The notes beneath the pieces are model-generated. The model did not search any database and was not told the origin of the DNA. It saw only the letters and a program-made list of their open reading frames with translations. A program made the position numbers and the translations under genes. A stretch of DNA of 64,000 nt, taken from contig CP131056.1 in the NCBI GenBank assembly GCA_030657355.1, positions 124,001-188,000 on the forward strand, given 5' to 3'. Source of the stretch: Radicibacter daui. GTDB lineage: Bacteria; Pseudomonadota; Alphaproteobacteria; Radicibacterales; Radicibacteraceae. Shown here piece by piece: positions 1-64,000 of the stretch. The number at the start of each line of letters is the position of its first letter. Positions within the stretch are counted from its first letter, which is position 1.

Positions 1-106
1 GCGCGTGCTGGTCAGCGGCTCGCTCTATCTGGTGGGCGAAGCGCTGCGGCGGCTGGCTGCCCGCACGCCGCAACCGGCAGAGATGGCAAGGGGACTTGTC
101 GCCTGA
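1..106 (+). CDS. folC: Folylpolyglutamate synthase/dihydrofolate synthase, C-terminal end (partial)
   Basis: Only the last 34 codons are inside the window, reading in the frame that begins at base 2 and ending in TGA at 104-106. The segment SGSLYLVGEALR resembles the conserved end of the Mur-ligase-like FolC family, where a (C/S)GSLYLxGE motif closes the C-terminal domain. FolC adds glutamate to dihydropteroate or folates in the cytoplasm. The call rests on this short motif alone, so it is tentative. The next gene starts about 60 bases downstream with its own ribosome binding site. Confidence 0.6.
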   Translation, partial: RVLVSGSLYLVGEALRRLAARTPQPAEMARGLVA

Positions 107-167
107 AGCCGGGCCGACCACACTGCCGGCCTTGAGGAAATAAAGAATAAGGGGAGTGGGCCTCGTA

Positions 168-2000
168 ATGCCGGTCAACCGCAGAAAATTCGCCCTCGGC
201 GCCGCTTTCAGCCTTCTGCTGGTCCCGGCACTTTTTGCGGCGAAACCGGTCGCGGCGCAGACGACCGGCCCCAATGGCGGCATGGTCTCCTACGGCATCG
301 CCATGCATGACGACCTTGCCATGCCAGCGGACTTCACCCACTTCCCGCAGGTCAATCCGGACGCACCGCGGGATGGTACGGTGCGGTACGGCGTGGTTGG
401 CAGCTTCGATTCGCTGAACCCCTTTACCGTGCGCGGCAATCTGGCAGGCGGCGCGGTTACCCAGTTCGACACCCTGATGGCGCGCAACTGGAACGAGCCC
501 TATTCGCTCTACTGCCTCGTCTGCGAAACCGTCGAAGTGCCGGCAGATCGCAGCTGGATCGCCTTTACCATCCGCAAGGAAGCCCGCTTCCAGGACGGCA
601 CACCGGTCACCGTTGATGACGTCATCTGGTCGTTCGAAATCCAGCGCGACAATGGCACGCCCGGCAAACGTGCCGCCTATGGCCGCGTGGCAGAGGTCAC
701 CCGCTTCGGCGACAATGGCATCAAGTTTACCTTCCAGCCCGGCGTCAGCCGCGAGCAGGCCCTGCTGATGGGCGGGCTGCCCATCCTGCCCCGCCATGCG
801 TGGGAGGCCCTGCCCTTTGAGGAAACCTACCTGGCGCCGCGCACCGGCTCCGGCCCCTACAAGGTCAAGTCTCTGGAAGCAGGGCGCTATGTCGAATATG
901 AGCGGGTAGAGGATTACTGGGCCCGCGACCTGCCGGTCATGCGCGGCTACAACAACTTCAAGACCATCCGCTACGATTATTACAGAGACGCAACGGTCTC
1001 GCTCGAGGCTTTCCTTGCCGGCTCTTATGATTATCGCCGCGAGGTGGACGAGGACCGCTGGGCCAGCCAGTATAATGTGCCGTCCGTCACCTCCGGCCAG
1101 ATCGTGCTGGAGGAATTTCCCTACGCACATCCTGCCTGGATGAAGGGCTTTTTCCTCAACCAGCGGCGCGATCTCTTCAAGGATATCCGGGTGCGGCAGG
1201 CGCTCGATCTTGCCTTCGATTTCGAGTTCATGAACCGCAGCTATTTCCACGGCGCGCAAAAACGCCTCGACAGCTGGTTTGCCGCCTCCGACCTCGCGGC
1301 CAGCGGCAGCCCGAGCGAGGGTGAACTGGCGCTGACGACCCCGTGGAAGGCTGATCTGCCGGAAGCCGCCTTCGGCCCGATGATCGAGCAGCCTAAAACC
1401 GATGGCAGCGGCCCGCGCGGCCAGCGCCTCAATCTGCGCGAAGCCGACAAGCTTCTGAGTGAGGCCGGCTGGACGGTCAAGGACGGGCGCCGGGTAAATG
1501 CCGAGGGCAAGCCCTTCAGCTTTGAGGTGCTTTATACCGACGGCGCCGATGAGCCGGTGATCCTGGAATGGGCCAATGCCCTGCGCCGCCTCGGCATCGA
1601 GCTGCGCCCGTACCGCGCGGACAGCAGCGTCTTTACCCAGCGCGTCAACGTGTTCGACTTCGACGTGCTGGTGAACCGCCTGCTCAACTCCCTCTCCCCC
1701 GGCACCGAGCAGCTTGACCGCTACCACGGCAGCGCCGCCGCCGATTCGCAGGGATCGCGTAACTGGGCTGGCCTCAAGAACCCGGCGGTGGATGCCATCG
1801 CCGGCTCTATCGCCAATGCCCGCACCCGCGGCGATCTTGTCACCGCCACCCACGCGCTCGACCGCATCCTGATGAGTGAGTGGCTGGTGGTGCCCTGGGG
1901 TTATGTGCCGACGGACCGTGTCGCCCACGTCAAACGACTGCACTCCACCGGAACCGCCTCCATCTACGGCATTGAAGACAATGCCTGGTGGAGCGAATAA
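168..2000 (+). CDS. Peptide/oligopeptide-type ABC transporter solute-binding protein (family 5, YejA-like)
   Basis: A 610-residue periplasmic binding protein. The N-terminus carries a twin-arginine-like motif (NRRKFAL, residues 4-10), a hydrophobic stretch and a probable cleavage site near VAA/Q at residue 30, so export, possibly by Tat, is likely. The body has family-5 features: the GTVRYG..SFDSLNPF segment, and TPVTVDDVIWSFE typical of YejA/DppA-like proteins. The ATG at 168 is preferred over the in-frame GTG at 156 because the AAGGGGAG Shine-Dalgarno at 149-155 lies about 12 bases before the ATG but touches the GTG. No permease or ATPase gene is adjacent, so it is an orphan component whose ligand cannot be told. 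Confidence 0.85.
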   Translation: MPVNRRKFALGAAFSLLLVPALFAAKPVAAQTTGPNGGMVSYGIAMHDDLAMPADFTHFPQVNPDAPRDGTVRYGVVGSFDSLNPFTVRGNLAGGAVTQFDTLMARNWNEPYSLYCLVCETVEVPADRSWIAFTIRKEARFQDGTPVTVDDVIWSFEIQRDNGTPGKRAAYGRVAEVTRFGDNGIKFTFQPGVSREQALLMGGLPILPRHAWEALPFEETYLAPRTGSGPYKVKSLEAGRYVEYERVEDYWARDLPVMRGYNNFKTIRYDYYRDATVSLEAFLAGSYDYRREVDEDRWASQYNVPSVTSGQIVLEEFPYAHPAWMKGFFLNQRRDLFKDIRVRQALDLAFDFEFMNRSYFHGAQKRLDSWFAASDLAASGSPSEGELALTTPWKADLPEAAFGPMIEQPKTDGSGPRGQRLNLREADKLLSEAGWTVKDGRRVNAEGKPFSFEVLYTDGADEPVILEWANALRRLGIELRPYRADSSVFTQRVNVFDFDVLVNRLLNSLSPGTEQLDRYHGSAAADSQGSRNWAGLKNPAVDAIAGSIANARTRGDLVTATHALDRILMSEWLVVPWGYVPTDRVAHVKRLHSTGTASIYGIEDNAWWSE

Positions 2001-2060
2001 CCCGGCCCGATTGACCGGCCGATAAACCGGGCTCCCCGGCGGGAAGAAGCAGGAAGCACG

Positions 2061-3479
2061 ATGCAGGATTTCGAGCACACGGCCAGCACGGGCTGGAAAG
2101 AGGCCTTTACCGGCCGCACCGGCCTTTACACGCTGGTGCTGGATGGCGGCACTGCCATCCATGCCGTCAGCCTGTTTCTGGTTTCCGCCGCCTTGCCCAG
2201 CGTGGTGGCGGATATCGGCGGCATCGCGCTTTATTCCTGGACCAGCCTGCTGTTCGTCGTTTCCTCCATCGTCGGCGCATCTTCGGCCGGCCTGCTGAAG
2301 CAGCGGGCGGGCAGCCGCAACGCCTACTGTCTTGCCGCCCTGGTCATGCTCAGCGGCACGCTCACCTGCGCCCTGTCACCCAACATGGCAGTGTTCCTGA
2401 CCGGGCGCTTTTTCCAGGGGCTTGGCGGCGGCGCGATCGGGGCCTTGGCCTATGCGCTGCTGCGCACATTGTTTCCGCCGCGCCTGTGGCCGCACCAGAT
2501 GGCGCTGCTTTCCGCCGTCTGGGGTGCTGCGGCACTGGTAGGGCCGGCTTTCGGCGGCGGCTTTGCCGACCTGTGGAGCTGGCGCGGCGCCTTCCTGACC
2601 GAAGTGGCCGCGACCCTCCTTTTTCTGGCCCTTGCCAGCCGGCTCCTGCCATCGGGTGATGGCGAACCGGGCACCGGACGCCTGCCCTGGCGCAGGTTGC
2701 TGCTGCTTAGCCTTGCCATTCTCGTCTGTGGCCTCAGCGCCAACATGCCCTCGCTGCCGACGGCAATCGCCTGCGTGGCCGCCGCCATCCTCCTGCTCGC
2801 CCTAACCCTGCGCCGCGACGGACAAAGTGCAGGCAGCCGGCTGTTTCCCACCGGCGCACTGTCTCCCATGAGCGCCGTCGGCAGCGGCAACTGCATCGTG
2901 CTGCTGATGTCGATGGCCACGGCCATCAACAATCTCTACACGCCGCTGATGGTGGAGACGCTCTATGGCGTTCCGGCTGTGGTCGGCGGTTACATCACCG
3001 CCCTGCAGGCACTCGGCTGGACCGTCGTTGCGCTGCTGATTACCCGCGCCTCTCCGCGCGGCGTCCGTCTGTTGCTGGCCATCGGCCCGCCGGTAACGGC
3101 ACTCAGCTCGCTTTCCATCGCCGGGCTACTTGTCTCCGGGCCGCTCTGGCTGCTGGCCGTCGCCATCGCCGGGAACGGCATCGGCATGGGGCTCTTCTTC
3201 TCCCATCTCACCAACATCACCCTGGCCGCGGCCCGGCCGGGGGAAGAATCGGTTACCGGGTCGGCCATCAAGGTCATGCAATTTCTGGGTGCTGCCTTTG
3301 GCGCCGCGATCTCCGGCCTGATTGCCAACGCCGCCGGCCTTGGCGAGGGCATTTCGGTGGCCTCGGCCAGCCATGTCGGCCCGCTGCTTTTTGGCGGCTT
3401 TGCCCTGGCTCCGGCGCTGGCTGCACTGCTGGCCTGGATCAAGATCTCCCGGCCAGCCGAGGTAGCGCCGCAGGAATAA
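2061..3479 (+). CDS. MFS transporter (drug/solute efflux type)
   Basis: A 472-residue integral membrane protein with about 12-14 hydrophobic helices. After the first helix pair, the cytoplasmic loop GLLKQRAGSR is a degenerate version of the MFS loop 2-3 signature, and GRFFQGLGGGAIGALAYALLR (about residues 113-133) matches the helix-4 motif of DHA-type drug:H+ antiporters. GPAFGGGFADLWSWRGAF resembles the antiporter motif C region followed by the conserved W-R-(F/W) turn. It starts 60 bases after the binding-protein gene with AGGAAG before the ATG, so co-transcription is possible. The substrate is unknown. Confidence 0.85.
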   Translation: MQDFEHTASTGWKEAFTGRTGLYTLVLDGGTAIHAVSLFLVSAALPSVVADIGGIALYSWTSLLFVVSSIVGASSAGLLKQRAGSRNAYCLAALVMLSGTLTCALSPNMAVFLTGRFFQGLGGGAIGALAYALLRTLFPPRLWPHQMALLSAVWGAAALVGPAFGGGFADLWSWRGAFLTEVAATLLFLALASRLLPSGDGEPGTGRLPWRRLLLLSLAILVCGLSANMPSLPTAIACVAAAILLLALTLRRDGQSAGSRLFPTGALSPMSAVGSGNCIVLLMSMATAINNLYTPLMVETLYGVPAVVGGYITALQALGWTVVALLITRASPRGVRLLLAIGPPVTALSSLSIAGLLVSGPLWLLAVAIAGNGIGMGLFFSHLTNITLAAARPGEESVTGSAIKVMQFLGAAFGAAISGLIANAAGLGEGISVASASHVGPLLFGGFALAPALAALLAWIKISRPAEVAPQE

Positions 3480-3497
3480 ACAATAATAGGCAGGAAA

Positions 3498-3615
3498 ACC
3501 CGCCAATTTACTGTGGCAGGCTTTCCGCTCACCTGTGTAAGCTACGGATAGAAAATCTGTTTTCGTGATTTGGCGGGTCTGCCATCCCGCCCCCGGATGG
3601 CAGCGCGACTCACGA
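3498..3615 (+). promoter_or_regulatory. Structured leader with alternative pairings upstream of the TauE/SafE gene
   Basis: The 5' region contains a perfect 9-bp hairpin, CTGCCATCC (3579-3587) with GGATGGCAG (3595-3603), enclosed by TCGTGA (3563-3568) with TCACGA (3610-3615). Competing partners lie upstream: ACCCGCCAA (3498-3506) is complementary to TTGGCGGGT (3570-3578), and TGGCAG (3514-3519) is complementary to CTGCCA (3579-3584). The order of the strands would give a pseudoknot or two exclusive folds. The coding start is at 3649. I match it to no known riboswitch. Confidence 0.4.
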
Positions 3616-3648
3616 TCCAACATCTCGTCGCGCCGGATACGCCCGCCC

Positions 3649-4572
3649 ATGCAGATCTATCTGCCGATCGCCGAGATCTCCGTGAATGCCTTCTATCTTC
3701 TGCTGATGGGAGGGGGGGTCGGTTACCTGTCCGGGCTGCTCGGGGTCGGCGGCGGATTCCTGATGACGCCGCTGCTGATGTTCATCGGCATTCCACCGGC
3801 TGTTGCCGTGGGCACGCAGGCCAATCAGCTGATCGGTGCTTCAGTTGCCGGCGTGATGGTGCACTGGCGCCGCCGCAACGTTGATGTGCGCATGGCGCTG
3901 GTCATGCTCTGCGGCAGTTCGCTGGGGACCGTGATGGGCGTCGGCCTGTTCGCCCTCATGAAGCGGCTCGGTCATATCGACCTGCTGATCTCGCTCAGCT
4001 ACTTCGTGCTGCTGGGCACGCTTGGCTCCCTGATGATGTGGGAAGCGCTGCGCTCGCTGCTACGCAGCCGCAAGGGCAGGCCGTCGCGCAACCGGCTGCA
4101 TCACGCCGCCTGGGTACGGGCGTTGCCGCTCAAGATGCGCTTTCCCAAGAGCCTTCTCTATATCAGCGCCCTGCTGCCGGCCGGCATCGGCTTCGTCATC
4201 GGTTTGCTGGTAGCGGTCATGGGTGTGGGCGGCGGCTTTTTGCTGGTACCGGCAATGATCTATCTGCTCGGCATGCCGGCCAGCGTAGTCGCCGGCACCT
4301 CGCTGCTGCAGGTTATCTTCACCACCGCCATCGCAGCCTGGCTGCAAGCCGCCATCAACCAGACGGTGGACGGACTTCTCGCCCTGTTGCTGATGGCGGG
4401 CGGCGTCATCGGCGCGCAGCTCGGAACCCGTGCCGCCGGCGCCCTGCGCGGTGAACATGCCCGCATGCTGCTCGCCATCCTCATTCTGGGCGTTGCCCTG
4501 AAGCTGGGGCTCGATCTCGTACTGCCGCCGCACGATCCTTACAGTATCGAAACGCTGGAGCGACCGTCATGA
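3649..4572 (+). CDS. TauE/SafE family sulfite/sulfonate exporter-type permease
   Basis: A 307-residue inner-membrane protein with 7-8 predicted helices and the internal duplication typical of TauE/SafE: GVGGGFL occurs at residues 32-38 and again at 192-198, each followed by a P-x-x-(P/A)...GT segment. The family exports sulfite, sulfoacetate or related anions. The ATG at 3649 is chosen because the protein then begins just before its first helix; an upstream in-frame start at 3565 would translate a structured, non-hydrophobic leader. The stop overlaps the next ATG (ATGA), so it is translationally coupled to the TIGR02186 gene. Confidence 0.87.
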   Translation: MQIYLPIAEISVNAFYLLLMGGGVGYLSGLLGVGGGFLMTPLLMFIGIPPAVAVGTQANQLIGASVAGVMVHWRRRNVDVRMALVMLCGSSLGTVMGVGLFALMKRLGHIDLLISLSYFVLLGTLGSLMMWEALRSLLRSRKGRPSRNRLHHAAWVRALPLKMRFPKSLLYISALLPAGIGFVIGLLVAVMGVGGGFLLVPAMIYLLGMPASVVAGTSLLQVIFTTAIAAWLQAAINQTVDGLLALLLMAGGVIGAQLGTRAAGALRGEHARMLLAILILGVALKLGLDLVLPPHDPYSIETLERPS

Positions 4573-5327
4573 GAGGGCTGCGCCCCCTGATGCTGGCCGG
4601 CCTCGCGGCGCTTGGCCTCAGCGCCTCCGGCCCCGCTGGAGCACAGGCGCTGATCGCAGACCTGACCGAGCATCTGATTGCCATCTCCACCGGCTTTACC
4701 GGCACCAGCGTGGTGCTGTTCGGTACGACCGAAGGCAAGGGCGATGTGGTGGTGACGGTGCAGGGGCCGCCGCAAGACACCGTCGTGCGCCGCAAGGAAC
4801 AGGCTGGTGGCATCTGGCTCAATCGCGGCGAAGTTACCTTTAACGACGTGCCCTCCTATTACGCCGTCGCCGCCAGCGCTCCGCTCGAGCAGCTGATGTC
4901 TGAACGCTCGCTGGCCCGAAACGGGATCGGCATCGACAATCTGCGCTTTGCCGTTCCTCCCTCCGACAGCAAGCCGTCCCGGGAAGAGGTCGCGAATTTC
5001 CATGATGCGCTGGTGCGCAAGCGCCAGCAGCTCGGCCTCTATCCCGAACGAGGCGGTACGGTTCGCTTCGTGGGAGACAGGCTCTTCCGCACCACCATTT
5101 ATTTTCCCGCCAACGTGCCGACCGGTCTTTATCAGGTGCAGGTCTATCTGATCTCCGACGGAGAGATCGTGAATGCGGAGACAACCCCGCTTTCCGTCGG
5201 CAAGACCGGCATGGGCGCCGAGATTTCAGAGTTCGCGCATTACCACGCCCTGATCTACGCCACGCTGGCCGTCATCGGCTCGGTCATCGCCGGCTGGGTG
5301 GCGACATTGCCCTTCCGCAAGGTATGA
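4569..5327 (+). CDS. TIGR02186 family protein (alphaproteobacterial transmembrane protein, function unknown)
   Basis: A 252-residue protein with a signal peptide (residues 1 to about 26, ending PAGAQA), a periplasmic domain of about 195 residues and one C-terminal helix (about 226-247), giving an N-out, tail-anchored topology. Conserved blocks of the TIGR02186/Alph_Pro_TM family are recognisable: LIADLTEHLIAISTGFTGTSVVLFG near the N-terminus and GLYQVQVYLISDGEIV. It overlaps the TauE/SafE gene by four bases, and this pairing is common in alphaproteobacteria, which suggests an accessory role to the exporter. No catalytic motif is visible and no biochemical function is known to me. Confidence 0.85.
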   Translation: MRGLRPLMLAGLAALGLSASGPAGAQALIADLTEHLIAISTGFTGTSVVLFGTTEGKGDVVVTVQGPPQDTVVRRKEQAGGIWLNRGEVTFNDVPSYYAVAASAPLEQLMSERSLARNGIGIDNLRFAVPPSDSKPSREEVANFHDALVRKRQQLGLYPERGGTVRFVGDRLFRTTIYFPANVPTGLYQVQVYLISDGEIVNAETTPLSVGKTGMGAEISEFAHYHALIYATLAVIGSVIAGWVATLPFRKV

Positions 5328-5400
5328 TCCTGGCGCCCGTGAATGCCGGGCCGCTCGGACGAAGCCATTAACCCTATATAAAAAAACAAAATCTCCAGCG

Positions 5401-5418
5401 CCCTGCCGTCGAGCAGGG
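5401..5418 (+). promoter_or_regulatory. Hairpin in the leader of the universal stress gene
   Basis: CCCTGC and GCAGGG pair around a six-base loop, 22 bases before the ATG at 5440. An AT-rich TATATAAAA box lies just upstream (about 5374-5383) and may be the promoter -10 region of the usp-addB-addA operon. There is no U-tract, so it is not a terminator. Confidence 0.35.
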
Positions 5419-5439
5419 AACCCGGTAGGAGCCCACCTC

Positions 5440-5955
5440 ATGCAGGACCCCCAACAGCAGCCAGCGGCAACCCAGCCGCCCGCCGCCCCGGCCCCCGGCC
5501 GGGAGCGCACCTTTCTGGTCGTTGTCGACAACAGCGAAGAAATGGCGATCGCCCTGCGATATGCCTGCCTGCGCGCCCGCCGCTCCGGCGGCCGTGTGGC
5601 GCTGCTCTATGTCACAGAACCGGCAGAACCCGGCCCGTGGATGGCGGTTGAGGAACTGGTGCGTGAAGAGCGCCGGCAGGAAGCCGAGCAGGTGCTCTCG
5701 CGCTGGGGCGAACTGGTGCAGGAGATCGTCGGCCGCATGCCCGTGGTCTACGTGCGCGAGGGCGAAAGCCTGACGGCCATCATGAAGCTGATCGAGGAAG
5801 AGCCGGGCATCTCCATCCTGGTGCTGGCAGCAGCCACTGGCGATTCGCCCGGGCCGCTGGTCTCGGCCTTGCCGCGCACCATCAGCCGGCTGCGTATCCC
5901 CGTCACCATCGTTCCGGGCTCGCTGAGCCAGGCCGATCTGGACGGGCTTACGTGA
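5440..5955 (+). CDS. Universal stress protein (UspA) family protein
   Basis: A 171-residue cytoplasmic protein with a Pro/Ala/Gln-rich N-terminal tail (about 25 residues) followed by one Usp domain: the first strand TFLVVVDNSEEMAIALRYAC, RSGGRVALLYVTEP, and the last strands ISILVLAAATG and RIPVTIVPG. The usual GxxGx(9)G(S/T) nucleotide-binding signature is not intact (TGDSPG is followed by SALPRT), so it probably does not bind ATP in the UspA-FG manner. A TAGGAG Shine-Dalgarno sits before the ATG. Its TGA overlaps the GTG start of addB (GTGA), tying it to the recombination operon. Confidence 0.8.
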   Translation: MQDPQQQPAATQPPAAPAPGRERTFLVVVDNSEEMAIALRYACLRARRSGGRVALLYVTEPAEPGPWMAVEELVREERRQEAEQVLSRWGELVQEIVGRMPVVYVREGESLTAIMKLIEEEPGISILVLAAATGDSPGPLVSALPRTISRLRIPVTIVPGSLSQADLDGLT

Positions 5956-8900
5956 CACCCGGACCGGACCAGCCGGCGGCGCAGGTTTTTACTGTCGCGC
6001 CAGGGCTTCCCTTTACCGATGTACTGGCCGCCGGTATCCGCGACCGCTGGGGCGACGCGCCGGAAGCGCTCGCCGCCCTGACGTTGCTGCTACCGACCCG
6101 CCGTGCCTGCCGTGCCCTGCGCGAAGCCTTTCTGCGGCAAGGCGACGGCGCCCCGCTGCTGCTGCCCCGCATGGTGCCGGTGGGTGAGCTGGATGCCGAC
6201 GAACTGTCGCTGACCGGCGATGGCGAAATGGCGGATGACGGATCTCTGGTGCCCGCCATCAGCCCGCTGCGCCGGCAAATTCTGCTGACGGCCCTCATCG
6301 CCCGTGCCGGAGACGAGTTCGCAGCCGGCCCGGCGCAGGCGGCTGGCCTCGCTGGCGAGCTTGCCCGCTTGCTGGACGAGATTGGTACCGAAGGGCTGAC
6401 GCCGGATGTGCTGACCGGCCTCTTGCCCAAGGAGCATGAATTCGCCGAGCACTGGCAACGCACGCTGCATTTCCTCGATGTCATCATCTCCGTCTGGCCC
6501 GCCATCCTCGCCGAGGAGGGCGTGCAGGACCCTGCCGCCTGGCGCAATGCCGTGCTGGAGGCCCAGACCGAACGCTGGCGCCAGACCCCGCCGGACGGGC
6601 CGGTGATCGCGGCCGGTATTACCGGCTCGGTTCCGGCCACAGCCGCCCTGCTTGCCGTCATCGCCCGCCTGCCGCAGGGACAGGTGGTGCTGCCCGGTCT
6701 TGACCGGGAGATGGATGAAGAAAGCTGGCAGGTGGCGGAAGAAAGCCACCCGCAGCACGATCTTCGGCGGACTCTGGAGCGGATCGGCATTCAGCGCGGG
6801 GCGGTTCAGGACTGGCAATCGAGCTGGCCGCTGGTACCGATGCCCTGGCGACAGGCCTTGTGGACGGAAGTGCTGCGCCCGGCGGCAACCACCGAAAGCT
6901 GGCGGGAGCTGGCCGGAAGCCCGCTCGCCACCAGCCTTGATACGGCGACCGACGGCTTGCGCTTTATCGAATGCGCCGATGCCCAGACTGAAGCCGGCGC
7001 CATCGCCCTTATCCTGCGCGAAGCGCTGGAGCGTCCGGCACAGACCGCCGCGCTCGTCACCCGTGACCGTACATTGGCCCGCCGCGTCGTCAGCCAGCTT
7101 GCCCGCTGGGGCCTTGATGTCGATGACAGTGCCGGCCAGCCGCTGGCAGAAACCCCGGCCGGGGCTTTCCTGACCCTGACGGCGGACATGGTGCTGGAGC
7201 GCTGCGCGCCGATTCCACTGCTGACGGCCCTCAAGCATCCTTTTGCCGCCTGCGGCCTTGCCCCGGACCGGTTTCGCCGCCGCCTGCGCCAGCTGGAGCG
7301 GCGCATCCTGCGCGGCCCCCGCCCGGCGCCGGGTATGGAAGGCCTGCTGGCCGCGCTGACGGCCACGACGACGCCGGGAGAGCATCAGGCGCAGGAAGAG
7401 GATCTTGCCCGATTTCTCTCTGACCTTGACCGGCGCATTGCCGGTTTCGCTGCCATCCTGACCGGCCCACCCATCCCGTTCGCCCACTTCCTGCGGGCCC
7501 ATCTGGCTGCCGCCGAAGCGCTGGCCGCCAGTGATGCCGAACAGGGTCCCGACAGGCTCTGGCGCGGGCAGGACGGGCTTACTGCTGCCCGTTTCGCTGC
7601 CGAACTGATTGAAGCCGTCGCCGAGTTCCCTGCCATTTCCGGCGGCGAATACCCCGCCATGCTCGCCACCTTCATGGCCGGCATCTCGGTGCGTCAGCCC
7701 TTCGGCAAACATCCCCGGCTCTTTATCTGGGGGCCGATGGAAGCCCGTTTGCAGCAGGCGGACATCATGGTGCTTGGCGGCCTTAATGAGGGCAGCTGGC
7801 CGCCACTGGCAGCAGCCGATCCCTGGCTGTCGCGCACCATGCGCCGCCAGCTTGGCCTGCCATCGCCCGAAGCGCGGGTTGGCCGCGCCGCCCATGATTT
7901 TGTCGCCGCCGCCACTGGCCCGGCCATCTATCTTTCCCGCGCCCGCCGCGTCGATGGTGTGCCAACGGTACCGGCACGCTGGCTGCTGCGGCTCGATACG
8001 GTGCTGAAAGGGTTGGGCAGCAGTTTGTCGTCGCTTGCCGATCCACGCTGGCCGGCCTGGGCCGCCGCTATGGATACGCCGGAGATCGTGCGGCCCTGCC
8101 TGCCGCCAACACCGAAACCACCGGTATCGGCCCGTCCGCGCCGTCTGTCGGTCACGGAAATCGAAACCTGGCAACGCGACCCTTACGCCATTTATGCCCG
8201 CCGCATTCTGGGGCTGGCCGCGCTCGATGATATCGATGCTGATCCCGGTGCTGCCGAACGTGGCCAGTTCATCCACACCGCGCTTGATCTCTTTGTTCGC
8301 GAACATGGCGACAGCCTGCCGCCGGACGCGCTGGCAAAGCTCACCGCCATCGGGCGCGCCTGTTTTGGCGATGCGCTGGCCCGGCCGGAAGTGCGTGCCT
8401 TCTGGTGGCCGCGCTTCGAGGCCGTCGCCGCCTGGTTCCTCGCCACGGAGCAGGAGCGGCGGCAACATGCCCGCCCCCTCGCCACCGAGGTCAAGGGCAG
8501 CGTCACCCTCGCCGGCCCCGTTGGCCCCTTCGAGCTTTACGGGCGCGTCGACCGTATCGACCGGCACCGCGCGGACAGCAGCCTTGAGATCATCGATTAC
8601 AAGACCGGTCAGCCGCCAACGGACGCAGCCGTGCGCACCGGGGCAGCACCCCAGCTTCCGCTGCTGGGCCTGATTGCCGAAATGGGCTCGTTTGAGGGTA
8701 TAGCCGCCGGCAGTAAAGTCGGCGCCCTCGCCTACTGGCATCTTTCCGGCCGCGATCCGGCTGGCAAGGAGCAACCGGTAAAGGCAGAGATCGGCATGCT
8801 GATCGAAATGGCACGCGACGGCCTGCTCCGGCTGATCGCCGAGTTCGATCAGGAAGCCATGCCCTACCTCTCCCGCCCGAGGCCGGAGCATGCGCCGCGC

Positions 8901-8960
8901 TACTCCGATTATGAGCATCTAGCCCGTGTCGCTGAATGGAGCCTGACGGAAAGCCCATGA
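5952..8960 (+). CDS. addB: Double-strand break repair protein AddB (helicase-like/nuclease subunit)
   Basis: A 1002-residue alphaproteobacterial AddB. AddAB unwinds and resects double-strand ends for RecA loading, doing the work of RecBCD. The N-terminal block LLLPTRRACRALREAFL is typical; the middle has the degenerate helicase fold, with LGGLNEGSWPP a hallmark of AddB. The C-terminal RecB-type nuclease has ERGQFIHTALDLF and the active-site segment IIDYKTG with D882 and K884, then QLPLLGL. The GTG start overlaps the stop of the usp gene, and the stop overlaps addA (ATGA), giving strict coupling and probable fixed stoichiometry. Confidence 0.95.
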   Translation: MTPGPDQPAAQVFTVAPGLPFTDVLAAGIRDRWGDAPEALAALTLLLPTRRACRALREAFLRQGDGAPLLLPRMVPVGELDADELSLTGDGEMADDGSLVPAISPLRRQILLTALIARAGDEFAAGPAQAAGLAGELARLLDEIGTEGLTPDVLTGLLPKEHEFAEHWQRTLHFLDVIISVWPAILAEEGVQDPAAWRNAVLEAQTERWRQTPPDGPVIAAGITGSVPATAALLAVIARLPQGQVVLPGLDREMDEESWQVAEESHPQHDLRRTLERIGIQRGAVQDWQSSWPLVPMPWRQALWTEVLRPAATTESWRELAGSPLATSLDTATDGLRFIECADAQTEAGAIALILREALERPAQTAALVTRDRTLARRVVSQLARWGLDVDDSAGQPLAETPAGAFLTLTADMVLERCAPIPLLTALKHPFAACGLAPDRFRRRLRQLERRILRGPRPAPGMEGLLAALTATTTPGEHQAQEEDLARFLSDLDRRIAGFAAILTGPPIPFAHFLRAHLAAAEALAASDAEQGPDRLWRGQDGLTAARFAAELIEAVAEFPAISGGEYPAMLATFMAGISVRQPFGKHPRLFIWGPMEARLQQADIMVLGGLNEGSWPPLAAADPWLSRTMRRQLGLPSPEARVGRAAHDFVAAATGPAIYLSRARRVDGVPTVPARWLLRLDTVLKGLGSSLSSLADPRWPAWAAAMDTPEIVRPCLPPTPKPPVSARPRRLSVTEIETWQRDPYAIYARRILGLAALDDIDADPGAAERGQFIHTALDLFVREHGDSLPPDALAKLTAIGRACFGDALARPEVRAFWWPRFEAVAAWFLATEQERRQHARPLATEVKGSVTLAGPVGPFELYGRVDRIDRHRADSSLEIIDYKTGQPPTDAAVRTGAAPQLPLLGLIAEMGSFEGIAAGSKVGALAYWHLSGRDPAGKEQPVKAEIGMLIEMARDGLLRLIAEFDQEAMPYLSRPRPEHAPRYSDYEHLARVAEWSLTESP

Positions 8961-11900
8961 GTTCCGATGGCGAAATGATCCCCGTTGCGGACGCTGAAGC
9001 CCCCGGACTGCAAGCCTCTACCCAGCAGCGCCGGGCGGCCGATCCGGTCACTTCTGTCTGGGTGGGCGCCTCCGCGGGCACCGGCAAGACCAAGGTGCTG
9101 ACCGACCGCGTTCTGCGCCTGCTGCTGGCCGGCACCCGGCCCGACCGCATCCTGTGCCTGACCTTTACCCGTGCCGCGGCGGCCGAAATGGCAAACCGTC
9201 TCGCCCAGCGGCTTGCCGACTGGTCGACCATGGCCGAGGCCGAACTGGAGCTGCAGCTGGCCGATCTGACCGGTGCCGGCCGCCCGGATGCTGCCGAACG
9301 GGATCGCGCCCGGCGGCTTTTTGCCGAAGTGCTGGATACGCCCGGCGGCCTCAACATCCAGACGCTGCACAGCTTTTGCCAGTCGCTGCTGCGCCGCTTC
9401 CCGGTGGAGGCCGGCATCGCCCCGCAATTCGGCCTCATGGAAACGCGCAGCGCCGAGGAGGCGATGGCCGGCGCCATCGCCGCCGTTCTGCATGAGGCCC
9501 GGCTTGAGCCCGATGGCGAGGTCGGCCACGCGCTGTCCCGCGTGACGGCACGGCTGGGCGAAGGCGAATTTGCCGAACTGCTGGCAGAGCTTGCCAGCGA
9601 GCGCGGCCGCTTCAACCGCATGCTGGAAGCCAATGGCGGGCTCAAGGGAGCGATCCGGGCAGCCGAAGAGGCTCTTGATGTTCCGCCCGGGACCGATATC
9701 GAAGCGCTGCTTCTGGCGGCCTGCAAGGATACGGCCTTTGACGGTCCGTCGCTGCGGCAGGCGATGAGTGCGCTGGAAGCCGGCGCCAAAACCGACAAGG
9801 ACCGTGCTGCCTCGCTCGCCAACTGGCTTGCCGCCGACCCCGCCCGGCGCGCGGCCGGCATGGCCGGATATCGGGACATCTTCTTTACCGCCGCAGGCGA
9901 AAGACGCGCACGCCTTGCCACTGCCGGGGCCGTCAAAGCCTTCCCGGAGATCGAGGAGGTGCTGGTTCGGGAGATCGAGCGGCTGGAGCGGCTTGCCGAA
10001 ACGGTGGCTGCCGCAGAGTGCGCCGCCGATACCGCTGCTCTTTTTACGCTCGCGGCACGCGCCCTCGACGGGTACGAGCAACACAAGCGCCGCAAGGCCC
10101 TGCTCGACTATGACGACCTTATTCTCGGCACCATTGCGCTTCTGGAACAATCCAGAATGGCGGCGTGGGTGCTCTACAAGCTTGACGGCGGCATCGACCA
10201 CATCCTTGTCGATGAAGCCCAGGATACCAATCCCGACCAGTGGCGCGTCGTGCGGCTGATTGCCGAGGAATTCTTTACCGGCGAGAGCTCCGGAGAGCGG
10301 CCACGCACCCTGTTCGCCGTCGGTGACGAAAAACAGTCGATCTACAGTTTCCAGCGTGCCGACCCGGCCGAGTTCCGCCGCATGCGCGACCATTTCGCCC
10401 GCCGGATTGATGAGGCCGAGCAGAAATGGGACCGGATTACGCTGGAAGTTTCCTTCCGCTCGACCTCCGCCGTGCTGGCGGTGGTGGATGCACTCTTCAA
10501 CGATGTCACCGCCCGCAATGGCGTGCTGGAAGACAACGAAACGGTGCGCCACCGGCCGTTCCGCTCCGGTCACGCCGGGCTTGTCGAGCTATGGCCTCCT
10601 GTCGAGCCGCAGGAGAGTGACGCCAGCGACCTGTGGCAGCCGGCCCTTTCCGTCGAGCATCGGGTGCAGCCGGCGGCCCAGCTGGCCGGCGCCATTGCCG
10701 CGACGGCTGCAGACTGGCTGGCGCGCGGGGAAATCCTGCCGGCCCGGGGCCGGCCGATCGCTGCAGGCGATATCATGGTGCTGGTGCGCCGTCGCAACAG
10801 CTTTGTCGAAGCTCTGGTGCGCGCCTTCAAGGAGCGCGGCGTGCCGGTAGCCGGTGCCGACCGGCTATCGCTTTCCGCCTCGCTGGCGGTGCAGGACCTG
10901 CTGGCGCTTGCCCGCTTCCTGCTGCTGCCGGATGACGATCTGACCCTCGCCGCGCTGCTCAAGAGCCCCCTTGTCGGGCTCAGCGAAGAGGCGCTTTTCG
11001 ACATCGCTTATGATCGCCTGCAGCGGCATGGCCGGACTGGCCTGTGGGCCGCGCTGCAAAAGCGCGCGGCCGAGGAGGCGGCGCTGGCGCCCGCCGCTGA
11101 CTGGCTGCTCGACCTTATCGGCCGGGCTGACTTCTCGACACCGTTCGAACTTTTTGCCCGCATCCTGAGTGCGCCGTGCCCGGGTGACAGCATCAGCGGC
11201 CGCCGGGCGATGCTGGGCCGCCTCGGCGCCGAGGCGGAAGAGCCGCTCGATGAATTCCTGGCCCAGGCGCTCGCCTTCGAGCGCACGCACCCTCCGGCCC
11301 TGCAAACCTTCGTGCACTGGATGGAAACCGGCGACACCGAGCTGAAGCGCGAGCAGGAAGGCGCCGGCAGCGGCATGGTCCGCATCATGACCGTGCATGG
11401 TTCCAAGGGGCTTCAGGCCCCCATTGTCTTCATGCCCGACACGCTCTCTACACCGCTCAACGGCAAGCAGCGCCTGTTCTGGCCACATGGGGAAGGCGAC
11501 CCGAGGGTCCCGCTCTGGGTTGCCCGCTCCTCCGGCCACAGCAAGGTGACGCGGCGGCTGCGCCAGGATCATGACCTGCGCCAGCAGCAGGAGTATCGCC
11601 GGCTGCTTTATGTGGCGATGACGCGCGCGGAAGACCGGCTTTATGTCTGCGGTTATGCCACGAACCGCACTGCGCCCGCCGATTGCTGGCACACACTGGT
11701 CAAAGACTGCCTTGAGAAGCTGGTAACAGGCGAAGCCGCTTCACGGGGTGAGCTTCCGCCAGCGGCGCTTGCGGCCATCCCGGGCTGGAGCGGCGAGATA
11801 CTGCGCGTAAGCCACCCGCAAAGCCGGACGGCCTCGGCCAGCCAGCGGGAGGAAGAGGCGGCTGCGCCGGTGCCGCCGGCACCGGCGTGGCTAACCCGCC

Positions 11901-12490
11901 CGCCGCTGCAGGAACTCTCGCCGCCCAAACCGCTCGCCCCGTCAAAGCCGGATGAAGAAGAACCCGCCGCCCGGTCGCCGCTGGAAGGCAGTGACGGTTA
12001 TCGTTTCCAGCGCGGCACGCTCATCCACCGCCTGCTGCAAACACTCCCGGACCTGCCCCAGGCCCGCCGGGGTGCGGCAGCAGCCGCCTATCTGGCACGC
12101 CCCGTTCACCGCCTCTCTGCCGCCGAACAGGAGCAGATGGTAGCGGAGACGCTGGCGGTGCTGGCCGATCCGGTCTTCGGCCCCATCTTCGGCCCCGGCA
12201 GCCGGGCGGAAGTACCGCTGACCGGTGTTGTCGGCCACCGGGTGATCTCCGGCCAGATCGACCGGTTGCTGGTCAGCGACGATCAGGTCCTGATCGTCGA
12301 CTTCAAGACCAACCGCCCCCCGCCCCGCGAGGTCAGCGGTGTAGCCGGCGAATATCTGCGCCAGCTGGGCGTTTATCGCACGCTGGTAAGCCGCATCTAT
12401 CCCGGCAAGCCGGTGCGCTGCGCCCTGTTATGGACGGACGGGCCCTTCCTGATGGAAGTGCCGGCCGGGCTGATGCCGGAAGGGCTGTAG
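8957..12490 (+). CDS. addA: Double-strand break repair helicase AddA
   Basis: A 1177-residue UvrD/RecB-type helicase-nuclease. Walker A is GASAGTGKT (residues 37-45) and the Walker B region is LVDEAQDT (D419). VGDEKQSIYSFQRA, RSTSAVL and MTVHGSKGLQAPIVF follow as SF1A motifs III-V, with RLLYVAMTRAEDRLY as motif VI. The C-terminal nuclease domain has RGTLIHRLLQ and IVDFKTN (D1115, K1117). The ATG at 8957 overlaps the addB stop; an in-frame ATG 21 bases upstream is less likely. In many relatives addA is followed by trxA and folC; here it ends convergently, 15 bases from a minus-strand gene. Confidence 0.95.
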   Translation: MSSDGEMIPVADAEAPGLQASTQQRRAADPVTSVWVGASAGTGKTKVLTDRVLRLLLAGTRPDRILCLTFTRAAAAEMANRLAQRLADWSTMAEAELELQLADLTGAGRPDAAERDRARRLFAEVLDTPGGLNIQTLHSFCQSLLRRFPVEAGIAPQFGLMETRSAEEAMAGAIAAVLHEARLEPDGEVGHALSRVTARLGEGEFAELLAELASERGRFNRMLEANGGLKGAIRAAEEALDVPPGTDIEALLLAACKDTAFDGPSLRQAMSALEAGAKTDKDRAASLANWLAADPARRAAGMAGYRDIFFTAAGERRARLATAGAVKAFPEIEEVLVREIERLERLAETVAAAECAADTAALFTLAARALDGYEQHKRRKALLDYDDLILGTIALLEQSRMAAWVLYKLDGGIDHILVDEAQDTNPDQWRVVRLIAEEFFTGESSGERPRTLFAVGDEKQSIYSFQRADPAEFRRMRDHFARRIDEAEQKWDRITLEVSFRSTSAVLAVVDALFNDVTARNGVLEDNETVRHRPFRSGHAGLVELWPPVEPQESDASDLWQPALSVEHRVQPAAQLAGAIAATAADWLARGEILPARGRPIAAGDIMVLVRRRNSFVEALVRAFKERGVPVAGADRLSLSASLAVQDLLALARFLLLPDDDLTLAALLKSPLVGLSEEALFDIAYDRLQRHGRTGLWAALQKRAAEEAALAPAADWLLDLIGRADFSTPFELFARILSAPCPGDSISGRRAMLGRLGAEAEEPLDEFLAQALAFERTHPPALQTFVHWMETGDTELKREQEGAGSGMVRIMTVHGSKGLQAPIVFMPDTLSTPLNGKQRLFWPHGEGDPRVPLWVARSSGHSKVTRRLRQDHDLRQQQEYRRLLYVAMTRAEDRLYVCGYATNRTAPADCWHTLVKDCLEKLVTGEAASRGELPPAALAAIPGWSGEILRVSHPQSRTASASQREEEAAAPVPPAPAWLTRPPLQELSPPKPLAPSKPDEEEPAARSPLEGSDGYRFQRGTLIHRLLQTLPDLPQARRGAAAAAYLARPVHRLSAAEQEQMVAETLAVLADPVFGPIFGPGSRAEVPLTGVVGHRVISGQIDRLLVSDDQVLIVDFKTNRPPPREVSGVAGEYLRQLGVYRTLVSRIYPGKPVRCALLWTDGPFLMEVPAGLMPEGL

Positions 12491-12505
12491 CACCGGGCCC
12501 GCTGC

Positions 12506-13660
12506 TTAGGGCGTCATCAGCATGCCGACGTCGGTCGGCCCGGCGATGAAGAACTGCCGTCCGAACCAGCGCCAGCGCCCGTCATCGGTGGGCATGGTGC
12601 AGTTGATACGCGCCTGCCCCGGCGGAAACGGTTCCGCCAGCCTGATCTCGACGCGGGTATCCCCAAGCCAGTTCAGCTCGGTGCGCCCCTGACCGGAGGC
12701 GAAACAGGCCAGTTGCTCCACGCCGGAGAGAGCGTCCGGCAAGGTGAAGCCGATATTGGGCGGATTCTCCGCCACCAGCACCGGGTCACGCGGCGTTACA
12801 TCGCTGACAGGGAGCGGCAACGCTTCGGCCGCGAGGCGGAAACGATCAATGCCGGCGAAATTGCCGCTGAGCGGAAAACGCGGCAGCGCGAAAAGATCGT
12901 CGCCGGCAAAAGCGACGCTGGACTGCCGGCCGAAGGCGGCGGTGAGGCCGCGGCTACGGACAAGATCGCGCAACGCCAGCGAATATTCGCCGAAGGGATA
13001 CGCAAAGAGCTGCGGGTCGCTGCCGAATTCCTCGTGATACCGCCGAATGGCGTCGTCCAGATCGGCCTGCATGCGGTCAAGCGAGGTATGGGCAAGATCG
13101 TTGACGCTGATGGTCTGCAGCCCGATGACCGCGCCGCGCGCCTTGAGAGCCCGCAACTCGTCCCAGTTCATCACCTGCTCGCCGCCGGCATCGACGAGAG
13201 CGGGCGGTACAAAGACGGCATAAGGAAAACCGGCGGCCTCGAGCCGCGGTACGGCAAGCTGCATCGAGGCGCGGTGCGCAAGATCGAAGGTCAATACCAC
13301 CGTGCGGTCCGGCAGCGGCATGCCGTCGCGCAGGGCCGTGACCACATCATCCAGCCGGGCGACATTATAATTGCCGGCCTTCAGTTCCTGCAGATGTTCC
13401 TCGAACTGGTCGAGCGTAACGGAAAGTTCCGGCCGCGCATCGTCACCAACCCGCACATAGGCAAAAACCACGGCGTGGCTCGCCTGCGCATCGTCAAGCA
13501 CGGATGCCCGCGCACTACCCATCCCCGCCAGCGCCATGCCCGGCACCATCAGCGCCGCCCACATCAGGGCGCGCAGACGGGCAAAACGGCGACGGTGCCT
13601 CGGCCGACGGGAATATGTCGGCCAGGCGCGTTCAGCGCGCAGGGGCAGGGGCGATGTCAT
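12506..13660 (-). CDS. Polysaccharide deacetylase (NodB-fold) family protein, catalytic motifs degenerate
   Basis: A 384-residue exported protein with a long basic N-region (RRPRHRRRFARLR), a hydrophobic core and a likely signal cleavage near residue 52. The NodB/CE4 fold is visible: motif 1 is TFDLAHRAS (124-132) where active enzymes have TFDD, motif 2 is IGLQTISV (179-186) where they have IGxHTxSH, and YPFG (221-224) stands for motif 3. The metal-binding Asp and both His are thus replaced by Leu, Gln and Val, so hydrolysis is unlikely and a binding role is inferred. A separate C-terminal beta-rich domain of about 120 residues follows. The ATG at 13660 is chosen because it places the signal peptide normally. 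Confidence 0.75.
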   Translation of the reverse strand: MTSPLPLRAERAWPTYSRRPRHRRRFARLRALMWAALMVPGMALAGMGSARASVLDDAQASHAVVFAYVRVGDDARPELSVTLDQFEEHLQELKAGNYNVARLDDVVTALRDGMPLPDRTVVLTFDLAHRASMQLAVPRLEAAGFPYAVFVPPALVDAGGEQVMNWDELRALKARGAVIGLQTISVNDLAHTSLDRMQADLDDAIRRYHEEFGSDPQLFAYPFGEYSLALRDLVRSRGLTAAFGRQSSVAFAGDDLFALPRFPLSGNFAGIDRFRLAAEALPLPVSDVTPRDPVLVAENPPNIGFTLPDALSGVEQLACFASGQGRTELNWLGDTRVEIRLAEPFPPGQARINCTMPTDDGRWRWFGRQFFIAGPTDVGMLMTP

Positions 13661-13879
13661 CGTCAGTCGGCGCTTTCCTTCCGGCACGCAGATCCGGAAC
13701 TGTAGCTGGAGGCGGTGCCTTCTGGCCGTTATGCCGCTTCCCGTGGCCCGATTTCTAACGTGCCGGCGTCCTCGGGCCAAGGGGAACAGGGGGGGCTACG
13801 ACCACAGCGGTGATCATATTGTTGCGAGCACGCCACAACATTATGCCCTTCCCGCGCCGCCAGCAGCGATCTGGTCCGG

Positions 13880-14473
13880 TTATACTGCCCTCTCAGGCAC
13901 AAGATTGGTAGCCGCGGCGCTGTCACTGAGCGGTGGATAACGACCGGCATCGGGCAGCTGGTAGTGCCACCACTCGCTGGCAAGGGCACAGAAGCCGCTG
14001 GCAGCCATTATGCCGGCCAGCAGCGCCCGGTTACGCTCGGCCTCCGGTGCCAGCCCGGTTGCGCCATGGCCGGCACGGGCGGAAAAATCATCGAACGCCG
14101 TGCCCATGTCGAGCGGCTCACCGCTGAGCGCGTGTTCCAGCGTCAGATCGACGGCCACACCGCGCGCATGGGCCGACCCTCCATTGCGCGGGTCGGCGAC
14201 AAAGGCAGGGTCCGGGCAAAACTCCCACAGCAACCATTGTACTTCTACCGGCCGGAACAGATCGAGCAGACGCAGGCGATAACCGAGGCGCAGCGCCATC
14301 TGCGCCGCCCGGCCGAGCGCCGTTGCGGCCTCGATGTGGAGATAACCGGCCTGACGGCGATAAAGCGGCCGGCCGGTTACATTGGCCGCACTGGCATAAA
14401 CAAGATCGAGCGTTACCCCCAGGACCTCAGGCTTGATCTCGACCAGACTCATCCAGGGTGTTACTCCCAGCAT
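13880..14473 (-). CDS. ddpX: D-alanyl-D-alanine dipeptidase (VanX/DdpX, M15D family)
   Basis: A 197-residue zinc peptidase that splits D-Ala-D-Ala, recycling peptidoglycan-derived dipeptide. The zinc and catalytic motifs are complete: SAHARGVAVD (S100-x-H102-x6-D109) and EWWH (E167, H170), and LLDLFRPVEVQ carries the conserved arginine region. No signal peptide is seen, so the enzyme should be cytoplasmic like DdpX. There is no vanA/H homologue or dpp transporter next to it, so this is not a vancomycin-resistance cluster. It is divergent from tsaB, with about 80 bases between. A second in-frame ATG at codon 8 is an alternative start. Confidence 0.88.
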   Translation of the reverse strand: MLGVTPWMSLVEIKPEVLGVTLDLVYASAANVTGRPLYRRQAGYLHIEAATALGRAAQMALRLGYRLRLLDLFRPVEVQWLLWEFCPDPAFVADPRNGGSAHARGVAVDLTLEHALSGEPLDMGTAFDDFSARAGHGATGLAPEAERNRALLAGIMAASGFCALASEWWHYQLPDAGRYPPLSDSAAATNLVPERAV

Positions 14474-14556
14474 TGCGGCCAGACGGCAGACGGCGGTATC
14501 CGGTACCCCCTCACCTGCGCCGCAGGAATTTTCAGGACAGGGAAACCCTATACGGC

Positions 14557-15264
14557 ATGAGCGTGCTCGTCATCGACACTTCCGGCGAGACCTGCGCCGC
14601 GGCATTGGCCAGCGACATCGCTGCCGGCGCCGGCGCGAGAATTCTGGCTGCCGAGACCCTGCCGCTAAAGCGGGGCCATGCCGAAGCGCTCATGCCGCAA
14701 ATCGAGCGTGTGCTCGCTGCAGCCGGCGGTATCGCCGGCGCCGGGCTGGAAGCGATTGCCGTCGTCGCCGGGCCCGGCAGCTTTACCGGCCTCAGGGTCG
14801 GGCTGGCCGCTGCACAGGGGCTGGGCCTTGCCCTTTCCATCCCGGTTATCGGCCTCAATGCCTTCGACATCGTTCGCGAAATGCTCTCGGGCATAACTAG
14901 CGCCCATCCCTTGCTGATCGCGCTTGATTCACGCCGCGAGGAACCGTTCTTCCAGGCCTTTGATGCCGCCGGAGGGACCCTGACGGAGCCGCTTGCCCTG
15001 CCGGTTGCAGCGATGGTGGCCCGGCTTCCCGCAGGCCCGCTTTACCTTGCCGGCAGTGCCGCCGCCGCCGTGAGAGCTGCCGTGCCGGACCGAAACTGGC
15101 TGGAAGCACGAGTGGCGGCCACGCTCGATATTTCCGTTGCCGCGCGCGTCGCCTGCGCACAGCTTCTAGGCGGACATACCTTGCCGCCGCAGCCGCTTTA
15201 TCTGCGCGCTCCGGATGTCACTATGCCGCAGGCCGCACCAGCTGCCGCAAGAGGTCAGGGGTGA
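14557..15264 (+). CDS. tsaB: tRNA threonylcarbamoyladenosine biosynthesis protein TsaB
   Basis: A 235-residue ASKHA-fold protein, the inactive partner of TsaD in the t6A37 tRNA modification complex. It begins MSVLVIDTSGETC and carries GPGSFTGLRVGLAAAQGLG, the diagnostic TsaB segment, then VIGLNAFDI and IALDSRREEPFFQ. The start at 14557 is fixed by this conserved N-terminus; upstream in-frame codons are not family-like. Its end overlaps the GTG of rimI, the usual tsaB-rimI arrangement in alphaproteobacteria. Confidence 0.94.
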   Translation: MSVLVIDTSGETCAAALASDIAAGAGARILAAETLPLKRGHAEALMPQIERVLAAAGGIAGAGLEAIAVVAGPGSFTGLRVGLAAAQGLGLALSIPVIGLNAFDIVREMLSGITSAHPLLIALDSRREEPFFQAFDAAGGTLTEPLALPVAAMVARLPAGPLYLAGSAAAAVRAAVPDRNWLEARVAATLDISVAARVACAQLLGGHTLPPQPLYLRAPDVTMPQAAPAAARGQG

Positions 15265-15707
15265 GCCTTTCGCTCCGCCGGGCTGGCCGGGCAGATGCCG
15301 GCACGCTCGCCCGGATCTATTCCGGCTGTTTCGAACACGGCTGGAGTGAGACTGAATTTTCCGACCTTCTTGCCCTTTCTACTTCCGTTGGTCTTGTCGC
15401 CGCGTCGGAAGGACAGGAAATCGGCTTCATTCTCCTCAGCGAAGTCGCCGGCGAAGCGGAAATAGTGACCCTCGGCGTCATGACTGCAGCGCGCCGTCGA
15501 GGCGCCGGCCGCCTGTTACTGGAGGCGGCAATGGCGCAATTGCGCGAAGGCAATGTCACCCGACTGTTTCTGGAAGTGGCCGCCGACAACCCGGCAGCGA
15601 TCGCGCTTTACGATCAGGCCGGTTTCCTTCAAGTCGGCCGGCGCAAATCCTATTATGAGCGATCCGGCGGCCGTGTTGATGCTCTCGTACTGGCCCGTGA
15701 CCTTTAA
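15261..15707 (+). CDS. rimI: Ribosomal protein S18-alanine N-acetyltransferase RimI (GNAT)
   Basis: A 148-residue GNAT acetyltransferase. The acetyl-CoA loop appears as RRRGAGRLLLEAAM, and the C-terminal RLFLEVAADNPAAIALYDQAGF..GRRKSYY is typical of RimI, with its FxxxGxRxxYY ending. The GTG start overlaps the tsaB stop, so the two are co-translated. The stop lies in the last bases of the convergent TusA-like gene (four-base overlap), and no obvious terminator separates them. Confidence 0.92.
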   Translation: MSLSLRRAGRADAGTLARIYSGCFEHGWSETEFSDLLALSTSVGLVAASEGQEIGFILLSEVAGEAEIVTLGVMTAARRRGAGRLLLEAAMAQLREGNVTRLFLEVAADNPAAIALYDQAGFLQVGRRKSYYERSGGRVDALVLARDL

Positions 15708-15970
15708 CTAAAATTGTCCTTTTTTTGGACAACAAGGCGCCATATGGCTTCTTCATCCGCACGTTCATCGAGTTTTTCAATCGAAACAACCTGATGGCCG
15801 AGTTCAGCCACTGATGCCGGAACATTTGTTAACGGCTCTTCTCCTTTGAGAAGAACTTCACAGACGCTCCCGGCAGGCATCCGCTCTATAAGCAACTTCG
15901 TACGAACAAAGGTCATCGGGCAAATTTCAGCCGTAATATCGAGAAAATAGGCGTTTTTGTCGTTAGTCAT
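15704..15970 (-). CDS. TusA-family sulfurtransferase-like protein
   Basis: An 88-residue SirA/TusA-fold protein. The sulfur-carrying cysteine sits in EICPMTFVRTK (C17-P18), followed by the basic helix and the GSVCEVLLKGEEPLTNVPASV core of the family. TusA-like proteins carry persulfide sulfur to partners, for example in tRNA thiolation or molybdenum-enzyme maturation; the CPxT rather than CPxP variant marks a stand-alone subgroup whose partner is unknown. It is divergent from the MucR-like gene and converges on rimI. Confidence 0.85.
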   Translation of the reverse strand: MTNDKNAYFLDITAEICPMTFVRTKLLIERMPAGSVCEVLLKGEEPLTNVPASVAELGHQVVSIEKLDERADEEAIWRLVVQKKDNFS

Positions 15971-16012
15971 TCCGGCAAATCCTTGTCTTTTTTCCGAAGA
16001 CTTACCAGATCA

Positions 16013-16041
16013 TTGCCAAGGCCAATAAACTCATCTAATTT
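16013..16041 (+). promoter_or_regulatory. Probable promoter of the MucR-like gene
   Basis: TTGCCA (16013-16018) and TAATTT (16036-16041) are separated by 17 bases, in an AT-rich stretch unlike its surroundings. MucR/Ros proteins bind AT-rich promoter DNA, often their own, so autoregulation here is plausible. AGGAG lies before the ATG at 16071. Confidence 0.4.
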
Positions 16042-16070
16042 CCGGTCAGGAATTCACCAGGAGCAAGTAA

Positions 16071-16484
16071 ATGAGCGAAGAGACCACGCAGAACGATCTG
16101 CTGGCGCTGACGACGGAGATTGTCGCTGCGCATGTGTCCAATAATACCGTGGGTATTGCCGATCTTCCGCTGCTGATCGAGCAGGTTCACACCACCCTGA
16201 CCAATCTCGGCAAGGAACCGGTGCGCGAGCCCGAGCGCCTGCAGCCCGCCGTGCCGGTCAAGAAGTCTGTGACCCCGGAATACATCATCTGCCTCGAGGA
16301 TGGCAAAAAGCTCAAGATGCTGAAGCGCCACCTCAAGACCGCCTACAACATGACCCCGGAAGAGTACCGGGAGCGTTGGGGCCTGCCGGCAGACTACCCG
16401 ATGGTCGCTCCGAACTATGCCGAACAGCGCAGCAAACTGGCCAAGGAAATCGGCCTTGGTACCCGCGCGCGCAGCCGCGACTAA
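16071..16484 (+). CDS. Ros/MucR family transcriptional regulator (zinc-ligand-poor variant)
   Basis: A 137-residue regulator with the Ros/MucR signature KSVTPEYIICLEDGKKLKM followed by LKRHLKTAYNMTPEEYRERWGLP and the family ending DYPMVAPNYAEQRSKLAKEIGLG. Ros itself has CLEC; here the second cysteine is aspartate (CLED), as in zinc-lacking members of the family known from Mesorhizobium. MucR proteins act as H-NS-like regulators of exopolysaccharide, motility and cell-cycle genes. It stands alone between a divergent TusA-like gene and a strong terminator, so it is monocistronic. Confidence 0.9.
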   Translation: MSEETTQNDLLALTTEIVAAHVSNNTVGIADLPLLIEQVHTTLTNLGKEPVREPERLQPAVPVKKSVTPEYIICLEDGKKLKMLKRHLKTAYNMTPEEYRERWGLPADYPMVAPNYAEQRSKLAKEIGLGTRARSRD

Positions 16485-16572
16485 GCCAGATCACGGTGAC
16501 AGGCTGAGGCCAACTTGCCGTTTCGGCACTTGACGAACCGGCGTTCCCTCACCTTCTATCTGACCGGCTTTT

Positions 16573-16614
16573 AAAAGGCCGCGAGGTTTCCATCACGGAA
16601 CCTCGCGGCCTTTT
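16573..16614 (+). terminator. Intrinsic terminator after the MucR-like gene
   Basis: GGCCGCGAGGTT (16577-16588) pairs perfectly with AACCTCGCGGCC (16599-16610). The stem is flanked by AAAA before and TTTT after, so it could also work in the minus direction. Confidence 0.9.
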
Positions 16615-16662
16615 GTCATATGATCCGGACCGGTCCGCCCAGAAGCTGGGCGCCGCCCCTAG

Positions 16663-16668
16663 TATAAT
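16663..16668 (+). promoter_or_regulatory. Consensus -10 box upstream of miaB
   Basis: A perfect TATAAT lies just after the mucR terminator and 54 bases before the miaB ATG. No good -35 hexamer is seen at 16-18 bases, so activation or an extended element may be involved. It is the most likely start of the miaB-phoH-ybeY-corC-lnt transcript. Confidence 0.5.
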
Positions 16669-16721
16669 AAAGAGTGCATGTTCGCCCGCCCAGGTGCGGC
16701 ACATGCCCCGGTGAGTGCCCG

Positions 16722-18218
16722 ATGAGTGAAGGTAACGATACCCCCGCCGCGATGACGGCAGCCGCTTCCGCCCCTGCCCGCCAGGGCGGCAAGAAGCTGT
16801 TCATCAAGACATGGGGCTGTCAGATGAATGTCTATGACAGCACGCGCATGGCCGACGTGCTGGCGCCGCTCGGCTACAGCACCGTGGGCAGTGCTGAAGA
16901 AGCGGACATGATCATCCTCAATACCTGCCACATCCGGGAAAAAGCGGCGGAAAAGGTTTTCTCCGAACTGGGCCGCATGCGCCCCATCCGTGACGGGCGC
17001 CTTGCCGAGGGCAAGGAGGATGTGCTGATCGCGGTGGCCGGCTGCGTGGCGCAGGCTGAAGGCGACGAGATCGCCCGGCGCGCGCCGATGGTCGATATCG
17101 TGTTCGGACCGCAGACCTATCATCGCCTGCCGGAAATGGTCGCCAGGGCGGTCGGTCGGCCTTCTGCCGGCGACCTGCGCAAGACGGTGATGGACACCGA
17201 CTTTCCGGTGGAATCGAAATTCGACCACCTGCCGGAAGAATCCACCGAAAGCGGCAGCAGCGCCTTTGTCTCGGTTCAGGAAGGCTGCGACAAGTTCTGC
17301 ACCTTCTGCGTCGTGCCCTATACACGCGGTGCCGAATACTCACGCCCTGCCGCGCAAATTCTTGCCGAGACGCGGCGGCTTGTTGCCGCCGGCGCCCGCG
17401 AGATCACCCTGCTGGGCCAGAACGTCAACGCCTATCACGGCGAAACCGCGGACGGGAGCGAATGGGGTCTCGGCCGGCTGATCCGTGAACTGGCGGAAAT
17501 CGACGGGCTGGAGCGCATCCGCTACACCACCTCGCACCCGCGCGACATGGATGACGAATTGATCGCCGCCCATGGCGATGTCCCGCAGCTCATGCCCTAT
17601 CTGCACCTGCCGGTGCAAAGCGGCTCGGACGCCATTCTCGAGGCGATGAACCGCAAGCACACCGCTGCCTGGTACCGCACCGTCATCGACAAGCTGCGTG
17701 CCGCCCGGCCAGACCTTGCGCTCAGCTCTGACTTCATCGTCGGCTTTCCGGGCGAGAGCGAGGCGGACTTTGAGGCGACGCTCGCGCTGGTGCGCGATGT
17801 GGGTTTCATCCAGTCCTACTCCTTTGCCTATTCGCGCCGCCCCGGCACGCCGGGGGCTTCCATGCCCGGCCAGCTCAAGGAAAACGTCAAGGCCGAGCGG
17901 CTGCAACGCCTGCAGGCACTGCTCAACGATCAGGCCAATGCCTTCAACCGGGCGCTCATCGGCACGATCCAGCCGGTTCTTTTCGACCGCAAGGGTAGAC
18001 AGCCGGGGCAACTCATCGGAAAATCGCCTCACATGCAGTCTGTTTATGTTGAAGGCAACGAACGGCTTCACGGGCAGATTGCCGCTGTGCATATTGAGCA
18101 TGCGACCGCCAACAGCCTGACCGGCAGCCTTGTGACGGGAGAAAGCGTGACGGCAGACAGCGCTTTAGCGCATCACGATGCAGCCGGTTCAGCCAACGCC
18201 CATCGGGAGACGGCTTGA
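16722..18218 (+). CDS. miaB: tRNA (N6-isopentenyladenosine(37)-C2)-methylthiotransferase MiaB
   Basis: A 498-residue radical SAM enzyme that forms ms2i6A37 in tRNA. The N-terminal auxiliary cluster cysteines are in [16 protein letters not shown] and AGCVAQAEG; the radical SAM CxxxCxxC is CDKFCTFC, followed by VVPYTRG. The C-terminal TRAM domain includes the [21 protein letters not shown] segment typical of MiaB. The ATG at 16722 gives a normal 25-residue lead-in; an earlier in-frame ATG at 16674 lies on top of the -10 region. The stop overlaps the TTG start of phoH. Confidence 0.95.
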
Positions 18219-19267
18219 TCACCAACGCATCGCGCCCCACGGCCGGCAGTGGACCCGAAGCCAGCGTTTCGCTGAGCTTCGACGATAATCGCCTGTTGCC
18301 CTTCCTTTATGGTGAGCATGACCGCCATCTGGCGCGCATCGAACACCAGCTCGGCGTCAGCATCGGCTCGCGGGGAAACACCGTGACGCTGAGCGGCAAC
18401 GCCGAGTCCGTCGCCATGGCGCAGGGCATTCTTGAAAGCTTGTGGCAGAAATTGCTGCGCGGCGCCGAGATCGGCCCGGGCGAGATCGATGCCGCCATCC
18501 GCATGAGCCTCAATATGCCCGAACCTGCTCCGCGCCCGCCCGCTGGTGCCCCCGCCCGTCCCGCCGTCAATGGCACGGGCGCTCCCGGCGAACTTGCCAT
18601 CCGCACCCGCCGGCGCACCGTCGAACCGCGCTCGCCGCGCCAGGCGACCTATGTCGAGGCGTTGCAGCGCTATCGCATGGTCTTCGGCATCGGCCCGGCC
18701 GGCACCGGCAAGACCTATCTCGCCGTCGCGCAGGCAGTCTCCGCCCTCGTCAGCGGCGCCGTCGAGCGCATCATCCTCTCCCGCCCGGCAGTGGAAGCGG
18801 GTGAGCGGCTGGGCTTCCTGCCCGGCGACATGAAGGACAAGGTCGACCCCTACCTGCGTCCGCTCTACGACGCGCTGCACGACATGCTGCCCGCCGATCA
18901 GGTTGCCAAGCGCATGGAAAGCGGCGAGATCGAAGTAGCGCCGCTGGCCTTCATGCGCGGCCGTACCCTGGCCCACTCCTTCGTCATCCTCGACGAGGCG
19001 CAGAACACCACCGCCATGCAGATGAAGATGTTCCTGACCCGTCTGGGCGAGGGCAGCCGCATGGTGATCACCGGCGACACCAGCCAGATCGACCTTCCGC
19101 GCGGTACCGTCTCCGGCCTCAAGGAGGCCATGCGCATCCTTGACGGGGTGGATGGCATTTCCTTCATTCATTTCCAGCACGGGGACGTGGTGCGAGACGA
19201 GCTGGTGGCACGCATCGTCCGCGCCTATGACGAAAGCGACCGCGAAATACCGAACGCCGATGTCTGA
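18215..19267 (+). CDS. phoH: PhoH-like ATPase (YbeZ)
   Basis: A 350-residue PhoH-family P-loop protein. It has an N-terminal KH-like region and then Walker A GPAGTGKT (160-167), [19 protein letters not shown], and the Walker B segment [11 protein letters not shown], followed by [20 protein letters not shown]. The family is linked to RNA metabolism and pairs with the endoribonuclease YbeY. The TTG start (TTGA overlap with miaB) is inferred from coupling, as no ATG occurs before the conserved domain begins. ybeY overlaps its 3' end by eight bases. Confidence 0.93.
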
Positions 19268-19862
19268 CCCCGCTTCCCCTCTGCCGCCCAGGCCGGCAAG
19301 CGATCTCGATATCGATCTGGCGATCGTCGTCGAGGAAGACTGCTGGAACGAGGCCCTGCCGGACGCTGAAAGGCTGATCCGTATCGCCGCGCTTGCGGCG
19401 CTGGAAGCAAGCCAGGACCGGCTGCCGGCTTCTGCCCTGAATGGCCTCGGCACCGAACTGTCGGTGGTGCTGGCCAATGATGCGGTCGTTCAGGCCCTCA
19501 ACCGCGATTATCGCGGCAAGGACAAACCGACCAACGTGCTCTCCTTCGCCCTCACCGAGGGCGAGGAGATGCCGGGTAGCGGTGAAGGCCCGACGGCGCT
19601 TGGCGATATCGTGCTGGCGCTGGAGACCATCGCCCGCGAGGCGGCCGAGCAATCCAAACCCCTGCATGACCACACCATGCATCTTGTTGTGCATGGTGTG
19701 CTGCATCTCCTGGGATGGGACCATCTGGAAGAGGCGGAAGCCGAAGAGATGGAAACCCGCGAAACCCAGATTCTGGCGGGCCTCGGGGTTTCCAACCCCT
19801 ACGCCATGCCCTTTTCCCTTGATGACACCGACGAAGAGGATGATGAGCCAAGATCGCAGTGA
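19260..19862 (+). CDS. ybeY: Endoribonuclease YbeY (rRNA maturation factor)
   Basis: A 200-residue zinc-dependent endoribonuclease for 16S rRNA 3' processing and ribosome quality control. The metal site HLVVHGVLHLLGWDH fits the HGxLHLxGxDH signature, preceded by NRDYRGKDKPTNVLSFAL and LGDIVLA. The ATG at 19260 overlaps phoH. An N-terminal extension of about 45 residues is typical of alphaproteobacterial forms. The reading frame ends inside the start of corC (overlap of about 20 bases), continuing the coupled operon. Confidence 0.95.
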   Translation: MSDPASPLPPRPASDLDIDLAIVVEEDCWNEALPDAERLIRIAALAALEASQDRLPASALNGLGTELSVVLANDAVVQALNRDYRGKDKPTNVLSFALTEGEEMPGSGEGPTALGDIVLALETIAREAAEQSKPLHDHTMHLVVHGVLHLLGWDHLEEAEAEEMETRETQILAGLGVSNPYAMPFSLDDTDEEDDEPRSQ

Positions 19863-20820
19863 GCCTTCGCCTGTGGCGCTTCCTGCCACCCGCGAGGGCG
19901 TGACCACCGCCGAGAGACCGGACGAAGGTTCCGGTGGCGACGACCAAAGTAGCCTCGCGCACCAGCTGGCAAGCTGGGTGCGCAATCTCGTCAGTGGCAA
20001 ACGCAGCAACGACGATCTGAGAGAATCGATCGAGGAGCTGATTGGCGACACGCTCGAGTCCGAGGGCGGCATCGATGCCGAGCAGCGTCTGTTGCTCACC
20101 AACATCCTCAAGCTCCACGACCTGACGGTGGTGGATGTGATGGTGCCCCGCGCGGACATCATCGCTGTCGAGGACGGGCTCGATATCGAGGCGCTTGCCC
20201 GGCGCTTCGTGACCGTGGGCCATTCGCGCATGCCGGTCTATCGCGATACGCTCGATGACGTACTGGGATTCATCCATATCAAGGACGCCATGGCGGCCCT
20301 GCTCGACCCGGCGCGGACAAAGAAGCCGGGCGATCTTCTGCGCAACGTCCTTATCGTAGCCCCCAGCATGTCGGTCAGCGATCTGCTGCTGGACATGCGC
20401 CTCAGCCGGACACACATGGCGATGGTGGTCGACGAGTTCGGCGGCATCGACGGGCTGGTGACAATCGAGGATCTCATGGAAGAGATCGTCGGCGACATCA
20501 ATGACGAGCACGACAGCGCGCCGACCACGCAAATGGTCCAGCGCCCGGATGGCAGTCTGGTGCTCGACGCCCGTGTGGCGCTGGAGGATGTAGAGGCAAG
20601 GCTCGGTCCTTTCCTTGATGAGGAAGAACGCGAGGAAATCGACACCATCGGCGGCCTCGTCGCCGCGATTGCCGGCCGGGTCCCGGCCCGCGGCGAATTG
20701 CTGACGCACGAGCCGAGCGGCATCGAATTCGAAGTTCTGGATGCCGACCCCCGGCGCATCAAGCGGGTCCGCTTGCGCCTGCCCGAAAGCTTTACTTCCC
20801 GCACCGGGGAAAAGGACTGA
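19843..20820 (+). CDS. corC: CorC/HlyC-type CBS-domain protein
   Basis: A 325-residue cytoplasmic protein with two CBS motifs (VVDVMVPRADIIAVE and the second around LSRTHMAMVVDEFGGIDGLVTIEDLMEEIVGDI) and a C-terminal CorC_HlyC transporter-associated domain. No DUF21 membrane domain is present, as in E. coli CorC, which is linked to Mg2+/Co2+ efflux. ATG occurs at both 19840 and 19843; the second is used here, but the difference is one residue. It lies between ybeY and lnt as in most proteobacteria. Confidence 0.92.
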   Translation: MSQDRSEPSPVALPATREGVTTAERPDEGSGGDDQSSLAHQLASWVRNLVSGKRSNDDLRESIEELIGDTLESEGGIDAEQRLLLTNILKLHDLTVVDVMVPRADIIAVEDGLDIEALARRFVTVGHSRMPVYRDTLDDVLGFIHIKDAMAALLDPARTKKPGDLLRNVLIVAPSMSVSDLLLDMRLSRTHMAMVVDEFGGIDGLVTIEDLMEEIVGDINDEHDSAPTTQMVQRPDGSLVLDARVALEDVEARLGPFLDEEEREEIDTIGGLVAAIAGRVPARGELLTHEPSGIEFEVLDADPRRIKRVRLRLPESFTSRTGEKD

Positions 20821-20825
20821 TCCGA

Positions 20826-22409
20826 ATGCTGGAAAAGCTGCGTGGGGCGGCGCTGTGGCTGGGCGCGCTGCCGCCCTGGCGCCGTGCCGGCATGGCTCTG
20901 GTGCTCGGCCTTCTCAGCGCCTTCTCGATGGCACCGGTCTATGCCTTCCCCATCTGGTGGATCACCCTTCCGGGGCTGCTCTGGCTGCTGGAAGGGGTGA
21001 AGACGCGCCGCGGCGCCTTCGCTCTCGGCTGGAGCTTCGGCTTCGGCTTCTTCATCCTCAGCCTCTACTGGGTCACCTTCGCCATCCTCGTCGATTTCGA
21101 CAAGGACTGGCCGTTCCTGCCCTTTTCCGTCACCGGCCTGCCGGCACTGATGGCGCTCTTTACCGGCCTTGCGCTGGTGGGAGCCTTTGCCGTGCCGCGT
21201 ACGGGCCTGCGCGTCATCGCCTTCGCCGCATCATGGGCAGCCACCGAGTGGCTGAGAGGCCACGCGCTGACCGGCTTTCCCTGGAACCTGGCCGGTTATA
21301 GCTGGGGCGGCATCCTGCCGGTCCTGCAGCTGACGGCCTGGACCGGTATCTATGGCCTTTCCCTCGTCACCGTTCTGGCAGCGGCCACCCCGGCGTTGCT
21401 GCTGTGGTGGCGGCCGCGCCTTGCCCTCGGCGCCATCGGCCTCGGCATCGCCGCGCTGGCCATGATCGGCATCGGCGGCGAGATGCGCCTTTCCGCCATC
21501 GGCACGGTTGCCAGCGTCCCTGACATGCGGCTGCGCCTGGTGCCCGGGGACGTTCCGCAGAACGAAAAATGGCAGGCCGCCAATGCCAACCGCTTCTTCG
21601 TCGATTATCTGAAGCGCATGGCCCAGCCACCGGCGGCTGGCGAGAAGGCGCCGAACGTCGCCATCTGGCCTGAGACCGCCATTACCGGAACCGTCGATAC
21701 TGACCCGTCCCGCCGGGCGGCAATCGCCGCAGCGGTGCCGCCCGGCGGATACGCCATCGTCGGCGCCCCCCGTGTCGAACGGCAGCCGCTGCCGGGCGGG
21801 GGCGACAAGCCAATTTTCTACAACAGCCTCTTTGCCGTTGACGATCTCGGGCTGATGGCCGCGGCCTATGACAAGCATCATCTTGTCCCGTTTGGCGAAT
21901 ACCTGCCCTTCAGCGACATCCTGCCGCTTGGCGCCATTGCCGCCGGCCTCAGCGACTTCCATTCCGGTCCCGGCCCGGCCACAGTGCTGATGCACGGTGT
22001 GCCGCCCTTCAGCCCGCTCATCTGCTATGAAGCAATCTTTCCCGGTGCCGTGACAGCGCCCGGGCCGATCGCACCGCGCTGGCTGCTCAACATCACCAAC
22101 GATGCCTGGTTCGGCAACAGTGCCGGCCCTTACCAGCATTTCGGTATCGCCCGTGTGCGCGCCATTGAAACCGGCCTGCCGCTGGTGCGTGTTGCCAATG
22201 CCGGTATCAGTGCGGTGGTGGATCCCGCCGGCCGTATCCTCGCCTCTCTACCGCTTGGCGCAACCGGCCCGCTGGACGCAGACTTGCCAGAGGCCCTCTT
22301 GCAGCCTACCCTTTATCAATCCGCCGGAGATACTCTCTTCTGGGTTGCAACGATTATCTTGACCCTGATCTGCATCGGCACCGCAAGGCGGCGCCGCGCC
22401 GACCGGTAA
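20826..22409 (+). CDS. lnt: Apolipoprotein N-acyltransferase
   Basis: A 527-residue inner-membrane enzyme that N-acylates the terminal cysteine of lipoproteins. About six N-terminal helices precede the nitrilase-like domain, whose triad is recognisable: Glu in IWPETAITG, Lys in YDKHHLVPFGEYLPF and Cys in ICYEAIFPG; NITNDAWFGNSAGPYQHF is a family signature. A last helix lies near the C-terminus. It starts five bases after corC, so it is in the same operon. Confidence 0.95.
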   Translation: MLEKLRGAALWLGALPPWRRAGMALVLGLLSAFSMAPVYAFPIWWITLPGLLWLLEGVKTRRGAFALGWSFGFGFFILSLYWVTFAILVDFDKDWPFLPFSVTGLPALMALFTGLALVGAFAVPRTGLRVIAFAASWAATEWLRGHALTGFPWNLAGYSWGGILPVLQLTAWTGIYGLSLVTVLAAATPALLLWWRPRLALGAIGLGIAALAMIGIGGEMRLSAIGTVASVPDMRLRLVPGDVPQNEKWQAANANRFFVDYLKRMAQPPAAGEKAPNVAIWPETAITGTVDTDPSRRAAIAAAVPPGGYAIVGAPRVERQPLPGGGDKPIFYNSLFAVDDLGLMAAAYDKHHLVPFGEYLPFSDILPLGAIAAGLSDFHSGPGPATVLMHGVPPFSPLICYEAIFPGAVTAPGPIAPRWLLNITNDAWFGNSAGPYQHFGIARVRAIETGLPLVRVANAGISAVVDPAGRILASLPLGATGPLDADLPEALLQPTLYQSAGDTLFWVATIILTLICIGTARRRRADR

Positions 22410-22489
22410 AAGGCATCGGCCCCAGCGACGAAAGCACATCGGCTCCGGCCTGTTGCCCTGCCAAAGGGCCTGAAACTGGGGGAAGCACG

Positions 22490-22990
22490 ATGGAGAATTC
22501 GAGCCGGGGCCGCCGCGGGCTGGGACGCAACAAATCTTCTGCCCCCAATCCGGTCGACACTCATGTCGGCACGCGGGTACGCCTGCGTCGCACCCTTCTG
22601 GGCATGAGCCAGGAAAAGCTCGGCGAGGCGATCGGCCTCACTTTCCAGCAGGTGCAGAAATATGAACGCGGGGCCAACCGCATCGGCGCCAGCCGGCTTT
22701 ATGATCTGAGCCAGGTGCTGGACGTGCCGGTCAGTTTCTTTTTCGACGACATGCCCGAAGGCACGCTCAGCAGCATCGACAGCGCCACCGGGCTTGGCCT
22801 GTCGGAAGGCTCGCAATCCTCCTTCAGCCATCACGCCGACCCGATGAGCCAGCCGGACACGGCTGAACTCGCCCGCGCCTTCTCCTCCCTCGACGATGTC
22901 GTCGTGCGCCGCCGTATCTACGACCTTGCCCGCTCGCTTGCGGTGCCGTTTGGCGCCGAAGAGCCGGCAGGCGATGAGGAAAACAGCTAA
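22490..22990 (+). CDS. XRE-family helix-turn-helix transcriptional regulator
   Basis: A 166-residue cytoplasmic regulator with a Cro/CI-type HTH: VGTRVRLRRTLLGMSQEKLGEAIGLTFQQVQKYERGANRI (about residues 26-65), then LYDLSQVLDVPVSFFFDDM. The rest is low-complexity and probably a partner or ligand region. This HTH gene is conserved between lnt and metK in many alphaproteobacteria; its targets are not established from sequence. Preceded by GGGGGAAGC, a good Shine-Dalgarno, 80 bases after lnt. Confidence 0.9.
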   Translation: MENSSRGRRGLGRNKSSAPNPVDTHVGTRVRLRRTLLGMSQEKLGEAIGLTFQQVQKYERGANRIGASRLYDLSQVLDVPVSFFFDDMPEGTLSSIDSATGLGLSEGSQSSFSHHADPMSQPDTAELARAFSSLDDVVVRRRIYDLARSLAVPFGAEEPAGDEENS

Positions 22991-23024
22991 TCCCTCCCGG
23001 CTTGACGACCTATCTGCCCGCTGC

Positions 23025-23045
23025 CACAAAAGCGATGCTTCTGTG
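23025..23045 (+). other. Hairpin in the metK upstream region
   Basis: CACAAAAGC and GCTTCTGTG pair (eight of nine positions) around GAT. A TTGACG hexamer lies just upstream at 23002-23007 and may be part of the metK promoter. No U-tract follows, so termination of the XRE transcript here is uncertain. Confidence 0.4.
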
Positions 23046-23111
23046 ACCTTGCCCGAGTTTTTCCGATTCGCGTGAGGCCACGGTTTTCGTTCCTTCCGCC
23101 GTCATTGATCC

Positions 23112-23134
23112 GGGGAGGCCCTGCCCCCCTTTTT
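23112..23134 (+). terminator. Terminator-like hairpin directly before the metK ribosome binding site
   Basis: GGGGAGG pairs with CCCCCC (one bulged A) around CCCTG and is followed by five T, ending only 18 bases before the GTG start. A terminator in this place can only make sense as an attenuator of metK. The stretch CCTCCCGG at 22993-23000 is almost complementary to its 5' arm. I see no match to the SAM-II or SAM/SAH riboswitch consensus. Confidence 0.5.
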
Positions 23135-23152
23135 GAGCGAGGACATTTATTC

Positions 23153-24325
23153 GTGGCGCACCGCAACTACCTGTTTACCAGCGAGTCCGTTTCCGAAGGT
23201 CATCCGGACAAGATTTGCGACCAGATCTCCGACACCATCGTCGACATCTATCTCGCTGCCGATCCCTACGCCCGCGTTGCTTGTGAGACCCTTGCCACCA
23301 CCAACCGCGTGGTTCTGGCGGGCGAAGTCCGCGGCCCCTCCAGCATCACGCCGGAGCAGCTGATTGCCGCCACCCGCGAGACCATTCGCGAGATCGGCTA
23401 CGAGCAGGATGGTTTCCACTGGGAAACGGCCAAAATCGACTGCTACCTGCATGCCCAGTCCGCCGACATCGCTGTCGGCGTCGACGCTGCAGGTGCCAAG
23501 GATGAAGGCGCTGGCGACCAGGGCATCATGTTCGGTTACGCCTGCCGCGAAACCGATGTGCTGATGCCGGCCCCGATCCTGTGGTCGCACCGCATCCTCA
23601 AGTCGCTCTCCGAAGCCCGCCGCTCCGGCATCACCGACATTCTCGGCCCCGACGCCAAGAGCCAGGTGACACTGGAATATGTCGACGGCCACCCGGTACG
23701 TGCAACCTCCGTGCTCGTCTCGACCCAGCATTCGGAAAAGGCGAAGCAGTCCGACATCCGCGACCTCGTGCGCGAGCATGTGCTGAAGGTGCTGCCGGAA
23801 GGCTGGATGCCGCCCGAGGACAAGTTCTACGTCAACCCGACCGGCCGTTTTGTCATTGGCGGCCCGGACGGCGATGCCGGCCTCACCGGCCGCAAGATCA
23901 TTGTCGACACCTATGGCGGCGCGGCCCCGCATGGCGGCGGCGCCTTCTCCGGCAAGGACCCGACCAAGGTTGACCGCTCGGCGGCCTATGCCATGCGTTA
24001 TCTGGCCAAGAACGTCGTAGCCGCCGGCCTTGCCGAGCGCTGCACGCTGCAGGTCAGCTATGCCATCGGCCTCAGCCATCCGCTCTCGCTCTATGTCGAC
24101 ACCCACGGCACCGGCGAAGTGGACGAGGCGAAGATCGCCTCTATGCTCATGGAGATGGTCAACCTGTCGCCGCGTGGCATTCGCGAGAAGCTGCAGTTGA
24201 ACCGCCCGATCTACAAGCGCTCTGCCTCCTACGGCCATTTCGGCCGCGATCCGGAAGCGGACGGTGGCTTCTCCTGGGAGCGCACCGACCTCGTGCCGGA
24301 ACTCAAGGCGGCATTCGGCGCCTGA
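23153..24325 (+). CDS. metK: S-adenosylmethionine synthetase
   Basis: A 390-residue enzyme that makes SAM from methionine and ATP. Signatures are complete: [57 protein letters not shown] and [19 protein letters not shown]. The GTG at 23153 ([13 protein letters not shown]) is chosen because the family begins within a few residues of YLFTSESV and GAGCGAGGA lies before it; an upstream in-frame ATG would run through the hairpin. trmB follows after 29 bases. Confidence 0.97.
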
Positions 24326-24354
24326 GAAGACCTCCGTTACCAGGGTAAAACACA

Positions 24355-25110
24355 GTGACTGAAGACGATCTTCCCGCTTCGGCGGGTGGAGAGAGCGAGA
24401 CCGGGCCCCACAAGGGCCCGGTCAAGCATATCTATGGACGCCGCAAGGGCCGCCCGTTGCGCGCCCATCGCCAGCGTGCGCTGGAAGACTTGCTGCCGAA
24501 ACTGGCGCTGGAGACACCGGCCGAAGGCAGCCGCGTCGATCCAGTCACGCTCTTTGGCCGCGATGCCCCGATCTGGTTCGAAGTCGGCTTCGGCGGCGGT
24601 GAGCATCTGGCTGATCAGGCCGAACAGCATCCGGACGTCAATTTGATCGGCGCGGAATATTTCATCAACGGCGTGGCCTCGCTGCTGAAGCACATCGAAG
24701 AGCGCGATCTCGCCAATGTGCGCATCCTGCAGAACGATGCCCGGCTGCTGCTGGAATGCCTGCCCGATGGTGTGCTGGAGCGCATCTTCGTGCTCTTCGC
24801 CGATCCCTGGCGCAAGACACGCCACACCAGCCGCCGCTTCATCCAGGCCGAAACGCTGGCCTTGCTCGCCCGGCTGATGCCCGCAGGCGCAGAGCTTCGC
24901 CTTGCCAGCGACCATCCAAAATTGATCGACTGGTACGATGAGGTTCTGCCGGCCCATACCACGCCGCAAAGCCCGTTCGAGCTGGTCTGGCGCCAGCCGC
25001 TGGCGAGCTTTGACCGTCCGGCGGACTGGCCCAATACCCGCTATGAGCAAAAGGGCATCGCCGAAGGGCGCGAGCCGATTTACTGGCTGCTGCGCCGGCG
25101 CGGTAGCTGA
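24355..25110 (+). CDS. trmB: tRNA (guanine-N7-)-methyltransferase
   Basis: A 251-residue Rossmann-fold SAM-dependent enzyme making m7G46 in tRNA. Recognisable blocks are KHIYGRRKGRPLRAHRQRALEDLLP, WFEVGFGGGEHL (SAM-binding motif I), GAEYFINGVASLLKHI, FVLFADPWRKTRHTSRRF (the DPWpKxRHxKRR motif) and a tail TRYEQKG typical of TrmB. The GTG start follows metK by 29 bases, so methyl donor synthesis and a SAM-using enzyme are co-transcribed. Confidence 0.95.
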   Translation: MTEDDLPASAGGESETGPHKGPVKHIYGRRKGRPLRAHRQRALEDLLPKLALETPAEGSRVDPVTLFGRDAPIWFEVGFGGGEHLADQAEQHPDVNLIGAEYFINGVASLLKHIEERDLANVRILQNDARLLLECLPDGVLERIFVLFADPWRKTRHTSRRFIQAETLALLARLMPAGAELRLASDHPKLIDWYDEVLPAHTTPQSPFELVWRQPLASFDRPADWPNTRYEQKGIAEGREPIYWLLRRRGS

Positions 25111-25155
25111 TACCGGCCTCTGGCCGGGACGCAGGCGGAAATGAAGGAGAACAGA

Positions 25156-25509
25156 ATGACGGACGACTTCAATCCCCTGCGCCCGCCCAGCCGTATTCCG
25201 ATGGTGGTGGCGCTGCTCTATATCGCCAGTGTCGCCTTCGGCATCACCACCCTCATCGGCGTCATCATTGCTTATCTCTCACGGGCCGAGGCACGGGGAA
25301 CCTGGGCGGAATCGCATCTCACCTACCTTATCCGCACCTTCTGGATCGGCCTGCTGTTCGGCTTTCTGTCCGGTCTCCTGATGTGGGTCTTTGTCGGGGT
25401 GCCGCTGGCTCTTGCGACGCTGGTGTGGTTCCTCGTGCGCAGCATAAAGTCGCTCCTGAAGGCAAACCGCCAGGAGCCGATCGAGGCACCCTACACCTGG
25501 ATCTGGTGA
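25156..25509 (+). CDS. Small DUF4870-like membrane protein
   Basis: A 117-residue protein with two to three helices: VVALLYIASVAFGITTLIGVIIAYL and IGLLFGFLSGLLMWVFVGVPLALATLVWFLV. The loop between holds TWAESHLTYLIRTFW, a pattern shared with the DUF4870/YtaB-like group (W-x(3)-H..(Y/F)..RTFW). AAGGAG at 25144-25149 sits six bases before the ATG at 25156, which is preferred over the ATG at 25141. Function is unknown. Confidence 0.72.
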   Translation: MTDDFNPLRPPSRIPMVVALLYIASVAFGITTLIGVIIAYLSRAEARGTWAESHLTYLIRTFWIGLLFGFLSGLLMWVFVGVPLALATLVWFLVRSIKSLLKANRQEPIEAPYTWIW

Positions 25510-25535
25510 GCCCCGGACAGGCCGGGACGGCGCGC

Positions 25536-25563
25536 TTGCAATCCCCGATGATTTTGCTATAAC
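25536..25563 (+). promoter_or_regulatory. Promoter of the rimP-nusA-infB operon
   Basis: TTGCAA (25536-25541) and TATAAC (25558-25563) with a 16-base spacer form a good sigma-70 type promoter. Transcription would begin near 25570, leaving a leader of about 108 bases before rimP. Confidence 0.65.
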
Positions 25564-25582
25564 CCACGCCATCCATACGGTA

Positions 25583-25632
25583 GTCCCGATGGGACGGACC
25601 GCTCACGGAGTGGCCTCTTGGCCACTTTTTTT
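25583..25632 (+). promoter_or_regulatory. Attenuator-like leader of rimP-nusA-infB
   Basis: Two hairpins follow each other: GTCCC/GGGAC around GAT (25583-25595), then AGTGGCC/GGCCACT around TCTT (25609-25626) with seven T ending at 25632. The second is a full intrinsic terminator placed after the promoter and before the first gene, which implies regulated read-through. Premature terminators before rimP-nusA are known in other proteobacteria (the rimP leader RNA families); sequence similarity here could not be tested. Confidence 0.7.
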
Positions 25633-25677
25633 ATTCCCGCAATCGGGATTTGACACCCGGGAAGACGACAACACCGC

Positions 25678-26352
25678 ATGACCGCTGACACAGCGCCCCT
25701 CCCCCTGCTTGAGAATACCGGCCTCGGCGCGAAAGTTGCCGCGTTGCTGGCCCCGTCGCTGAGCGCGATGGGTTACGAGCTGGTGCGGGTGAAGCTGATC
25801 GGTGTCCCGGGTGCCAAGAGCATCAGCTCGACGCTGCAGATCATGATCGACCGTGCCGACGGGCACCCGATCAATGTTGACGACTGCGAGACGGCAAGCC
25901 GTTCGGTTTCCGCTATTCTCGATGTCGAAGACCCGATCTCTGGCGCCTATAATCTGGAGATGAGCTCTCCGGGCATTGACCGGCCGCTCACCCGCGCCAA
26001 GGATTTTGCCCGCTTTGCCGGCTTTGAAGCGCGGCTTGAAACCAGCCTGCCTGTCGACGGCCGGCGCCGCTTCAAGGGCGAGCTCAAAGGCCTTGCCGGT
26101 GAGGGACTCGAGACGGTGCAGATCGTCGTCGATGGCGAAGAGTTCAACGTGCCGCTGAGCGCACTGAGCCGGGCCAAGCTGGTCCTGACCGATGCGCTGA
26201 TCGCCTGGTCGCAGGCGCAGGCCGCCGCTGCGGGCGGCGGGGTCGAAGGCTCGATGCAGGATGTTGAAGAGATCGTTGAGGACGATCTCGTTGAAGATGA
26301 GCGCGACGATTTCGAGGATGACGCCGACGGCGCTCCCCGGAACGACGCTTGA
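25678..26352 (+). CDS. rimP: Ribosome maturation factor RimP
   Basis: A 224-residue protein for 30S subunit maturation. The RimP core is clear: GYELVRVKL near the N-terminus, then the DCETASRSVSAILDVEDPI and LEMSSPGIDRPL signature and the SH3-like C-domain RRRFKGELKGL. An acidic extension of about 50 residues, rich in Asp/Glu, ends the protein and goes beyond the usual length of about 150-170. First gene of the nusA operon behind the attenuator-like leader. Confidence 0.94.
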   Translation: MTADTAPLPLLENTGLGAKVAALLAPSLSAMGYELVRVKLIGVPGAKSISSTLQIMIDRADGHPINVDDCETASRSVSAILDVEDPISGAYNLEMSSPGIDRPLTRAKDFARFAGFEARLETSLPVDGRRRFKGELKGLAGEGLETVQIVVDGEEFNVPLSALSRAKLVLTDALIAWSQAQAAAAGGGVEGSMQDVEEIVEDDLVEDERDDFEDDADGAPRNDA

Positions 26353-26372
26353 GTTAGGCAGTCTGGGTAACG

Positions 26373-27926
26373 ATGGAAACGAAGATGTCGACACCCCGCT
26401 TGGAATTGCTGCAGGTCGCCGACGCCGTCGCGCGTGAAAAGAGCATCGACCGCGAAGAAGTGTTGCTGGCCATGGAGCTGGCGATCCAGAAGGCCGCCCG
26501 GTCCCGGTATGGCTATGAGCACGATATCCGTGCCCATATCGACCGCCGTAACGGCGAGATCACCATGGCGCGTTACCGCGAAGTGGTGGAAGAGGTCGAG
26601 AACGACGCCACGCAGCTGACCGAAGCCGAAGCCCAGGCCATCAAGCCGGGCCTTGCCGTCGGCGAATTCATCGTCGATCCGCTGCCGCCGCTGGATTTCG
26701 GCCGTATCGCCGCACAGACCGCCAAGCAGGTGATTGTGCAGCGCGTGCGCGAAGCTGAACGCGAGCGCCAGTACAATGAGTACAAGGACCGCACCGGCGA
26801 GATCATCAACGGTCTCGTCAAGCGCGTGGAATATGGCAACGTGACGGTCGATCTCGGCCGCGCCGAAGCCATCCTGCGCCGTGACGAACTGCTGCCGCGC
26901 GAGCACTTCAAGAATGGCGACCGTGTGCGCGCCTATATCTATGACGTGCGCCGCGAACAGCGGGGTCCGCAGATTTTCCTCTCGCGCACCCACACCCAGT
27001 TCATGGCCAAGCTGTTCGGCATGGAAGTGCCGGAGATCTATGACGGCATCATTGAAATCCGCGCCGTTGCCCGTGACCCGGGCAGCCGTGCCAAGATCGC
27101 CGTGATCTCCAAGGACAGCTCGATCGATCCGGTCGGTGCCTGCGTCGGTATGCGTGGCAGCCGCGTTCAGGCTGTCGTGCAGGAACTGCAGGGCGAGAAG
27201 ATCGACATCATTCCGTGGTCCGACGATCACGCCACATTCATCGTCAACGCGCTGGCGCCGGCCGAAGTCACCAAGGTGGTGCTCGACGACGACCAAAAGC
27301 GCATCGAAGTGGTGGTTCCGGACGAGCAGCTGAGCCTCGCCATCGGCCGCCGTGGCCAGAATGTGCGCCTGGCCTCCCAGCTCACCGGTTTCGACATCGA
27401 CATCCTGACGGATGAGGAAGAATCCGAACGCCGGGTCAAGGAAATGAACCAGCGCTCGCAGCTCTTCATCGACGCGCTTGATGTCGACGAAGTGATTGCC
27501 CAGCTGCTGGTCACCGAAGGCTTCTCGACCGTCGAGGAAATTGCCTTCGTCGACAATGACGAGCTGACCGATATCCAGGGCTTCGACGAGGACATCGCCG
27601 GCGAGCTGCGTAACCGCGCCCTCGTCTACCTCGAGCGTGAGCAGGAACAGCTGACCGAGCGCAGCAAGGAACTGGGTATCGCCCAGGACCTGCTGGACAA
27701 CGAGGCGCTGACCCTGCGCCAGATCGTCAAGCTGGGTGAAAACGGTGTGAAGACGCTCGACGATCTGGCGGATCTCGCCACCGACGAGCTGCGTGAATTC
27801 CTCGGGGAGAAGGAAGTTACCGAGTCTGCGGCGAATGCCATCATCATGGCGGCACGCGCGCATTGGTTTGCTGACGCCCAAGACGGCGACGAGTCCGGCA
27901 CCGATGGTGCCGAACAGTCGGCCTGA
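26373..27926 (+). CDS. nusA: Transcription termination/antitermination factor NusA
   Basis: A 517-residue RNA polymerase elongation factor. The order is an N-terminal polymerase-binding domain ([31 protein letters not shown]), S1 domain ([27 protein letters not shown]), two KH domains ([21 protein letters not shown] and [20 protein letters not shown]) and acidic C-terminal AR-type repeats. It acts in pausing, termination and rRNA antitermination and may act on its own leader. Start could be 26373 or 26385. Confidence 0.97.
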
Positions 27927-27950
27927 CGGTCGTGGTCAGGAGCGTGAGAG

Positions 27951-28679
27951 TTGTTGGCGGAAGAGACGGCCACCGGTTTCGGCGCAATGGCGCCGGATGG
28001 GGAGCAGCCCGGTCCTGAGACCGGGCCGCTGCGCCGTTGCATTGCCACGTCGCAGGTGCTCGCCAAGCCGGAGATGATCCGGTTTGTCGTCGCCCCCGAC
28101 GGAACTCTGACGCCTGACCTTGAAGAAAAGCTGCCCGGCCGCGGCCTGTGGCTGAGTGCCACCGCCGATGCCTTTGCCGAGGCGCTCAAGAAACGCGCCT
28201 TCTCGCGCGCCGCGCGCCGCAATATCGAAGTGCCGGCTAACCTTGCGGCCCGCCTGACAGCATTGCTTGAGATGCGCATTGGCCAGACGCTGAGCCTTGC
28301 ACGGCGCGCGGGCCAGGCCATCTCCGGCTTTGAAAAGGTACATGAGGCCCTGAAGGGTGGCGGCCTTGGCCTGCTGGTCGAGGCGAGCGATGCCGGCGGC
28401 GACGCCCGCAAGTTGCGCGCTCTTGCCCGCGCCGTTGCGCCACATCTCAGGATTGTGAGCCCGCTCACCGGCGAGGCTCTCGGAAAGGTATTTGGCCGAG
28501 ATCGGACCGTGCATATCGGGCTGACCTCCGGTAGACTGGCCTCCCGCATCGCGCAGGACGCAATGCGGCATGCCGGCATTTTGGCGGCTTCCCCAGTAGA
28601 AGCACACAAGTATGGACTGGAAGGCGCAAGCCATCCGGCCCCCGGTATCAACGACCAACCGTCGGAAATAGATGACTGA
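27951..28679 (+). CDS. YlxR (DUF448)/L7Ae-like RNA-binding protein
   Basis: A 242-residue fusion. The N-terminal YlxR domain has [23 protein letters not shown] and PGRGLWLS; the C-terminal part ([27 protein letters not shown]) is L7Ae/YlxQ-like. Gram-positive bacteria carry these as separate genes between nusA and infB, while alphaproteobacteria fuse them. The TTG start at 27951 has AGGAG eight bases upstream. Its end overlaps the infB ATG by eight bases. Confidence 0.88.
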
Positions 28680-31317
28680 GCGCAACGATCAGGACAGCGA
28701 AAAGAAGACCCTCAGCCTGTCCAGCAAGGGCAAGCAGCAACTGCGGCAGGGTGGCGACGCCAATCAGGTTCGCCAGAGCTTTTCGCATGGCCGCTCGAAG
28801 GCGGTAACCGTAGAAGTGAAGCGCAAGCGCACCGTCGAAAAGGTGGTGGCAGGCGCGGCACGAACCGGTGCCAAGACACTTTCTGACGAAGAGCGCGAAT
28901 CGCGCCTGCGCGCCCTCCGGGTCGCCAAGGCGGCCGAGGAAACGCGGGCCCAGCAGGCCTCCGAGCAGCAGGCTGAAGCCGCTGCCGAAGCTGCTGCCGC
29001 TGCTGCCGCTCCGGTCGCCGCACCGGCTCCGGCCCCGCGGGCACCGCTCGACGCTGCGGCCCGCCGCAAGCTGGAAGAGGAAGAGCGCAAGGAGATCGAG
29101 CAGGAGGAGGCGCAGCGCCGCCAGCGCGAAACCCAGCGCCTGTCCGAACTGGAAGCCGAGCGCAAGCGCGAGCAGGAAGCCCGCAATCGCGCCAGCGAAG
29201 ATCGTCGCCCCACCGGCGCGGCGTCCGACGCTGGTACTGACAGCCCGCGCACGACCACCACGACCGATGCCGACGGTGAGTTCCGCCGCCCGGTCGTCGG
29301 TGCCCGTGCCCGCGACGACGACGATGAAGGCAGCCGCCGCGGTGGCACTCCTGGACGCGGTGCTCCCAAGGGCCCGGCCAAGGCCGCACCGACCCGGGGC
29401 CGCAACGATAACCGCCGCGATCGCAGCAAGCTGACGGTCAGCGAAGCGCTCAGCACCGGCGACGGCGATTCCGTCCGTACCCGTTCGCTGGCGGCTTTCC
29501 GCCGTGCCCGCGAGAAGGAACGCCGGAAGGAATCCAGCGCCAACCGCGAGAAGATCGTGCGTGAGGTTCAGATCCCCGACACCATCACGGTGCAGGAACT
29601 GGCCAACCGTATGGCCGAGCGCGCCGGCGAAGTGATCAAGACCCTGATGCGCAGCGGTATCATGGCAACGATCAACCAGTCGATCGACGCCGATACGGCC
29701 GAACTGATCGTGACCGAATTCGGCCATACGCCGAAGCGTGTCTCCGAAAGTGACGTCGAGCTGGTGCTGGACACCGGCAAGGACGCCGCCGAGGACATGC
29801 TGCCGCGTCCGCCGGTCGTCACCATCATGGGCCATGTCGACCACGGCAAGACCTCGCTGCTTGATGCGCTGCGCTCTACGGACGTGGCGGCGCGCGAAGC
29901 CGGCGGTATTACCCAGCATATCGGTGCCTACCAGATTCAGCTCGAATCCGGCTCGCGCATCACCTTCATCGACACCCCGGGCCACGCGGCCTTCACCTCG
30001 ATGCGTGCCCGTGGCGCCAACGTCACTGACATCGTCGTGCTGGTGGTTGCTGCCAATGACTCCGTCATGCCGCAGACGGTGGAAGCCATCGCCCACGCCA
30101 AGGCGGCGGGTGTTCCGATGATCGTGGCAGTCAACAAGATCGACCTGCCCGGCGCGGACAAGAACCGCGTTCTGACCGACCTCCTCCAGTACGGCATCGT
30201 AACGGAAGAGATGGGCGGTGACGTGCTGGCGGTGCCGGTTTCGGCCAAGACCAAGCAGGGTCTAGACAAGCTGGAGGAGGCTATCCTCCTGCAGTCCGAA
30301 ATCCTCGAGCTGCGCGCCAATCCGAACCGGCTTGCCGAAGGCAGCGTCATCGAAGCCAAGCTCGAGCGCGGCCGTGGTTCTGTCGCGACGGTCCTCATTG
30401 AGCGCGGCACGCTCAAGGTTGGCGACAGCTTCGTCGTCGGCGCTGAATTCGGCCGCGCCCGTGCGTTGCTGAATGACCGTGCCGAACAGATCAGGGAAGC
30501 TGGCCCCGGTTTCCCGGTCGAGGTCGTGGGTCTCAACGGCACGCCGCAGGCCGGTGACCGCCTGGTGGTGGTCGAGGATGAGTCCGAGGCCCGCCGGATC
30601 GCCGAATATCGTCAGGCCAAGGTTCGTGAGCAGGCGGCGACCGCTTCTGCCCGCGGTTCTCTGGAACAGATGTTCAACGCCATCCGCGAAGGCGAAGCCA
30701 AGAACTTCCCGGTTGTCATCAAGGGCGACGTGCAGGGTTCCATCGAGGCGATCAACGCCTCCCTGCAAAAGCTCACCGAAGACAACAAGGAAGTCCGCGT
30801 CCAGGTGCTGCATTCCGGCGTCGGTGCCATCACCGAATCCGACATCACCCTGGCTGCCGCCTCCAAGGCGATGGTCATCGGCTTCAACGTCCGCGCCAAC
30901 CCGCAGGCCCGCGAGATGGCCAAGCGCGACGGTGTGGAAATCCGTTACTACTCGATCATCTACAACGTGATCGACGAGGTTAAGGCAGCCCTCAGCGGCA
31001 TGCTGTCGCCGGAAGTGACGGAAGAGTTCATCGGTTACGCTTCCATCCGCCAGGTGTTCAACATCACCAAGGTTGGCAAGGTTGCCGGCTGTATGATCAC
31101 CGAGGGCGTGGTCAAGCGCGGCGCCGGTTGCCGACTGCTGCGCGACAACGTGGTTATCCACGAAGGCACGCTCAAGACGCTCAAGCGTTTCAAGGACGAA
31201 GTCCGCGAAGTCCGCGAAGGTTTCGAGTGCGGTATGGCTTTCGAGAATTACGACGACATCCGCGAAGGCGACGTTGTCGAGTGCTTCGAGATCAAGGAAA
31301 CCGCGCGCGTCCTTTAA
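28672..31317 (+). CDS. infB: Translation initiation factor IF-2
   Basis: An 881-residue GTPase that places initiator tRNA on the ribosome. A long charged Ala/Glu/Arg-rich N-terminal part, likely disordered or coiled, is followed by the IF2_N block [22 protein letters not shown] and the G domain: G1 [15 protein letters not shown]3 [16 protein letters not shown]4 NKIDLPG and G5 SAK. Domains II-IV follow, ending [12 protein letters not shown]. An intrinsic terminator closes the operon here, with rbfA-truB-rpsO not adjacent. Confidence 0.97.
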
Positions 31318-31346
31318 GGTCCGTGCTTCCTTTCGAAACAGACATG

Positions 31347-31378
31347 AAAAACCCGGCGACTCTGTCGCCGGGTTTTTT
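31347..31378 (+). terminator. Intrinsic terminator after infB
   Basis: AACCCGGCGAC (31350-31360) pairs perfectly with GTCGCCGGGTT (31364-31374) around a three-base loop, followed by a run of T. It ends the rimP-nusA-ylxR-infB operon. Confidence 0.95.
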
Positions 31379-31499
31379 GTTGCCTGCGGAGGGATGCCAG
31401 AGGGCACCGTCAAACCATTTGGCGGAGCCTGGTTTCTCACCCATCATGCGCAAACAGGTGTTACCAGCAGGCGCATGAAGAACAAGGGTCAGCGAAATA

Positions 31500-32576
31500 A
31501 TGATCGACAGCATCAAGGCATTGCCGGAAGGCGACGAGCGCAACCGGCATTTCAAGGCTCTGGTCAACGACCGGGCCCGGCCGCTGGCGGACCGCATCAA
31601 GCTGCTGGTTGACGGGATTCAGGGTGGCGCCTTGCCGATGCGGGCACTGCACGAAGCGGCTCTGCCGCTGATAGAGACCGAGGCCGGCACCAACGCCACC
31701 GCTGTTGAGTGTATGCTCTACAGCGGCTGGGTCGGGCACCAGACCGAACCGGACTATCTCAAGACGCTGCTGCCCTGGGCGCGCCGGCTGGTGGCGCTGG
31801 CACCGGGTAACGTCGCTGTCTATACGCGCGGGGCCATGCTGTCGCTTTCCGCGCAAAGTTACGAAGACGCACTGATGTTCGGCCTTGCCTGCACCAGCAC
31901 CGGCCACAAGCAGGACGCCATTGTCCGCTGCGCCAGCATGCTGGCACGCGGTGACGACGCCCTGACGCTGACTGCCGACGGTATTGGCTGCGTCCTGCCG
32001 CTCTCGACCCAGACCACCCAGATGGTTGAAGCGGCTCTCACTCATTGTTCCGGCCAGTTCACCGAGATGGAAGAACTCGCCTATCTCAAGTCGAGACTGC
32101 CGGAGGGACTGCGTATCGGCGAAGTCGGTGGCCTTGTCGGCAACCATTCCGCCTTCTTTCTGCGCTTCCTGAAGGCCGGCTCGTTGCGGGTTATCGATGG
32201 AGATCCGAGGGCAATTCCGCTCTTGCAACGGTGTCTGTCGGCCAACAATCCCGATGGCGCCAGCGCAACCAGCCTCGAGCTTTCCTGGGTTGTCGGCCCA
32301 GGGGCAGCCGATAGCGGGGCCAATCCGCCTCGGCAGACAGTCGACGCGCTCTTCCCGGAACCCGTCGATTTTTTCAAGATCGACGCAGATGGCGGTGAGA
32401 TTGAACTGCTGGACGGCGCCCAGCGCAGCATCGCAGAACACCGCCCGATCGTTATGATTGAAGTCAGGCCATCAACAGCCAAACCGGTGGATGACTGGTT
32501 TGTCGCCCGGGGCTACCGGGCGGAAAAGCGCATTGATCGCTCCAGCCACATGAACGTCATCTACACGCCGGCCTGA
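31500..32576 (+). CDS. FkbM-type SAM-dependent methyltransferase with N-terminal helical region
   Basis: A 358-residue cytoplasmic protein. The N-terminal 190 residues or so are mostly helical and look repeat-like without a recognised domain. The C-terminal part has the FkbM pattern: RIGEVGGLVGNHSAFFLRFLKAGSLRVIDGDPRAI (SAM-binding motif I region), VDFFKIDADGGEIELLDGAQRSI (the hallmark KIDxxGxExxxLxG) and PIVMIEVRP. It probably methylates a sugar or small molecule, but the substrate is unknown. It stands alone between two terminators. GGxxG in motif I is less canonical than usual. Confidence 0.8.
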   Translation: MIDSIKALPEGDERNRHFKALVNDRARPLADRIKLLVDGIQGGALPMRALHEAALPLIETEAGTNATAVECMLYSGWVGHQTEPDYLKTLLPWARRLVALAPGNVAVYTRGAMLSLSAQSYEDALMFGLACTSTGHKQDAIVRCASMLARGDDALTLTADGIGCVLPLSTQTTQMVEAALTHCSGQFTEMEELAYLKSRLPEGLRIGEVGGLVGNHSAFFLRFLKAGSLRVIDGDPRAIPLLQRCLSANNPDGASATSLELSWVVGPGAADSGANPPRQTVDALFPEPVDFFKIDADGGEIELLDGAQRSIAEHRPIVMIEVRPSTAKPVDDWFVARGYRAEKRIDRSSHMNVIYTPA

Positions 32577-32580
32577 ATAA

Positions 32581-32607
32581 AAAAGCCCCGGAATTTCCGG
32601 GGCTTTT
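32581..32607. terminator. Bidirectional terminator between fkbM and a solute-binding protein gene
   Basis: A near-perfect palindrome with stem GCCCCGG/CCGGGGC extended by AAAA and TTTT on the two sides. It lies between convergent genes and can serve both strands. Confidence 0.92.
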
Positions 32608-32636
32608 CTCTAGCGAGATGCCTTGCGGCAAAAGGC

Positions 32637-33479
32637 TTACTGGGCCTTCGTCAGATCCACGCCGAACCACTTGACGCTCAGCTGGGCAAGCGTGCCGTCC
32701 GCCTTCAGCCCTTCCACGATCTCCTTGATCCTGGCAGTGAATTCCGGATCGCCCTTGTCGACAGCCACGGCAAGCGGCTCGAAGAAGACCGGCGGGGTCA
32801 GGATGCGGAACGGGTAGCCATTGTCGATGGCTTCCTTGAGCGTCGGCAGGTTGGTCAACACCGCATCAAGGCGCTTGCCGGCACCAAGGCGCAGATCATC
32901 AAAGGCAAGGCCGTCGGATTCATAGGTGCGGATCTCGTAATCGCCCTTGATGTAGTCGAACTTCGGCGTGCCGATCGCATCCATGTTGAGGTTCTTGCGC
33001 AGATAGTCCTCATAGGAGCAGGCCGAGCATGACCCAATGACCTTGCCGGCCAGATCATCGACCGTTTTGACGTCGGTTTCATCCTTGTGAACCGCCACAG
33101 CCGCCGGGGTGTAGTAATAAACGGCCGGGAAATCGAGCACCTCGGCGCGCTCGCGCGTCGGGGTCATGGAACCGACGGCGATGTCCCAGCGACCCGCCCA
33201 GCGGCCGGCAACCTGCGCTTCCCAGGAAGGGGTCACGATCCGGGTCTTGACGCCGAGCTTGCCGGCAATCGCCTTCAGCACTTCGACATCGAAACCATCG
33301 AACTCGTTCTTGTCGTTGAGGAAGGCAACCGGCGGATAACCGTCCGTGGAAGCCCCCACCAGCTCGCCGGATTTCATCACCCGGTCCAGCGTCTCCCCTG
33401 CAAAGGCAGGCGCACTCACCAGCGCCGCCAGCGCTACCGCCGCCGCCGCAAGGCGGCCTGTCATCTTCCTGTTCATCAT
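32637..33479 (-). CDS. Amino-acid ABC transporter substrate-binding protein (family 3)
   Basis: A 280-residue periplasmic protein with a signal peptide (MMNRKMTGRLAAAAVALAALVSAPAFA, cut near residue 27) and the SBP_bac_3 fold: LVGASTDGYPPVAF, FDGFDVEVLKAIAGKLG, WDIAVGSMTPTRERAEVLDF and a DAVLTNLPTLKEAI segment. A pair of cysteines in GSCSACSYEDYL is unusual. GGAGAC precedes two successive ATG codons (33479 and 33476), and either could be used. It is divergent from a matching permease gene, but no ATPase gene is near. Confidence 0.9.
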   Translation of the reverse strand: MMNRKMTGRLAAAAVALAALVSAPAFAGETLDRVMKSGELVGASTDGYPPVAFLNDKNEFDGFDVEVLKAIAGKLGVKTRIVTPSWEAQVAGRWAGRWDIAVGSMTPTRERAEVLDFPAVYYYTPAAVAVHKDETDVKTVDDLAGKVIGSCSACSYEDYLRKNLNMDAIGTPKFDYIKGDYEIRTYESDGLAFDDLRLGAGKRLDAVLTNLPTLKEAIDNGYPFRILTPPVFFEPLAVAVDKGDPEFTARIKEIVEGLKADGTLAQLSVKWFGVDLTKAQ

Positions 33480-33640
33480 GTCTCCGTTCGGCATCAAAAC
33501 GGTAAAGCGGCGGAGTGACGACCTAGCATCTGCCGTGTCTCTTGAAACGCCGCCTCCCCTCGCTGCAGATAAAAAGGCTAAAGTGCGCGCGCCGTCCAGC
33601 CCTTCCGCTGGCGAAAGGTTATCTTGAGGAACTTCCCTGA

Positions 33641-34606
33641 ATGCAGTCATTCCAGGCCACCCGCCTCGGCGTCTACGGCTTTCTCGCCCTGATGCTCCTC
33701 GGGGTAAATACCGGCGCAGTTCTGCCGGCCGGGCTGGCCGCAAATCTGTCATCCGTCGGTCTTGAGGGCTGGCCGCTGCGCATCCTGGGCTCCCTGCTCA
33801 TCACGGGCGCGCTCTGGCTCAATGCCCAGGCCCTGCGCCGTCTGCCCTTTCGGATGCAGGTGATCATCACCTGGCTGGAACTGGGCACCCTGTTCCTGCT
33901 GTTCTTTGCCAGCTTCAACCTTTCCTGGGGCACCATCTGGCACCGGCTGCCGGTGCTGCTCGGCCTGCAACTCAAGGATGGTTTCGTGCAAGGCGCGGCC
34001 ATGACATTGCTGGTCAGCATTGCCAGCATCGTCTTTGCCAGCATCCTTGCCATGATCGCCGCGCTCGGCCGCATGTCGAAAAACGGCCTCGCCTTCGGCA
34101 TCGCCAGTTTCTATATCTCCTTTTTCCGCGGCACCCCGCTGCTGCTGCAGGTATTGCTGATCTATCTTGGCTTGCCGCAGCTCGACATTGTGCTGGACGC
34201 TGTGCCGGCTGGAATCATCGCGCTCTCGCTATGTTACGGTGCCTATATGGCGGAGATTTTCCGGGCGGGGATCATGAGCATTCCTGCCGGCCAGCGGGAA
34301 GCCGCCTATGCTCTCGGCCTCAAGCCCGGCCTTACACTATGGCTGGTGGTGATCCCGCAGGCACTGCGCGTCATCATTCCGCCCACCGGCAACCAGTTCA
34401 TCTCCATGCTGAAGGACAGTGCCCTCGTCTCCGTCATGGGCGTGTGGGAGCTCATGTATCTCTCCCGCACCTATGGGCGAACGGACTTCAAATATATGGA
34501 GATGATGATCGCCGCCGCTCTCATCTACTGGGCTCTTTCCAGCGTGTTCGAAATCCTGCAGGCCCGGCTGGAGAAGAAATTCGGGCGCGGCATCAGCATC
34601 GTCTGA
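33641..34606 (+). CDS. Amino-acid ABC transporter permease
   Basis: A 321-residue inner-membrane protein. The first about 100 residues form three to four helices; the HisM-type permease domain starts near LKDGFVQGAAMTLLVSIASIV and has the family loop SFYISFFRGTPLLLQVLLIY and the EAA motif REAAYALGLKPGLTLWLVVIPQAL, where the ATPase docks. It is transcribed away from the binding-protein gene, separated by about 160 bases. The cognate ATPase must be elsewhere. Confidence 0.92.
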   Translation: MQSFQATRLGVYGFLALMLLGVNTGAVLPAGLAANLSSVGLEGWPLRILGSLLITGALWLNAQALRRLPFRMQVIITWLELGTLFLLFFASFNLSWGTIWHRLPVLLGLQLKDGFVQGAAMTLLVSIASIVFASILAMIAALGRMSKNGLAFGIASFYISFFRGTPLLLQVLLIYLGLPQLDIVLDAVPAGIIALSLCYGAYMAEIFRAGIMSIPAGQREAAYALGLKPGLTLWLVVIPQALRVIIPPTGNQFISMLKDSALVSVMGVWELMYLSRTYGRTDFKYMEMMIAAALIYWALSSVFEILQARLEKKFGRGISIV

Positions 34607-34647
34607 CCCCGCGCCCTTAAATCATCCGCTGGCAGCGGCAGACTGGC

Positions 34648-35487
34648 TCAGGTGCCAAAACGTCCAGCCTGGAAATCCTCGACGGCCTGAACCAGTTCAT
34701 CACGCGTATTCATGACAAACGGGCCGTAACGCGCAACCGGTTCGTTCAACGGCTCACCATGAGCGATGAAAAGCGAGGCACCGCCTGCACCGGCGGTGAT
34801 CGCCATTTCGCCGCCACCGCCGCCCAGAACGGCCAGCGTGGGCGCCTTGATCTCACGCTCCAGCCCGGCACCGACCGGGGCCGTCACGCTGCCCTCATGA
34901 ATGCCGATGAAGCCATTGTGTCCCTCCGGCACAACGACGGAGAATTTTGCCCCCGGCTCAAGGAAAGCCAGATAGAGCCCGACGGGCGTACGGGTAACTG
35001 CGGGCCCGGCCTTGCCGGCATAACTGCCCGCAATCAGGCGTACCTTCGCGCCCGGCAGATCAATCTCGGGAATGGTATCCCGGCCTATATCCTGGTAGCC
35101 GGGCGCGGCCATTTTCTGGGCCGCGGGCAAATTCACCCAGAGTTGGAAGCCGCGCATGCCGGGGCCGATGATTTCCGGCATTTCAGAATGGATGATGCCG
35201 CGGCCGGCCGTCATCCACTGCACGTCACCGGCACCGATCACCCCCTCGCCGCCCGTCGAATCACGGTGGCGCAGCTGGCCTTCCAGCATGATGGTTACGG
35301 TTTCGAAGCCGCGGTGCGGGTGCTCCGGGAAACCGGCGATATAAGCCCCGGGATCATCGGCGTCGAACCGGTCCAGCATCAGAAACGGATCGATCATGTC
35401 GAGCTGGGGCGTGCCGATCATGCGGGTGAGCTGAACGCCGGCACCGTCGGTTGCCGGCAGGCCCGGCGAAGTTTTGACTATGTGCAT
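34648..35487 (-). CDS. Pirin family protein
   Basis: A 279-residue bicupin. The metal-binding N-terminal cupin is clear: PHPHRGFETVTIMLEGQLRHRDS, then GVIGAGDVQWMTAGRGIIHSEMP, and GFQLWVNLPAAQKM leads into the second cupin. Bacterial pirins range from quercetinase-like to regulatory roles, so no precise reaction is given. AAGGAGG nine bases before the ATG at 35487 decides the start over the closer ATG at 35496. Confidence 0.93.
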   Translation of the reverse strand: MHIVKTSPGLPATDGAGVQLTRMIGTPQLDMIDPFLMLDRFDADDPGAYIAGFPEHPHRGFETVTIMLEGQLRHRDSTGGEGVIGAGDVQWMTAGRGIIHSEMPEIIGPGMRGFQLWVNLPAAQKMAAPGYQDIGRDTIPEIDLPGAKVRLIAGSYAGKAGPAVTRTPVGLYLAFLEPGAKFSVVVPEGHNGFIGIHEGSVTAPVGAGLEREIKAPTLAVLGGGGGEMAITAGAGGASLFIAHGEPLNEPVARYGPFVMNTRDELVQAVEDFQAGRFGT

Positions 35488-35677
35488 TCTGTTCATCCTC
35501 CTTGCGTTGCGGGCTCGCTTGCCGCAAATCTGTCGCCCCCAAAGATGGGGCAGCGGCAGCGCCGGCTGAAGGCCAGAAGTCATCGATAGTTTGTTTCACC
35601 AGAAGCAACAGATTCGACATCAGGGCTGAATCGGTTGCTTTAAATTAGTGAAATCCAGATTGGTCGAGGGCCACGTG

Positions 35678-36310
35678 ATGATCGAACTTCTCAGTTCGGC
35701 GATTTTTGTATTTTTCGTGGTGATGGACCCGGTTGGCGTCCTGCCGGTCTTCATCGGATTGACGCAGGGTTTCACCAGTGCCCAGCGGCGTTATATCGCC
35801 ATCAAGGGCTGTATTGTCGCCGGCATCGTGCTTGGTCTCTTCGCCTATTTTGGCAACTGGTTCCTGACCGCGCTCGGCATCAGCCTCTCCGCCTTCCGCA
35901 TCGCCGGCGGGGCGCTGCTCTTTCTCATCGCTGTCGAGATGCTGTTTGAACGCCGCACCGCCCGAAAGAGCGCCGTTGCCGGCGAAGCCGTCAGTCGTAC
36001 CCATGAAGAGGCTCAGGATATCGCTGTCTTCCCGCTGGCCATCCCCTTGCTGGCCGGCCCGGGCGCCCTGACCTCAATGCTGCTGCTGATGGGGCGCGCG
36101 CCGGGAATCGGTGCCCAGGCTCTCGTTCTGCTGGCCTGCGCCATCAATATGGCGCTGGTACTGATCCTGCTCATCTCGGGCGAAGCGATTGCCCGCAAGC
36201 TCGGCCGGACGCTTATCAACACCATCAGCCGCGTGCTGGGCCTCATGCTGGCGGCACTTGCCATCCAGTTTATCGTCGATGGCATTCTGGAAGTGGCCGG
36301 GCGCGTCTAG
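35678..36310 (+). CDS. MarC family integral membrane protein
   Basis: A 210-residue protein with six predicted helices and the MarC/NAAT signatures VVMDPVGVLPVFIGLT near the N-terminus, FGNWFLTALGISLSAFRIAGG and FPLAIPLLAGPGALTSML. Some archaeal relatives move amino acids; the bacterial role is unsettled. The ATG at 35678 is preceded by GAGGG at 35666-35670; an in-frame GTG at 35648 would add ten non-hydrophobic residues and is disfavoured. Confidence 0.9.
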   Translation: MIELLSSAIFVFFVVMDPVGVLPVFIGLTQGFTSAQRRYIAIKGCIVAGIVLGLFAYFGNWFLTALGISLSAFRIAGGALLFLIAVEMLFERRTARKSAVAGEAVSRTHEEAQDIAVFPLAIPLLAGPGALTSMLLLMGRAPGIGAQALVLLACAINMALVLILLISGEAIARKLGRTLINTISRVLGLMLAALAIQFIVDGILEVAGRV

Positions 36311-36362
36311 GCGCCCCGGTTTACGCAGTCAGCGCCGCCGCTCAGGCCAAATCCCGAAATGC

Positions 36363-36393
36363 AAAAAGCCGCCCGGCTTTGGCCAGCGGCTTT
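36363..36393 (-). terminator. Terminator of the tRNA-Ala gene
   Basis: Read on the minus strand, AAAGCCGC pairs with GCGGCTTT with an inner GGC/GCC pairing, followed by a T run. It lies 31 bases after the tRNA 3' end and could also stop the convergent marC transcript. Confidence 0.85.
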
Positions 36394-36423
36394 AACAACG
36401 TCGCTATTTTAGTCGAGAAGAAA

Positions 36424-36499
<76 letters not shown>

Positions 36500-36643
36500 A
36501 CGCTTACCGGCGCAGACGGTTGAAACGAGATCAAAACGAAACTCTGTTTCAGCCCGGAAATCAGATCCGGTATGTCAGGTTTCCTTTGGGAAGGAACCTC
36601 ACCAGCGCCACTTTCGAGCAGTGCCCTGCGGCGTGGTGCGGGG

Positions 36644-36672
36644 CTTATAGAACGGGGCGGCAGAGCCCGCAA
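36644..36672 (-). promoter_or_regulatory. Promoter of tRNA-Ala
   Basis: On the minus strand TTGCGG (36672-36667) and TATAAG (36649-36644) are 17 bases apart, in the style of alphaproteobacterial stable-RNA promoters. It gives an unusually long 5' leader of about 137 bases, which contains a GGTTCCTT/AAGGAAACC hairpin. Confidence 0.6.
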
Positions 36673-36721
36673 GAGAAAATTTTGAGGTTTTTGCCGCCCG
36701 GTTCCTCAGCCGGAAAAAAGC

Positions 36722-37051
36722 TCAGTTTTCGTCTTCGTCGCCTTCGACAACCGAGCTGAAATCATCGTCATCGTCCTCGAGTTCCGACACGTCCTCGATC
36801 GGCGCGGCGGCATCATCCTCTTCGACGTCCTCGACGACTTCATCTTCGACCTCTGTATCCTCGAGATCGACGATGGCACCCTTGCGGGGCTCATCCGAGG
36901 CAACATTACGGGCGCGACGCGACTTCAGGAGCTGCTCGGGCTCGAACACGGTATTGCACGAAGGGCAAACCGGCGGCGTGCTCAGCAGATCATAGTAGCG
37001 GGTGCCGCAATTCGGGCAGATGCGCTTGGTGCCCCATTCCGGTTTAGCCAA
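36722..37051 (-). CDS. TIGR02300 family acidic zinc-ribbon protein (FYDLN acid)
   Basis: A 109-residue protein starting AKPEWGTKRICPNCGTRYYDL, with two CxxC pairs (CPNC and CPSC) forming a zinc ribbon, then a basic patch (KSRRARN) and a long Asp/Glu-rich tail, as in the TIGR02300/FYDLN-acid family (here YYDL). The TTG start at 37051 is set by the conserved N-terminus and by ACGGAGGA six bases upstream; no ATG is near. Function is unknown but the family is widespread in alphaproteobacteria, normally next to aroA-cmk-rpsA. Confidence 0.9.
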   Translation of the reverse strand: MAKPEWGTKRICPNCGTRYYDLLSTPPVCPSCNTVFEPEQLLKSRRARNVASDEPRKGAIVDLEDTEVEDEVVEDVEEDDAAAPIEDVSELEDDDDDFSSVVEGDEDEN

Positions 37052-37693
37052 GACCGGTCCTCCGTCTTTTGCTGTCCGCAGTGAATAATGAAGGCCGCTC
37101 GTGCTCCACCGCTGCCGGGCAGACGATACTGCCTGCAAGGCGACCGCGGAGCATTGCGGCCTTGAATTTGCGGGCAATGCCATGTCGGGCTGGGCTTGTC
37201 AAAGAGATAATCAGCCTGGAAAGACATCGCAGGGAAGCCGGAGCGCATTGCTCCGGTCCGTGGCGCTCCAGGGCCGACGCGTCCTGATCCGGCCGATATC
37301 GGGCCTGGTATCCGAAAAGCCAACCTTTTCAGGCCGGCAGGTAGCGACTCTTCCCCTGTCCTTCACTGCCGGCCCTCGTCCAGACGGCCCTCAAGGCCCT
37401 GTTCTTCCCGGTTTTCAGCCGGATATGACTTGTATCGAAGCCCTGGAAATTACCCGGTTCGGTCCCGAAACAAGCAAAGGCGGCACTGGCATTTTCCACA
37501 ATGCACATGGGAAACCGGGTCAGATTTTAGACATAAAATTCACCACTTTTTAAAAAAGTCATGTGCATTGAAGGGCTTAGCCGAATGGTAAACTTGACGG
37601 TAGGGGTGCCTGCTGGCAGGCTTCACCTTAAATGGCCATGCAAGCCAACCGGGCAGGATTCCACGAGCCCTGATGATCAAGAGGGTTTCTCTA
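37052..37693. other. 642-base stretch with no convincing gene, upstream of ihfB
   Basis: No conserved reading frame is recognised; a 150-codon open frame on the plus strand (37101-37553) has no family-like features or ribosome binding site. It holds a CCGGAGC/GCTCCGG hairpin (37238-37256), an AT-rich segment with nested inverted repeats (37499-37570) and a TTGACG hexamer (37594-37599). In related genomes aroA, cmk and rpsA usually sit here; no remnant of them can be seen by eye. Confidence 0.6.
37499..37570. repeat. Nested inverted repeats upstream of ihfB
   Basis: An outer perfect 11-bp inverted repeat, CAATGCACATG (37499-37509) and CATGTGCATTG (37560-37570), encloses ATTTTA-GACA-TAAAAT (37524-37539) and the palindrome ACTTTTTAAAAAAGT (37545-37559). 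The inner DNA is much more AT-rich than its surroundings. It could be paired regulator sites, a cruciform or a structured RNA. It ends 123 bases before the ihfB ATG. Confidence 0.8.
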
Positions 37694-37975
37694 ATGACAA
37701 AGTCGGAACTCATACAGCGACTGGCAGAACAGAACCCCCACCTCTTTCATCGGGATGTGGAGCGGATCGTAACGACCATATTTGACTCAATCACCGACGC
37801 GCTGGCGCGCGGGGAGCGGGTCGAACTGCGCGGTTTCGGTGCGTTTTCAGTCAAGCGCCGCGATGCCCGCACCGGTCGCAATCCCCGCACCGGCGACTCC
37901 GTCGACGTATCCGAGAAGTGCGTGCCCTTCTTCAAGACGGGCAAGCAGTTGCGCGAACGGCTCAATACCGACTAA
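37694..37975 (+). CDS. ihfB: Integration host factor subunit beta
   Basis: A 93-residue HU/IHF DNA-bending protein. [26 protein letters not shown] and the arm/signature [24 protein letters not shown] fit IhfB rather than HU, as does the [15 protein letters not shown] ending. The ATG at 37694 matches the conserved N-terminus; the in-frame ATG 21 bases upstream adds residues not found in the family. lapA follows 61 bases later, the usual ihfB-lapA pair. Confidence 0.95.
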
Positions 37976-38036
37976 GGCTCATCTGTATAGAGCCCCCGGC
38001 TGGCTGAAGAGCGGCCGACATCAGGAGAGTTCCACA

Positions 38037-38387
38037 GTGCTGCGGCGTCTTGCCTGGCTGGTTTCCCTGCCAGTTATTCTGGTCATCATCTCTTTTGCCG
38101 CGAGCAATCGGGCACCGGTGACGCTGAAGCTGTGGCCACTGCCCTTTTCTTTCGACGTTCCGCTCTATCTCACGATTCTGCCTGCCTTTGCCCTCGGCTT
38201 CGTCCTCGGAGGGTCGGCATTGTGGTTTTCTGTTCTCGGCCGCCTGTGGCGGGGCCGGCGCGCCCAGCGCAAGGCCGAAAAGCTGAACGCGGAACTGGAA
38301 AAAGAACGCACGCAAGCAGCAGCCCGCGGCTCCGGCGGTGAACTCACCGGCCCGGCCTCCCAGGCCAGTCTGCCATCCGCCCGCTGA
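38037..38387 (+). CDS. LapA-domain membrane protein
   Basis: A 116-residue protein with two helices (LAWLVSLPVILVIISFAASN and LTILPAFALGFVLGGSALWF) joined by the typical APVTLKLWPLPFSFDVPLYL, then a basic coiled-coil tail (RGRRAQRKAEKLNAELEKERTQ). This is the LapA/DUF1049 architecture; E. coli LapA works with LapB in LPS assembly control. The GTG at 38037 has AGGAGA upstream. No LapB-type gene is adjacent. Confidence 0.88.
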   Translation: MLRRLAWLVSLPVILVIISFAASNRAPVTLKLWPLPFSFDVPLYLTILPAFALGFVLGGSALWFSVLGRLWRGRRAQRKAEKLNAELEKERTQAAARGSGGELTGPASQASLPSAR

Positions 38388-38440
38388 CCGCGAACGCATC
38401 CCTAGCCCCTGCACGCCCGTAACCCCAAGGAGTCCCAGCC

Positions 38441-39400
38441 ATGCGCCATGTCCTTCCGGCGGAGCTGGATGATGCGCTCGACTATCCGGGCCTGGTCGAA
38501 GCCCTGCGGGAAATTTTCCGCACCGGCGGCGAGGCGCCACAGCGCCTGCACTATCCGCTGCCGGCAACGGATAATGCAGGCAAGGAAGGCACACTTCTGC
38601 TGATGCCGGCCTGGCTTGCGGGGCGGTTCATCGGGATCAAGCTGGTAACGGTGTTTCCCCAGAACGGGCAGCTCTCCCTGCCTTCGGTACAAGGCTCCTA
38701 TCTGCTGCTCGACGGCAGCACCGGCGTGCCTCTGGCCATGATGGACGGGCCACGGCTTACGGTACGCCGTACGGCTGCGGCCTCCGCACTCGCCAGCACT
38801 TATCTGTCCAGGCCCGATGCGGCGACGCTGCTGGTGGCCGGGACCGGGGCACTGGCCCCGCACCTGCTGCGGGCCCATGCGACCGTGCGGCCCATTCGCC
38901 GCATTCTCGTCTGGGGCCGTTCCCTTGCCAGCGCAACCGGGATTGCCAGGCAAGCCGCCGCGGATACCGGCCTTGCTGTCGAGGCCGTGTCCGATCTGGC
39001 AACTGCCGCCAGCGAGGCTGACATCATTTCCTGCGCCACGCTGGCAACCAGCCCCCTGATCAAGGGAGAATGGCTACGCGCCGGCACTCATCTTGATCTT
39101 GTTGGCGGTTTCCGGCCGGACATGCGGGAAGCGGATGATGAGTGCGTGCGGCGCGCCACCTTGTTTGCCGATACCCGCAGCGGCGCCTTGCATGAGGCGG
39201 GCGACCTTGCCCAGCCCCTGCAAGCCGGCCTTATCGGCGAATCGGATATCGCAGCCGATCTCTATGATCTGACACGGGGAAACCACCCGGGCCGCCGCAG
39301 CGACACGGAGATAACCCTTTTCAAATCAGTCGGTCACGCGCTCGAGGATCTGGCGGCCGCCATTCTCTGCGCCCGCCAGCTGGGCATAACCTCCCCCTGA
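38441..39400 (+). CDS. Ornithine cyclodeaminase/mu-crystallin family reductase, probable delta1-pyrroline-2-carboxylate reductase
   Basis: A 319-residue Rossmann-fold protein of the OCD/mu-crystallin family. GTLLLMPAW, GIKLVTVFP, SYLLLDGSTGVPLAMMDGPRLTVRRTAAASALASTYL and the dinucleotide motif VAGTGALAPHLL are the patterns of members that reduce delta1-pyrroline-2-carboxylate (LhpI type) rather than of true ornithine cyclodeaminases; this assignment is an inference from memory of the subgroup. It would finish cis-3- or trans-3-hydroxyproline breakdown and so may work with the aconitase X genes at 56 kb. AAGGAG precedes the ATG. Confidence 0.78.
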   Translation: MRHVLPAELDDALDYPGLVEALREIFRTGGEAPQRLHYPLPATDNAGKEGTLLLMPAWLAGRFIGIKLVTVFPQNGQLSLPSVQGSYLLLDGSTGVPLAMMDGPRLTVRRTAAASALASTYLSRPDAATLLVAGTGALAPHLLRAHATVRPIRRILVWGRSLASATGIARQAAADTGLAVEAVSDLATAASEADIISCATLATSPLIKGEWLRAGTHLDLVGGFRPDMREADDECVRRATLFADTRSGALHEAGDLAQPLQAGLIGESDIAADLYDLTRGNHPGRRSDTEITLFKSVGHALEDLAAAILCARQLGITSP

Positions 39401-39419
39401 CGGGAGGCAGCCCGGCCCT

Positions 39420-40769
39420 TTAGTTGGTCAAAGCCTGGAAACTGGTCGGGGCCGGATCGGCAACCGTGACACCGGTGTCCGTCACCTCATAAACGGCAAG
39501 GCCCCGTTTGATGAGGCCGCTGCTGTCGAACCGGAAGATGCCATCCACGCCGGCAAAACCAACGGCATTGGCGAAGGCTGCCGGACCGAACGGATCGGCA
39601 TTGCCATCATGGGCAAGCACAACCGCCAGCGCCGTGGCGTCATAGGAGAGTGTGGCAAGGCGTGGCGGCTTGTGGCCGTAAACGCCCTGGAAGCGCGCCT
39701 CGAAGGCAGTACGGGCATCCTGCGGGGCAGCTGCAAAAAACGCCCCGACGAGCCCAGGCTGGTGTGCGCCAAGCCCCTCGCCATCCCAAAGGCCAGTGCC
39801 AAGCAACATCACGCGTTGATTGTCGATGCCGTATTTGGCGAGCAGCGGCGCCGCAACCTGAAGCTGGGCCGGGCTCAGAGGCAGGAGCAGCGCGTCAAAA
39901 TCCGGCTCACCAGCCGGCGGCGCACTTTGCAGGCGCTGGCGGGCCGCTTCGGCAATATCGTCCGTCCGGCCATCAAGGGCCTGCAGTTGGGCCTGAAGAT
40001 CCTGCTGGTAGGCATCGGCATTGGTGAGCGACCGGATAGCGATTTCCATGTCACGACCATCAGCCTGAAAACGGGTCTCGCGCACCAGTTCGGAGGAAAG
40101 CGGGCCCAGTTCCTGCTTCAGGCTCTCGACGGCAGCATCGCCATAAGAATCCTGGGAGGCCAGCACTGCAAAGCGCCGGGAGCCGCGGGAAGCGGCAAAA
40201 TCGGCGATGCGCTGCACCTGCTCGAATGGCAGAAAGCCGAGCACGTAGGTACCGCCACCGGCGAGCGTCCAGTCGGTGGAAAAAGTCAGCATGGGGATGC
40301 CGGCAATCGAGCCATCGGCGCGGATAGCCTGTGCATCGCGGCCGAAGAGCGGCCCGATGACCAGCGACACCTGATCACGCTGTGCGGCCCTGGCGGCCTC
40401 GCGGGCGCCGGCTACCGTTCCTTGCGTATCATGCGGCAGGAGCTCCACCTGATCGCTGCCGAGATCGAACAAGGCGAGCTGGGCGCTATCGAGCATCTCC
40501 TTGCCGAGAGTGCCATTGTCGCCGCTGAGCGGAAGCAGGAGCGCCACCTTGGACCGCGCCGGCTCGGCCGGAACCAGCGGGCTCTGGGTCAACGGCGTTT
40601 CGGCGGACTGGGTCGAACCGGCCGCCGGGGTCTCGACAGCCGGTTGCGAAGTGACCACCGGCTCGCTTACGGTCTCTGCACAAGCTGCCAGAAGCAGCGT
40701 CCCGGCCAGAAAAGCAAACCGGCGCAGGGACGGCCGCAGAGCCAACAGCTGCCACAAGTTCGGAATCAT
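39420..40769 (-). CDS. Penicillin-binding protein activator LpoA-like lipoprotein
   Basis: A 449-residue lipoprotein: signal peptide with lipobox LAAC (residues 27-30), then a low-complexity linker and a type-1 periplasmic-binding fold (VALLLPLSGDNGTLGKEMLDSAQLALFD, GPLFGRDAQAI, FAVLASQDSYGDAA). This is the LpoA C-domain/Peripla_BP_6 architecture, which in gammaproteobacteria activates PBP1a. The gene is divergent from rsmI with only five bases between start codons, the same divergent pair seen in many proteobacteria. Confidence 0.85.
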   Translation of the reverse strand: MIPNLWQLLALRPSLRRFAFLAGTLLLAACAETVSEPVVTSQPAVETPAAGSTQSAETPLTQSPLVPAEPARSKVALLLPLSGDNGTLGKEMLDSAQLALFDLGSDQVELLPHDTQGTVAGAREAARAAQRDQVSLVIGPLFGRDAQAIRADGSIAGIPMLTFSTDWTLAGGGTYVLGFLPFEQVQRIADFAASRGSRRFAVLASQDSYGDAAVESLKQELGPLSSELVRETRFQADGRDMEIAIRSLTNADAYQQDLQAQLQALDGRTDDIAEAARQRLQSAPPAGEPDFDALLLPLSPAQLQVAAPLLAKYGIDNQRVMLLGTGLWDGEGLGAHQPGLVGAFFAAAPQDARTAFEARFQGVYGHKPPRLATLSYDATALAVVLAHDGNADPFGPAAFANAVGFAGVDGIFRFDSSGLIKRGLAVYEVTDTGVTVADPAPTSFQALTN

Positions 40770-40774
40770 CTAAC

Positions 40775-41728
40775 GTGCCCTCATCCGCCTCAAACGCGCC
40801 GACGCCGTCTCCCGGCACTGCCGATGCCCAACCTAACGGGGCGTCAGAGGCAAGTAAACCGAGCCGCAGCACGCCCGCTGAAAGGCTGGCCGCCGGCCTT
40901 TATCTGGTGGCAACGCCGATCGGCAATGCCGCAGACATAACCCTGCGGGCACTCGATACGTTGCGTCGGGCCGATCTGCTGGCCTGCGAGGACACGCGCG
41001 TCACCCGCAAGCTGCTCGGCATGCATGGTATCGACAGGGGCGGTTCTTCCCTGGTTGCGTACCACGATCACAATGCCGCCAGCATGCGCCCGCGCCTGCT
41101 TTCCCACATTGCCGGCGGCGGTTCCGTCGCCCTGGTGACGGATGCCGGCAGCCCTTGCATCTCTGACCCCGGTTACAAGCTCGTCGAGGCGGTAACGGAG
41201 GCCGGATTGCCGGTTACCACCGCTCCGGGTCCGGTTGCCGCCATTGTCGCCCTGCAACTCTCGGCACTCCCCACCGACCGCTTCATGTTCGCCGGTTTTC
41301 CTCCGCCCAAAAGCGGGGCACGGCAGCGCTTCTTCACCGAGCTTGCCGGCGTTCCGGCAACGCTGGTTTTTTATGAAGGGCCGAGCCGGGTTGCAGCCTG
41401 CCTTGCCGACATGGCGACCAGTCTTGGCAATCGCCAGGCCGCCGTTGCGCGCGAACTGACAAAACTCTTTGAAGAAGTGAAGCGCGGGTCACTCGAGGAG
41501 CTTGCCGCTTTTTACGAAGAGGCGGGACCGCCCCGTGGCGAAGTTGCCATTGTCGTTGCCCCGCCAGCCGCGGAGACAACCAGCGACGACGATCTCGATG
41601 CGCTGCTGCTCAAGGCACTCAAGGACCAATCGATCAAGGACGCGGTGGCCGGAGTTGCCGCCGCCACCGGCCGCCGCCGCCGCGAGGTGTACGCCCGGGC
41701 CCTTGAACTTTCCGGCGGGCAGGATTGA
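40775..41728 (+). CDS. rsmI: 16S rRNA (cytidine(1402)-2'-O)-methyltransferase
   Basis: A 317-residue tetrapyrrole-methylase-fold enzyme that methylates C1402 of 16S rRNA. The core begins GLYLVATPIGNAADITLRAL at about residue 41 and includes LACEDTRVTRKLL, GGSVALVTDAGSPCISDPGYKLV and VFYEGPSR. The N-terminal 40 residues are Ser/Pro/Ala-rich and lack a conserved counterpart. The GTG start has no visible Shine-Dalgarno, as it nearly abuts the start of the divergent lpoA-like gene. The TGA overlaps the next TTG. Confidence 0.93.
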   Translation: MPSSASNAPTPSPGTADAQPNGASEASKPSRSTPAERLAAGLYLVATPIGNAADITLRALDTLRRADLLACEDTRVTRKLLGMHGIDRGGSSLVAYHDHNAASMRPRLLSHIAGGGSVALVTDAGSPCISDPGYKLVEAVTEAGLPVTTAPGPVAAIVALQLSALPTDRFMFAGFPPPKSGARQRFFTELAGVPATLVFYEGPSRVAACLADMATSLGNRQAAVARELTKLFEEVKRGSLEELAAFYEEAGPPRGEVAIVVAPPAAETTSDDDLDALLLKALKDQSIKDAVAGVAAATGRRRREVYARALELSGGQD

Positions 41729-42096
41729 CGGCCGGTGGCGCCCCGGCCCGGCAACAGGCCGAGCGCGTCGGACGCAGGGCCGAACAGATGGCGGCATGGT
41801 GGCTGCGGCTCAAAGGCTACCGGCTTGTCGCGTCGCGGATACGCACCCCTTTTGGCGAAATGGATCTGGTTGCCCGGCGCGGCGCCATCGTCATTATCGT
41901 CGAAGTGAAGTACCGCAGGAGACATGAAACCGGGCTTGAGGCCATTCTTCCCTTTCAGCAGCAGCGCATCGCCCGCGCGGCTCTGTGGTGGCTTTCACGC
42001 CGGGGGCTTGACCCCACCCTGGCGCTGAGATTCGATGTCGTGACCATCGTTCCGTGGCGCTTGCCCCGCCATCTGGCAGATGCCTGGCGCCCTTGA
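41725..42096 (+). CDS. YraN/UPF0102 family putative endonuclease
   Basis: A 123-residue protein with the PD-(D/E)xK nuclease-like signature of YraN: AEQMAAWWLRLKGYRLVASRIRT, GEMDLVARRGAIVIIVEVKYRR (Asp and E-x-K). The TTG start overlaps the rsmI stop (TTGA), and the rsmI-yraN pair is conserved. The exact cellular substrate is not known. A 223-base stretch without a recognised gene follows. Confidence 0.9.
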   Translation: MTAGGAPARQQAERVGRRAEQMAAWWLRLKGYRLVASRIRTPFGEMDLVARRGAIVIIVEVKYRRRHETGLEAILPFQQQRIARAALWWLSRRGLDPTLALRFDVVTIVPWRLPRHLADAWRP

Positions 42097-42319
42097 CGGT
42101 GGGTCGGCGGCCCCCATCTGCCAGACTTGTCCGCATTCTCATTCCGCTCCACCCTGAGCTTCCGCCCGCCCTACAACAGGCCCGTTGCCCGATGCATTCT
42201 CCCAAGGCCAGTTCCTGCACCTTATCCTCTGGCGAAGATCGCCCGGCTGAGCCCGTGACACGGAAGGGATATCGGCCGGAGACAGCGGGTGAAGTTCTGG
42301 TTTCTGGAGAAGCGTTCTG

Positions 42320-43153
42320 ATGTCCCCCCGGCAAAAACAGGAGGCAGCGGCCAGCTGGCTTTCCCGGGCCGGGCGCGAAGAGACAATCGATCTTTTCGAA
42401 ACGGCCCTGCACCTTGCCGCCCTCGATCAGCCCGAGGCAGATCTCGATGCCTGCCGGACCATGGCCGACGAGCTGCGGCGCGGGGTTGCCTTTGCCGTGG
42501 CCGATAGTGCCGGCACAGCGCGCGACTGTGCCGCCGCGCTGTGCGAGGCCTTCTGCGAACGCCACGGATTTCGCGGTGATACCGATGACTATGACAATGT
42601 CGAGAATGCCAACCTGATTCGCGTACTGGAGCGGCGACGGGGTTTACCCGTCGCGCTCGGTATCCTGTTTCTGGATGCAGGACGTTTCCAGGGCTGGGAC
42701 ATGGTAGGGCTGGAATTTCCCGGCCATTTCCTTATCCGGCTGGAGCGACACGGCGAACGGCTGATCCTTGACCCGTTTCATCGCGGCGAAATCGTCGAGC
42801 CTGCGGAACTGCGCGCCCTGTTGAAGGCGACACTCGGGCTGGAAGCCGAACTTTTGCCCGAGCATTATGCGGTGGCGGATGACCGCACGATCTTGTTGCG
42901 GCTTCAAAACAACATCAAGGCGCGCCATCTGGCTGCCCGTCAGGTGGATGAGGCTGCACGCACCCTCTCCTCCATGTTGATGATCGCTCCGCAACGGCCG
43001 GACCTCTGGCGCGAGGCTGCGATCCTCAATGTGCAATGCGGCCGGCTGGACCAGGCAAAAGGCGCGCTGGAGACCATGCTGAGCCTGCCCGATACCGGCG
43101 GCATGCATCATGAAGCAACGCTCTGGCTGCAACGGCTGCGCGAGCGGCTTTGA
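42320..43153 (+). CDS. SirB1 family transglutaminase-like/TPR protein
   Basis: A 277-residue cytoplasmic protein with a transglutaminase-like core 2 region (YDNVENANLIRVLERRRGLPVALGILFLD, then GLEFPGHFLIRL, and LILDPFHRGEI) and C-terminal TPR-like helices (RTLSSMLMIAPQRPDLWREAAILN). This is the SirB1 family; no enzymatic activity is established. The pattern N-LxxVL..R.GxPxxL is well kept. Located between yraN and gshB. Confidence 0.9.
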   Translation: MSPRQKQEAAASWLSRAGREETIDLFETALHLAALDQPEADLDACRTMADELRRGVAFAVADSAGTARDCAAALCEAFCERHGFRGDTDDYDNVENANLIRVLERRRGLPVALGILFLDAGRFQGWDMVGLEFPGHFLIRLERHGERLILDPFHRGEIVEPAELRALLKATLGLEAELLPEHYAVADDRTILLRLQNNIKARHLAARQVDEAARTLSSMLMIAPQRPDLWREAAILNVQCGRLDQAKGALETMLSLPDTGGMHHEATLWLQRLRERL

Positions 43154-43264
43154 AGCCCTCGACAGTAGGCGGCAGACCCGCCCCTTCCTGTGGCCGTCTT
43201 TCACAAATGCCGCTGCCGCTCTACAACACTTTTCACCAGATCACCCAAAGGACCTGCCGTTCAA

Positions 43265-44224
43265 ATGAGCCTCACTGTCGCCGTCCAGATGGATCCGATC
43301 GCCAGCATCAACATCGATGCCGACAGCACCTTTGCGATGGCGCTGGAGGCGCAGGCGCGCGGCCACAGGCTCTATTATTATACGCCGGACCGGCTGGCCT
43401 TTGATGATGGCAAGCTGGTTGCCCGCGGCCACACGCTGACCCTGCGCCGGGAGAAGGGCAACCATTTCAGCCTCGGGGCACTGGAGCCGATCGATCTGGC
43501 GGCGATGGACGTTGTGCTGCTGCGCCAGGATCCGCCCTTCGACATGATGTACATCACCACCACGCATCTGCTGGACCACATCCACCCGAAGACGCTGGTG
43601 GTCAACGATCCGACGAGCGTGCGCAACGCCCCGGAAAAGCTGCTGGTCACGCAATTCCCCGACCTGATGCCCCCGACCCTCATCACCCGTGACCGGGCCG
43701 CCATCGAGGATTTCCGCAACCGCCACGGCGACATTATCGTCAAGCCGCTGTTCGGCAATGGCGGCATCGGCGTTTTCCGCTTGAAGCCGGACGATGCCAA
43801 TTTCGGCTCCCTGTTCGAGATGTTTACCGGAACGAGCCGGGAGCCGCTGATGGTTCAGCGTTACCTGCCGGAGATCACCCAGGGCGACAAGCGCGTGATC
43901 CTCATCGACGGTGAGCCGGTCGGCGCCATCAACCGGGTACCGCAGGCCGGCGAGGTGAGAGCCAACATGCATGCCGGCGGTCGGCCGGACAAATCCGGCC
44001 TGACCGAACGCGATCTCGAGATCTGCCGGGCGATCGGCCCGACCTTGCGCGAACGCGGACTGATTTTTGTAGGCATCGACATCATCGGCCGTTATCTGAC
44101 CGAAATAAACGTCACCAGCCCGACCGGCATTCAGGAGATCAACCGGCTGGACGGCAGAACCGGTGATGAGCGTCTCGAAGCCATGCTCTGGAAGTGCATT
44201 GAGGCAAAGCGCACCCTGTCCTGA
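43265..44224 (+). CDS. gshB: Glutathione synthetase
   Basis: A 319-residue ATP-grasp enzyme joining glycine to gamma-glutamylcysteine. [21 protein letters not shown] is the family N-terminus, fixing the ATG at 43265. Other blocks are [71 protein letters not shown] and [16 protein letters not shown]. In relatives the next gene is yifB/comM; here a 7-kb polysaccharide cluster lies between them. Confidence 0.96.
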
Positions 44225-44239
44225 GCGCCTGGCGGAGAG

Positions 44240-45517
44240 ATGGTCTTGAACAGCATAAAACCCTCCATCGCCGTTGTCGGCCTGGGTTATGTCGGCCTGC
44301 CGCTGGCCATCGCTTTGGCGCGCCATTTTCCGGTGACCGGTTTTGACATCAGCCCGTCAAGACTGGCCGAGCTGCGGCAAGGCAAGGACCGGACGCGGGA
44401 AGTCGATGCACAAACACTGAAGGGCAGTGCCCTCTCCTACACGGACGACTTGCAGCAGCTGAAAGGCCGGGACGTTTATATCGTTACGGTTCCGACCCCG
44501 GTTGATGGCGAAAACAAGCCCGACCTGGTGCCTCTTCTGAAAGCCTGCGCTTCAGTCGGCTCCGTCCTTGCGAAGGGAGCAGTCGTCGTCTTCGAAAGCA
44601 CCGTCTATCCCGGTGTCAGCGAAGACATTTGTGGCCCGGCGCTGGAACAGGCATCCGGCCTCGTTTGCGGCACCGATTTTTTCCTCGGCTACTCGCCGGA
44701 ACGCATCAATCCCGGCGACAAGATCCACACCGTCGACAAGATTACCAAGGTGGTTGCCGGCCAGACCCCGGAAGTGACGGCGCTTCTGGCCGAGATTTAT
44801 GGACAGGTCACGTCCGGTGGTATTTTCCAGGCGGCCAGCATCAAGACGGCAGAAGCGGCCAAGGTCATCGAAAATGCCCAGCGGGACATCAACATCGCCT
44901 TCATCAATGAAGTGGCGCAAATCTTCAGCAGGCTCGGGCTCTCCGTCCACGACGTCCTAGAGGCCAGCCGGACCAAATGGAACTTCCTGCCCTTCACGCC
45001 TGGGCTGGTGGGCGGCCATTGCATTGGCGTCGACCCCTATTACCTCGCCGATTGTGCTCGCCAGCTGGGCCACAATCCCGACGTCATTCTCGCCGGGCGG
45101 CGTATGAATGACGGCATGGGGGGCTTCATTGCCGAACAGATTGCTGATCGCCTCGGCAAGCCGGGCGAGGTTCTGGTACTCGGACTGACCTTCAAGGAAG
45201 ACGTGCCGGACCTGCGCAACAGCCGGGTGGTGGATATCATCCATCGCCTGCAGGAACTCGGTCACATTGTGACCGTCCACGACCCGATGGCAGATCCCTC
45301 AGAGGCAAAGGATCATTACGATATTGATCTGGTCTCGGATCTGAAAGACCTCACTCACTTCGACTGTGTCCTCGGAGCGGTATCTCACGCCCCCTACAAA
45401 CAACTTTCAGCCGACGATTTCTCCCGGCTCTGTCGTCCGGGCGGCCTTGTGGCCGACATCAAGGCGATCTGGCGTAACGTCACCTTGCCCAAGACCGTCA
45501 GCCACTGGATCCTCTAG
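44240..45517 (+). CDS. tviB: TviB-type nucleotide sugar dehydrogenase (UDP-GlcNAc/GalNAc 6-dehydrogenase)
   Basis: A 425-residue UDP-sugar dehydrogenase. The Rossmann start is IAVVGLGYVGLPLAIALAR, then the VPTPVD and FESTVYPG blocks, and the catalytic cysteine in GLVGGHCIGVDPYYLA. Length and the HFPVTGFDIS segment fit the Vi-antigen TviB/WbpO group, which oxidises UDP-GlcNAc or UDP-GalNAc to uronic acids, rather than UDP-glucose dehydrogenase; the exact substrate is inferred. Its last 111 bases overlap the convergent glycosyltransferase gene. Confidence 0.88.
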   Translation: MVLNSIKPSIAVVGLGYVGLPLAIALARHFPVTGFDISPSRLAELRQGKDRTREVDAQTLKGSALSYTDDLQQLKGRDVYIVTVPTPVDGENKPDLVPLLKACASVGSVLAKGAVVVFESTVYPGVSEDICGPALEQASGLVCGTDFFLGYSPERINPGDKIHTVDKITKVVAGQTPEVTALLAEIYGQVTSGGIFQAASIKTAEAAKVIENAQRDINIAFINEVAQIFSRLGLSVHDVLEASRTKWNFLPFTPGLVGGHCIGVDPYYLADCARQLGHNPDVILAGRRMNDGMGGFIAEQIADRLGKPGEVLVLGLTFKEDVPDLRNSRVVDIIHRLQELGHIVTVHDPMADPSEAKDHYDIDLVSDLKDLTHFDCVLGAVSHAPYKQLSADDFSRLCRPGGLVADIKAIWRNVTLPKTVSHWIL

Positions 45518-46666
45518 AGGCAGCCCTGTCCGCCTGGCAATCCAACGGGCCAGTTTTCTGATCCCTTCGTACCGCTGCCCGCGCAATTCCGCGCCAAACA
45601 CGGCTGCGCGGTCCGCAGCCATGGCCAGTGCCTCGGTCGTCAAGGCGGCCAGCATGGTATCGAGGCTGGGACCGTCGGCCTCGCCGCCATCGGACAGGGG
45701 GAAAAACCAGCCGGCTCGCTGCCCCCAATCATTGAGATCGCTTCCCCTGGCGCCCGCAGCTATGAGGGGGCGCGACAACGTCAAGGCTGTAACGGCCCGC
45801 GACGGGACGCTGATTCCGGCCCAGGCCGGCAATTGCGCAACGATATGGGCAGAGGCGCAGATCAGGGTTTCTTCGGGCAGCCACTCGTACCACTCGACGG
45901 CCGGTGCCTCCGCAAGAAGCTTTTTCCTGATTGCAAACGCCTGTGTTCCCCGGAGCGACACCAGCAGACGGTAGCGCTCAGGATCAAGGCGAGACGCAAA
46001 CTGAAACAGGAATTCTGATGCAAACCCCTGACCGGCATTGCCGCAGCAAATGAACGTAAGCTTTTCAGCCTGAACCGGTGAGTGCTCTGTCAAGGCCGGC
46101 GATCCACCCTTCACCCCACAAGGCATGACGATCAAATCACGACCGATGTTACGCCTCGCTAACAGCTGCGCCTGGAAGGGAGAGATTGCCAGGACCAGAT
46201 CCGGTCGATTGAGGCGAAGACGGCTGGTCAGCCAACGCAATACCCAACTGCCCGGCTTTGCAAGACCCGCCGCCTCGAAAACCTCCGGATAGAGATCCAT
46301 CGGCCAATGTATCCAGAGCGGTCGGTCATCCCCTTGTTTCATCCAGAGTTCGCACAGCGGCGGATCACTGATCGTCACCACAATATCGGCACTGGCAAGG
46401 GCATAACGGACCAGCCTGCGGCCTTCGATCAACGTAAAGATTAGCCGCGGCAGGGATCTTGTTGTTCGCGGCAACGCCCGCAGCCGCACAGTTGGAATCT
46501 TCGCTTCTGCTACTGCAGGCGTTTCGGCATAGTAGCCATCGGTCGTAATGATCAGCATATCGAGAGAGGGAATAAGCTGCCTGAGTGCAGCGGCCATTTC
46601 CGCAACCGCCCTGCCAGTAGGCGCAGCATCCGGCGGAAAATATCGACAGACAAAAGCAATACGCAT
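45407..46666 (-). CDS. Glycosyltransferase (GT4-like) with read-through C-terminus
   Basis: A 419-residue GT-B-type protein beginning [24 protein letters not shown], a typical N-terminus of WbuB-like glycosyltransferases. [11 protein letters not shown] and [18 protein letters not shown] fit this group, as does the acceptor-side helix after [13 protein letters not shown]; the C-terminal domain has [13 protein letters not shown]. The final 36 residues are encoded antisense to the end of the tviB-like gene and look unlike the family, suggesting loss of the original stop. Sugar specificity is unknown. It is divergent from gmd. Confidence 0.8.
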
Positions 46667-46775
46667 CTGGTTCGTCCGAGGCCGGAATGCGGATGAGAAA
46701 TTCCGCTCGATAGGCTGGCCCAGGATCATCGATCATGGAAGTGTCTTCTGGCACATTTTAATCGCAAGGCTGGAT

Positions 46776-47837
46776 ATGAAGCAGAAGATTGCACTTATAA
46801 GTGGCGTAACGGGACAAGACGGTTCGTATCTGGCAGAGTTACTGCTTGCTAAAGGCTACATTGTCCACGGCATCAAACGCCGGGCCTCTTCCTTCAACAC
46901 CAGCCGCGTCGACCATCTCTATCAGGACCCGCATGGCGATGATGTGCGTTTCTTTATGCATTTCGGCGACCTGACGGACAGCACCAACCTCATCCGACTG
47001 GTGCAGGAAATTCAGCCTGACGAAATCTATAACCTTGCTGCCCAAAGCCATGTTCAGGTCAGCTTCGATACACCGGAATACACCGCCAACTCAGACGGCA
47101 TCGGCACCCTGCGCCTGCTTGAAGCCATGAAGATCCTGGGCCTGGAAAAGACCGCTCGCTTCTATCAGGCCTCAACATCCGAACTGTATGGCAAAGTTCA
47201 GGAAACGCCGCAAAGCGAGCGCACGCCCTTTTATCCACGCAGCCCCTACGCCGCAGCAAAGCTATATGCCTACTGGATCACGGTGAACTACCGCGAGGCT
47301 TACGGCATCCACGCCTCCAACGGCATTCTCTTCAACCATGAGAGCCCGCGGCGGGGCGAAACTTTCGTGACCCGCAAGATCACACGTGCGGCCACATCCA
47401 TTCATCTCGGTCTGCAAAGCTGCCTTTATCTTGGTAATCTTGATGCCAAACGCGACTGGGGACATGCACGCGACTATGTGGAGGGCATGTGGCGCATTGT
47501 CCAGCATCCCACCCCTGGTGACTACGTGCTGGCTACCGGAGAAACCCACTCCGTACGCCATTTTGTCGAGATAGCGTTCTCCAAATTGGGCCATGAGATC
47601 GAATGGGCTGGCACTGGGGTCGATGAAGTCGGCCGGGATCGTAAGACAGGTAATGTTATTGTTCGCATCGATCCTCGTTATTTCCGACCAACCGAAGTCG
47701 ATCTGCTCTTGGGCGATGCAACCAAAGCCCGAACCGAGTTAGGCTGGGCCCCGAAGACGAGCTTCGATGAACTCGTTACCGAAATGATCTCTGCGGACCT
47801 TGCTTACATCAAGGAAAACGGCATCCCGAATGGTTGA
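46776..47837 (+). CDS. gmd: GDP-mannose 4,6-dehydratase
   Basis: A 353-residue short-chain dehydrogenase/reductase that turns GDP-mannose into GDP-4-keto-6-deoxymannose. NAD(P) motif [12 protein letters not shown], then [23 protein letters not shown], the catalytic STSELYG and YAAAK, and [17 protein letters not shown] are all in place. The ATG at 46776 is fixed by the conserved N-terminus. fcl overlaps its end by eight bases, giving the two-step GDP-L-fucose pathway. Confidence 0.96.
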
Positions 47838-48798
47838 CGCGGCCCAATCCGGTTACTCCCTTTCTGGCAAAAAGATCTGGGTTGCCGGCCATCGAGGTAT
47901 GGTCGGCAGCGCTATTGCCCGCAGGTTTTTAAAGGACGGCTATGAGGTGCTGACGGTAGCACGCTCCGAGGTTGACCTGTCGCGCCAGCAAGAGGTCGAA
48001 CAGTGGGTTGAAAGATCACAGCCGGATGTGGTGGTGGTTGCGGCAGCAAAGGTTGGTGGAATCCACGCCAACAACAGCCTGCCGGTCGACTTCCTCTACG
48101 ATAACCTGATGATTGAGGCGAATATCATCAACGCCGCCCATCAAGTCGGCGTCGAGAAACTTCTCTTCCTTGGCTCAAGCTGCATATATCCGCGTCTGGC
48201 CCCTCAGCCCATGGCGGAAGACATGCTACTCACAGGTCCGCTGGAGCCAACAAACCAGTGGTACGCGGTCGCCAAGATAGCAGGCATCAAGCTTTGCCAA
48301 GCTTATCGCCGCCAGTATGGCCGCGACTATATCTCTGCCATGCCTACCAATCTCTATGGGCCCGGAGACAATTTCGATCTGAGCGCCAGCCATGTACTGC
48401 CCGCTCTTCTGCGCAAGATTGAGCAAGCCAAGGCAGAGGATGCAAAAGAGGTCGAACTTTGGGGAACAGGGACGCCGCTGCGCGAGTTCCTTTATGTCGA
48501 TGATCTAGCGGACGCCTGCCTTTATCTCATTCGCCACTACAGTGCTGAAGAGCACATCAACGTCGGTACGGGCGAAGAAGTCTCCATTCGCGAGCTCGCA
48601 GAAACACTCGCCAAGGTTATTGGCTGGGATGGTCGCTTTGTATTCAACACGGACAAACCAGATGGCTCACCGCGCAAGCTTATGGATAGCTCGCGCCTCC
48701 ATGAGCTGGGCTGGAAGCATCGTACCTCCCTCGAAGCGGGCATCCGGCAAACGCTTGAATGGTACCGTGCCAACAAGACAGGCGGCGCGCGCCTTTAA
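47830..48798 (+). CDS. fcl: GDP-L-fucose synthase
   Basis: A 322-residue epimerase/reductase converting GDP-4-keto-6-deoxymannose to GDP-L-fucose. [10 protein letters not shown] is the nucleotide motif; [47 protein letters not shown] (Tyr-x3-Lys) and [12 protein letters not shown] are diagnostic. It starts inside gmd and its TAA shares bases with the stop of the convergent epimerase gene. Confidence 0.96.
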
Positions 48799-49787
48799 CT
48801 AGCTGGCAGATTACCGTGATACTGCCTGAACCATGCAACGAATCTGCGAATGCCTTCGGCAAGGTTCGTTTTGGGTTCAAAATCGAGATCCTGCCGGGAA
48901 CTTTCGATATCCGCATAGGTAGACGGCACATCCCCCGGCTGCATCGGCTTTAACTGGCGGATTGCGGGAAGGCCCAATTCGGCCTCAAGCGTATCAATCA
49001 GATCCGTCAGTTTTTCTGCACGATGATTGCCAAGGTTATAAACTCGGTGGGGCGGCTCGGTTTCGCTGCCGGCAGGCGGGCGATCAAGCGCCGCAATCAG
49101 TCCGGATACAATATCGTCGATATAGGTAAAGTCGCGCCACATTTCACCGTTATTGAAAACGTCGATCGGTTTCCCGGCCACAATGGCGCGCGTGAAAATA
49201 TAAAGCGCCATATCCGGACGCCCCCACGGCCCATAAACGGTAAAAAAGCGCAGGCCCGTCAATGGGGTGCGGTGAATATGGGCATAGCTATAGCTGATCA
49301 GCTCATCGGCTCGTTTGGTCGCAGCATAAAGCGAGACCGGCCTTTCGACTGGATCATCCACCGAGAACGGCTGCTTGGTGTTTCCGCCGTAAACCGATGA
49401 TGAGCTCGCATAAACCATATGCTTCAGCCGGGATTGCCGACGAGCCAACTCCAGCATCAACAGATGCCCTGTCAGATTGGCTTCAACATAGGCAAGTGGG
49501 TTGGTTAGCGAATAGCGTACCCCGGCTTGCGCTGCCAGATGCACGATGCCATCAAAATCTGGCTGCGTTGCAGCCAAATCTTCGACCTGTGCAGCGTCGG
49601 CAATATTCATACGGCGAAATTCGAAAGTCTTGTGCCGCTTCAGGCGCTCCAGGCGCGCCTTCTTTAAATCGACATCGTAATAATCATTGATATTGTCGAT
49701 ACCGACAACTTCATCACCACGTGCGATAAGAGCTTCCGCGGTATGATACCCGATGAAGCCGGCAGCACCGGTCACAAGCACCTTCAT
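48795..49787 (-). CDS. UDP-glucuronate 4-epimerase-type NAD-dependent epimerase
   Basis: A 330-residue SDR protein. VTGAAGFIGYHTAEALIARGDEV is the NAD motif and GIDNINDYYDVDLKKARLERL is characteristic of the CapI/LpsL UDP-glucuronate 4-epimerase group. HLAAQAGVRYSL, YASSSSVYGGN and YAATKRADELI (catalytic Tyr and Lys) follow. It should make UDP-galacturonate for a polysaccharide. It runs opposite to fcl with overlapping stop codons, and manC lies 77 bases upstream on the same strand. Confidence 0.92.
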   Translation of the reverse strand: MKVLVTGAAGFIGYHTAEALIARGDEVVGIDNINDYYDVDLKKARLERLKRHKTFEFRRMNIADAAQVEDLAATQPDFDGIVHLAAQAGVRYSLTNPLAYVEANLTGHLLMLELARRQSRLKHMVYASSSSVYGGNTKQPFSVDDPVERPVSLYAATKRADELISYSYAHIHRTPLTGLRFFTVYGPWGRPDMALYIFTRAIVAGKPIDVFNNGEMWRDFTYIDDIVSGLIAALDRPPAGSETEPPHRVYNLGNHRAEKLTDLIDTLEAELGLPAIRQLKPMQPGDVPSTYADIESSRQDLDFEPKTNLAEGIRRFVAWFRQYHGNLPAS

Positions 49788-49864
49788 GTCATAATTCCGT
49801 GGTGTCTAGTTCATAGACGAGGTGCCAACAATTTCGGCAGCAACCGTCACATGATGTGGCTGGA

Positions 49865-51301
49865 TCAGTTACGGGCATAGTCATCGGAAAGACGGACAAT
49901 ATCATCTTCACCAAGATAGCTGCCCGTCTGGACCTCAATGATGTCTAAGGGAATCTTGCCTGGATTGGCGATGCGATGAACGCTGCCAAGAGGGATATAG
50001 ATAGATTCATTCTCACGCACGATATGCTTTTCGTTATCGAGCGTAACCTCCGCCGTGCCCCGCACGACTACCCAATGCTCGGCGCGATGGAAATGTTTCT
50101 GCAAAGAGAGTTTCGCCCCCGGAGTAACCGTCAGACGCTTCACCTGGAAGCGCTCATCCAACTGCAGGGAATGGTAAGAGCCCCATGGGCGATAAACCTT
50201 CTTGTGCTCGTTGATTTCGGTGCGACCGTTTTTTTTCAGGCGATCAACAATCAGTTTGACGTCCTGCGCGTGCTCACGGGTCGTCACCAGAACCGCGTCT
50301 TCCGTAGTGATTACAACCGCACCATCCAACCCGAGTATCGCCGTCAGGTGATCGGGAGAATGAACAAAGCTGTTCCGCGAATTTATCGCCACCGCATCGC
50401 CCGCCAGCGTATTTCCGTCCTTATCTTTTGGTAGCACGTCGGCGAGCGCTGACCATGAACCGACATCAGACCACTGCAGTTCCACCGGAACGACAATCGC
50501 TTTATCCGTCTTTTCAGCCAGAGCGTAGTCAAGGGAAATGTCCGGCGACTGGGCAAAGGCGTCTTCGTCAAGTCGGATGAAATCCAGGTCATCATGCCGG
50601 TTTTCCCAGCTCGTCTTGCAGGCAGCAATCACACGCGGCGCATGCCGTTCTAGTTCCGAAATGAGTGTCCTGGCTGCCACCATATAGATGCCGGCGTTCC
50701 AGAAATACCCCCCGCGGGAGAGATACTGGGCCGCGGTTTGTGCGTCAGGCTTCTCGACAAACCGTTCCACATCGAAGACGCCCCTTTGCCCCTCGAGTTC
50801 TAGCCCGGCCTTGATATAACCGTAGCCAGTTTCAGCCCCACGAGGCGAGATACCGAACACAGCCACAGCGCCAGCCTGCACGGCAGGGCGAGCCGCCTCG
50901 ATGGCCTGCCGCAACGGTTCGGCGTCGGCGACCCAATGGTCTGCGGGCAAGACGAGCAGAATACCGGATGCATCGTCCTCGACGATACTGAGAGCGGCCA
51001 GCACAGCGGCCGGGGCGGTATTACGCCCGACCGGTTCAAGAATGATGCGCGCCTCACAACCAAGAGCACGGCACTGTTCTGCAATAAGAAAGCGGTGCTC
51101 ATTGTTGGCAATCACGGTCAGACGGCTGTCATTGCCCGTAACTGCCCGAGCGCGTTCCACCGTGTCTTGAAGAAGACTGTTGCTGCCGGTCAGCGGTAGC
51201 AATTGTTTCGGATATATCTTCCGTGAAACAGGCCAAAGCCGCGTCCCGCTACCGCCTGACAGAATGATCGGAAAGACGTTCGCTGGAGAAATATCCGGCA
51301 T
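49865..51301 (-). CDS. manC: Mannose-1-phosphate guanylyltransferase/mannose-6-phosphate isomerase
   Basis: A 478-residue bifunctional type II enzyme. The nucleotidyltransferase half has FPIILSGGSGTRLWPVSR, YPKQLLPL, ADHWVAD and FVEKPD; the cupin-type isomerase half has YRPWGSYHSL, VKRLTVTPGAKLSLQKHFHRAEHWVVVRGTAEVT and SIYIPLGSVHRIANPG. It supplies GDP-mannose for gmd. The ATG at 51301 fits the family N-terminus; earlier in-frame codons do not. No phosphomannomutase gene is near. Confidence 0.95.
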   Translation of the reverse strand: MPDISPANVFPIILSGGSGTRLWPVSRKIYPKQLLPLTGSNSLLQDTVERARAVTGNDSRLTVIANNEHRFLIAEQCRALGCEARIILEPVGRNTAPAAVLAALSIVEDDASGILLVLPADHWVADAEPLRQAIEAARPAVQAGAVAVFGISPRGAETGYGYIKAGLELEGQRGVFDVERFVEKPDAQTAAQYLSRGGYFWNAGIYMVAARTLISELERHAPRVIAACKTSWENRHDDLDFIRLDEDAFAQSPDISLDYALAEKTDKAIVVPVELQWSDVGSWSALADVLPKDKDGNTLAGDAVAINSRNSFVHSPDHLTAILGLDGAVVITTEDAVLVTTREHAQDVKLIVDRLKKNGRTEINEHKKVYRPWGSYHSLQLDERFQVKRLTVTPGAKLSLQKHFHRAEHWVVVRGTAEVTLDNEKHIVRENESIYIPLGSVHRIANPGKIPLDIIEVQTGSYLGEDDIVRLSDDYARN

Positions 51302-51446
51302 AAAAGTTTCTTTCTGTATCAAGCGGTTTAGGGGCTTAGACGTCATGTCTGGCAGGGAAATATAGCGACATCGCGTCGCCTGCTTCAATTCCCGAACCGT
51401 ACCGTTGGCCTCGTCAGGCTTTTATCTGAGGTGGAAACCCGACCAA

Positions 51447-51461
51447 ACGTTCTGCGAACGT
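51447..51461. promoter_or_regulatory. Palindrome upstream of yifB/comM, possible operator
   Basis: ACGTTC-TGC-GAACGT is a perfect inverted repeat located about 27 bases before a TATAAA box (51488-51493), in the position of a regulator site overlapping the -35 region. The direct-repeat alphaproteobacterial LexA box (GTTC-N7-GTTC) is not matched. Confidence 0.45.
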
Positions 51462-51538
51462 CTAAATCCGCATGGAAAATCAACCTTTATAAAATAGCGA
51501 ATGACATTAACTTGTTCTCTTAATTTTGGAGGCAAGAC

Positions 51539-53065
51539 ATGACCGCGCGCATAGGCACTGTAGCGTTTCAGGGTATTGATACCCTTGCCATTGATGTGCA
51601 GGTCCAGCTGACAAATGGACTGCCCGCCTTCACAATTGTGGGTCTGCCCGACAAGGCGGTTGCAGAAAGCCGCGAGCGGGTGCGCGGCGCCCTCCACGGT
51701 TTGGGGCTGTCGTTGCCAGCCAAGCGCATCACCGTCAACCTGGCGCCGGCCGACGTCGTGAAAGAGGGCAGCCATTTCGATCTTCCCATCGCACTGTCCC
51801 TGTTGGTCGCCATGGAGATTCTGCCAGCCGAGGAACTTTGCCTTTATCTGGCACTCGGTGAACTCTCCCTGGACGGTGCGATAACCGCCGTTGCCGGCGT
51901 GCTGCCTGCCGCGCTCAATGCGGCGAGCCGTGACCTCGGGCTGATCTGCCCGGCGGCTTGCGGGGGCGAAGCGGCCTGGGCAGCAACGGAAACTGGCAGG
52001 CTCGCCGTGCTTGCACCGCCTCACCTGCTTGCGCTGGTCAACCATTTCAAGGGTAGCCAGATACTGTCTCCGCCCGAGCCGCGCATTGCCGACGATGCGG
52101 CGATTTTGCCGGACATGCGAGATATCAAAGGACAGGAAAGCGCCAAGCGCGCAGTCGAGGTAGCCGCCGCGGGAGGCCATAATCTCTTGATGGCAGGCCC
52201 CCCAGGCTCGGGAAAATCCATGTTAGCCCAGCGCCTTCCCGGGCTTCTGCCGCCTCTGGATGCCTCCGAAGCCCTGGAAATCACCATGGTGCATTCGGTG
52301 GCCGGTCAGTTACCTGGCGGCGGGCTGATGCGCCGGCGTCCGTACCGGGATCCGCATCATTCGGCCTCCCTGCCAGCTCTCGTTGGTGGAGGAGCAAGAG
52401 CAAAGCCCGGAGAAATTTCACTAGCCCATAACGGAGTGCTCTTTCTCGACGAATTGCCGGAATTCAATCGCCAGACCCTGGAGGCGCTGCGTCAGCCCCT
52501 GGAAAGCGGTAGAGCGGTGGTGGCTCGGGCAAATCATCATGTGACTTACCCTGCCCGCTTCCAGTTGATCGCCGCGATGAACCCCTGTCGTTGCGGTCAT
52601 CTGGACGATCCCGCGATTGCCTGCGGCCGTGCACCGCGCTGTGCTGCCGACTATCAGTCGCGTCTATCCGGCCCCCTGCTGGATCGCATCGACCTGCACA
52701 TCGATGTCCCGGCTGTCAGGGCAACCGATCTTTCCCTGCCGCCCGCCACAGAAGGCAGCGCAGAAATCAAGGTCCGCGTCTGCGAAGCCCGGGCCCGGCA
52801 AGCGGCACGTTATCGCAACATTACCGGCGTTCGCCTCAATGCCCATGCCGATGGAGAATTGCTGATGCAGGTTGCCGCCCCGGAACCGGCGGGAAAAGCC
52901 CTGCTCGACAAGGCTGCAGAACAGATGCGCCTCTCCGCCCGTGGTTATCATCGTATCCTTCGGGTTGCCCGCACTCTTGCCGACCTCGAAGGCGCCCCCG
53001 CCGTCTCCCGCCCCCATATCGCTGAAGCGCTCGGGTACAGGCGGGCATTTCCGGGCACGGGATAA
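51539..53065 (+). CDS. comM: YifB/ComM family AAA+ Mg-chelatase-like ATPase
   Basis: A 508-residue protein with an N-terminal Lon-protease-like fold (VDVQVQLTNGLPAFTIVGLPDKAVAESRERVR), a central AAA+ domain (Walker A AGPPGSGKSML; NGVLFLDELPEF as Walker B; AMNPCRCGHLDDP zinc-like insert) and a C-terminal chelatase-like domain. ComM relatives are branch-migration helicases used in natural transformation. GGAGG lies before the ATG. It is divergent from manC and follows gshB in related genomes. Confidence 0.93.
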   Translation: MTARIGTVAFQGIDTLAIDVQVQLTNGLPAFTIVGLPDKAVAESRERVRGALHGLGLSLPAKRITVNLAPADVVKEGSHFDLPIALSLLVAMEILPAEELCLYLALGELSLDGAITAVAGVLPAALNAASRDLGLICPAACGGEAAWAATETGRLAVLAPPHLLALVNHFKGSQILSPPEPRIADDAAILPDMRDIKGQESAKRAVEVAAAGGHNLLMAGPPGSGKSMLAQRLPGLLPPLDASEALEITMVHSVAGQLPGGGLMRRRPYRDPHHSASLPALVGGGARAKPGEISLAHNGVLFLDELPEFNRQTLEALRQPLESGRAVVARANHHVTYPARFQLIAAMNPCRCGHLDDPAIACGRAPRCAADYQSRLSGPLLDRIDLHIDVPAVRATDLSLPPATEGSAEIKVRVCEARARQAARYRNITGVRLNAHADGELLMQVAAPEPAGKALLDKAAEQMRLSARGYHRILRVARTLADLEGAPAVSRPHIAEALGYRRAFPGTG

Positions 53066-53251
53066 CAGGCCAGATCTACGGCACGCTCAGTCTGGCGCAG
53101 CGTCATGAAGTCGACAGCAAAACGGGCGCCTGCCCTGCACAGCAACGAACTTGCTGCCTGCCTCTTGCTGGAGTAGCTAGAAGCGCCCTCCTCTGCAAAA
53201 GCGCCAAATCGCCTGAAGGCTTTTTGAGCGATAAAGAAACTGACCGAGATA

Positions 53252-54748
53252 ATGTCCAAAAAAGCCGGCAATTTCATAAATATGTATTATTTACTATTTA
53301 TTCTTGTCGCAGCCTGCATATCGCTGCCAAGACATCCTCTCTTCAGCGATAATCAAAATACAAAGCTTCTCTATGGCCTGGCGAAAGCTTCTTACGGGAA
53401 CTTGCGTCACGACTGGCTGCTTAAAATTACCAATACACTTCCCTTTTTCGACGCGCTCGTTTTTGCCGTTCATCAGTTCCTTTGGGATGGCATTTTTTCT
53501 GCCCTTTATATCGCCTGTGGCCTTCTGCTCGTTTATGCCGGGCTCAAATTCTCCAGCATCCAGGAAGACAGGGCAGCAGCGCCGCTTTACAGCCTGACAG
53601 TAGGAATGTGGCTGGTCGCCCTGTTCGCGAACAACGCGACCGGGCGTTTGTTTGAGGGCGTTGCACACCAATATATTCTAGGCCACGTTTTCGAGCCGTC
53701 GAACTTCGGCGTGCTCACACTGTTTGCGGTTTTTCTGTTCTGCGCCCGCAAGCCAGGCTGGAGCGTTACCCTCATGGTAATCGCCGCCTGGATACACAAC
53801 GCCTACATTGCCCCCGGCCTGATGCTGATGCTGGGAATGCTCATCGCCCGCTGGCGTTTTGGCGGCGGGCAGGCGCCATTCCCTCTATTCACCCTGCTTG
53901 GCGGCATCGGCGGCTGCCTCTGCGCGCCCCTGTTTTCCTATAGCCTGTTGGCTCCTATCGATCCGCAGGCCCAGCTCGAAGCCTTCCGCATCATCACAAC
54001 GGAACGTATCCCCGAGCATTCATTGCCAGAGATCTGGTTTGGTGCCGACGCTGCCTTCAAGGCGATTGCAGTCGCCGCCGCCGTATGGCTCCTGCGACGA
54101 CATCCGCTTGGCTGGATTTTGGGGTTTGTGGAAGTCCTGATCGTATTGGCATCGCTCTGGGTCTGGATCATGAGAGACTTCGAACTTGCGTTCGCTGCCC
54201 CTTGGCGGGCCAGTGTAATCATCGTGCCGATAGCGAACGCCGTGCTGATCGGAAAGGCCTTCCAATGGCTCTCGCACAAGGCTGAACAAAACGGCCGCTA
54301 CCAGAAGGCTCAACTGGGGCTCGTGGTAGTGGCTGTTGTCGCGACGGGCATCTTTGCCGTCTCGAATTATCACAAGCTGGAAAAACGCGCCCAGCACCCG
54401 GCCTACTATGCCTGGGTCCAGGAGCATGCCCAGCCGAAGGATGTTTTTCTGAACGACCCGAACGACAGTAATTTCCGGCTGGCAACCGGACAGCCGCAAT
54501 ATATCAGCTGGAAAACGCACCCCTATCGCGGGCAGGAAGTTCTGGAATGGTCAGCGCGTGTGGCAAAAGCCCGCGCTGCCACGGGCAAGAAAGCCCCCTC
54601 CTGCCAGAATCTCGATGCTCTTGCTGGCGAGGCTGTCACGCATCTTGTGAGGCCCGCTACAAGCGAAAGTATTTACTGCCCGGACTGGAAGCAGGCCTAT
54701 GCCGATAAGGGAGTCGTGATCTACCAGCATCAACCGGCCGGCAACTGA
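53252..54748 (+). CDS. Polytopic membrane protein, possibly GT-C-like, unrecognised
   Basis: A 498-residue protein with about ten to eleven helices and a C-terminal soluble region of about 120 residues (HPAYYAWVQEHAQPKDVFLNDPND onward). The layout, many helices plus a periplasmic tail that follows an AYYAWVQEHxxxxxVFL block, recalls GT-C-fold sugar transferases and DUF6798-like proteins, but I cannot assign a family firmly. Its first 150 bases are clearly AT-richer than the surroundings. It follows yifB by about 190 bases and may belong functionally with the nearby polysaccharide genes. The start codon is uncertain. Confidence 0.7.
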   Translation: MSKKAGNFINMYYLLFILVAACISLPRHPLFSDNQNTKLLYGLAKASYGNLRHDWLLKITNTLPFFDALVFAVHQFLWDGIFSALYIACGLLLVYAGLKFSSIQEDRAAAPLYSLTVGMWLVALFANNATGRLFEGVAHQYILGHVFEPSNFGVLTLFAVFLFCARKPGWSVTLMVIAAWIHNAYIAPGLMLMLGMLIARWRFGGGQAPFPLFTLLGGIGGCLCAPLFSYSLLAPIDPQAQLEAFRIITTERIPEHSLPEIWFGADAAFKAIAVAAAVWLLRRHPLGWILGFVEVLIVLASLWVWIMRDFELAFAAPWRASVIIVPIANAVLIGKAFQWLSHKAEQNGRYQKAQLGLVVVAVVATGIFAVSNYHKLEKRAQHPAYYAWVQEHAQPKDVFLNDPNDSNFRLATGQPQYISWKTHPYRGQEVLEWSARVAKARAATGKKAPSCQNLDALAGEAVTHLVRPATSESIYCPDWKQAYADKGVVIYQHQPAGN

Positions 54749-54827
54749 GAGAAAGCTCCCGCGAACCTGCTTGGTTCTCTGCACGCAGCCGTGCTCTTAT
54801 CCCCCGCGATTGCAGGAGAATCCTTTC

Positions 54828-56000
54828 ATGTCCGACAGTTTTGCCGCCACCTTCAAGACCGGCCCCATTTCCCAGCTCTTGACGCCATGCCTGCTGCTTG
54901 ACGAGATCAAGCTACGCCGGAATCTCGACAGGCTGGACGAGCGCCTTGCCGGTCTGGGGGTGACGCTGCGCCCGCATCTCAAGACGGCCAAGAGCGTGGA
55001 TGTGGCCCGCCTGGCTGTGCCGCACCGCAAGGCGCCGGCCACCGTCTCCACCTTGATGGAAGCGGAATATTTCGCGGCCGAGGGCATGCATGACCTGCTC
55101 TATGCTGTCGGCATCGCGCCGGCCAAGCTGGACCGGGTCGGCGCCATCCGCCGGCGCTACAAGGCTGCGCTTTCCATTATTCTGGACAGTGTTGAACAGG
55201 CTGAGGCTGTCACCGAATGGTGCAGACGCAGCGGCGACAAGCTGCCGGTCTTCATCGAGATTGACTGTGATGGCCACCGTTCCGGCGTGCAGCCCGGCGA
55301 GACGGAACGCCTTGTTGCCATCGGCCGTATCCTGCATGAGGGCGGCGCCATCCTGCGCGGGGTCATGACCCATGCCGGTGAAAGCTACAATCTGAACGAC
55401 CCGAAGGCACTGACCGCTGCGGCGGAAACGGAGCGCGCCGGGGCTGTCAGTGCAGCAGAGGCTCTGCGCGCTGCGGGTCTGCCCTGCCCCGTCGTCAGTG
55501 TCGGCTCCACACCCACCGCCCATTTCGCCCGAAACCTCGAGGGCGTCACCGAAGTGCGCGCCGGCGTCTATATGTTCAGCGACCTTGTGCAGGCTGGCAT
55601 CGGCGTTTGCGGCGTAGAAGATATCGCTCTTTCCGTTCTCGCAACGGTTATCGGCCATCAAAGGAGCAAGGGTTGGATTATTGTCGATGCCGGCTGGATG
55701 GCGATGTCGCGCGACCGCGGTACGGCGAGCCAGACGGTGGATCAGGGTTACGGCGTGGTGTGCGACCTTGCTGGCACCCCATATCCCGATCTCATCATGC
55801 CCGGCGCCAACCAGGAACATGGCGTCCTCGCCCTGCGGCCCGGCAGCAACGCCGCCCTGCCTGACCTTAAACTGGGCGACAAGGTGCGCATCCTGCCCAA
55901 CCACGCCTGCGCCACCGGCGCCCAGCATGACCGCTACCACGTTGTCCACGGTGCGGAGGCAGACGTAAAAGCCATCTGGCCGCGCATCAACGGCTGGTAA
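54828..56000 (+). CDS. D-threonine aldolase/DSD1 family PLP-dependent enzyme
   Basis: A 390-residue fold-type III PLP enzyme. The N-terminus [18 protein letters not shown] leads to RPHLKTAKS, with the PLP lysine in the (R)PHxKT motif; the C-terminal metal site is [19 protein letters not shown] (HxC). The family includes D-threonine aldolase, D-serine and 3-hydroxy-D-aspartate dehydratases; the reaction here is not decided by sequence. AGGAG precedes the ATG at 54828. It is 14 bases from the aconitase X gene, so the three form one operon. Confidence 0.88.
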
Positions 56001-56014
56001 GACACAGACAGAAG

Positions 56015-57259
56015 ATGGCACTGCAGCTCGACGCCCGGGACGAAGCCCTGCTGGCCGGAGATGAGGGGCCGGCCGCGGCCTTTGCCATGCGGTTGCTACG
56101 GCAATTCGCCGAGGCAGTGGAAGCCACACATTTCATTGATGCAGAGGCAGCCCACATCGATGGCTGCCTCTATCTGGGGGCCGCCAGCCTTGATTTTGTC
56201 GAGCATCTGGCGGCGCTCGGCGGCAAGGTGCGGGTGCCGACCACGCTGAATGTCGGCTCGATGGATCTGATCCACCCGGAACTCTTTCAGGGCTCGGCGG
56301 AGAGCGCCGATAACGGCGCCCGTCTCATGCGGGCGCACGAAGCGCTTGGCTGCTTGCCGACCTTCACCTGTGCGCCTTACCAGACAATGTTTCGTCCCCG
56401 GCTCGGTCAGCAGATTGCCTGGGCGGAATCCAATGCCATCGTCTTTGCCAATTCGGTCATCGGCGCACGCACCAACCGTTATGGCGACTTTATCGATCTG
56501 TGCTGCGCCATTACCGGCCGCGTGCCCTGTTATGGACTTCACATCACCGAAAACCGCCGTGCCCGGGTTCATCTGGCGATCGAAAACCTTCCGCCGGAAT
56601 GGCAGGATCCGCAACTCGCCTGCATCGCCGCCGGTTACCTGGCCGGCAAATCATGCGGCGACAGGGTGCCCGTCATCACCGGCTTGCCCCAAGCCGCCAG
56701 CGAGGATGATCTGAAAGCACTCGGCGCCGTGGCGGCTTCTGCCGGCGCGGTTGCGCTCTTCCACGCTGTCGGCCTGACCCCGGAAGCCCCGACACTGGAG
56801 GCGGCTTGCCAGGGTGCGGCGCCCGACGAGCATATTGCGCTCACAGCAGACGACCTGCGGCGCGCCATTGCCCAACTTTCTCTCGTGCCTGACAGCAGCC
56901 CGCTCAGCGCCGTCAGCCTCGGCACACCGCATTTTTCGCTCGCCGAGTTCGAAAAGCTGATGCCGCTGCTGGCAGGCAGACAGCTTGCCATCGACTGTTT
57001 CATCAATACCGGACGCGAGACGCTGGCGGTGCTCACGGCACGGGGGTGGGAAGAAGTCCTCAGGGCGGCCGGCATCACGCTGGTCACCGACACCTGCACC
57101 TATGTGACCGCCATCCTGCGGGAACTGAACGGCACGGTGATGACAAACTCCGGCAAATGGGCTTATTACGCTCCCGGAAATATTGGTGTCTCCGTGGCTT
57201 TCGGTTCGCTTGAGGACTGCATCGCCTCCGCCGCAGCCGGCAAGGTGGTCCGGCTATGA
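56015..57259 (+). CDS. Aconitase X large (catalytic) subunit, probable cis-3-hydroxy-L-proline dehydratase
   Basis: A 414-residue AcnX_large (DUF521) protein. [56 protein letters not shown] is a family signature, seen here at about residues 118-174, and [12 protein letters not shown] and DTCTYVTAI lie near the C-terminus. Bacterial AcnX proteins studied so far dehydrate cis-3-hydroxy-L-proline to delta1-pyrroline-2-carboxylate, whereas the archaeal branch acts on mevalonate phosphate; the first is favoured by the alphaproteobacterial context. It overlaps the small-subunit gene by four bases (ATGA). Confidence 0.9.
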
Positions 57260-57684
57260 CATCCATCACGCTGAACGGGGCCACGCTCGCCCCCGGCACT
57301 GCGACAGGCAGCCCCTTCCTGCTCAGCGAACCGCTCAGCTTCTGGGGCGGTTTTGACAGCACCGCCGGCACGATCATTGATCGGCGCCACCCCCAGCTCG
57401 GCAGCTACCTCACGGGCCGGATCATGCTGATGAGCGCCGGCCGGGGTTCCTGTTCCGGCAGCTCCGTTCTTGCCGAGGCCATCCGCCGGGGATCGGCACC
57501 TGCAGGCATCATCCTGCTGGCCCGCGATGCCATCGTGACGGTGGGCGCGCTGGTCGCGGCAGAGCTCTACCAGCGGCACTGCCCGGTGGTACTGGCGGGC
57601 GCAGCGGACTGGTCGCAGCTGGGCAAGGCCGACCGGGTAACCATCGACGCCAGGTCCGAGACGGCAGAACTCCGGCTTGGCTAG
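57256..57684 (+). CDS. Aconitase X small (swivel-domain) subunit
   Basis: A 142-residue AcnX_small (DUF126) protein. [24 protein letters not shown] is followed by the signature [29 protein letters not shown], whose SxSGSS serines are at the substrate end of the swivel domain. Together with the large subunit it makes a two-subunit aconitase X, in contrast to single-chain bacterial forms. The stop lies nine bases from the end of a convergent gene. Confidence 0.9.
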
Positions 57685-57693
57685 GCAGTAGCC

Positions 57694-58200
57694 CTAACCG
57701 CCTGGCGGTGGGGGCGGTACCGGTGGCGGAGGGGCAAGCGCTCCCGGAGCCGGCACCCCCGGTGAAGAGCCGGAGAGCTGGCCGGGATCCGGCATCTGCG
57801 AGAGGTGACCGCCAAGCTCCGAGACAAGCGTCTGCGTAGTGCTGGCACAGTCCGGAGAGTTGGCGTCGGCAGCGTTCAGTTTGCCCATCCGGCCGACATA
57901 GGGCCGCCACAGCCCGTTGAGACTCGACATCATACTCACGTATGAGTCGACGCTGATTTGCCGGTTGCTGACCAGAACGGCCGCCCGGTTTCGCGCCTGC
58001 CAATAGAGCTGGTAGCCCTCGCCATAGGCCTTCTGGCAGGGCGAAAGTTTGGGAATGATCAGATAGGAACCGTTGCCGCCGGCATCGGTGGCAGCCTTGT
58101 CCTGCGCCGAGGCCCCGGCCGCTATTGCCGACAGCAAAATCCCGCAAGCCCCGGCCCGTACGGCCCGTCGCCAAAGGAACTTATGCCGGCTGCCGGGCAA
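57694..58200 (-). CDS. Secreted protein of unknown function with proline-rich tail
   Basis: A 168-residue protein with a signal peptide (RRAVRAGACGILLSAIAAGASA, cut near residue 32), a folded part of about 90 residues with two cysteines (SPCQKAYGEG and SPDCASTTQ), and a Pro/Gly-rich C-terminal 35 residues ending PPPPPGG. I do not recognise the family. The two cysteines could form a disulfide. It lies three bases before the HIT gene end on the same strand, so it may be expressed from its own promoter within that upstream gene. Confidence 0.6.
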   Translation of the reverse strand: MPGSRHKFLWRRAVRAGACGILLSAIAAGASAQDKAATDAGGNGSYLIIPKLSPCQKAYGEGYQLYWQARNRAAVLVSNRQISVDSYVSMMSSLNGLWRPYVGRMGKLNAADANSPDCASTTQTLVSELGGHLSQMPDPGQLSGSSPGVPAPGALAPPPPVPPPPPGG

Positions 58201-58203
58201 GGA

Positions 58204-58572
58204 TCAGCTGCCCTTGCGGGCCAGCAGCGGCCCCAGCGGCTCACCCCCAAAGAGGTGGAAATGCAGGTGGGGCACTTCCTGATGGGCATCAGCTCCGCAA
58301 TTGCTGATCAGGCGATAACCGCTTTCGACCACGCCGGCCTCACGCGCGACCCGTGCAACGCCGCGGATATAGCCGGCAATTTCCGCATCGCCGGCCTTCT
58401 CGGCAAAATCCTGAAAATCAGTGTAGGGGCCCTTGGGAATCACCAGCACGTGCGTTGCCGCCTGCGGCCGGATATCCCTGAAAGCCAGTACCGCGTCATC
58501 CTCGTAAACCTTGGTGCACGGGATTTCACCGCGCAAAATGCGGGCGAAGATGTTCTGCGGATCGTAAGCCAT
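58204..58572 (-). CDS. HIT-domain purine nucleoside phosphoramidase-like protein (HinT)
   Basis: A 122-residue histidine-triad protein: NIFARILRGEIPCTKVYEDDAVLAF, HVLVIPKGPYTDFQDF and the triad HLHFHLFGG. HinT-type enzymes split nucleoside phosphoramidates and acyl-adenylates. The ATG at 58572 matches the family start. A HIT gene close to hisE is common in alphaproteobacteria; here the 553-residue unknown gene intervenes. Confidence 0.94.
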   Translation of the reverse strand: MAYDPQNIFARILRGEIPCTKVYEDDAVLAFRDIRPQAATHVLVIPKGPYTDFQDFAEKAGDAEIAGYIRGVARVAREAGVVESGYRLISNCGADAHQEVPHLHFHLFGGEPLGPLLARKGS

Positions 58573-58685
58573 GCCGATTTTCCCTGATATGCAAGAAGGC
58601 AGTGATTTCCGCACCTTACCATGCGGCAGGGCCGGACCACAGGCCTTGCGGCGGCACAAGATCGCCCTGGGTGCCGCGAGAGAGA

Positions 58686-58782
58686 ATTGCGCAAACTTTG
58701 TTAATTTATTAGGTAGACAGTTGGTCGGCCGAAGGGCGCCCTCCCTTACAGCTTGTACCTTCACGCAAATGTATTGCGCAAA
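58686..58782. repeat. Two identical TTGCGCAA palindromes between divergent genes
   Basis: The 10-mer ATTGCGCAAA occurs at 58686-58695 and again at 58773-58782; its core TTGCGCAA is an 8-bp palindrome. Both copies lie in the 290-base region between the HIT gene (minus) and the 553-residue unknown gene (plus), and the first is next to an AT-rich stretch. They look like binding sites of one regulator. Confidence 0.5.
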
Positions 58783-58864
58783 ATAGGACTGCGGAAACAA
58801 TCGGTCGGCCATAACAGGCTTACGGATCCAATCCCTGCAACCCCTGAACAGAACGAAGCACGCC

Positions 58865-60526
58865 GTGAGCACAAGTGAGCTGATCGACCTTCAACGCGCC
58901 ATTGAGGCTACGCTTGAGCAGGCTTACAGCAAGGCCCAGCCCGGAGCGTTCCCGGTCCTGACCAACACGGTGCGCATCCAGCAGGAGCAGGATGCCTATC
59001 GCGATTCACTGCCCGATCCCTGGCGCATGGACGAAGCCCTGCAGCAACGGTTGATCAAGGGGCAGCTCGCGCTCATCCAGAAGACTTCCGGCTCGCTCGG
59101 CCGTGAAACCCAGGCCAACCTCGCGCGAGACCGTGCCCAGCGCGCCAGCCGGGATTTCGCCCGCAAATGGGCTGCCAAGTCGCTGCTGCGCCAGCTGCGC
59201 AGCCAGCTGGAAGATTTTCTCGTCATCGCAGAACGCTTCAATGACGGCGAAACCGCCCGTCTCGGCCCGATATCGGAAGAAGCGATCGGTGCCGAGGACG
59301 GCCAGCCGCTGGTTGCCGAAAAATTCTCGATCCTGCGCGGCAACGCCACTTTGCTTGAGGTGATGATCCCGCCGCGGGGCGAAAACAAGATCGCCTGGGT
59401 GCGTGATGGCGAGCGCCACATGGCCGACCTCGAATCGCTCTCGCAGATCATCGACCGTCTGCCCGAACGCCGGCTGTTCGTGAACTGGTTCGACCGCTGC
59501 GCCGAACTGGCGCTGGTCGTCAGCATTCGTCGGCTGATCCGCGGCGAGATTGCCGAACTCATGGAGACCTCGGCCGCCTACATCACCGAGCTTTTCGAGC
59601 GCTGGAAGAACCCGGAAGACGAAGCGCAGCAGATGCGCGCCAGCGTGCGCAATACCATCACCAAGCTGGTGCTGATCTGCCACCGTGCCGGCATTGCTTT
59701 TGCCGGCCCGGTCGACAAGGACAGCATCACCGAGCTGCAGGGCCTCATCGATCGCCGCCTGCGGTATGTGCAGGTGGTGGTGCAGAAGGCCAAACTGGCC
59801 GAAGCGCCAGACCCCAAATTCTCCCTCTATGACCTGCAGTCCTTCCGACCCGAGCTGGAAAAATTCCTCGATCGCCAGGCCTCCACGGTCGGTGACGTTG
59901 CAGGCAGCGCAATGTGGGGCAGCGTCGATCTGGCAAAATTGATCCCGGAGCCCGGTGCGGACGAGGTGGCTGCAAACAGCAGAACACAGGGCCCGGTACA
60001 GGATGTCATCCTGCTCGCCGTATGCGATGCGCTCGGTACGCTCGTCCAGCGCATGGGAAATTATTACGAAGTCGATTCAAAACTGGGTCGCGTCGTTGAA
60101 AAGCCGAGCAAGAACAAGGATGTGAGCGCCGGCCAGGAAGTTTTCCTGCCCCATCCGAACACGGAGCCGAAATTCATCAGCCCCGGCGTCGGATTGCCGG
60201 CCTCGCTGGAACTGGTGCCCCGTGCCTGCATCGACGTGCGCCAGACCAATGACGCGACCGACCGCATGACACCGGCGGAAACTACCTTTGCCACGCTGAT
60301 GCTCATCATGCCTAAGGTACTCGGCAAGCTGTACGAGACGGCGCGCACACCCGGCCTTATTGCCATGCTCAAGCTCGCCGGGCTCAGCCCGTCCAATCTG
60401 GAGGATGCCACCCAGGCCGGGCTTGAGGAGATGACCGAAACGGCCAAGGCAGTGTTCCAGCTCGACCGCAACACCAAGCTGACGGCATTCAAGGACGCCC
60501 GCAAGCTGCGCATGATCGGTAGCTGA
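58865..60526 (+). CDS. Protein of unknown function, 553 residues, cytoplasmic and helix-rich
   Basis: A 553-residue protein with no signal peptide or membrane segment. Its composition is balanced, rich in Leu, Arg, Glu and Gln in the first 330 residues and apparently mostly alpha-helical, with helices such as RKWAAKSLLRQLRSQLEDFLVIAERF. The C-terminal third has several conserved-looking Pro/Gly turns (FISPGVGLPASLELVPRACIDVRQTND). No catalytic motif, P-loop or zinc site is recognised. Codon use matches the flanking genes, so it is a resident gene. The GTG start has a weak GAAGCACGCC leader. It ends 17 bases from hisE, convergently. Confidence 0.8.
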   Translation: MSTSELIDLQRAIEATLEQAYSKAQPGAFPVLTNTVRIQQEQDAYRDSLPDPWRMDEALQQRLIKGQLALIQKTSGSLGRETQANLARDRAQRASRDFARKWAAKSLLRQLRSQLEDFLVIAERFNDGETARLGPISEEAIGAEDGQPLVAEKFSILRGNATLLEVMIPPRGENKIAWVRDGERHMADLESLSQIIDRLPERRLFVNWFDRCAELALVVSIRRLIRGEIAELMETSAAYITELFERWKNPEDEAQQMRASVRNTITKLVLICHRAGIAFAGPVDKDSITELQGLIDRRLRYVQVVVQKAKLAEAPDPKFSLYDLQSFRPELEKFLDRQASTVGDVAGSAMWGSVDLAKLIPEPGADEVAANSRTQGPVQDVILLAVCDALGTLVQRMGNYYEVDSKLGRVVEKPSKNKDVSAGQEVFLPHPNTEPKFISPGVGLPASLELVPRACIDVRQTNDATDRMTPAETTFATLMLIMPKVLGKLYETARTPGLIAMLKLAGLSPSNLEDATQAGLEEMTETAKAVFQLDRNTKLTAFKDARKLRMIGS

Positions 60527-60543
60527 ACCGCACTTGAGTGCCG

Positions 60544-60870
60544 TTAGCCTTTCGGGCGCGCTGCCTTTTCATCAATCCCGGAAATGCCGAAGCGCTCTTC
60601 CAGCAGCGCGTAGATTTCCTGCGGCCTGATGCCGGCATCCGCCCACAGCACGCTGAGGTGATAAAGCAGATCCGCCGATTCCGAGATGATCGCCGGCCGG
60701 TTGCCGGCAACCGCCTCGATCACGGTCTCGACCGCTTCTTCGCCCACCTTCTGCGCAATCTTGCCCCGGCCCTTGGCATAGAGCGCCGCAGTATGGGAGC
60801 GAGCCGGGTCGGCATCCTTGCGGGACAGCACCACCTCGTAAAGCGCATCCAGAATAGCCGCGCTGCTCAT
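60544..60870 (-). CDS. hisE: Phosphoribosyl-ATP pyrophosphatase
   Basis: A 108-residue MazG-like all-helical enzyme for histidine step 2. [48 protein letters not shown] and [19 protein letters not shown] match HisE, with the metal-binding EExxE..ES/TADLLYH residues. HisI is not fused. It overlaps the end of hisF by four bases, so it is the last gene of the his operon. Confidence 0.95.
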
Positions 60871-61655
60871 GCCGCATCTCCCGCCAGCACATCGACCGGG
60901 CGCACCGGCAGGCCGGCAGCGGCCATATAGGCCTTGGTCTCGGAGATCGAGAAGGTACCGAAATGGAAGATGGAGGCCGCCAGCACCGCACTCGCGCCGC
61001 CATCCCGGATGCCCTCGACCATATGCTCCAGCGTACCGACGCCGCCGGAAGCGATGACCGGGATGGTCGTTGCCCCGGTAACGGCCTTCATCAGGTCGAT
61101 ATCGAAACCTTTTCCGGTGCCATCCCGGTCCATCGAGGTCAGCAAGAGCTCGCCGGCGCCCAGCGACTGCATGCGTTTCGCCCACTCGATGGCGTCAAGG
61201 CCGGTGTTGTTGCGCCCGCCATGGGTAAAGACCTCCCATTTGCCGGGCGCGGTCTGCTTGGCGTCGATGGCGACGACAATACACTGGCTGCCGAATTTCA
61301 GCGCCGCTTCGGCGACGAATTCCGGCCGGTTGACCGCAGCGGTATTGATGGAGGCCTTGTCCGCACCGGCCAGCAGCAGCTTGCGGATATCCTCCACCGC
61401 ACGCACGCCGCCGCCCACCGTCAGCGGCATGAACACCTGCTCGGCAGTGCGGCTTACCACGTCATAGATGGTGTCGCGCTGCTCATGGCTGGCTGTGATG
61501 TCGAGAAAGGTCAGCTCGTCCGCCCCTTCGCGGTCATAGAGCTTGGCCTGCTCGACCGGGTCGCCGGCATCGCGCAGATCGACAAAGTTGACACCCTTGA
61601 CGACGCGGCCGTCCTTCACGTCGAGGCAGGGGATGATGCGGCATTTGAGGCTCAT
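60867..61655 (-). CDS. hisF: Imidazole glycerol phosphate synthase, cyclase subunit
   Basis: A 262-residue TIM barrel. [27 protein letters not shown] holds the catalytic first Asp, and IVVAIDAKQ holds the second; [21 protein letters not shown] is the phosphate-binding loop. It works with HisH to make imidazole glycerol phosphate and AICAR. Coupled to hisA by a four-base overlap at the start and to hisE at its end. Confidence 0.97.
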
Positions 61656-62374
61656 GCAAGAATCTCCAGCGCCCGTGCCGGATCGACCCGGCCATCATAA
61701 AGAGCCCGGCCGACGATCACACCGTCAAGCCCGCTGGCCTCGCGCGCCTTCAGCGTCTCCAGATCGGCCAGCGACCCCACACCGCCGGAAGCGATAACCG
61801 GGGTGGAAATTGCTTCCGCAAGCGCAACGGTTGCTTCCACATTAACGCCGCCCAGCAGCCCGTCGCGATCCACATCGGTGTGGATAATGGCGGCAACCCC
61901 GCAATCCTCAAACTTCAGCGCCAGCTCTTCCACGGTAACCGTGGAGGTCTCCGCCCAGCCTTCCACCGCGACATAACCGCCGCGCGCGTCGATGCCGACG
62001 GCAACACGGCCGGGATGACGCTCGCAGGCGCGGCGCACGAAATCCGGATCGCGCAGGGCAATCGTGCCAAGAATGACGCGGCGGATACCCTTGCCGAGCC
62101 AGTAATCCACCGTCTCCATGGTGCGGATACCGCCGCCAAGCTGCACCGGCATATCCACCGAGGCCATGATGCGGTCCACCGCCGCGCCATTCACTGGCTG
62201 ACCGGCAAAGGCACCGTTCAGATCAACCACATGCAGCCACTCGAAACCCTGCTGCTCAAAAAGCCGGGCTTGTGCTCCGGCATCGGTGTTGAAGACCGTT
62301 GCCTGATCCATCTCCCCGCGCAGAAGCCGCACGCAGGCACCGTCCTTCAGGTCAATCGCGGGGTAGATGATCAT
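61652..62374 (-). CDS. hisA: Phosphoribosylformimino-5-aminoimidazole carboxamide ribotide isomerase
   Basis: A 240-residue TIM barrel isomerase for histidine step 4. [26 protein letters not shown] opens with the catalytic Asp; [27 protein letters not shown] and [16 protein letters not shown] (second Asp) follow, ending with [14 protein letters not shown]. It follows the GNAT gene by 15 bases. Confidence 0.97.
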
Positions 62375-62389
62375 GTCGGGGGATTTCCT

Positions 62390-62995
62390 TCAGAGGGCCG
62401 GGCGAGTCATCGAAAGCGGGTCGAGCCCTGTCAGCAGGGCTGGGTCCAGTGCGGCTTCATCGAGTATCTTCATGTAATAATGGCCAACGACCGGCTTGCC
62501 ATCGACCAGCGCATAAAAGGGGTGTGTCGCCCAGCGCACGAAACCGCGGCTTTCATAGATGTGGATGGCAACCATTTGCGTTGCCCGCACATCCAGCATC
62601 AGGAGCTTGGCACCAGCTTCGCGTGCTGCGGCAATTGCCATATCGGTAATGCCGCGCGCCACGCCGTGGCCGCGCGCCCAGGGCGCCACGAAATTGCCCA
62701 CCAACCAATAGGTGTGGGCCTGCGCCTCATTGGTGCGCGGCGGGCGCACCAGCTGGGCTGCTCCGCACACCACGCCGTCCAGCCGGCCGATAAAGACCTG
62801 ACGGTCGGGGATGGCAATCGTACCGGACCAGTAACGCTCCAGCGTCTCCAGCTGCGGGGGGGTTACCCAGCCGAAGCCGCCGCCACTTTCAATGGCATCG
62901 ATGGTCGCGTCGCACAGATCATGCAGATCGGACGGCTTCAGCGCCTCTGAGGCCCTTTCGATGGCAATCGTCGGCTTGCGCGTCTCAAGGTTCAT
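62390..62995 (-). CDS. GNAT family N-acetyltransferase inside the his operon
   Basis: A 201-residue acetyltransferase. NFVAPWARGHGVARGITDMAIAAAREAGAKLLMLDVRATQMVAIHIYESRGFVRWATHPFY contains the acetyl-CoA loop (RGHGVARG) and the usual strand-helix ending IxxYxxxGF. Substrate unknown; it lies between hisH and hisA with spacing that implies co-transcription (59 and 15 bases). It could modify a histidine-pathway metabolite or be a passenger. Confidence 0.88.
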   Translation of the reverse strand: MNLETRKPTIAIERASEALKPSDLHDLCDATIDAIESGGGFGWVTPPQLETLERYWSGTIAIPDRQVFIGRLDGVVCGAAQLVRPPRTNEAQAHTYWLVGNFVAPWARGHGVARGITDMAIAAAREAGAKLLMLDVRATQMVAIHIYESRGFVRWATHPFYALVDGKPVVGHYYMKILDEAALDPALLTGLDPLSMTRPAL

Positions 62996-63054
62996 GGAAC
63001 GGGACTTTCAACTCTCTGGATCAGGCGACTCTCGAAATCAGGCAGCGTTCCGGA

Positions 63055-63699
63055 TCAGGGCGACCAGCCAAGGAAGTTGGCAATGAGCTTGAGACCGGTC
63101 GCCTGGCTCTTTTCCGGATGGAACTGGGTCCCGACCATATTGTCCCGCCCGACGGCCCCCACGACACGTCCCCCGTAGTCGCAGCTGACCAGCAGGTCTT
63201 CTTCCGACTGCGGAACGAAGTGGTAAGAGTGCACCCAATAGGCATGCGCCCCGTGGTCAAGCCCGGCAAAAACCGGATGCGGCCGGTGTAGCTCGAGATT
63301 GTTCCAGCCCATATGCGGCACCTTGAGCGCCGGGTCGGAGGGTTCGATGCGCACAATCTCGCCGCCGATCCAGTCGAGGCCGGCGCGCTCCTCATGCTCA
63401 AGGCCGCGCGTGGCCATCAGCTGCATGCCAACGCAGATACCGAGGAAGGGTTTTCCCTTGCGGCGCACGGCTTCTTCCAGCGCGTCGCGCAGGCCGGCAA
63501 CGGACTGCAGGCCGTTGAGGCAATCGACAAACGCCCCCTGCCCCGGCAGCACGATGCGGTCAGCCGCCAGAACGGCCTCGGGATCGGAGCTGACGATGAC
63601 CTGGTGCCGGCCGGGCACGTCGCCTGCCGCCCGCTCAAGCGCCTTCGCGGCCGACCGGATGTTTCCGGAGCCGTAATCGACCAGAACAATATGGCTCAT
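63055..63699 (-). CDS. hisH: Imidazole glycerol phosphate synthase, glutaminase subunit
   Basis: A 214-residue class I glutamine amidotransferase. IVLVDYGSGNIRSAAKAL, PGQGAFVDCLNGL, the nucleophile loop FLGICVGMQLMA (Cys) and FHPEKSQATG (His, Glu) form the triad. It passes ammonia to HisF. The ATG at 63699 is three bases after the hisB stop, so it is tightly linked. Confidence 0.97.
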   Translation of the reverse strand: MSHIVLVDYGSGNIRSAAKALERAAGDVPGRHQVIVSSDPEAVLAADRIVLPGQGAFVDCLNGLQSVAGLRDALEEAVRRKGKPFLGICVGMQLMATRGLEHEERAGLDWIGGEIVRIEPSDPALKVPHMGWNNLELHRPHPVFAGLDHGAHAYWVHSYHFVPQSEEDLLVSCDYGGRVVGAVGRDNMVGTQFHPEKSQATGLKLIANFLGWSP

Positions 63700-63702
63700 C
63701 GG

Positions 63703-64000
63703 TCAGAGAACCCCTTTGGTCGAGGGGATGGCGCCGGCCAGATGCGGATCGATGGCAACGGCAACACGCAGCGCGCGGGCAAAGGCCTTGAACACGCTCT
63801 CGACGATATGGTGGTTATTGCTGCCATCGAGCGTGGCGACATTAAGCGTGATACCCGCCGCCTGCGACAACGCCCGGAAGAACTCCTGGAAGAGTTCCGT
63901 ATCCATGCTGCCGAGGCTCTGCTGGGTGAAGCTCGTCTTCCACACCAGGTAGGCACGGCCGGAGATATCCAGCGCCACACGGCTCAGCGCCTCGTCCATC
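63703..64000 (-). CDS. hisB: Imidazoleglycerol-phosphate dehydratase, C-terminal part (partial)
   Basis: Only the last 98 residues are inside the window; the gene continues past base 64000. [20 protein letters not shown], the [20 protein letters not shown] block, [23 protein letters not shown] and the ending [10 protein letters not shown] are diagnostic of HisB, including the second HHxxE metal motif. The upstream HisB start is not visible. Confidence 0.97.

Follow-up and report, generated by a model that had tools for sequence, protein, structure and literature searches.

The window, a 64,000-nucleotide stretch of the Radicibacter daui genome (contig CP131056.1, positions 124,001 to 188,000), carries three tightly spaced open reading frames (ORFs) on one strand, encoding a pyridoxal phosphate (PLP) enzyme of fold III (P0001) and the two subunits of an aconitase X (AcnX; P0002 and P0003; Table 1). 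Chance ORFs are excluded by their Pfam matches, which for P0001 were to Ala_racemase_N (9.8e-28) and D-ser_dehydrat (6.2e-26), and for the following genes to AcnX and AcnX_swivel. The sequence AGGAG lies directly 5' of the P0001 start, the P0001 stop is separated from the P0002 start by 14 bp, and P0002 and P0003 overlap by 4 bp (ATGA), an overlap also found in 70 related loci. The 14 bp gap suggests co-transcription of P0001 with the AcnX pair, which would fit a functional link; a scan for promoters and terminators gave no usable signal. The first-pass annotation had described three coupled genes within a catabolic operon for hydroxyproline or a related hydroxy amino acid. The coupling was confirmed, and the term operon can at most cover these three genes, as the reductase and transporter genes that it also invoked are 15–22 kb away with many unrelated genes in between. 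A DUF6798 membrane protein gene (53252-54748, + strand) ends 79 bp 5' of P0001 on the same strand and may also be co-transcribed. The genome encodes a single AcnX and, at the threshold used, two members of the PLP enzyme family.

Table 1. Genes discussed in the text, with positions in the window.
Feature	Position	Strand	Basis or size
PLP fold-III dehydratase, D-threo-3-hydroxyaspartate/D-serine (DSD1) branch (predicted)	54828..56000	+	P0001, 390 aa
Aconitase X large subunit	56015..57259	+	P0002; AcnX (PF04412) 1e-128, residue pattern, tree
Aconitase X small (swivel) subunit, carrying the catalytic serine	57256..57684	+	P0003, 142 aa; AcnX_swivel (PF01989) 6.4e-23
OCD-family delta1-pyrroline-2-carboxylate (P2C) reductase, candidate partner in trans, outside the operon	38441..39400	+	NF004793

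The AcnX pair was compared with the described types of the family. Residues binding cis-3-hydroxy-L-proline (C3LHyp) in the type I enzyme from Agrobacterium and mevalonate 5-phosphate in the type IIb enzyme from Thermococcus have been reported, and type IIa is stated to combine retained C3LHyp sites with only two cluster cysteines (PMC8184944); its Azospirillum member is a C3LHyp dehydratase. Residues were mapped through HMMER alignments to 7CNQ and 7CNR, the PDB sequence being offset by 10 relative to the numbering of the paper. The pair retains W35, S70, C71, D203, N233, C273, E292, S293, N294, C508, K530 and Y534, the first three on the small subunit, and has two conservative replacements at C3LHyp contacts, T72S (also on the small subunit) and I206L, so that all nine C3LHyp-binding positions (W35, S70, T72, D203, I206, E292, S293, K530, Y534) are kept or conservatively changed. 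P0002 has Thr at S449 and Tyr at C510, leaving two cluster cysteines (C273 and C508); around C510, HMMER aligned DLCWC of the reference to DTCTY, and MAFFT shifted the gap with the single cysteine unchanged. When all retrieved relatives were aligned, this large-subunit residue pattern recurred in 85 rows.

A tree of 61 AcnX rows (quick IQ-TREE) grouped P0002 with heterodimeric enzymes in the sister clade of type I (support 98), apart from both type IIb and two further AcnX groups with other landmark residues; the IIb row sits on a long branch and its own position is unsure, which leaves that of P0002 unaffected. The catalytic Ser, Glu, Lys and Tyr as well as the substrate contacts are those of type I LhpI (7CNP/7CNQ), but the latter is a single chain with a third cluster cysteine, Cys510, whereas here two genes are found, with Tyr at that site. 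An identity as a mevalonate-5-phosphate (IIb) enzyme was rejected on tree position and residues, with Thr at 449, no third cysteine, and Asp, Leu, Trp and Ser instead of Ala, Ser, Leu and Val at D203, I206, W35 and T72. The curated model for C3LHyp dehydratase, NF051439, which was built on fused enzymes, scored 384 and 128 bits for the two subunits, below its cut-off of 700. Judged by the published landmark residues and by branching beside type I, the pair is best placed as a putative type IIa, bacterial heterodimeric C3LHyp dehydratase, and the large subunit falls, as had been anticipated, in the hydroxyproline branch and away from the archaeal mevalonate branch. The pair shares with the type IIa enzyme of Azospirillum brasilense and others (Watanabe 2017, as cited in PMC8184944 and PMC10040528) the separate subunits, the C3LHyp residues and the two cluster cysteines, and differs in having a DSD1-type gene upstream, seen in no other examined locus, and in the residue at the Cys71 position. 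There P0003 has Cys (WSCS) like type I, whereas 90 relatives from its own clade have Ser (WSSS).

Neighbourhoods were compared in 80 loci from GTDB genomes, supplemented with plasmid loci and longer stretches from members of the class; genes in these GC-rich loci were called with a codon-based script. The small subunit directly follows the large one in 96 loci. In four lineages of the P0002 clade (L037, L057, L182, L034), AcnX lies near a P2C reductase or hydroxyproline genes: an Ldh_2-type reductase overlaps AcnX at -1 in L057, and a 4-hydroxyproline epimerase is found at +2 in L182 and at +4 in the Caballeronia locus L034, there followed by an LhpC-like gene at +5. In Phaeobacter, a 48% homologue of the OCD gene in the window adjoins AcnX. 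The survey thereby ties the clade, through gene neighbourhood, to two unrelated families of P2C reductases. Many other loci contain AcnX as a pair on its own or preceded by an ABC transporter, and hydroxyproline genes are absent next to AcnX in the closest relatives of the R. daui pair (73%, Rhizobiaceae).

This variety, with closest relatives that are mostly stand-alone pairs and upstream transporters ranging from the MetNIQ type (Sinorhizobium) to the PotABCD type (Mesorhizobium), could be taken to mean that this subclade has drifted to another beta-hydroxy acid and that the hydroxyproline reading is wrong for it, the more so as the Asp binding the ring nitrogen is lost in some members of the wider clade (L013, L036). 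We regard such a drift as unlikely, since P0002 retains this Asp and the other contacts, and groups neither with IIb nor with the two groups having other landmarks; a C3LHyp dehydratase remains the preferred assignment. The survey does reveal variants of the clade without the ring-nitrogen contact. In the AcnX of the Pseudomonas sp. MPC6 plasmid (L036, 10001-11242) and of genome G113 (L013/L166) Asn or Gly takes the place of the Asp, nearby contacts also differ, and another substrate may be used; the MPC6 gene is flanked by genes for a class II aldolase, an SDR and a glycine betaine transporter. Among the other AcnX groups in the class (L023-L032), eight carry the motif MxDCDTGA..CKI, with Asp, Thr and Gly at the positions of Glu292, Ser293 and Asn294, while L025 and L029 have Cys at the 449 site.

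P0001 was most similar to the D-threo-3-hydroxyaspartate dehydratase from Delftia (3WQC; 57% identity over the whole chain, 423 bits), which together with 3LLX constituted its best solved relatives, followed by D-serine dehydratase (212 bits), with BhcC (99 bits) and D-threonine aldolase (D-TA; 78–96 bits) far behind. The metal motif, NHACAT at residue 359, is of the His-x-Cys kind; metal ligands are His/Asp in D-TA and His/Cys in the dehydratases (PMC4401734). Both the HAC motif and the C-terminal end are shared with the enzyme from Delftia sp. HT23, whose neighbouring gene differs. Identity as a D-TA was rejected on the scores and on the lack of a His-x-Asp motif, and BhcC fitted neither in score nor in metal motif. 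P0001, which had been labelled D-TA family at first, instead belongs, by its two domains and metal site, to the DSD1 branch within that fold-III superfamily, and is, on this basis, a predicted dehydratase of the 3-hydroxyaspartate/D-serine type with a putative substrate range; the Delftia enzyme acts on D-threo- and L-erythro-3-hydroxyaspartate (PMC8071972). The second fold-III enzyme in the genome (L168, contig 2, 8353-9456) is 30% identical to P0001, matches the BhcC model best (200 bits, cut-off 690) and is immediately preceded by a RidA-like gene on the opposite strand.

PLP enzymes of fold III bind their substrate as an external aldimine and require a primary amine, while prolines are secondary amines, and hydroxyproline is therefore an unlikely substrate for P0001. 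The proposal of the first-pass annotation, that the PLP enzyme supplies an extra step of hydroxyproline catabolism, with a derived D-hydroxy amino acid as its substrate, draws on the adjacency in this one genome. It conflicts with this established chemistry, with the finding of the pairing in no other locus examined and with the lack of a P0001-type gene in those AcnX relatives whose neighbourhood does include hydroxyproline genes, and we consider it highly improbable. The hydroxyproline part of that first reading is still the best inference for the AcnX pair; the extra D-amino-acid step fails, with P0001 being assigned as a dehydratase rather than an aldolase.

About 98 other AcnX loci were compared, and not one had a P0001-type gene beside AcnX. 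Only three loci (L051, L072, L119) encode a homologue, 30–35% identical to P0001 and three to five genes from AcnX, and as L051 and L072 are both from Bauldia and sister to each other, this corresponds to approximately two lineages, which we judged to be near chance; a conserved D-TA/DSD-AcnX neighbourhood was rejected on this ground. Conversely, AcnX was not found near P0001 homologues in any of 46 loci, of which 29 were viewed to 1.5 kb, nine to approximately 9 kb and eight, on plasmids, to 8 kb (one to the end of the record), with some genes seen at two widths and the number of distinct genes accordingly smaller. Homologues with 60–70% identity to P0001 adjoin genes for RidA, an FAD oxidoreductase, an aldehyde dehydrogenase, OCD or PdxA2/four-carbon kinase. 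Among the loci examined the link was confined to this genome, the outcome that the first-pass annotation had itself named as refuting its proposal; the survey included no other genome of the order, and very near records may be missing from it.

A possible alternative, albeit an unlikely one, is that the three genes form one scavenging unit for beta-hydroxy amino acids, in which AcnX would take cyclic 3-hydroxyproline and the PLP enzyme the acyclic substrates 3-hydroxyaspartate or D-serine, all drawn from a shared source such as non-ribosomal peptides or proteins. The single strand and short gap are compatible with this, and within the class both families co-occur above expectation (13 of 39 AcnX genomes versus 56 of 372, Fisher p 0.003), in a hand count that is uncorrected for kinship and genome size and silent on adjacency. 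Against such a unit, neither survey revealed a second adjacency, and the P0001 homologues have other neighbours, among them genes for RidA, an FAD oxidoreductase and an aldehyde dehydrogenase. That the operon would be dedicated to salvage from one peptide or protein source, by two unrelated metallo-dehydratases (the Fe-S AcnX and the PLP/metal enzyme), is quite unlikely. The AcnX pair and P0001 are ordinary members of known families in an unusual pairing, and this pairing is probably incidental, a local arrangement of this lineage and a curiosity more than a pathway.

The product of AcnX had been proposed to be reduced by a protein of the OCD family encoded in the window, and this gene (Table 1) indeed matched the curated model for P2C/Pip2C reductases, NF004793, with 401.8 bits (cut-off 322), but it is located 15 kb from AcnX and outside its operon. 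As the only other OCD gene in the genome is EutC and no Ldh_2-type reductase was found in the genome, it is the only recognizable candidate for completing the C3LHyp route, in trans. It is part of a gene string (37694-39400) behind IHF-beta- and LapA-like genes, names given by sequence only, and seems to belong to this string rather than to AcnX. The amino-acid binding protein and permease genes named as the transporter are present (32637-34606), divergent to each other and approximately 20 kb from AcnX; they match cystine transporter models best, below cut-off, and nothing was found tying them to AcnX. With a 4-hydroxyproline epimerase encoded on another contig, these genes do not amount to a hydroxyproline cluster around AcnX.

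From the families, residues, tree position and neighbourhoods, we infer as the likely reading that the AcnX pair is a type IIa C3LHyp dehydratase and P0001 a separate dehydratase, the two not catalyzing consecutive steps of one pathway. In the heterodimer, the small-subunit serine would abstract the C2 proton of C3LHyp and the large subunit's Fe-S cluster, with two cysteines and probably the conserved glutamate as ligands, would take the C3 hydroxyl; the dehydration product would tautomerize to delta1-pyrroline-2-carboxylate, which the OCD protein could reduce to L-proline in trans. P0001 would dehydrate, in a PLP- and metal-dependent reaction, a beta-hydroxy amino acid that carries a primary amine, candidates being 3-hydroxyaspartate (D-threo or L-erythro) and D-serine, to yield a keto acid and ammonia. 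Both activities are probably co-transcribed, yet would not follow one another in a pathway. The locus adds one more predicted heterodimeric type IIa AcnX, a type for which the nature of the cluster, having only two cysteine ligands, is unsettled (PMC8184944, PMC10040528).

Genes related to hydroxyproline and ectoine metabolism were also found elsewhere in the genome. The epimerase gene on contig 2 (586.5 bits, cut-off 376) is accompanied by genes for a D-amino-acid dehydrogenase-like protein and a member of the DHDPS family, a cluster that favours the hydroxyproline reading of AcnX, and three more Pro_racemase-family genes lie within 10 kb on contig 1. In the hydroxyproline-like cluster L176 (4177-14197; contig 1, approximately 3172–3182 kb), at least two Pro_racemase-family genes, none of these racemase-type genes scoring over any curated cut-off, occur with two aldehyde dehydrogenases, a GMC oxidoreductase-like gene, a DHDPS-family gene and an amino-acid ABC transporter. 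Ectoine utilization genes are located at 1450–1469 kb on contig 1 (L178), where EutC scored 535.9 (cut-off 471.65).
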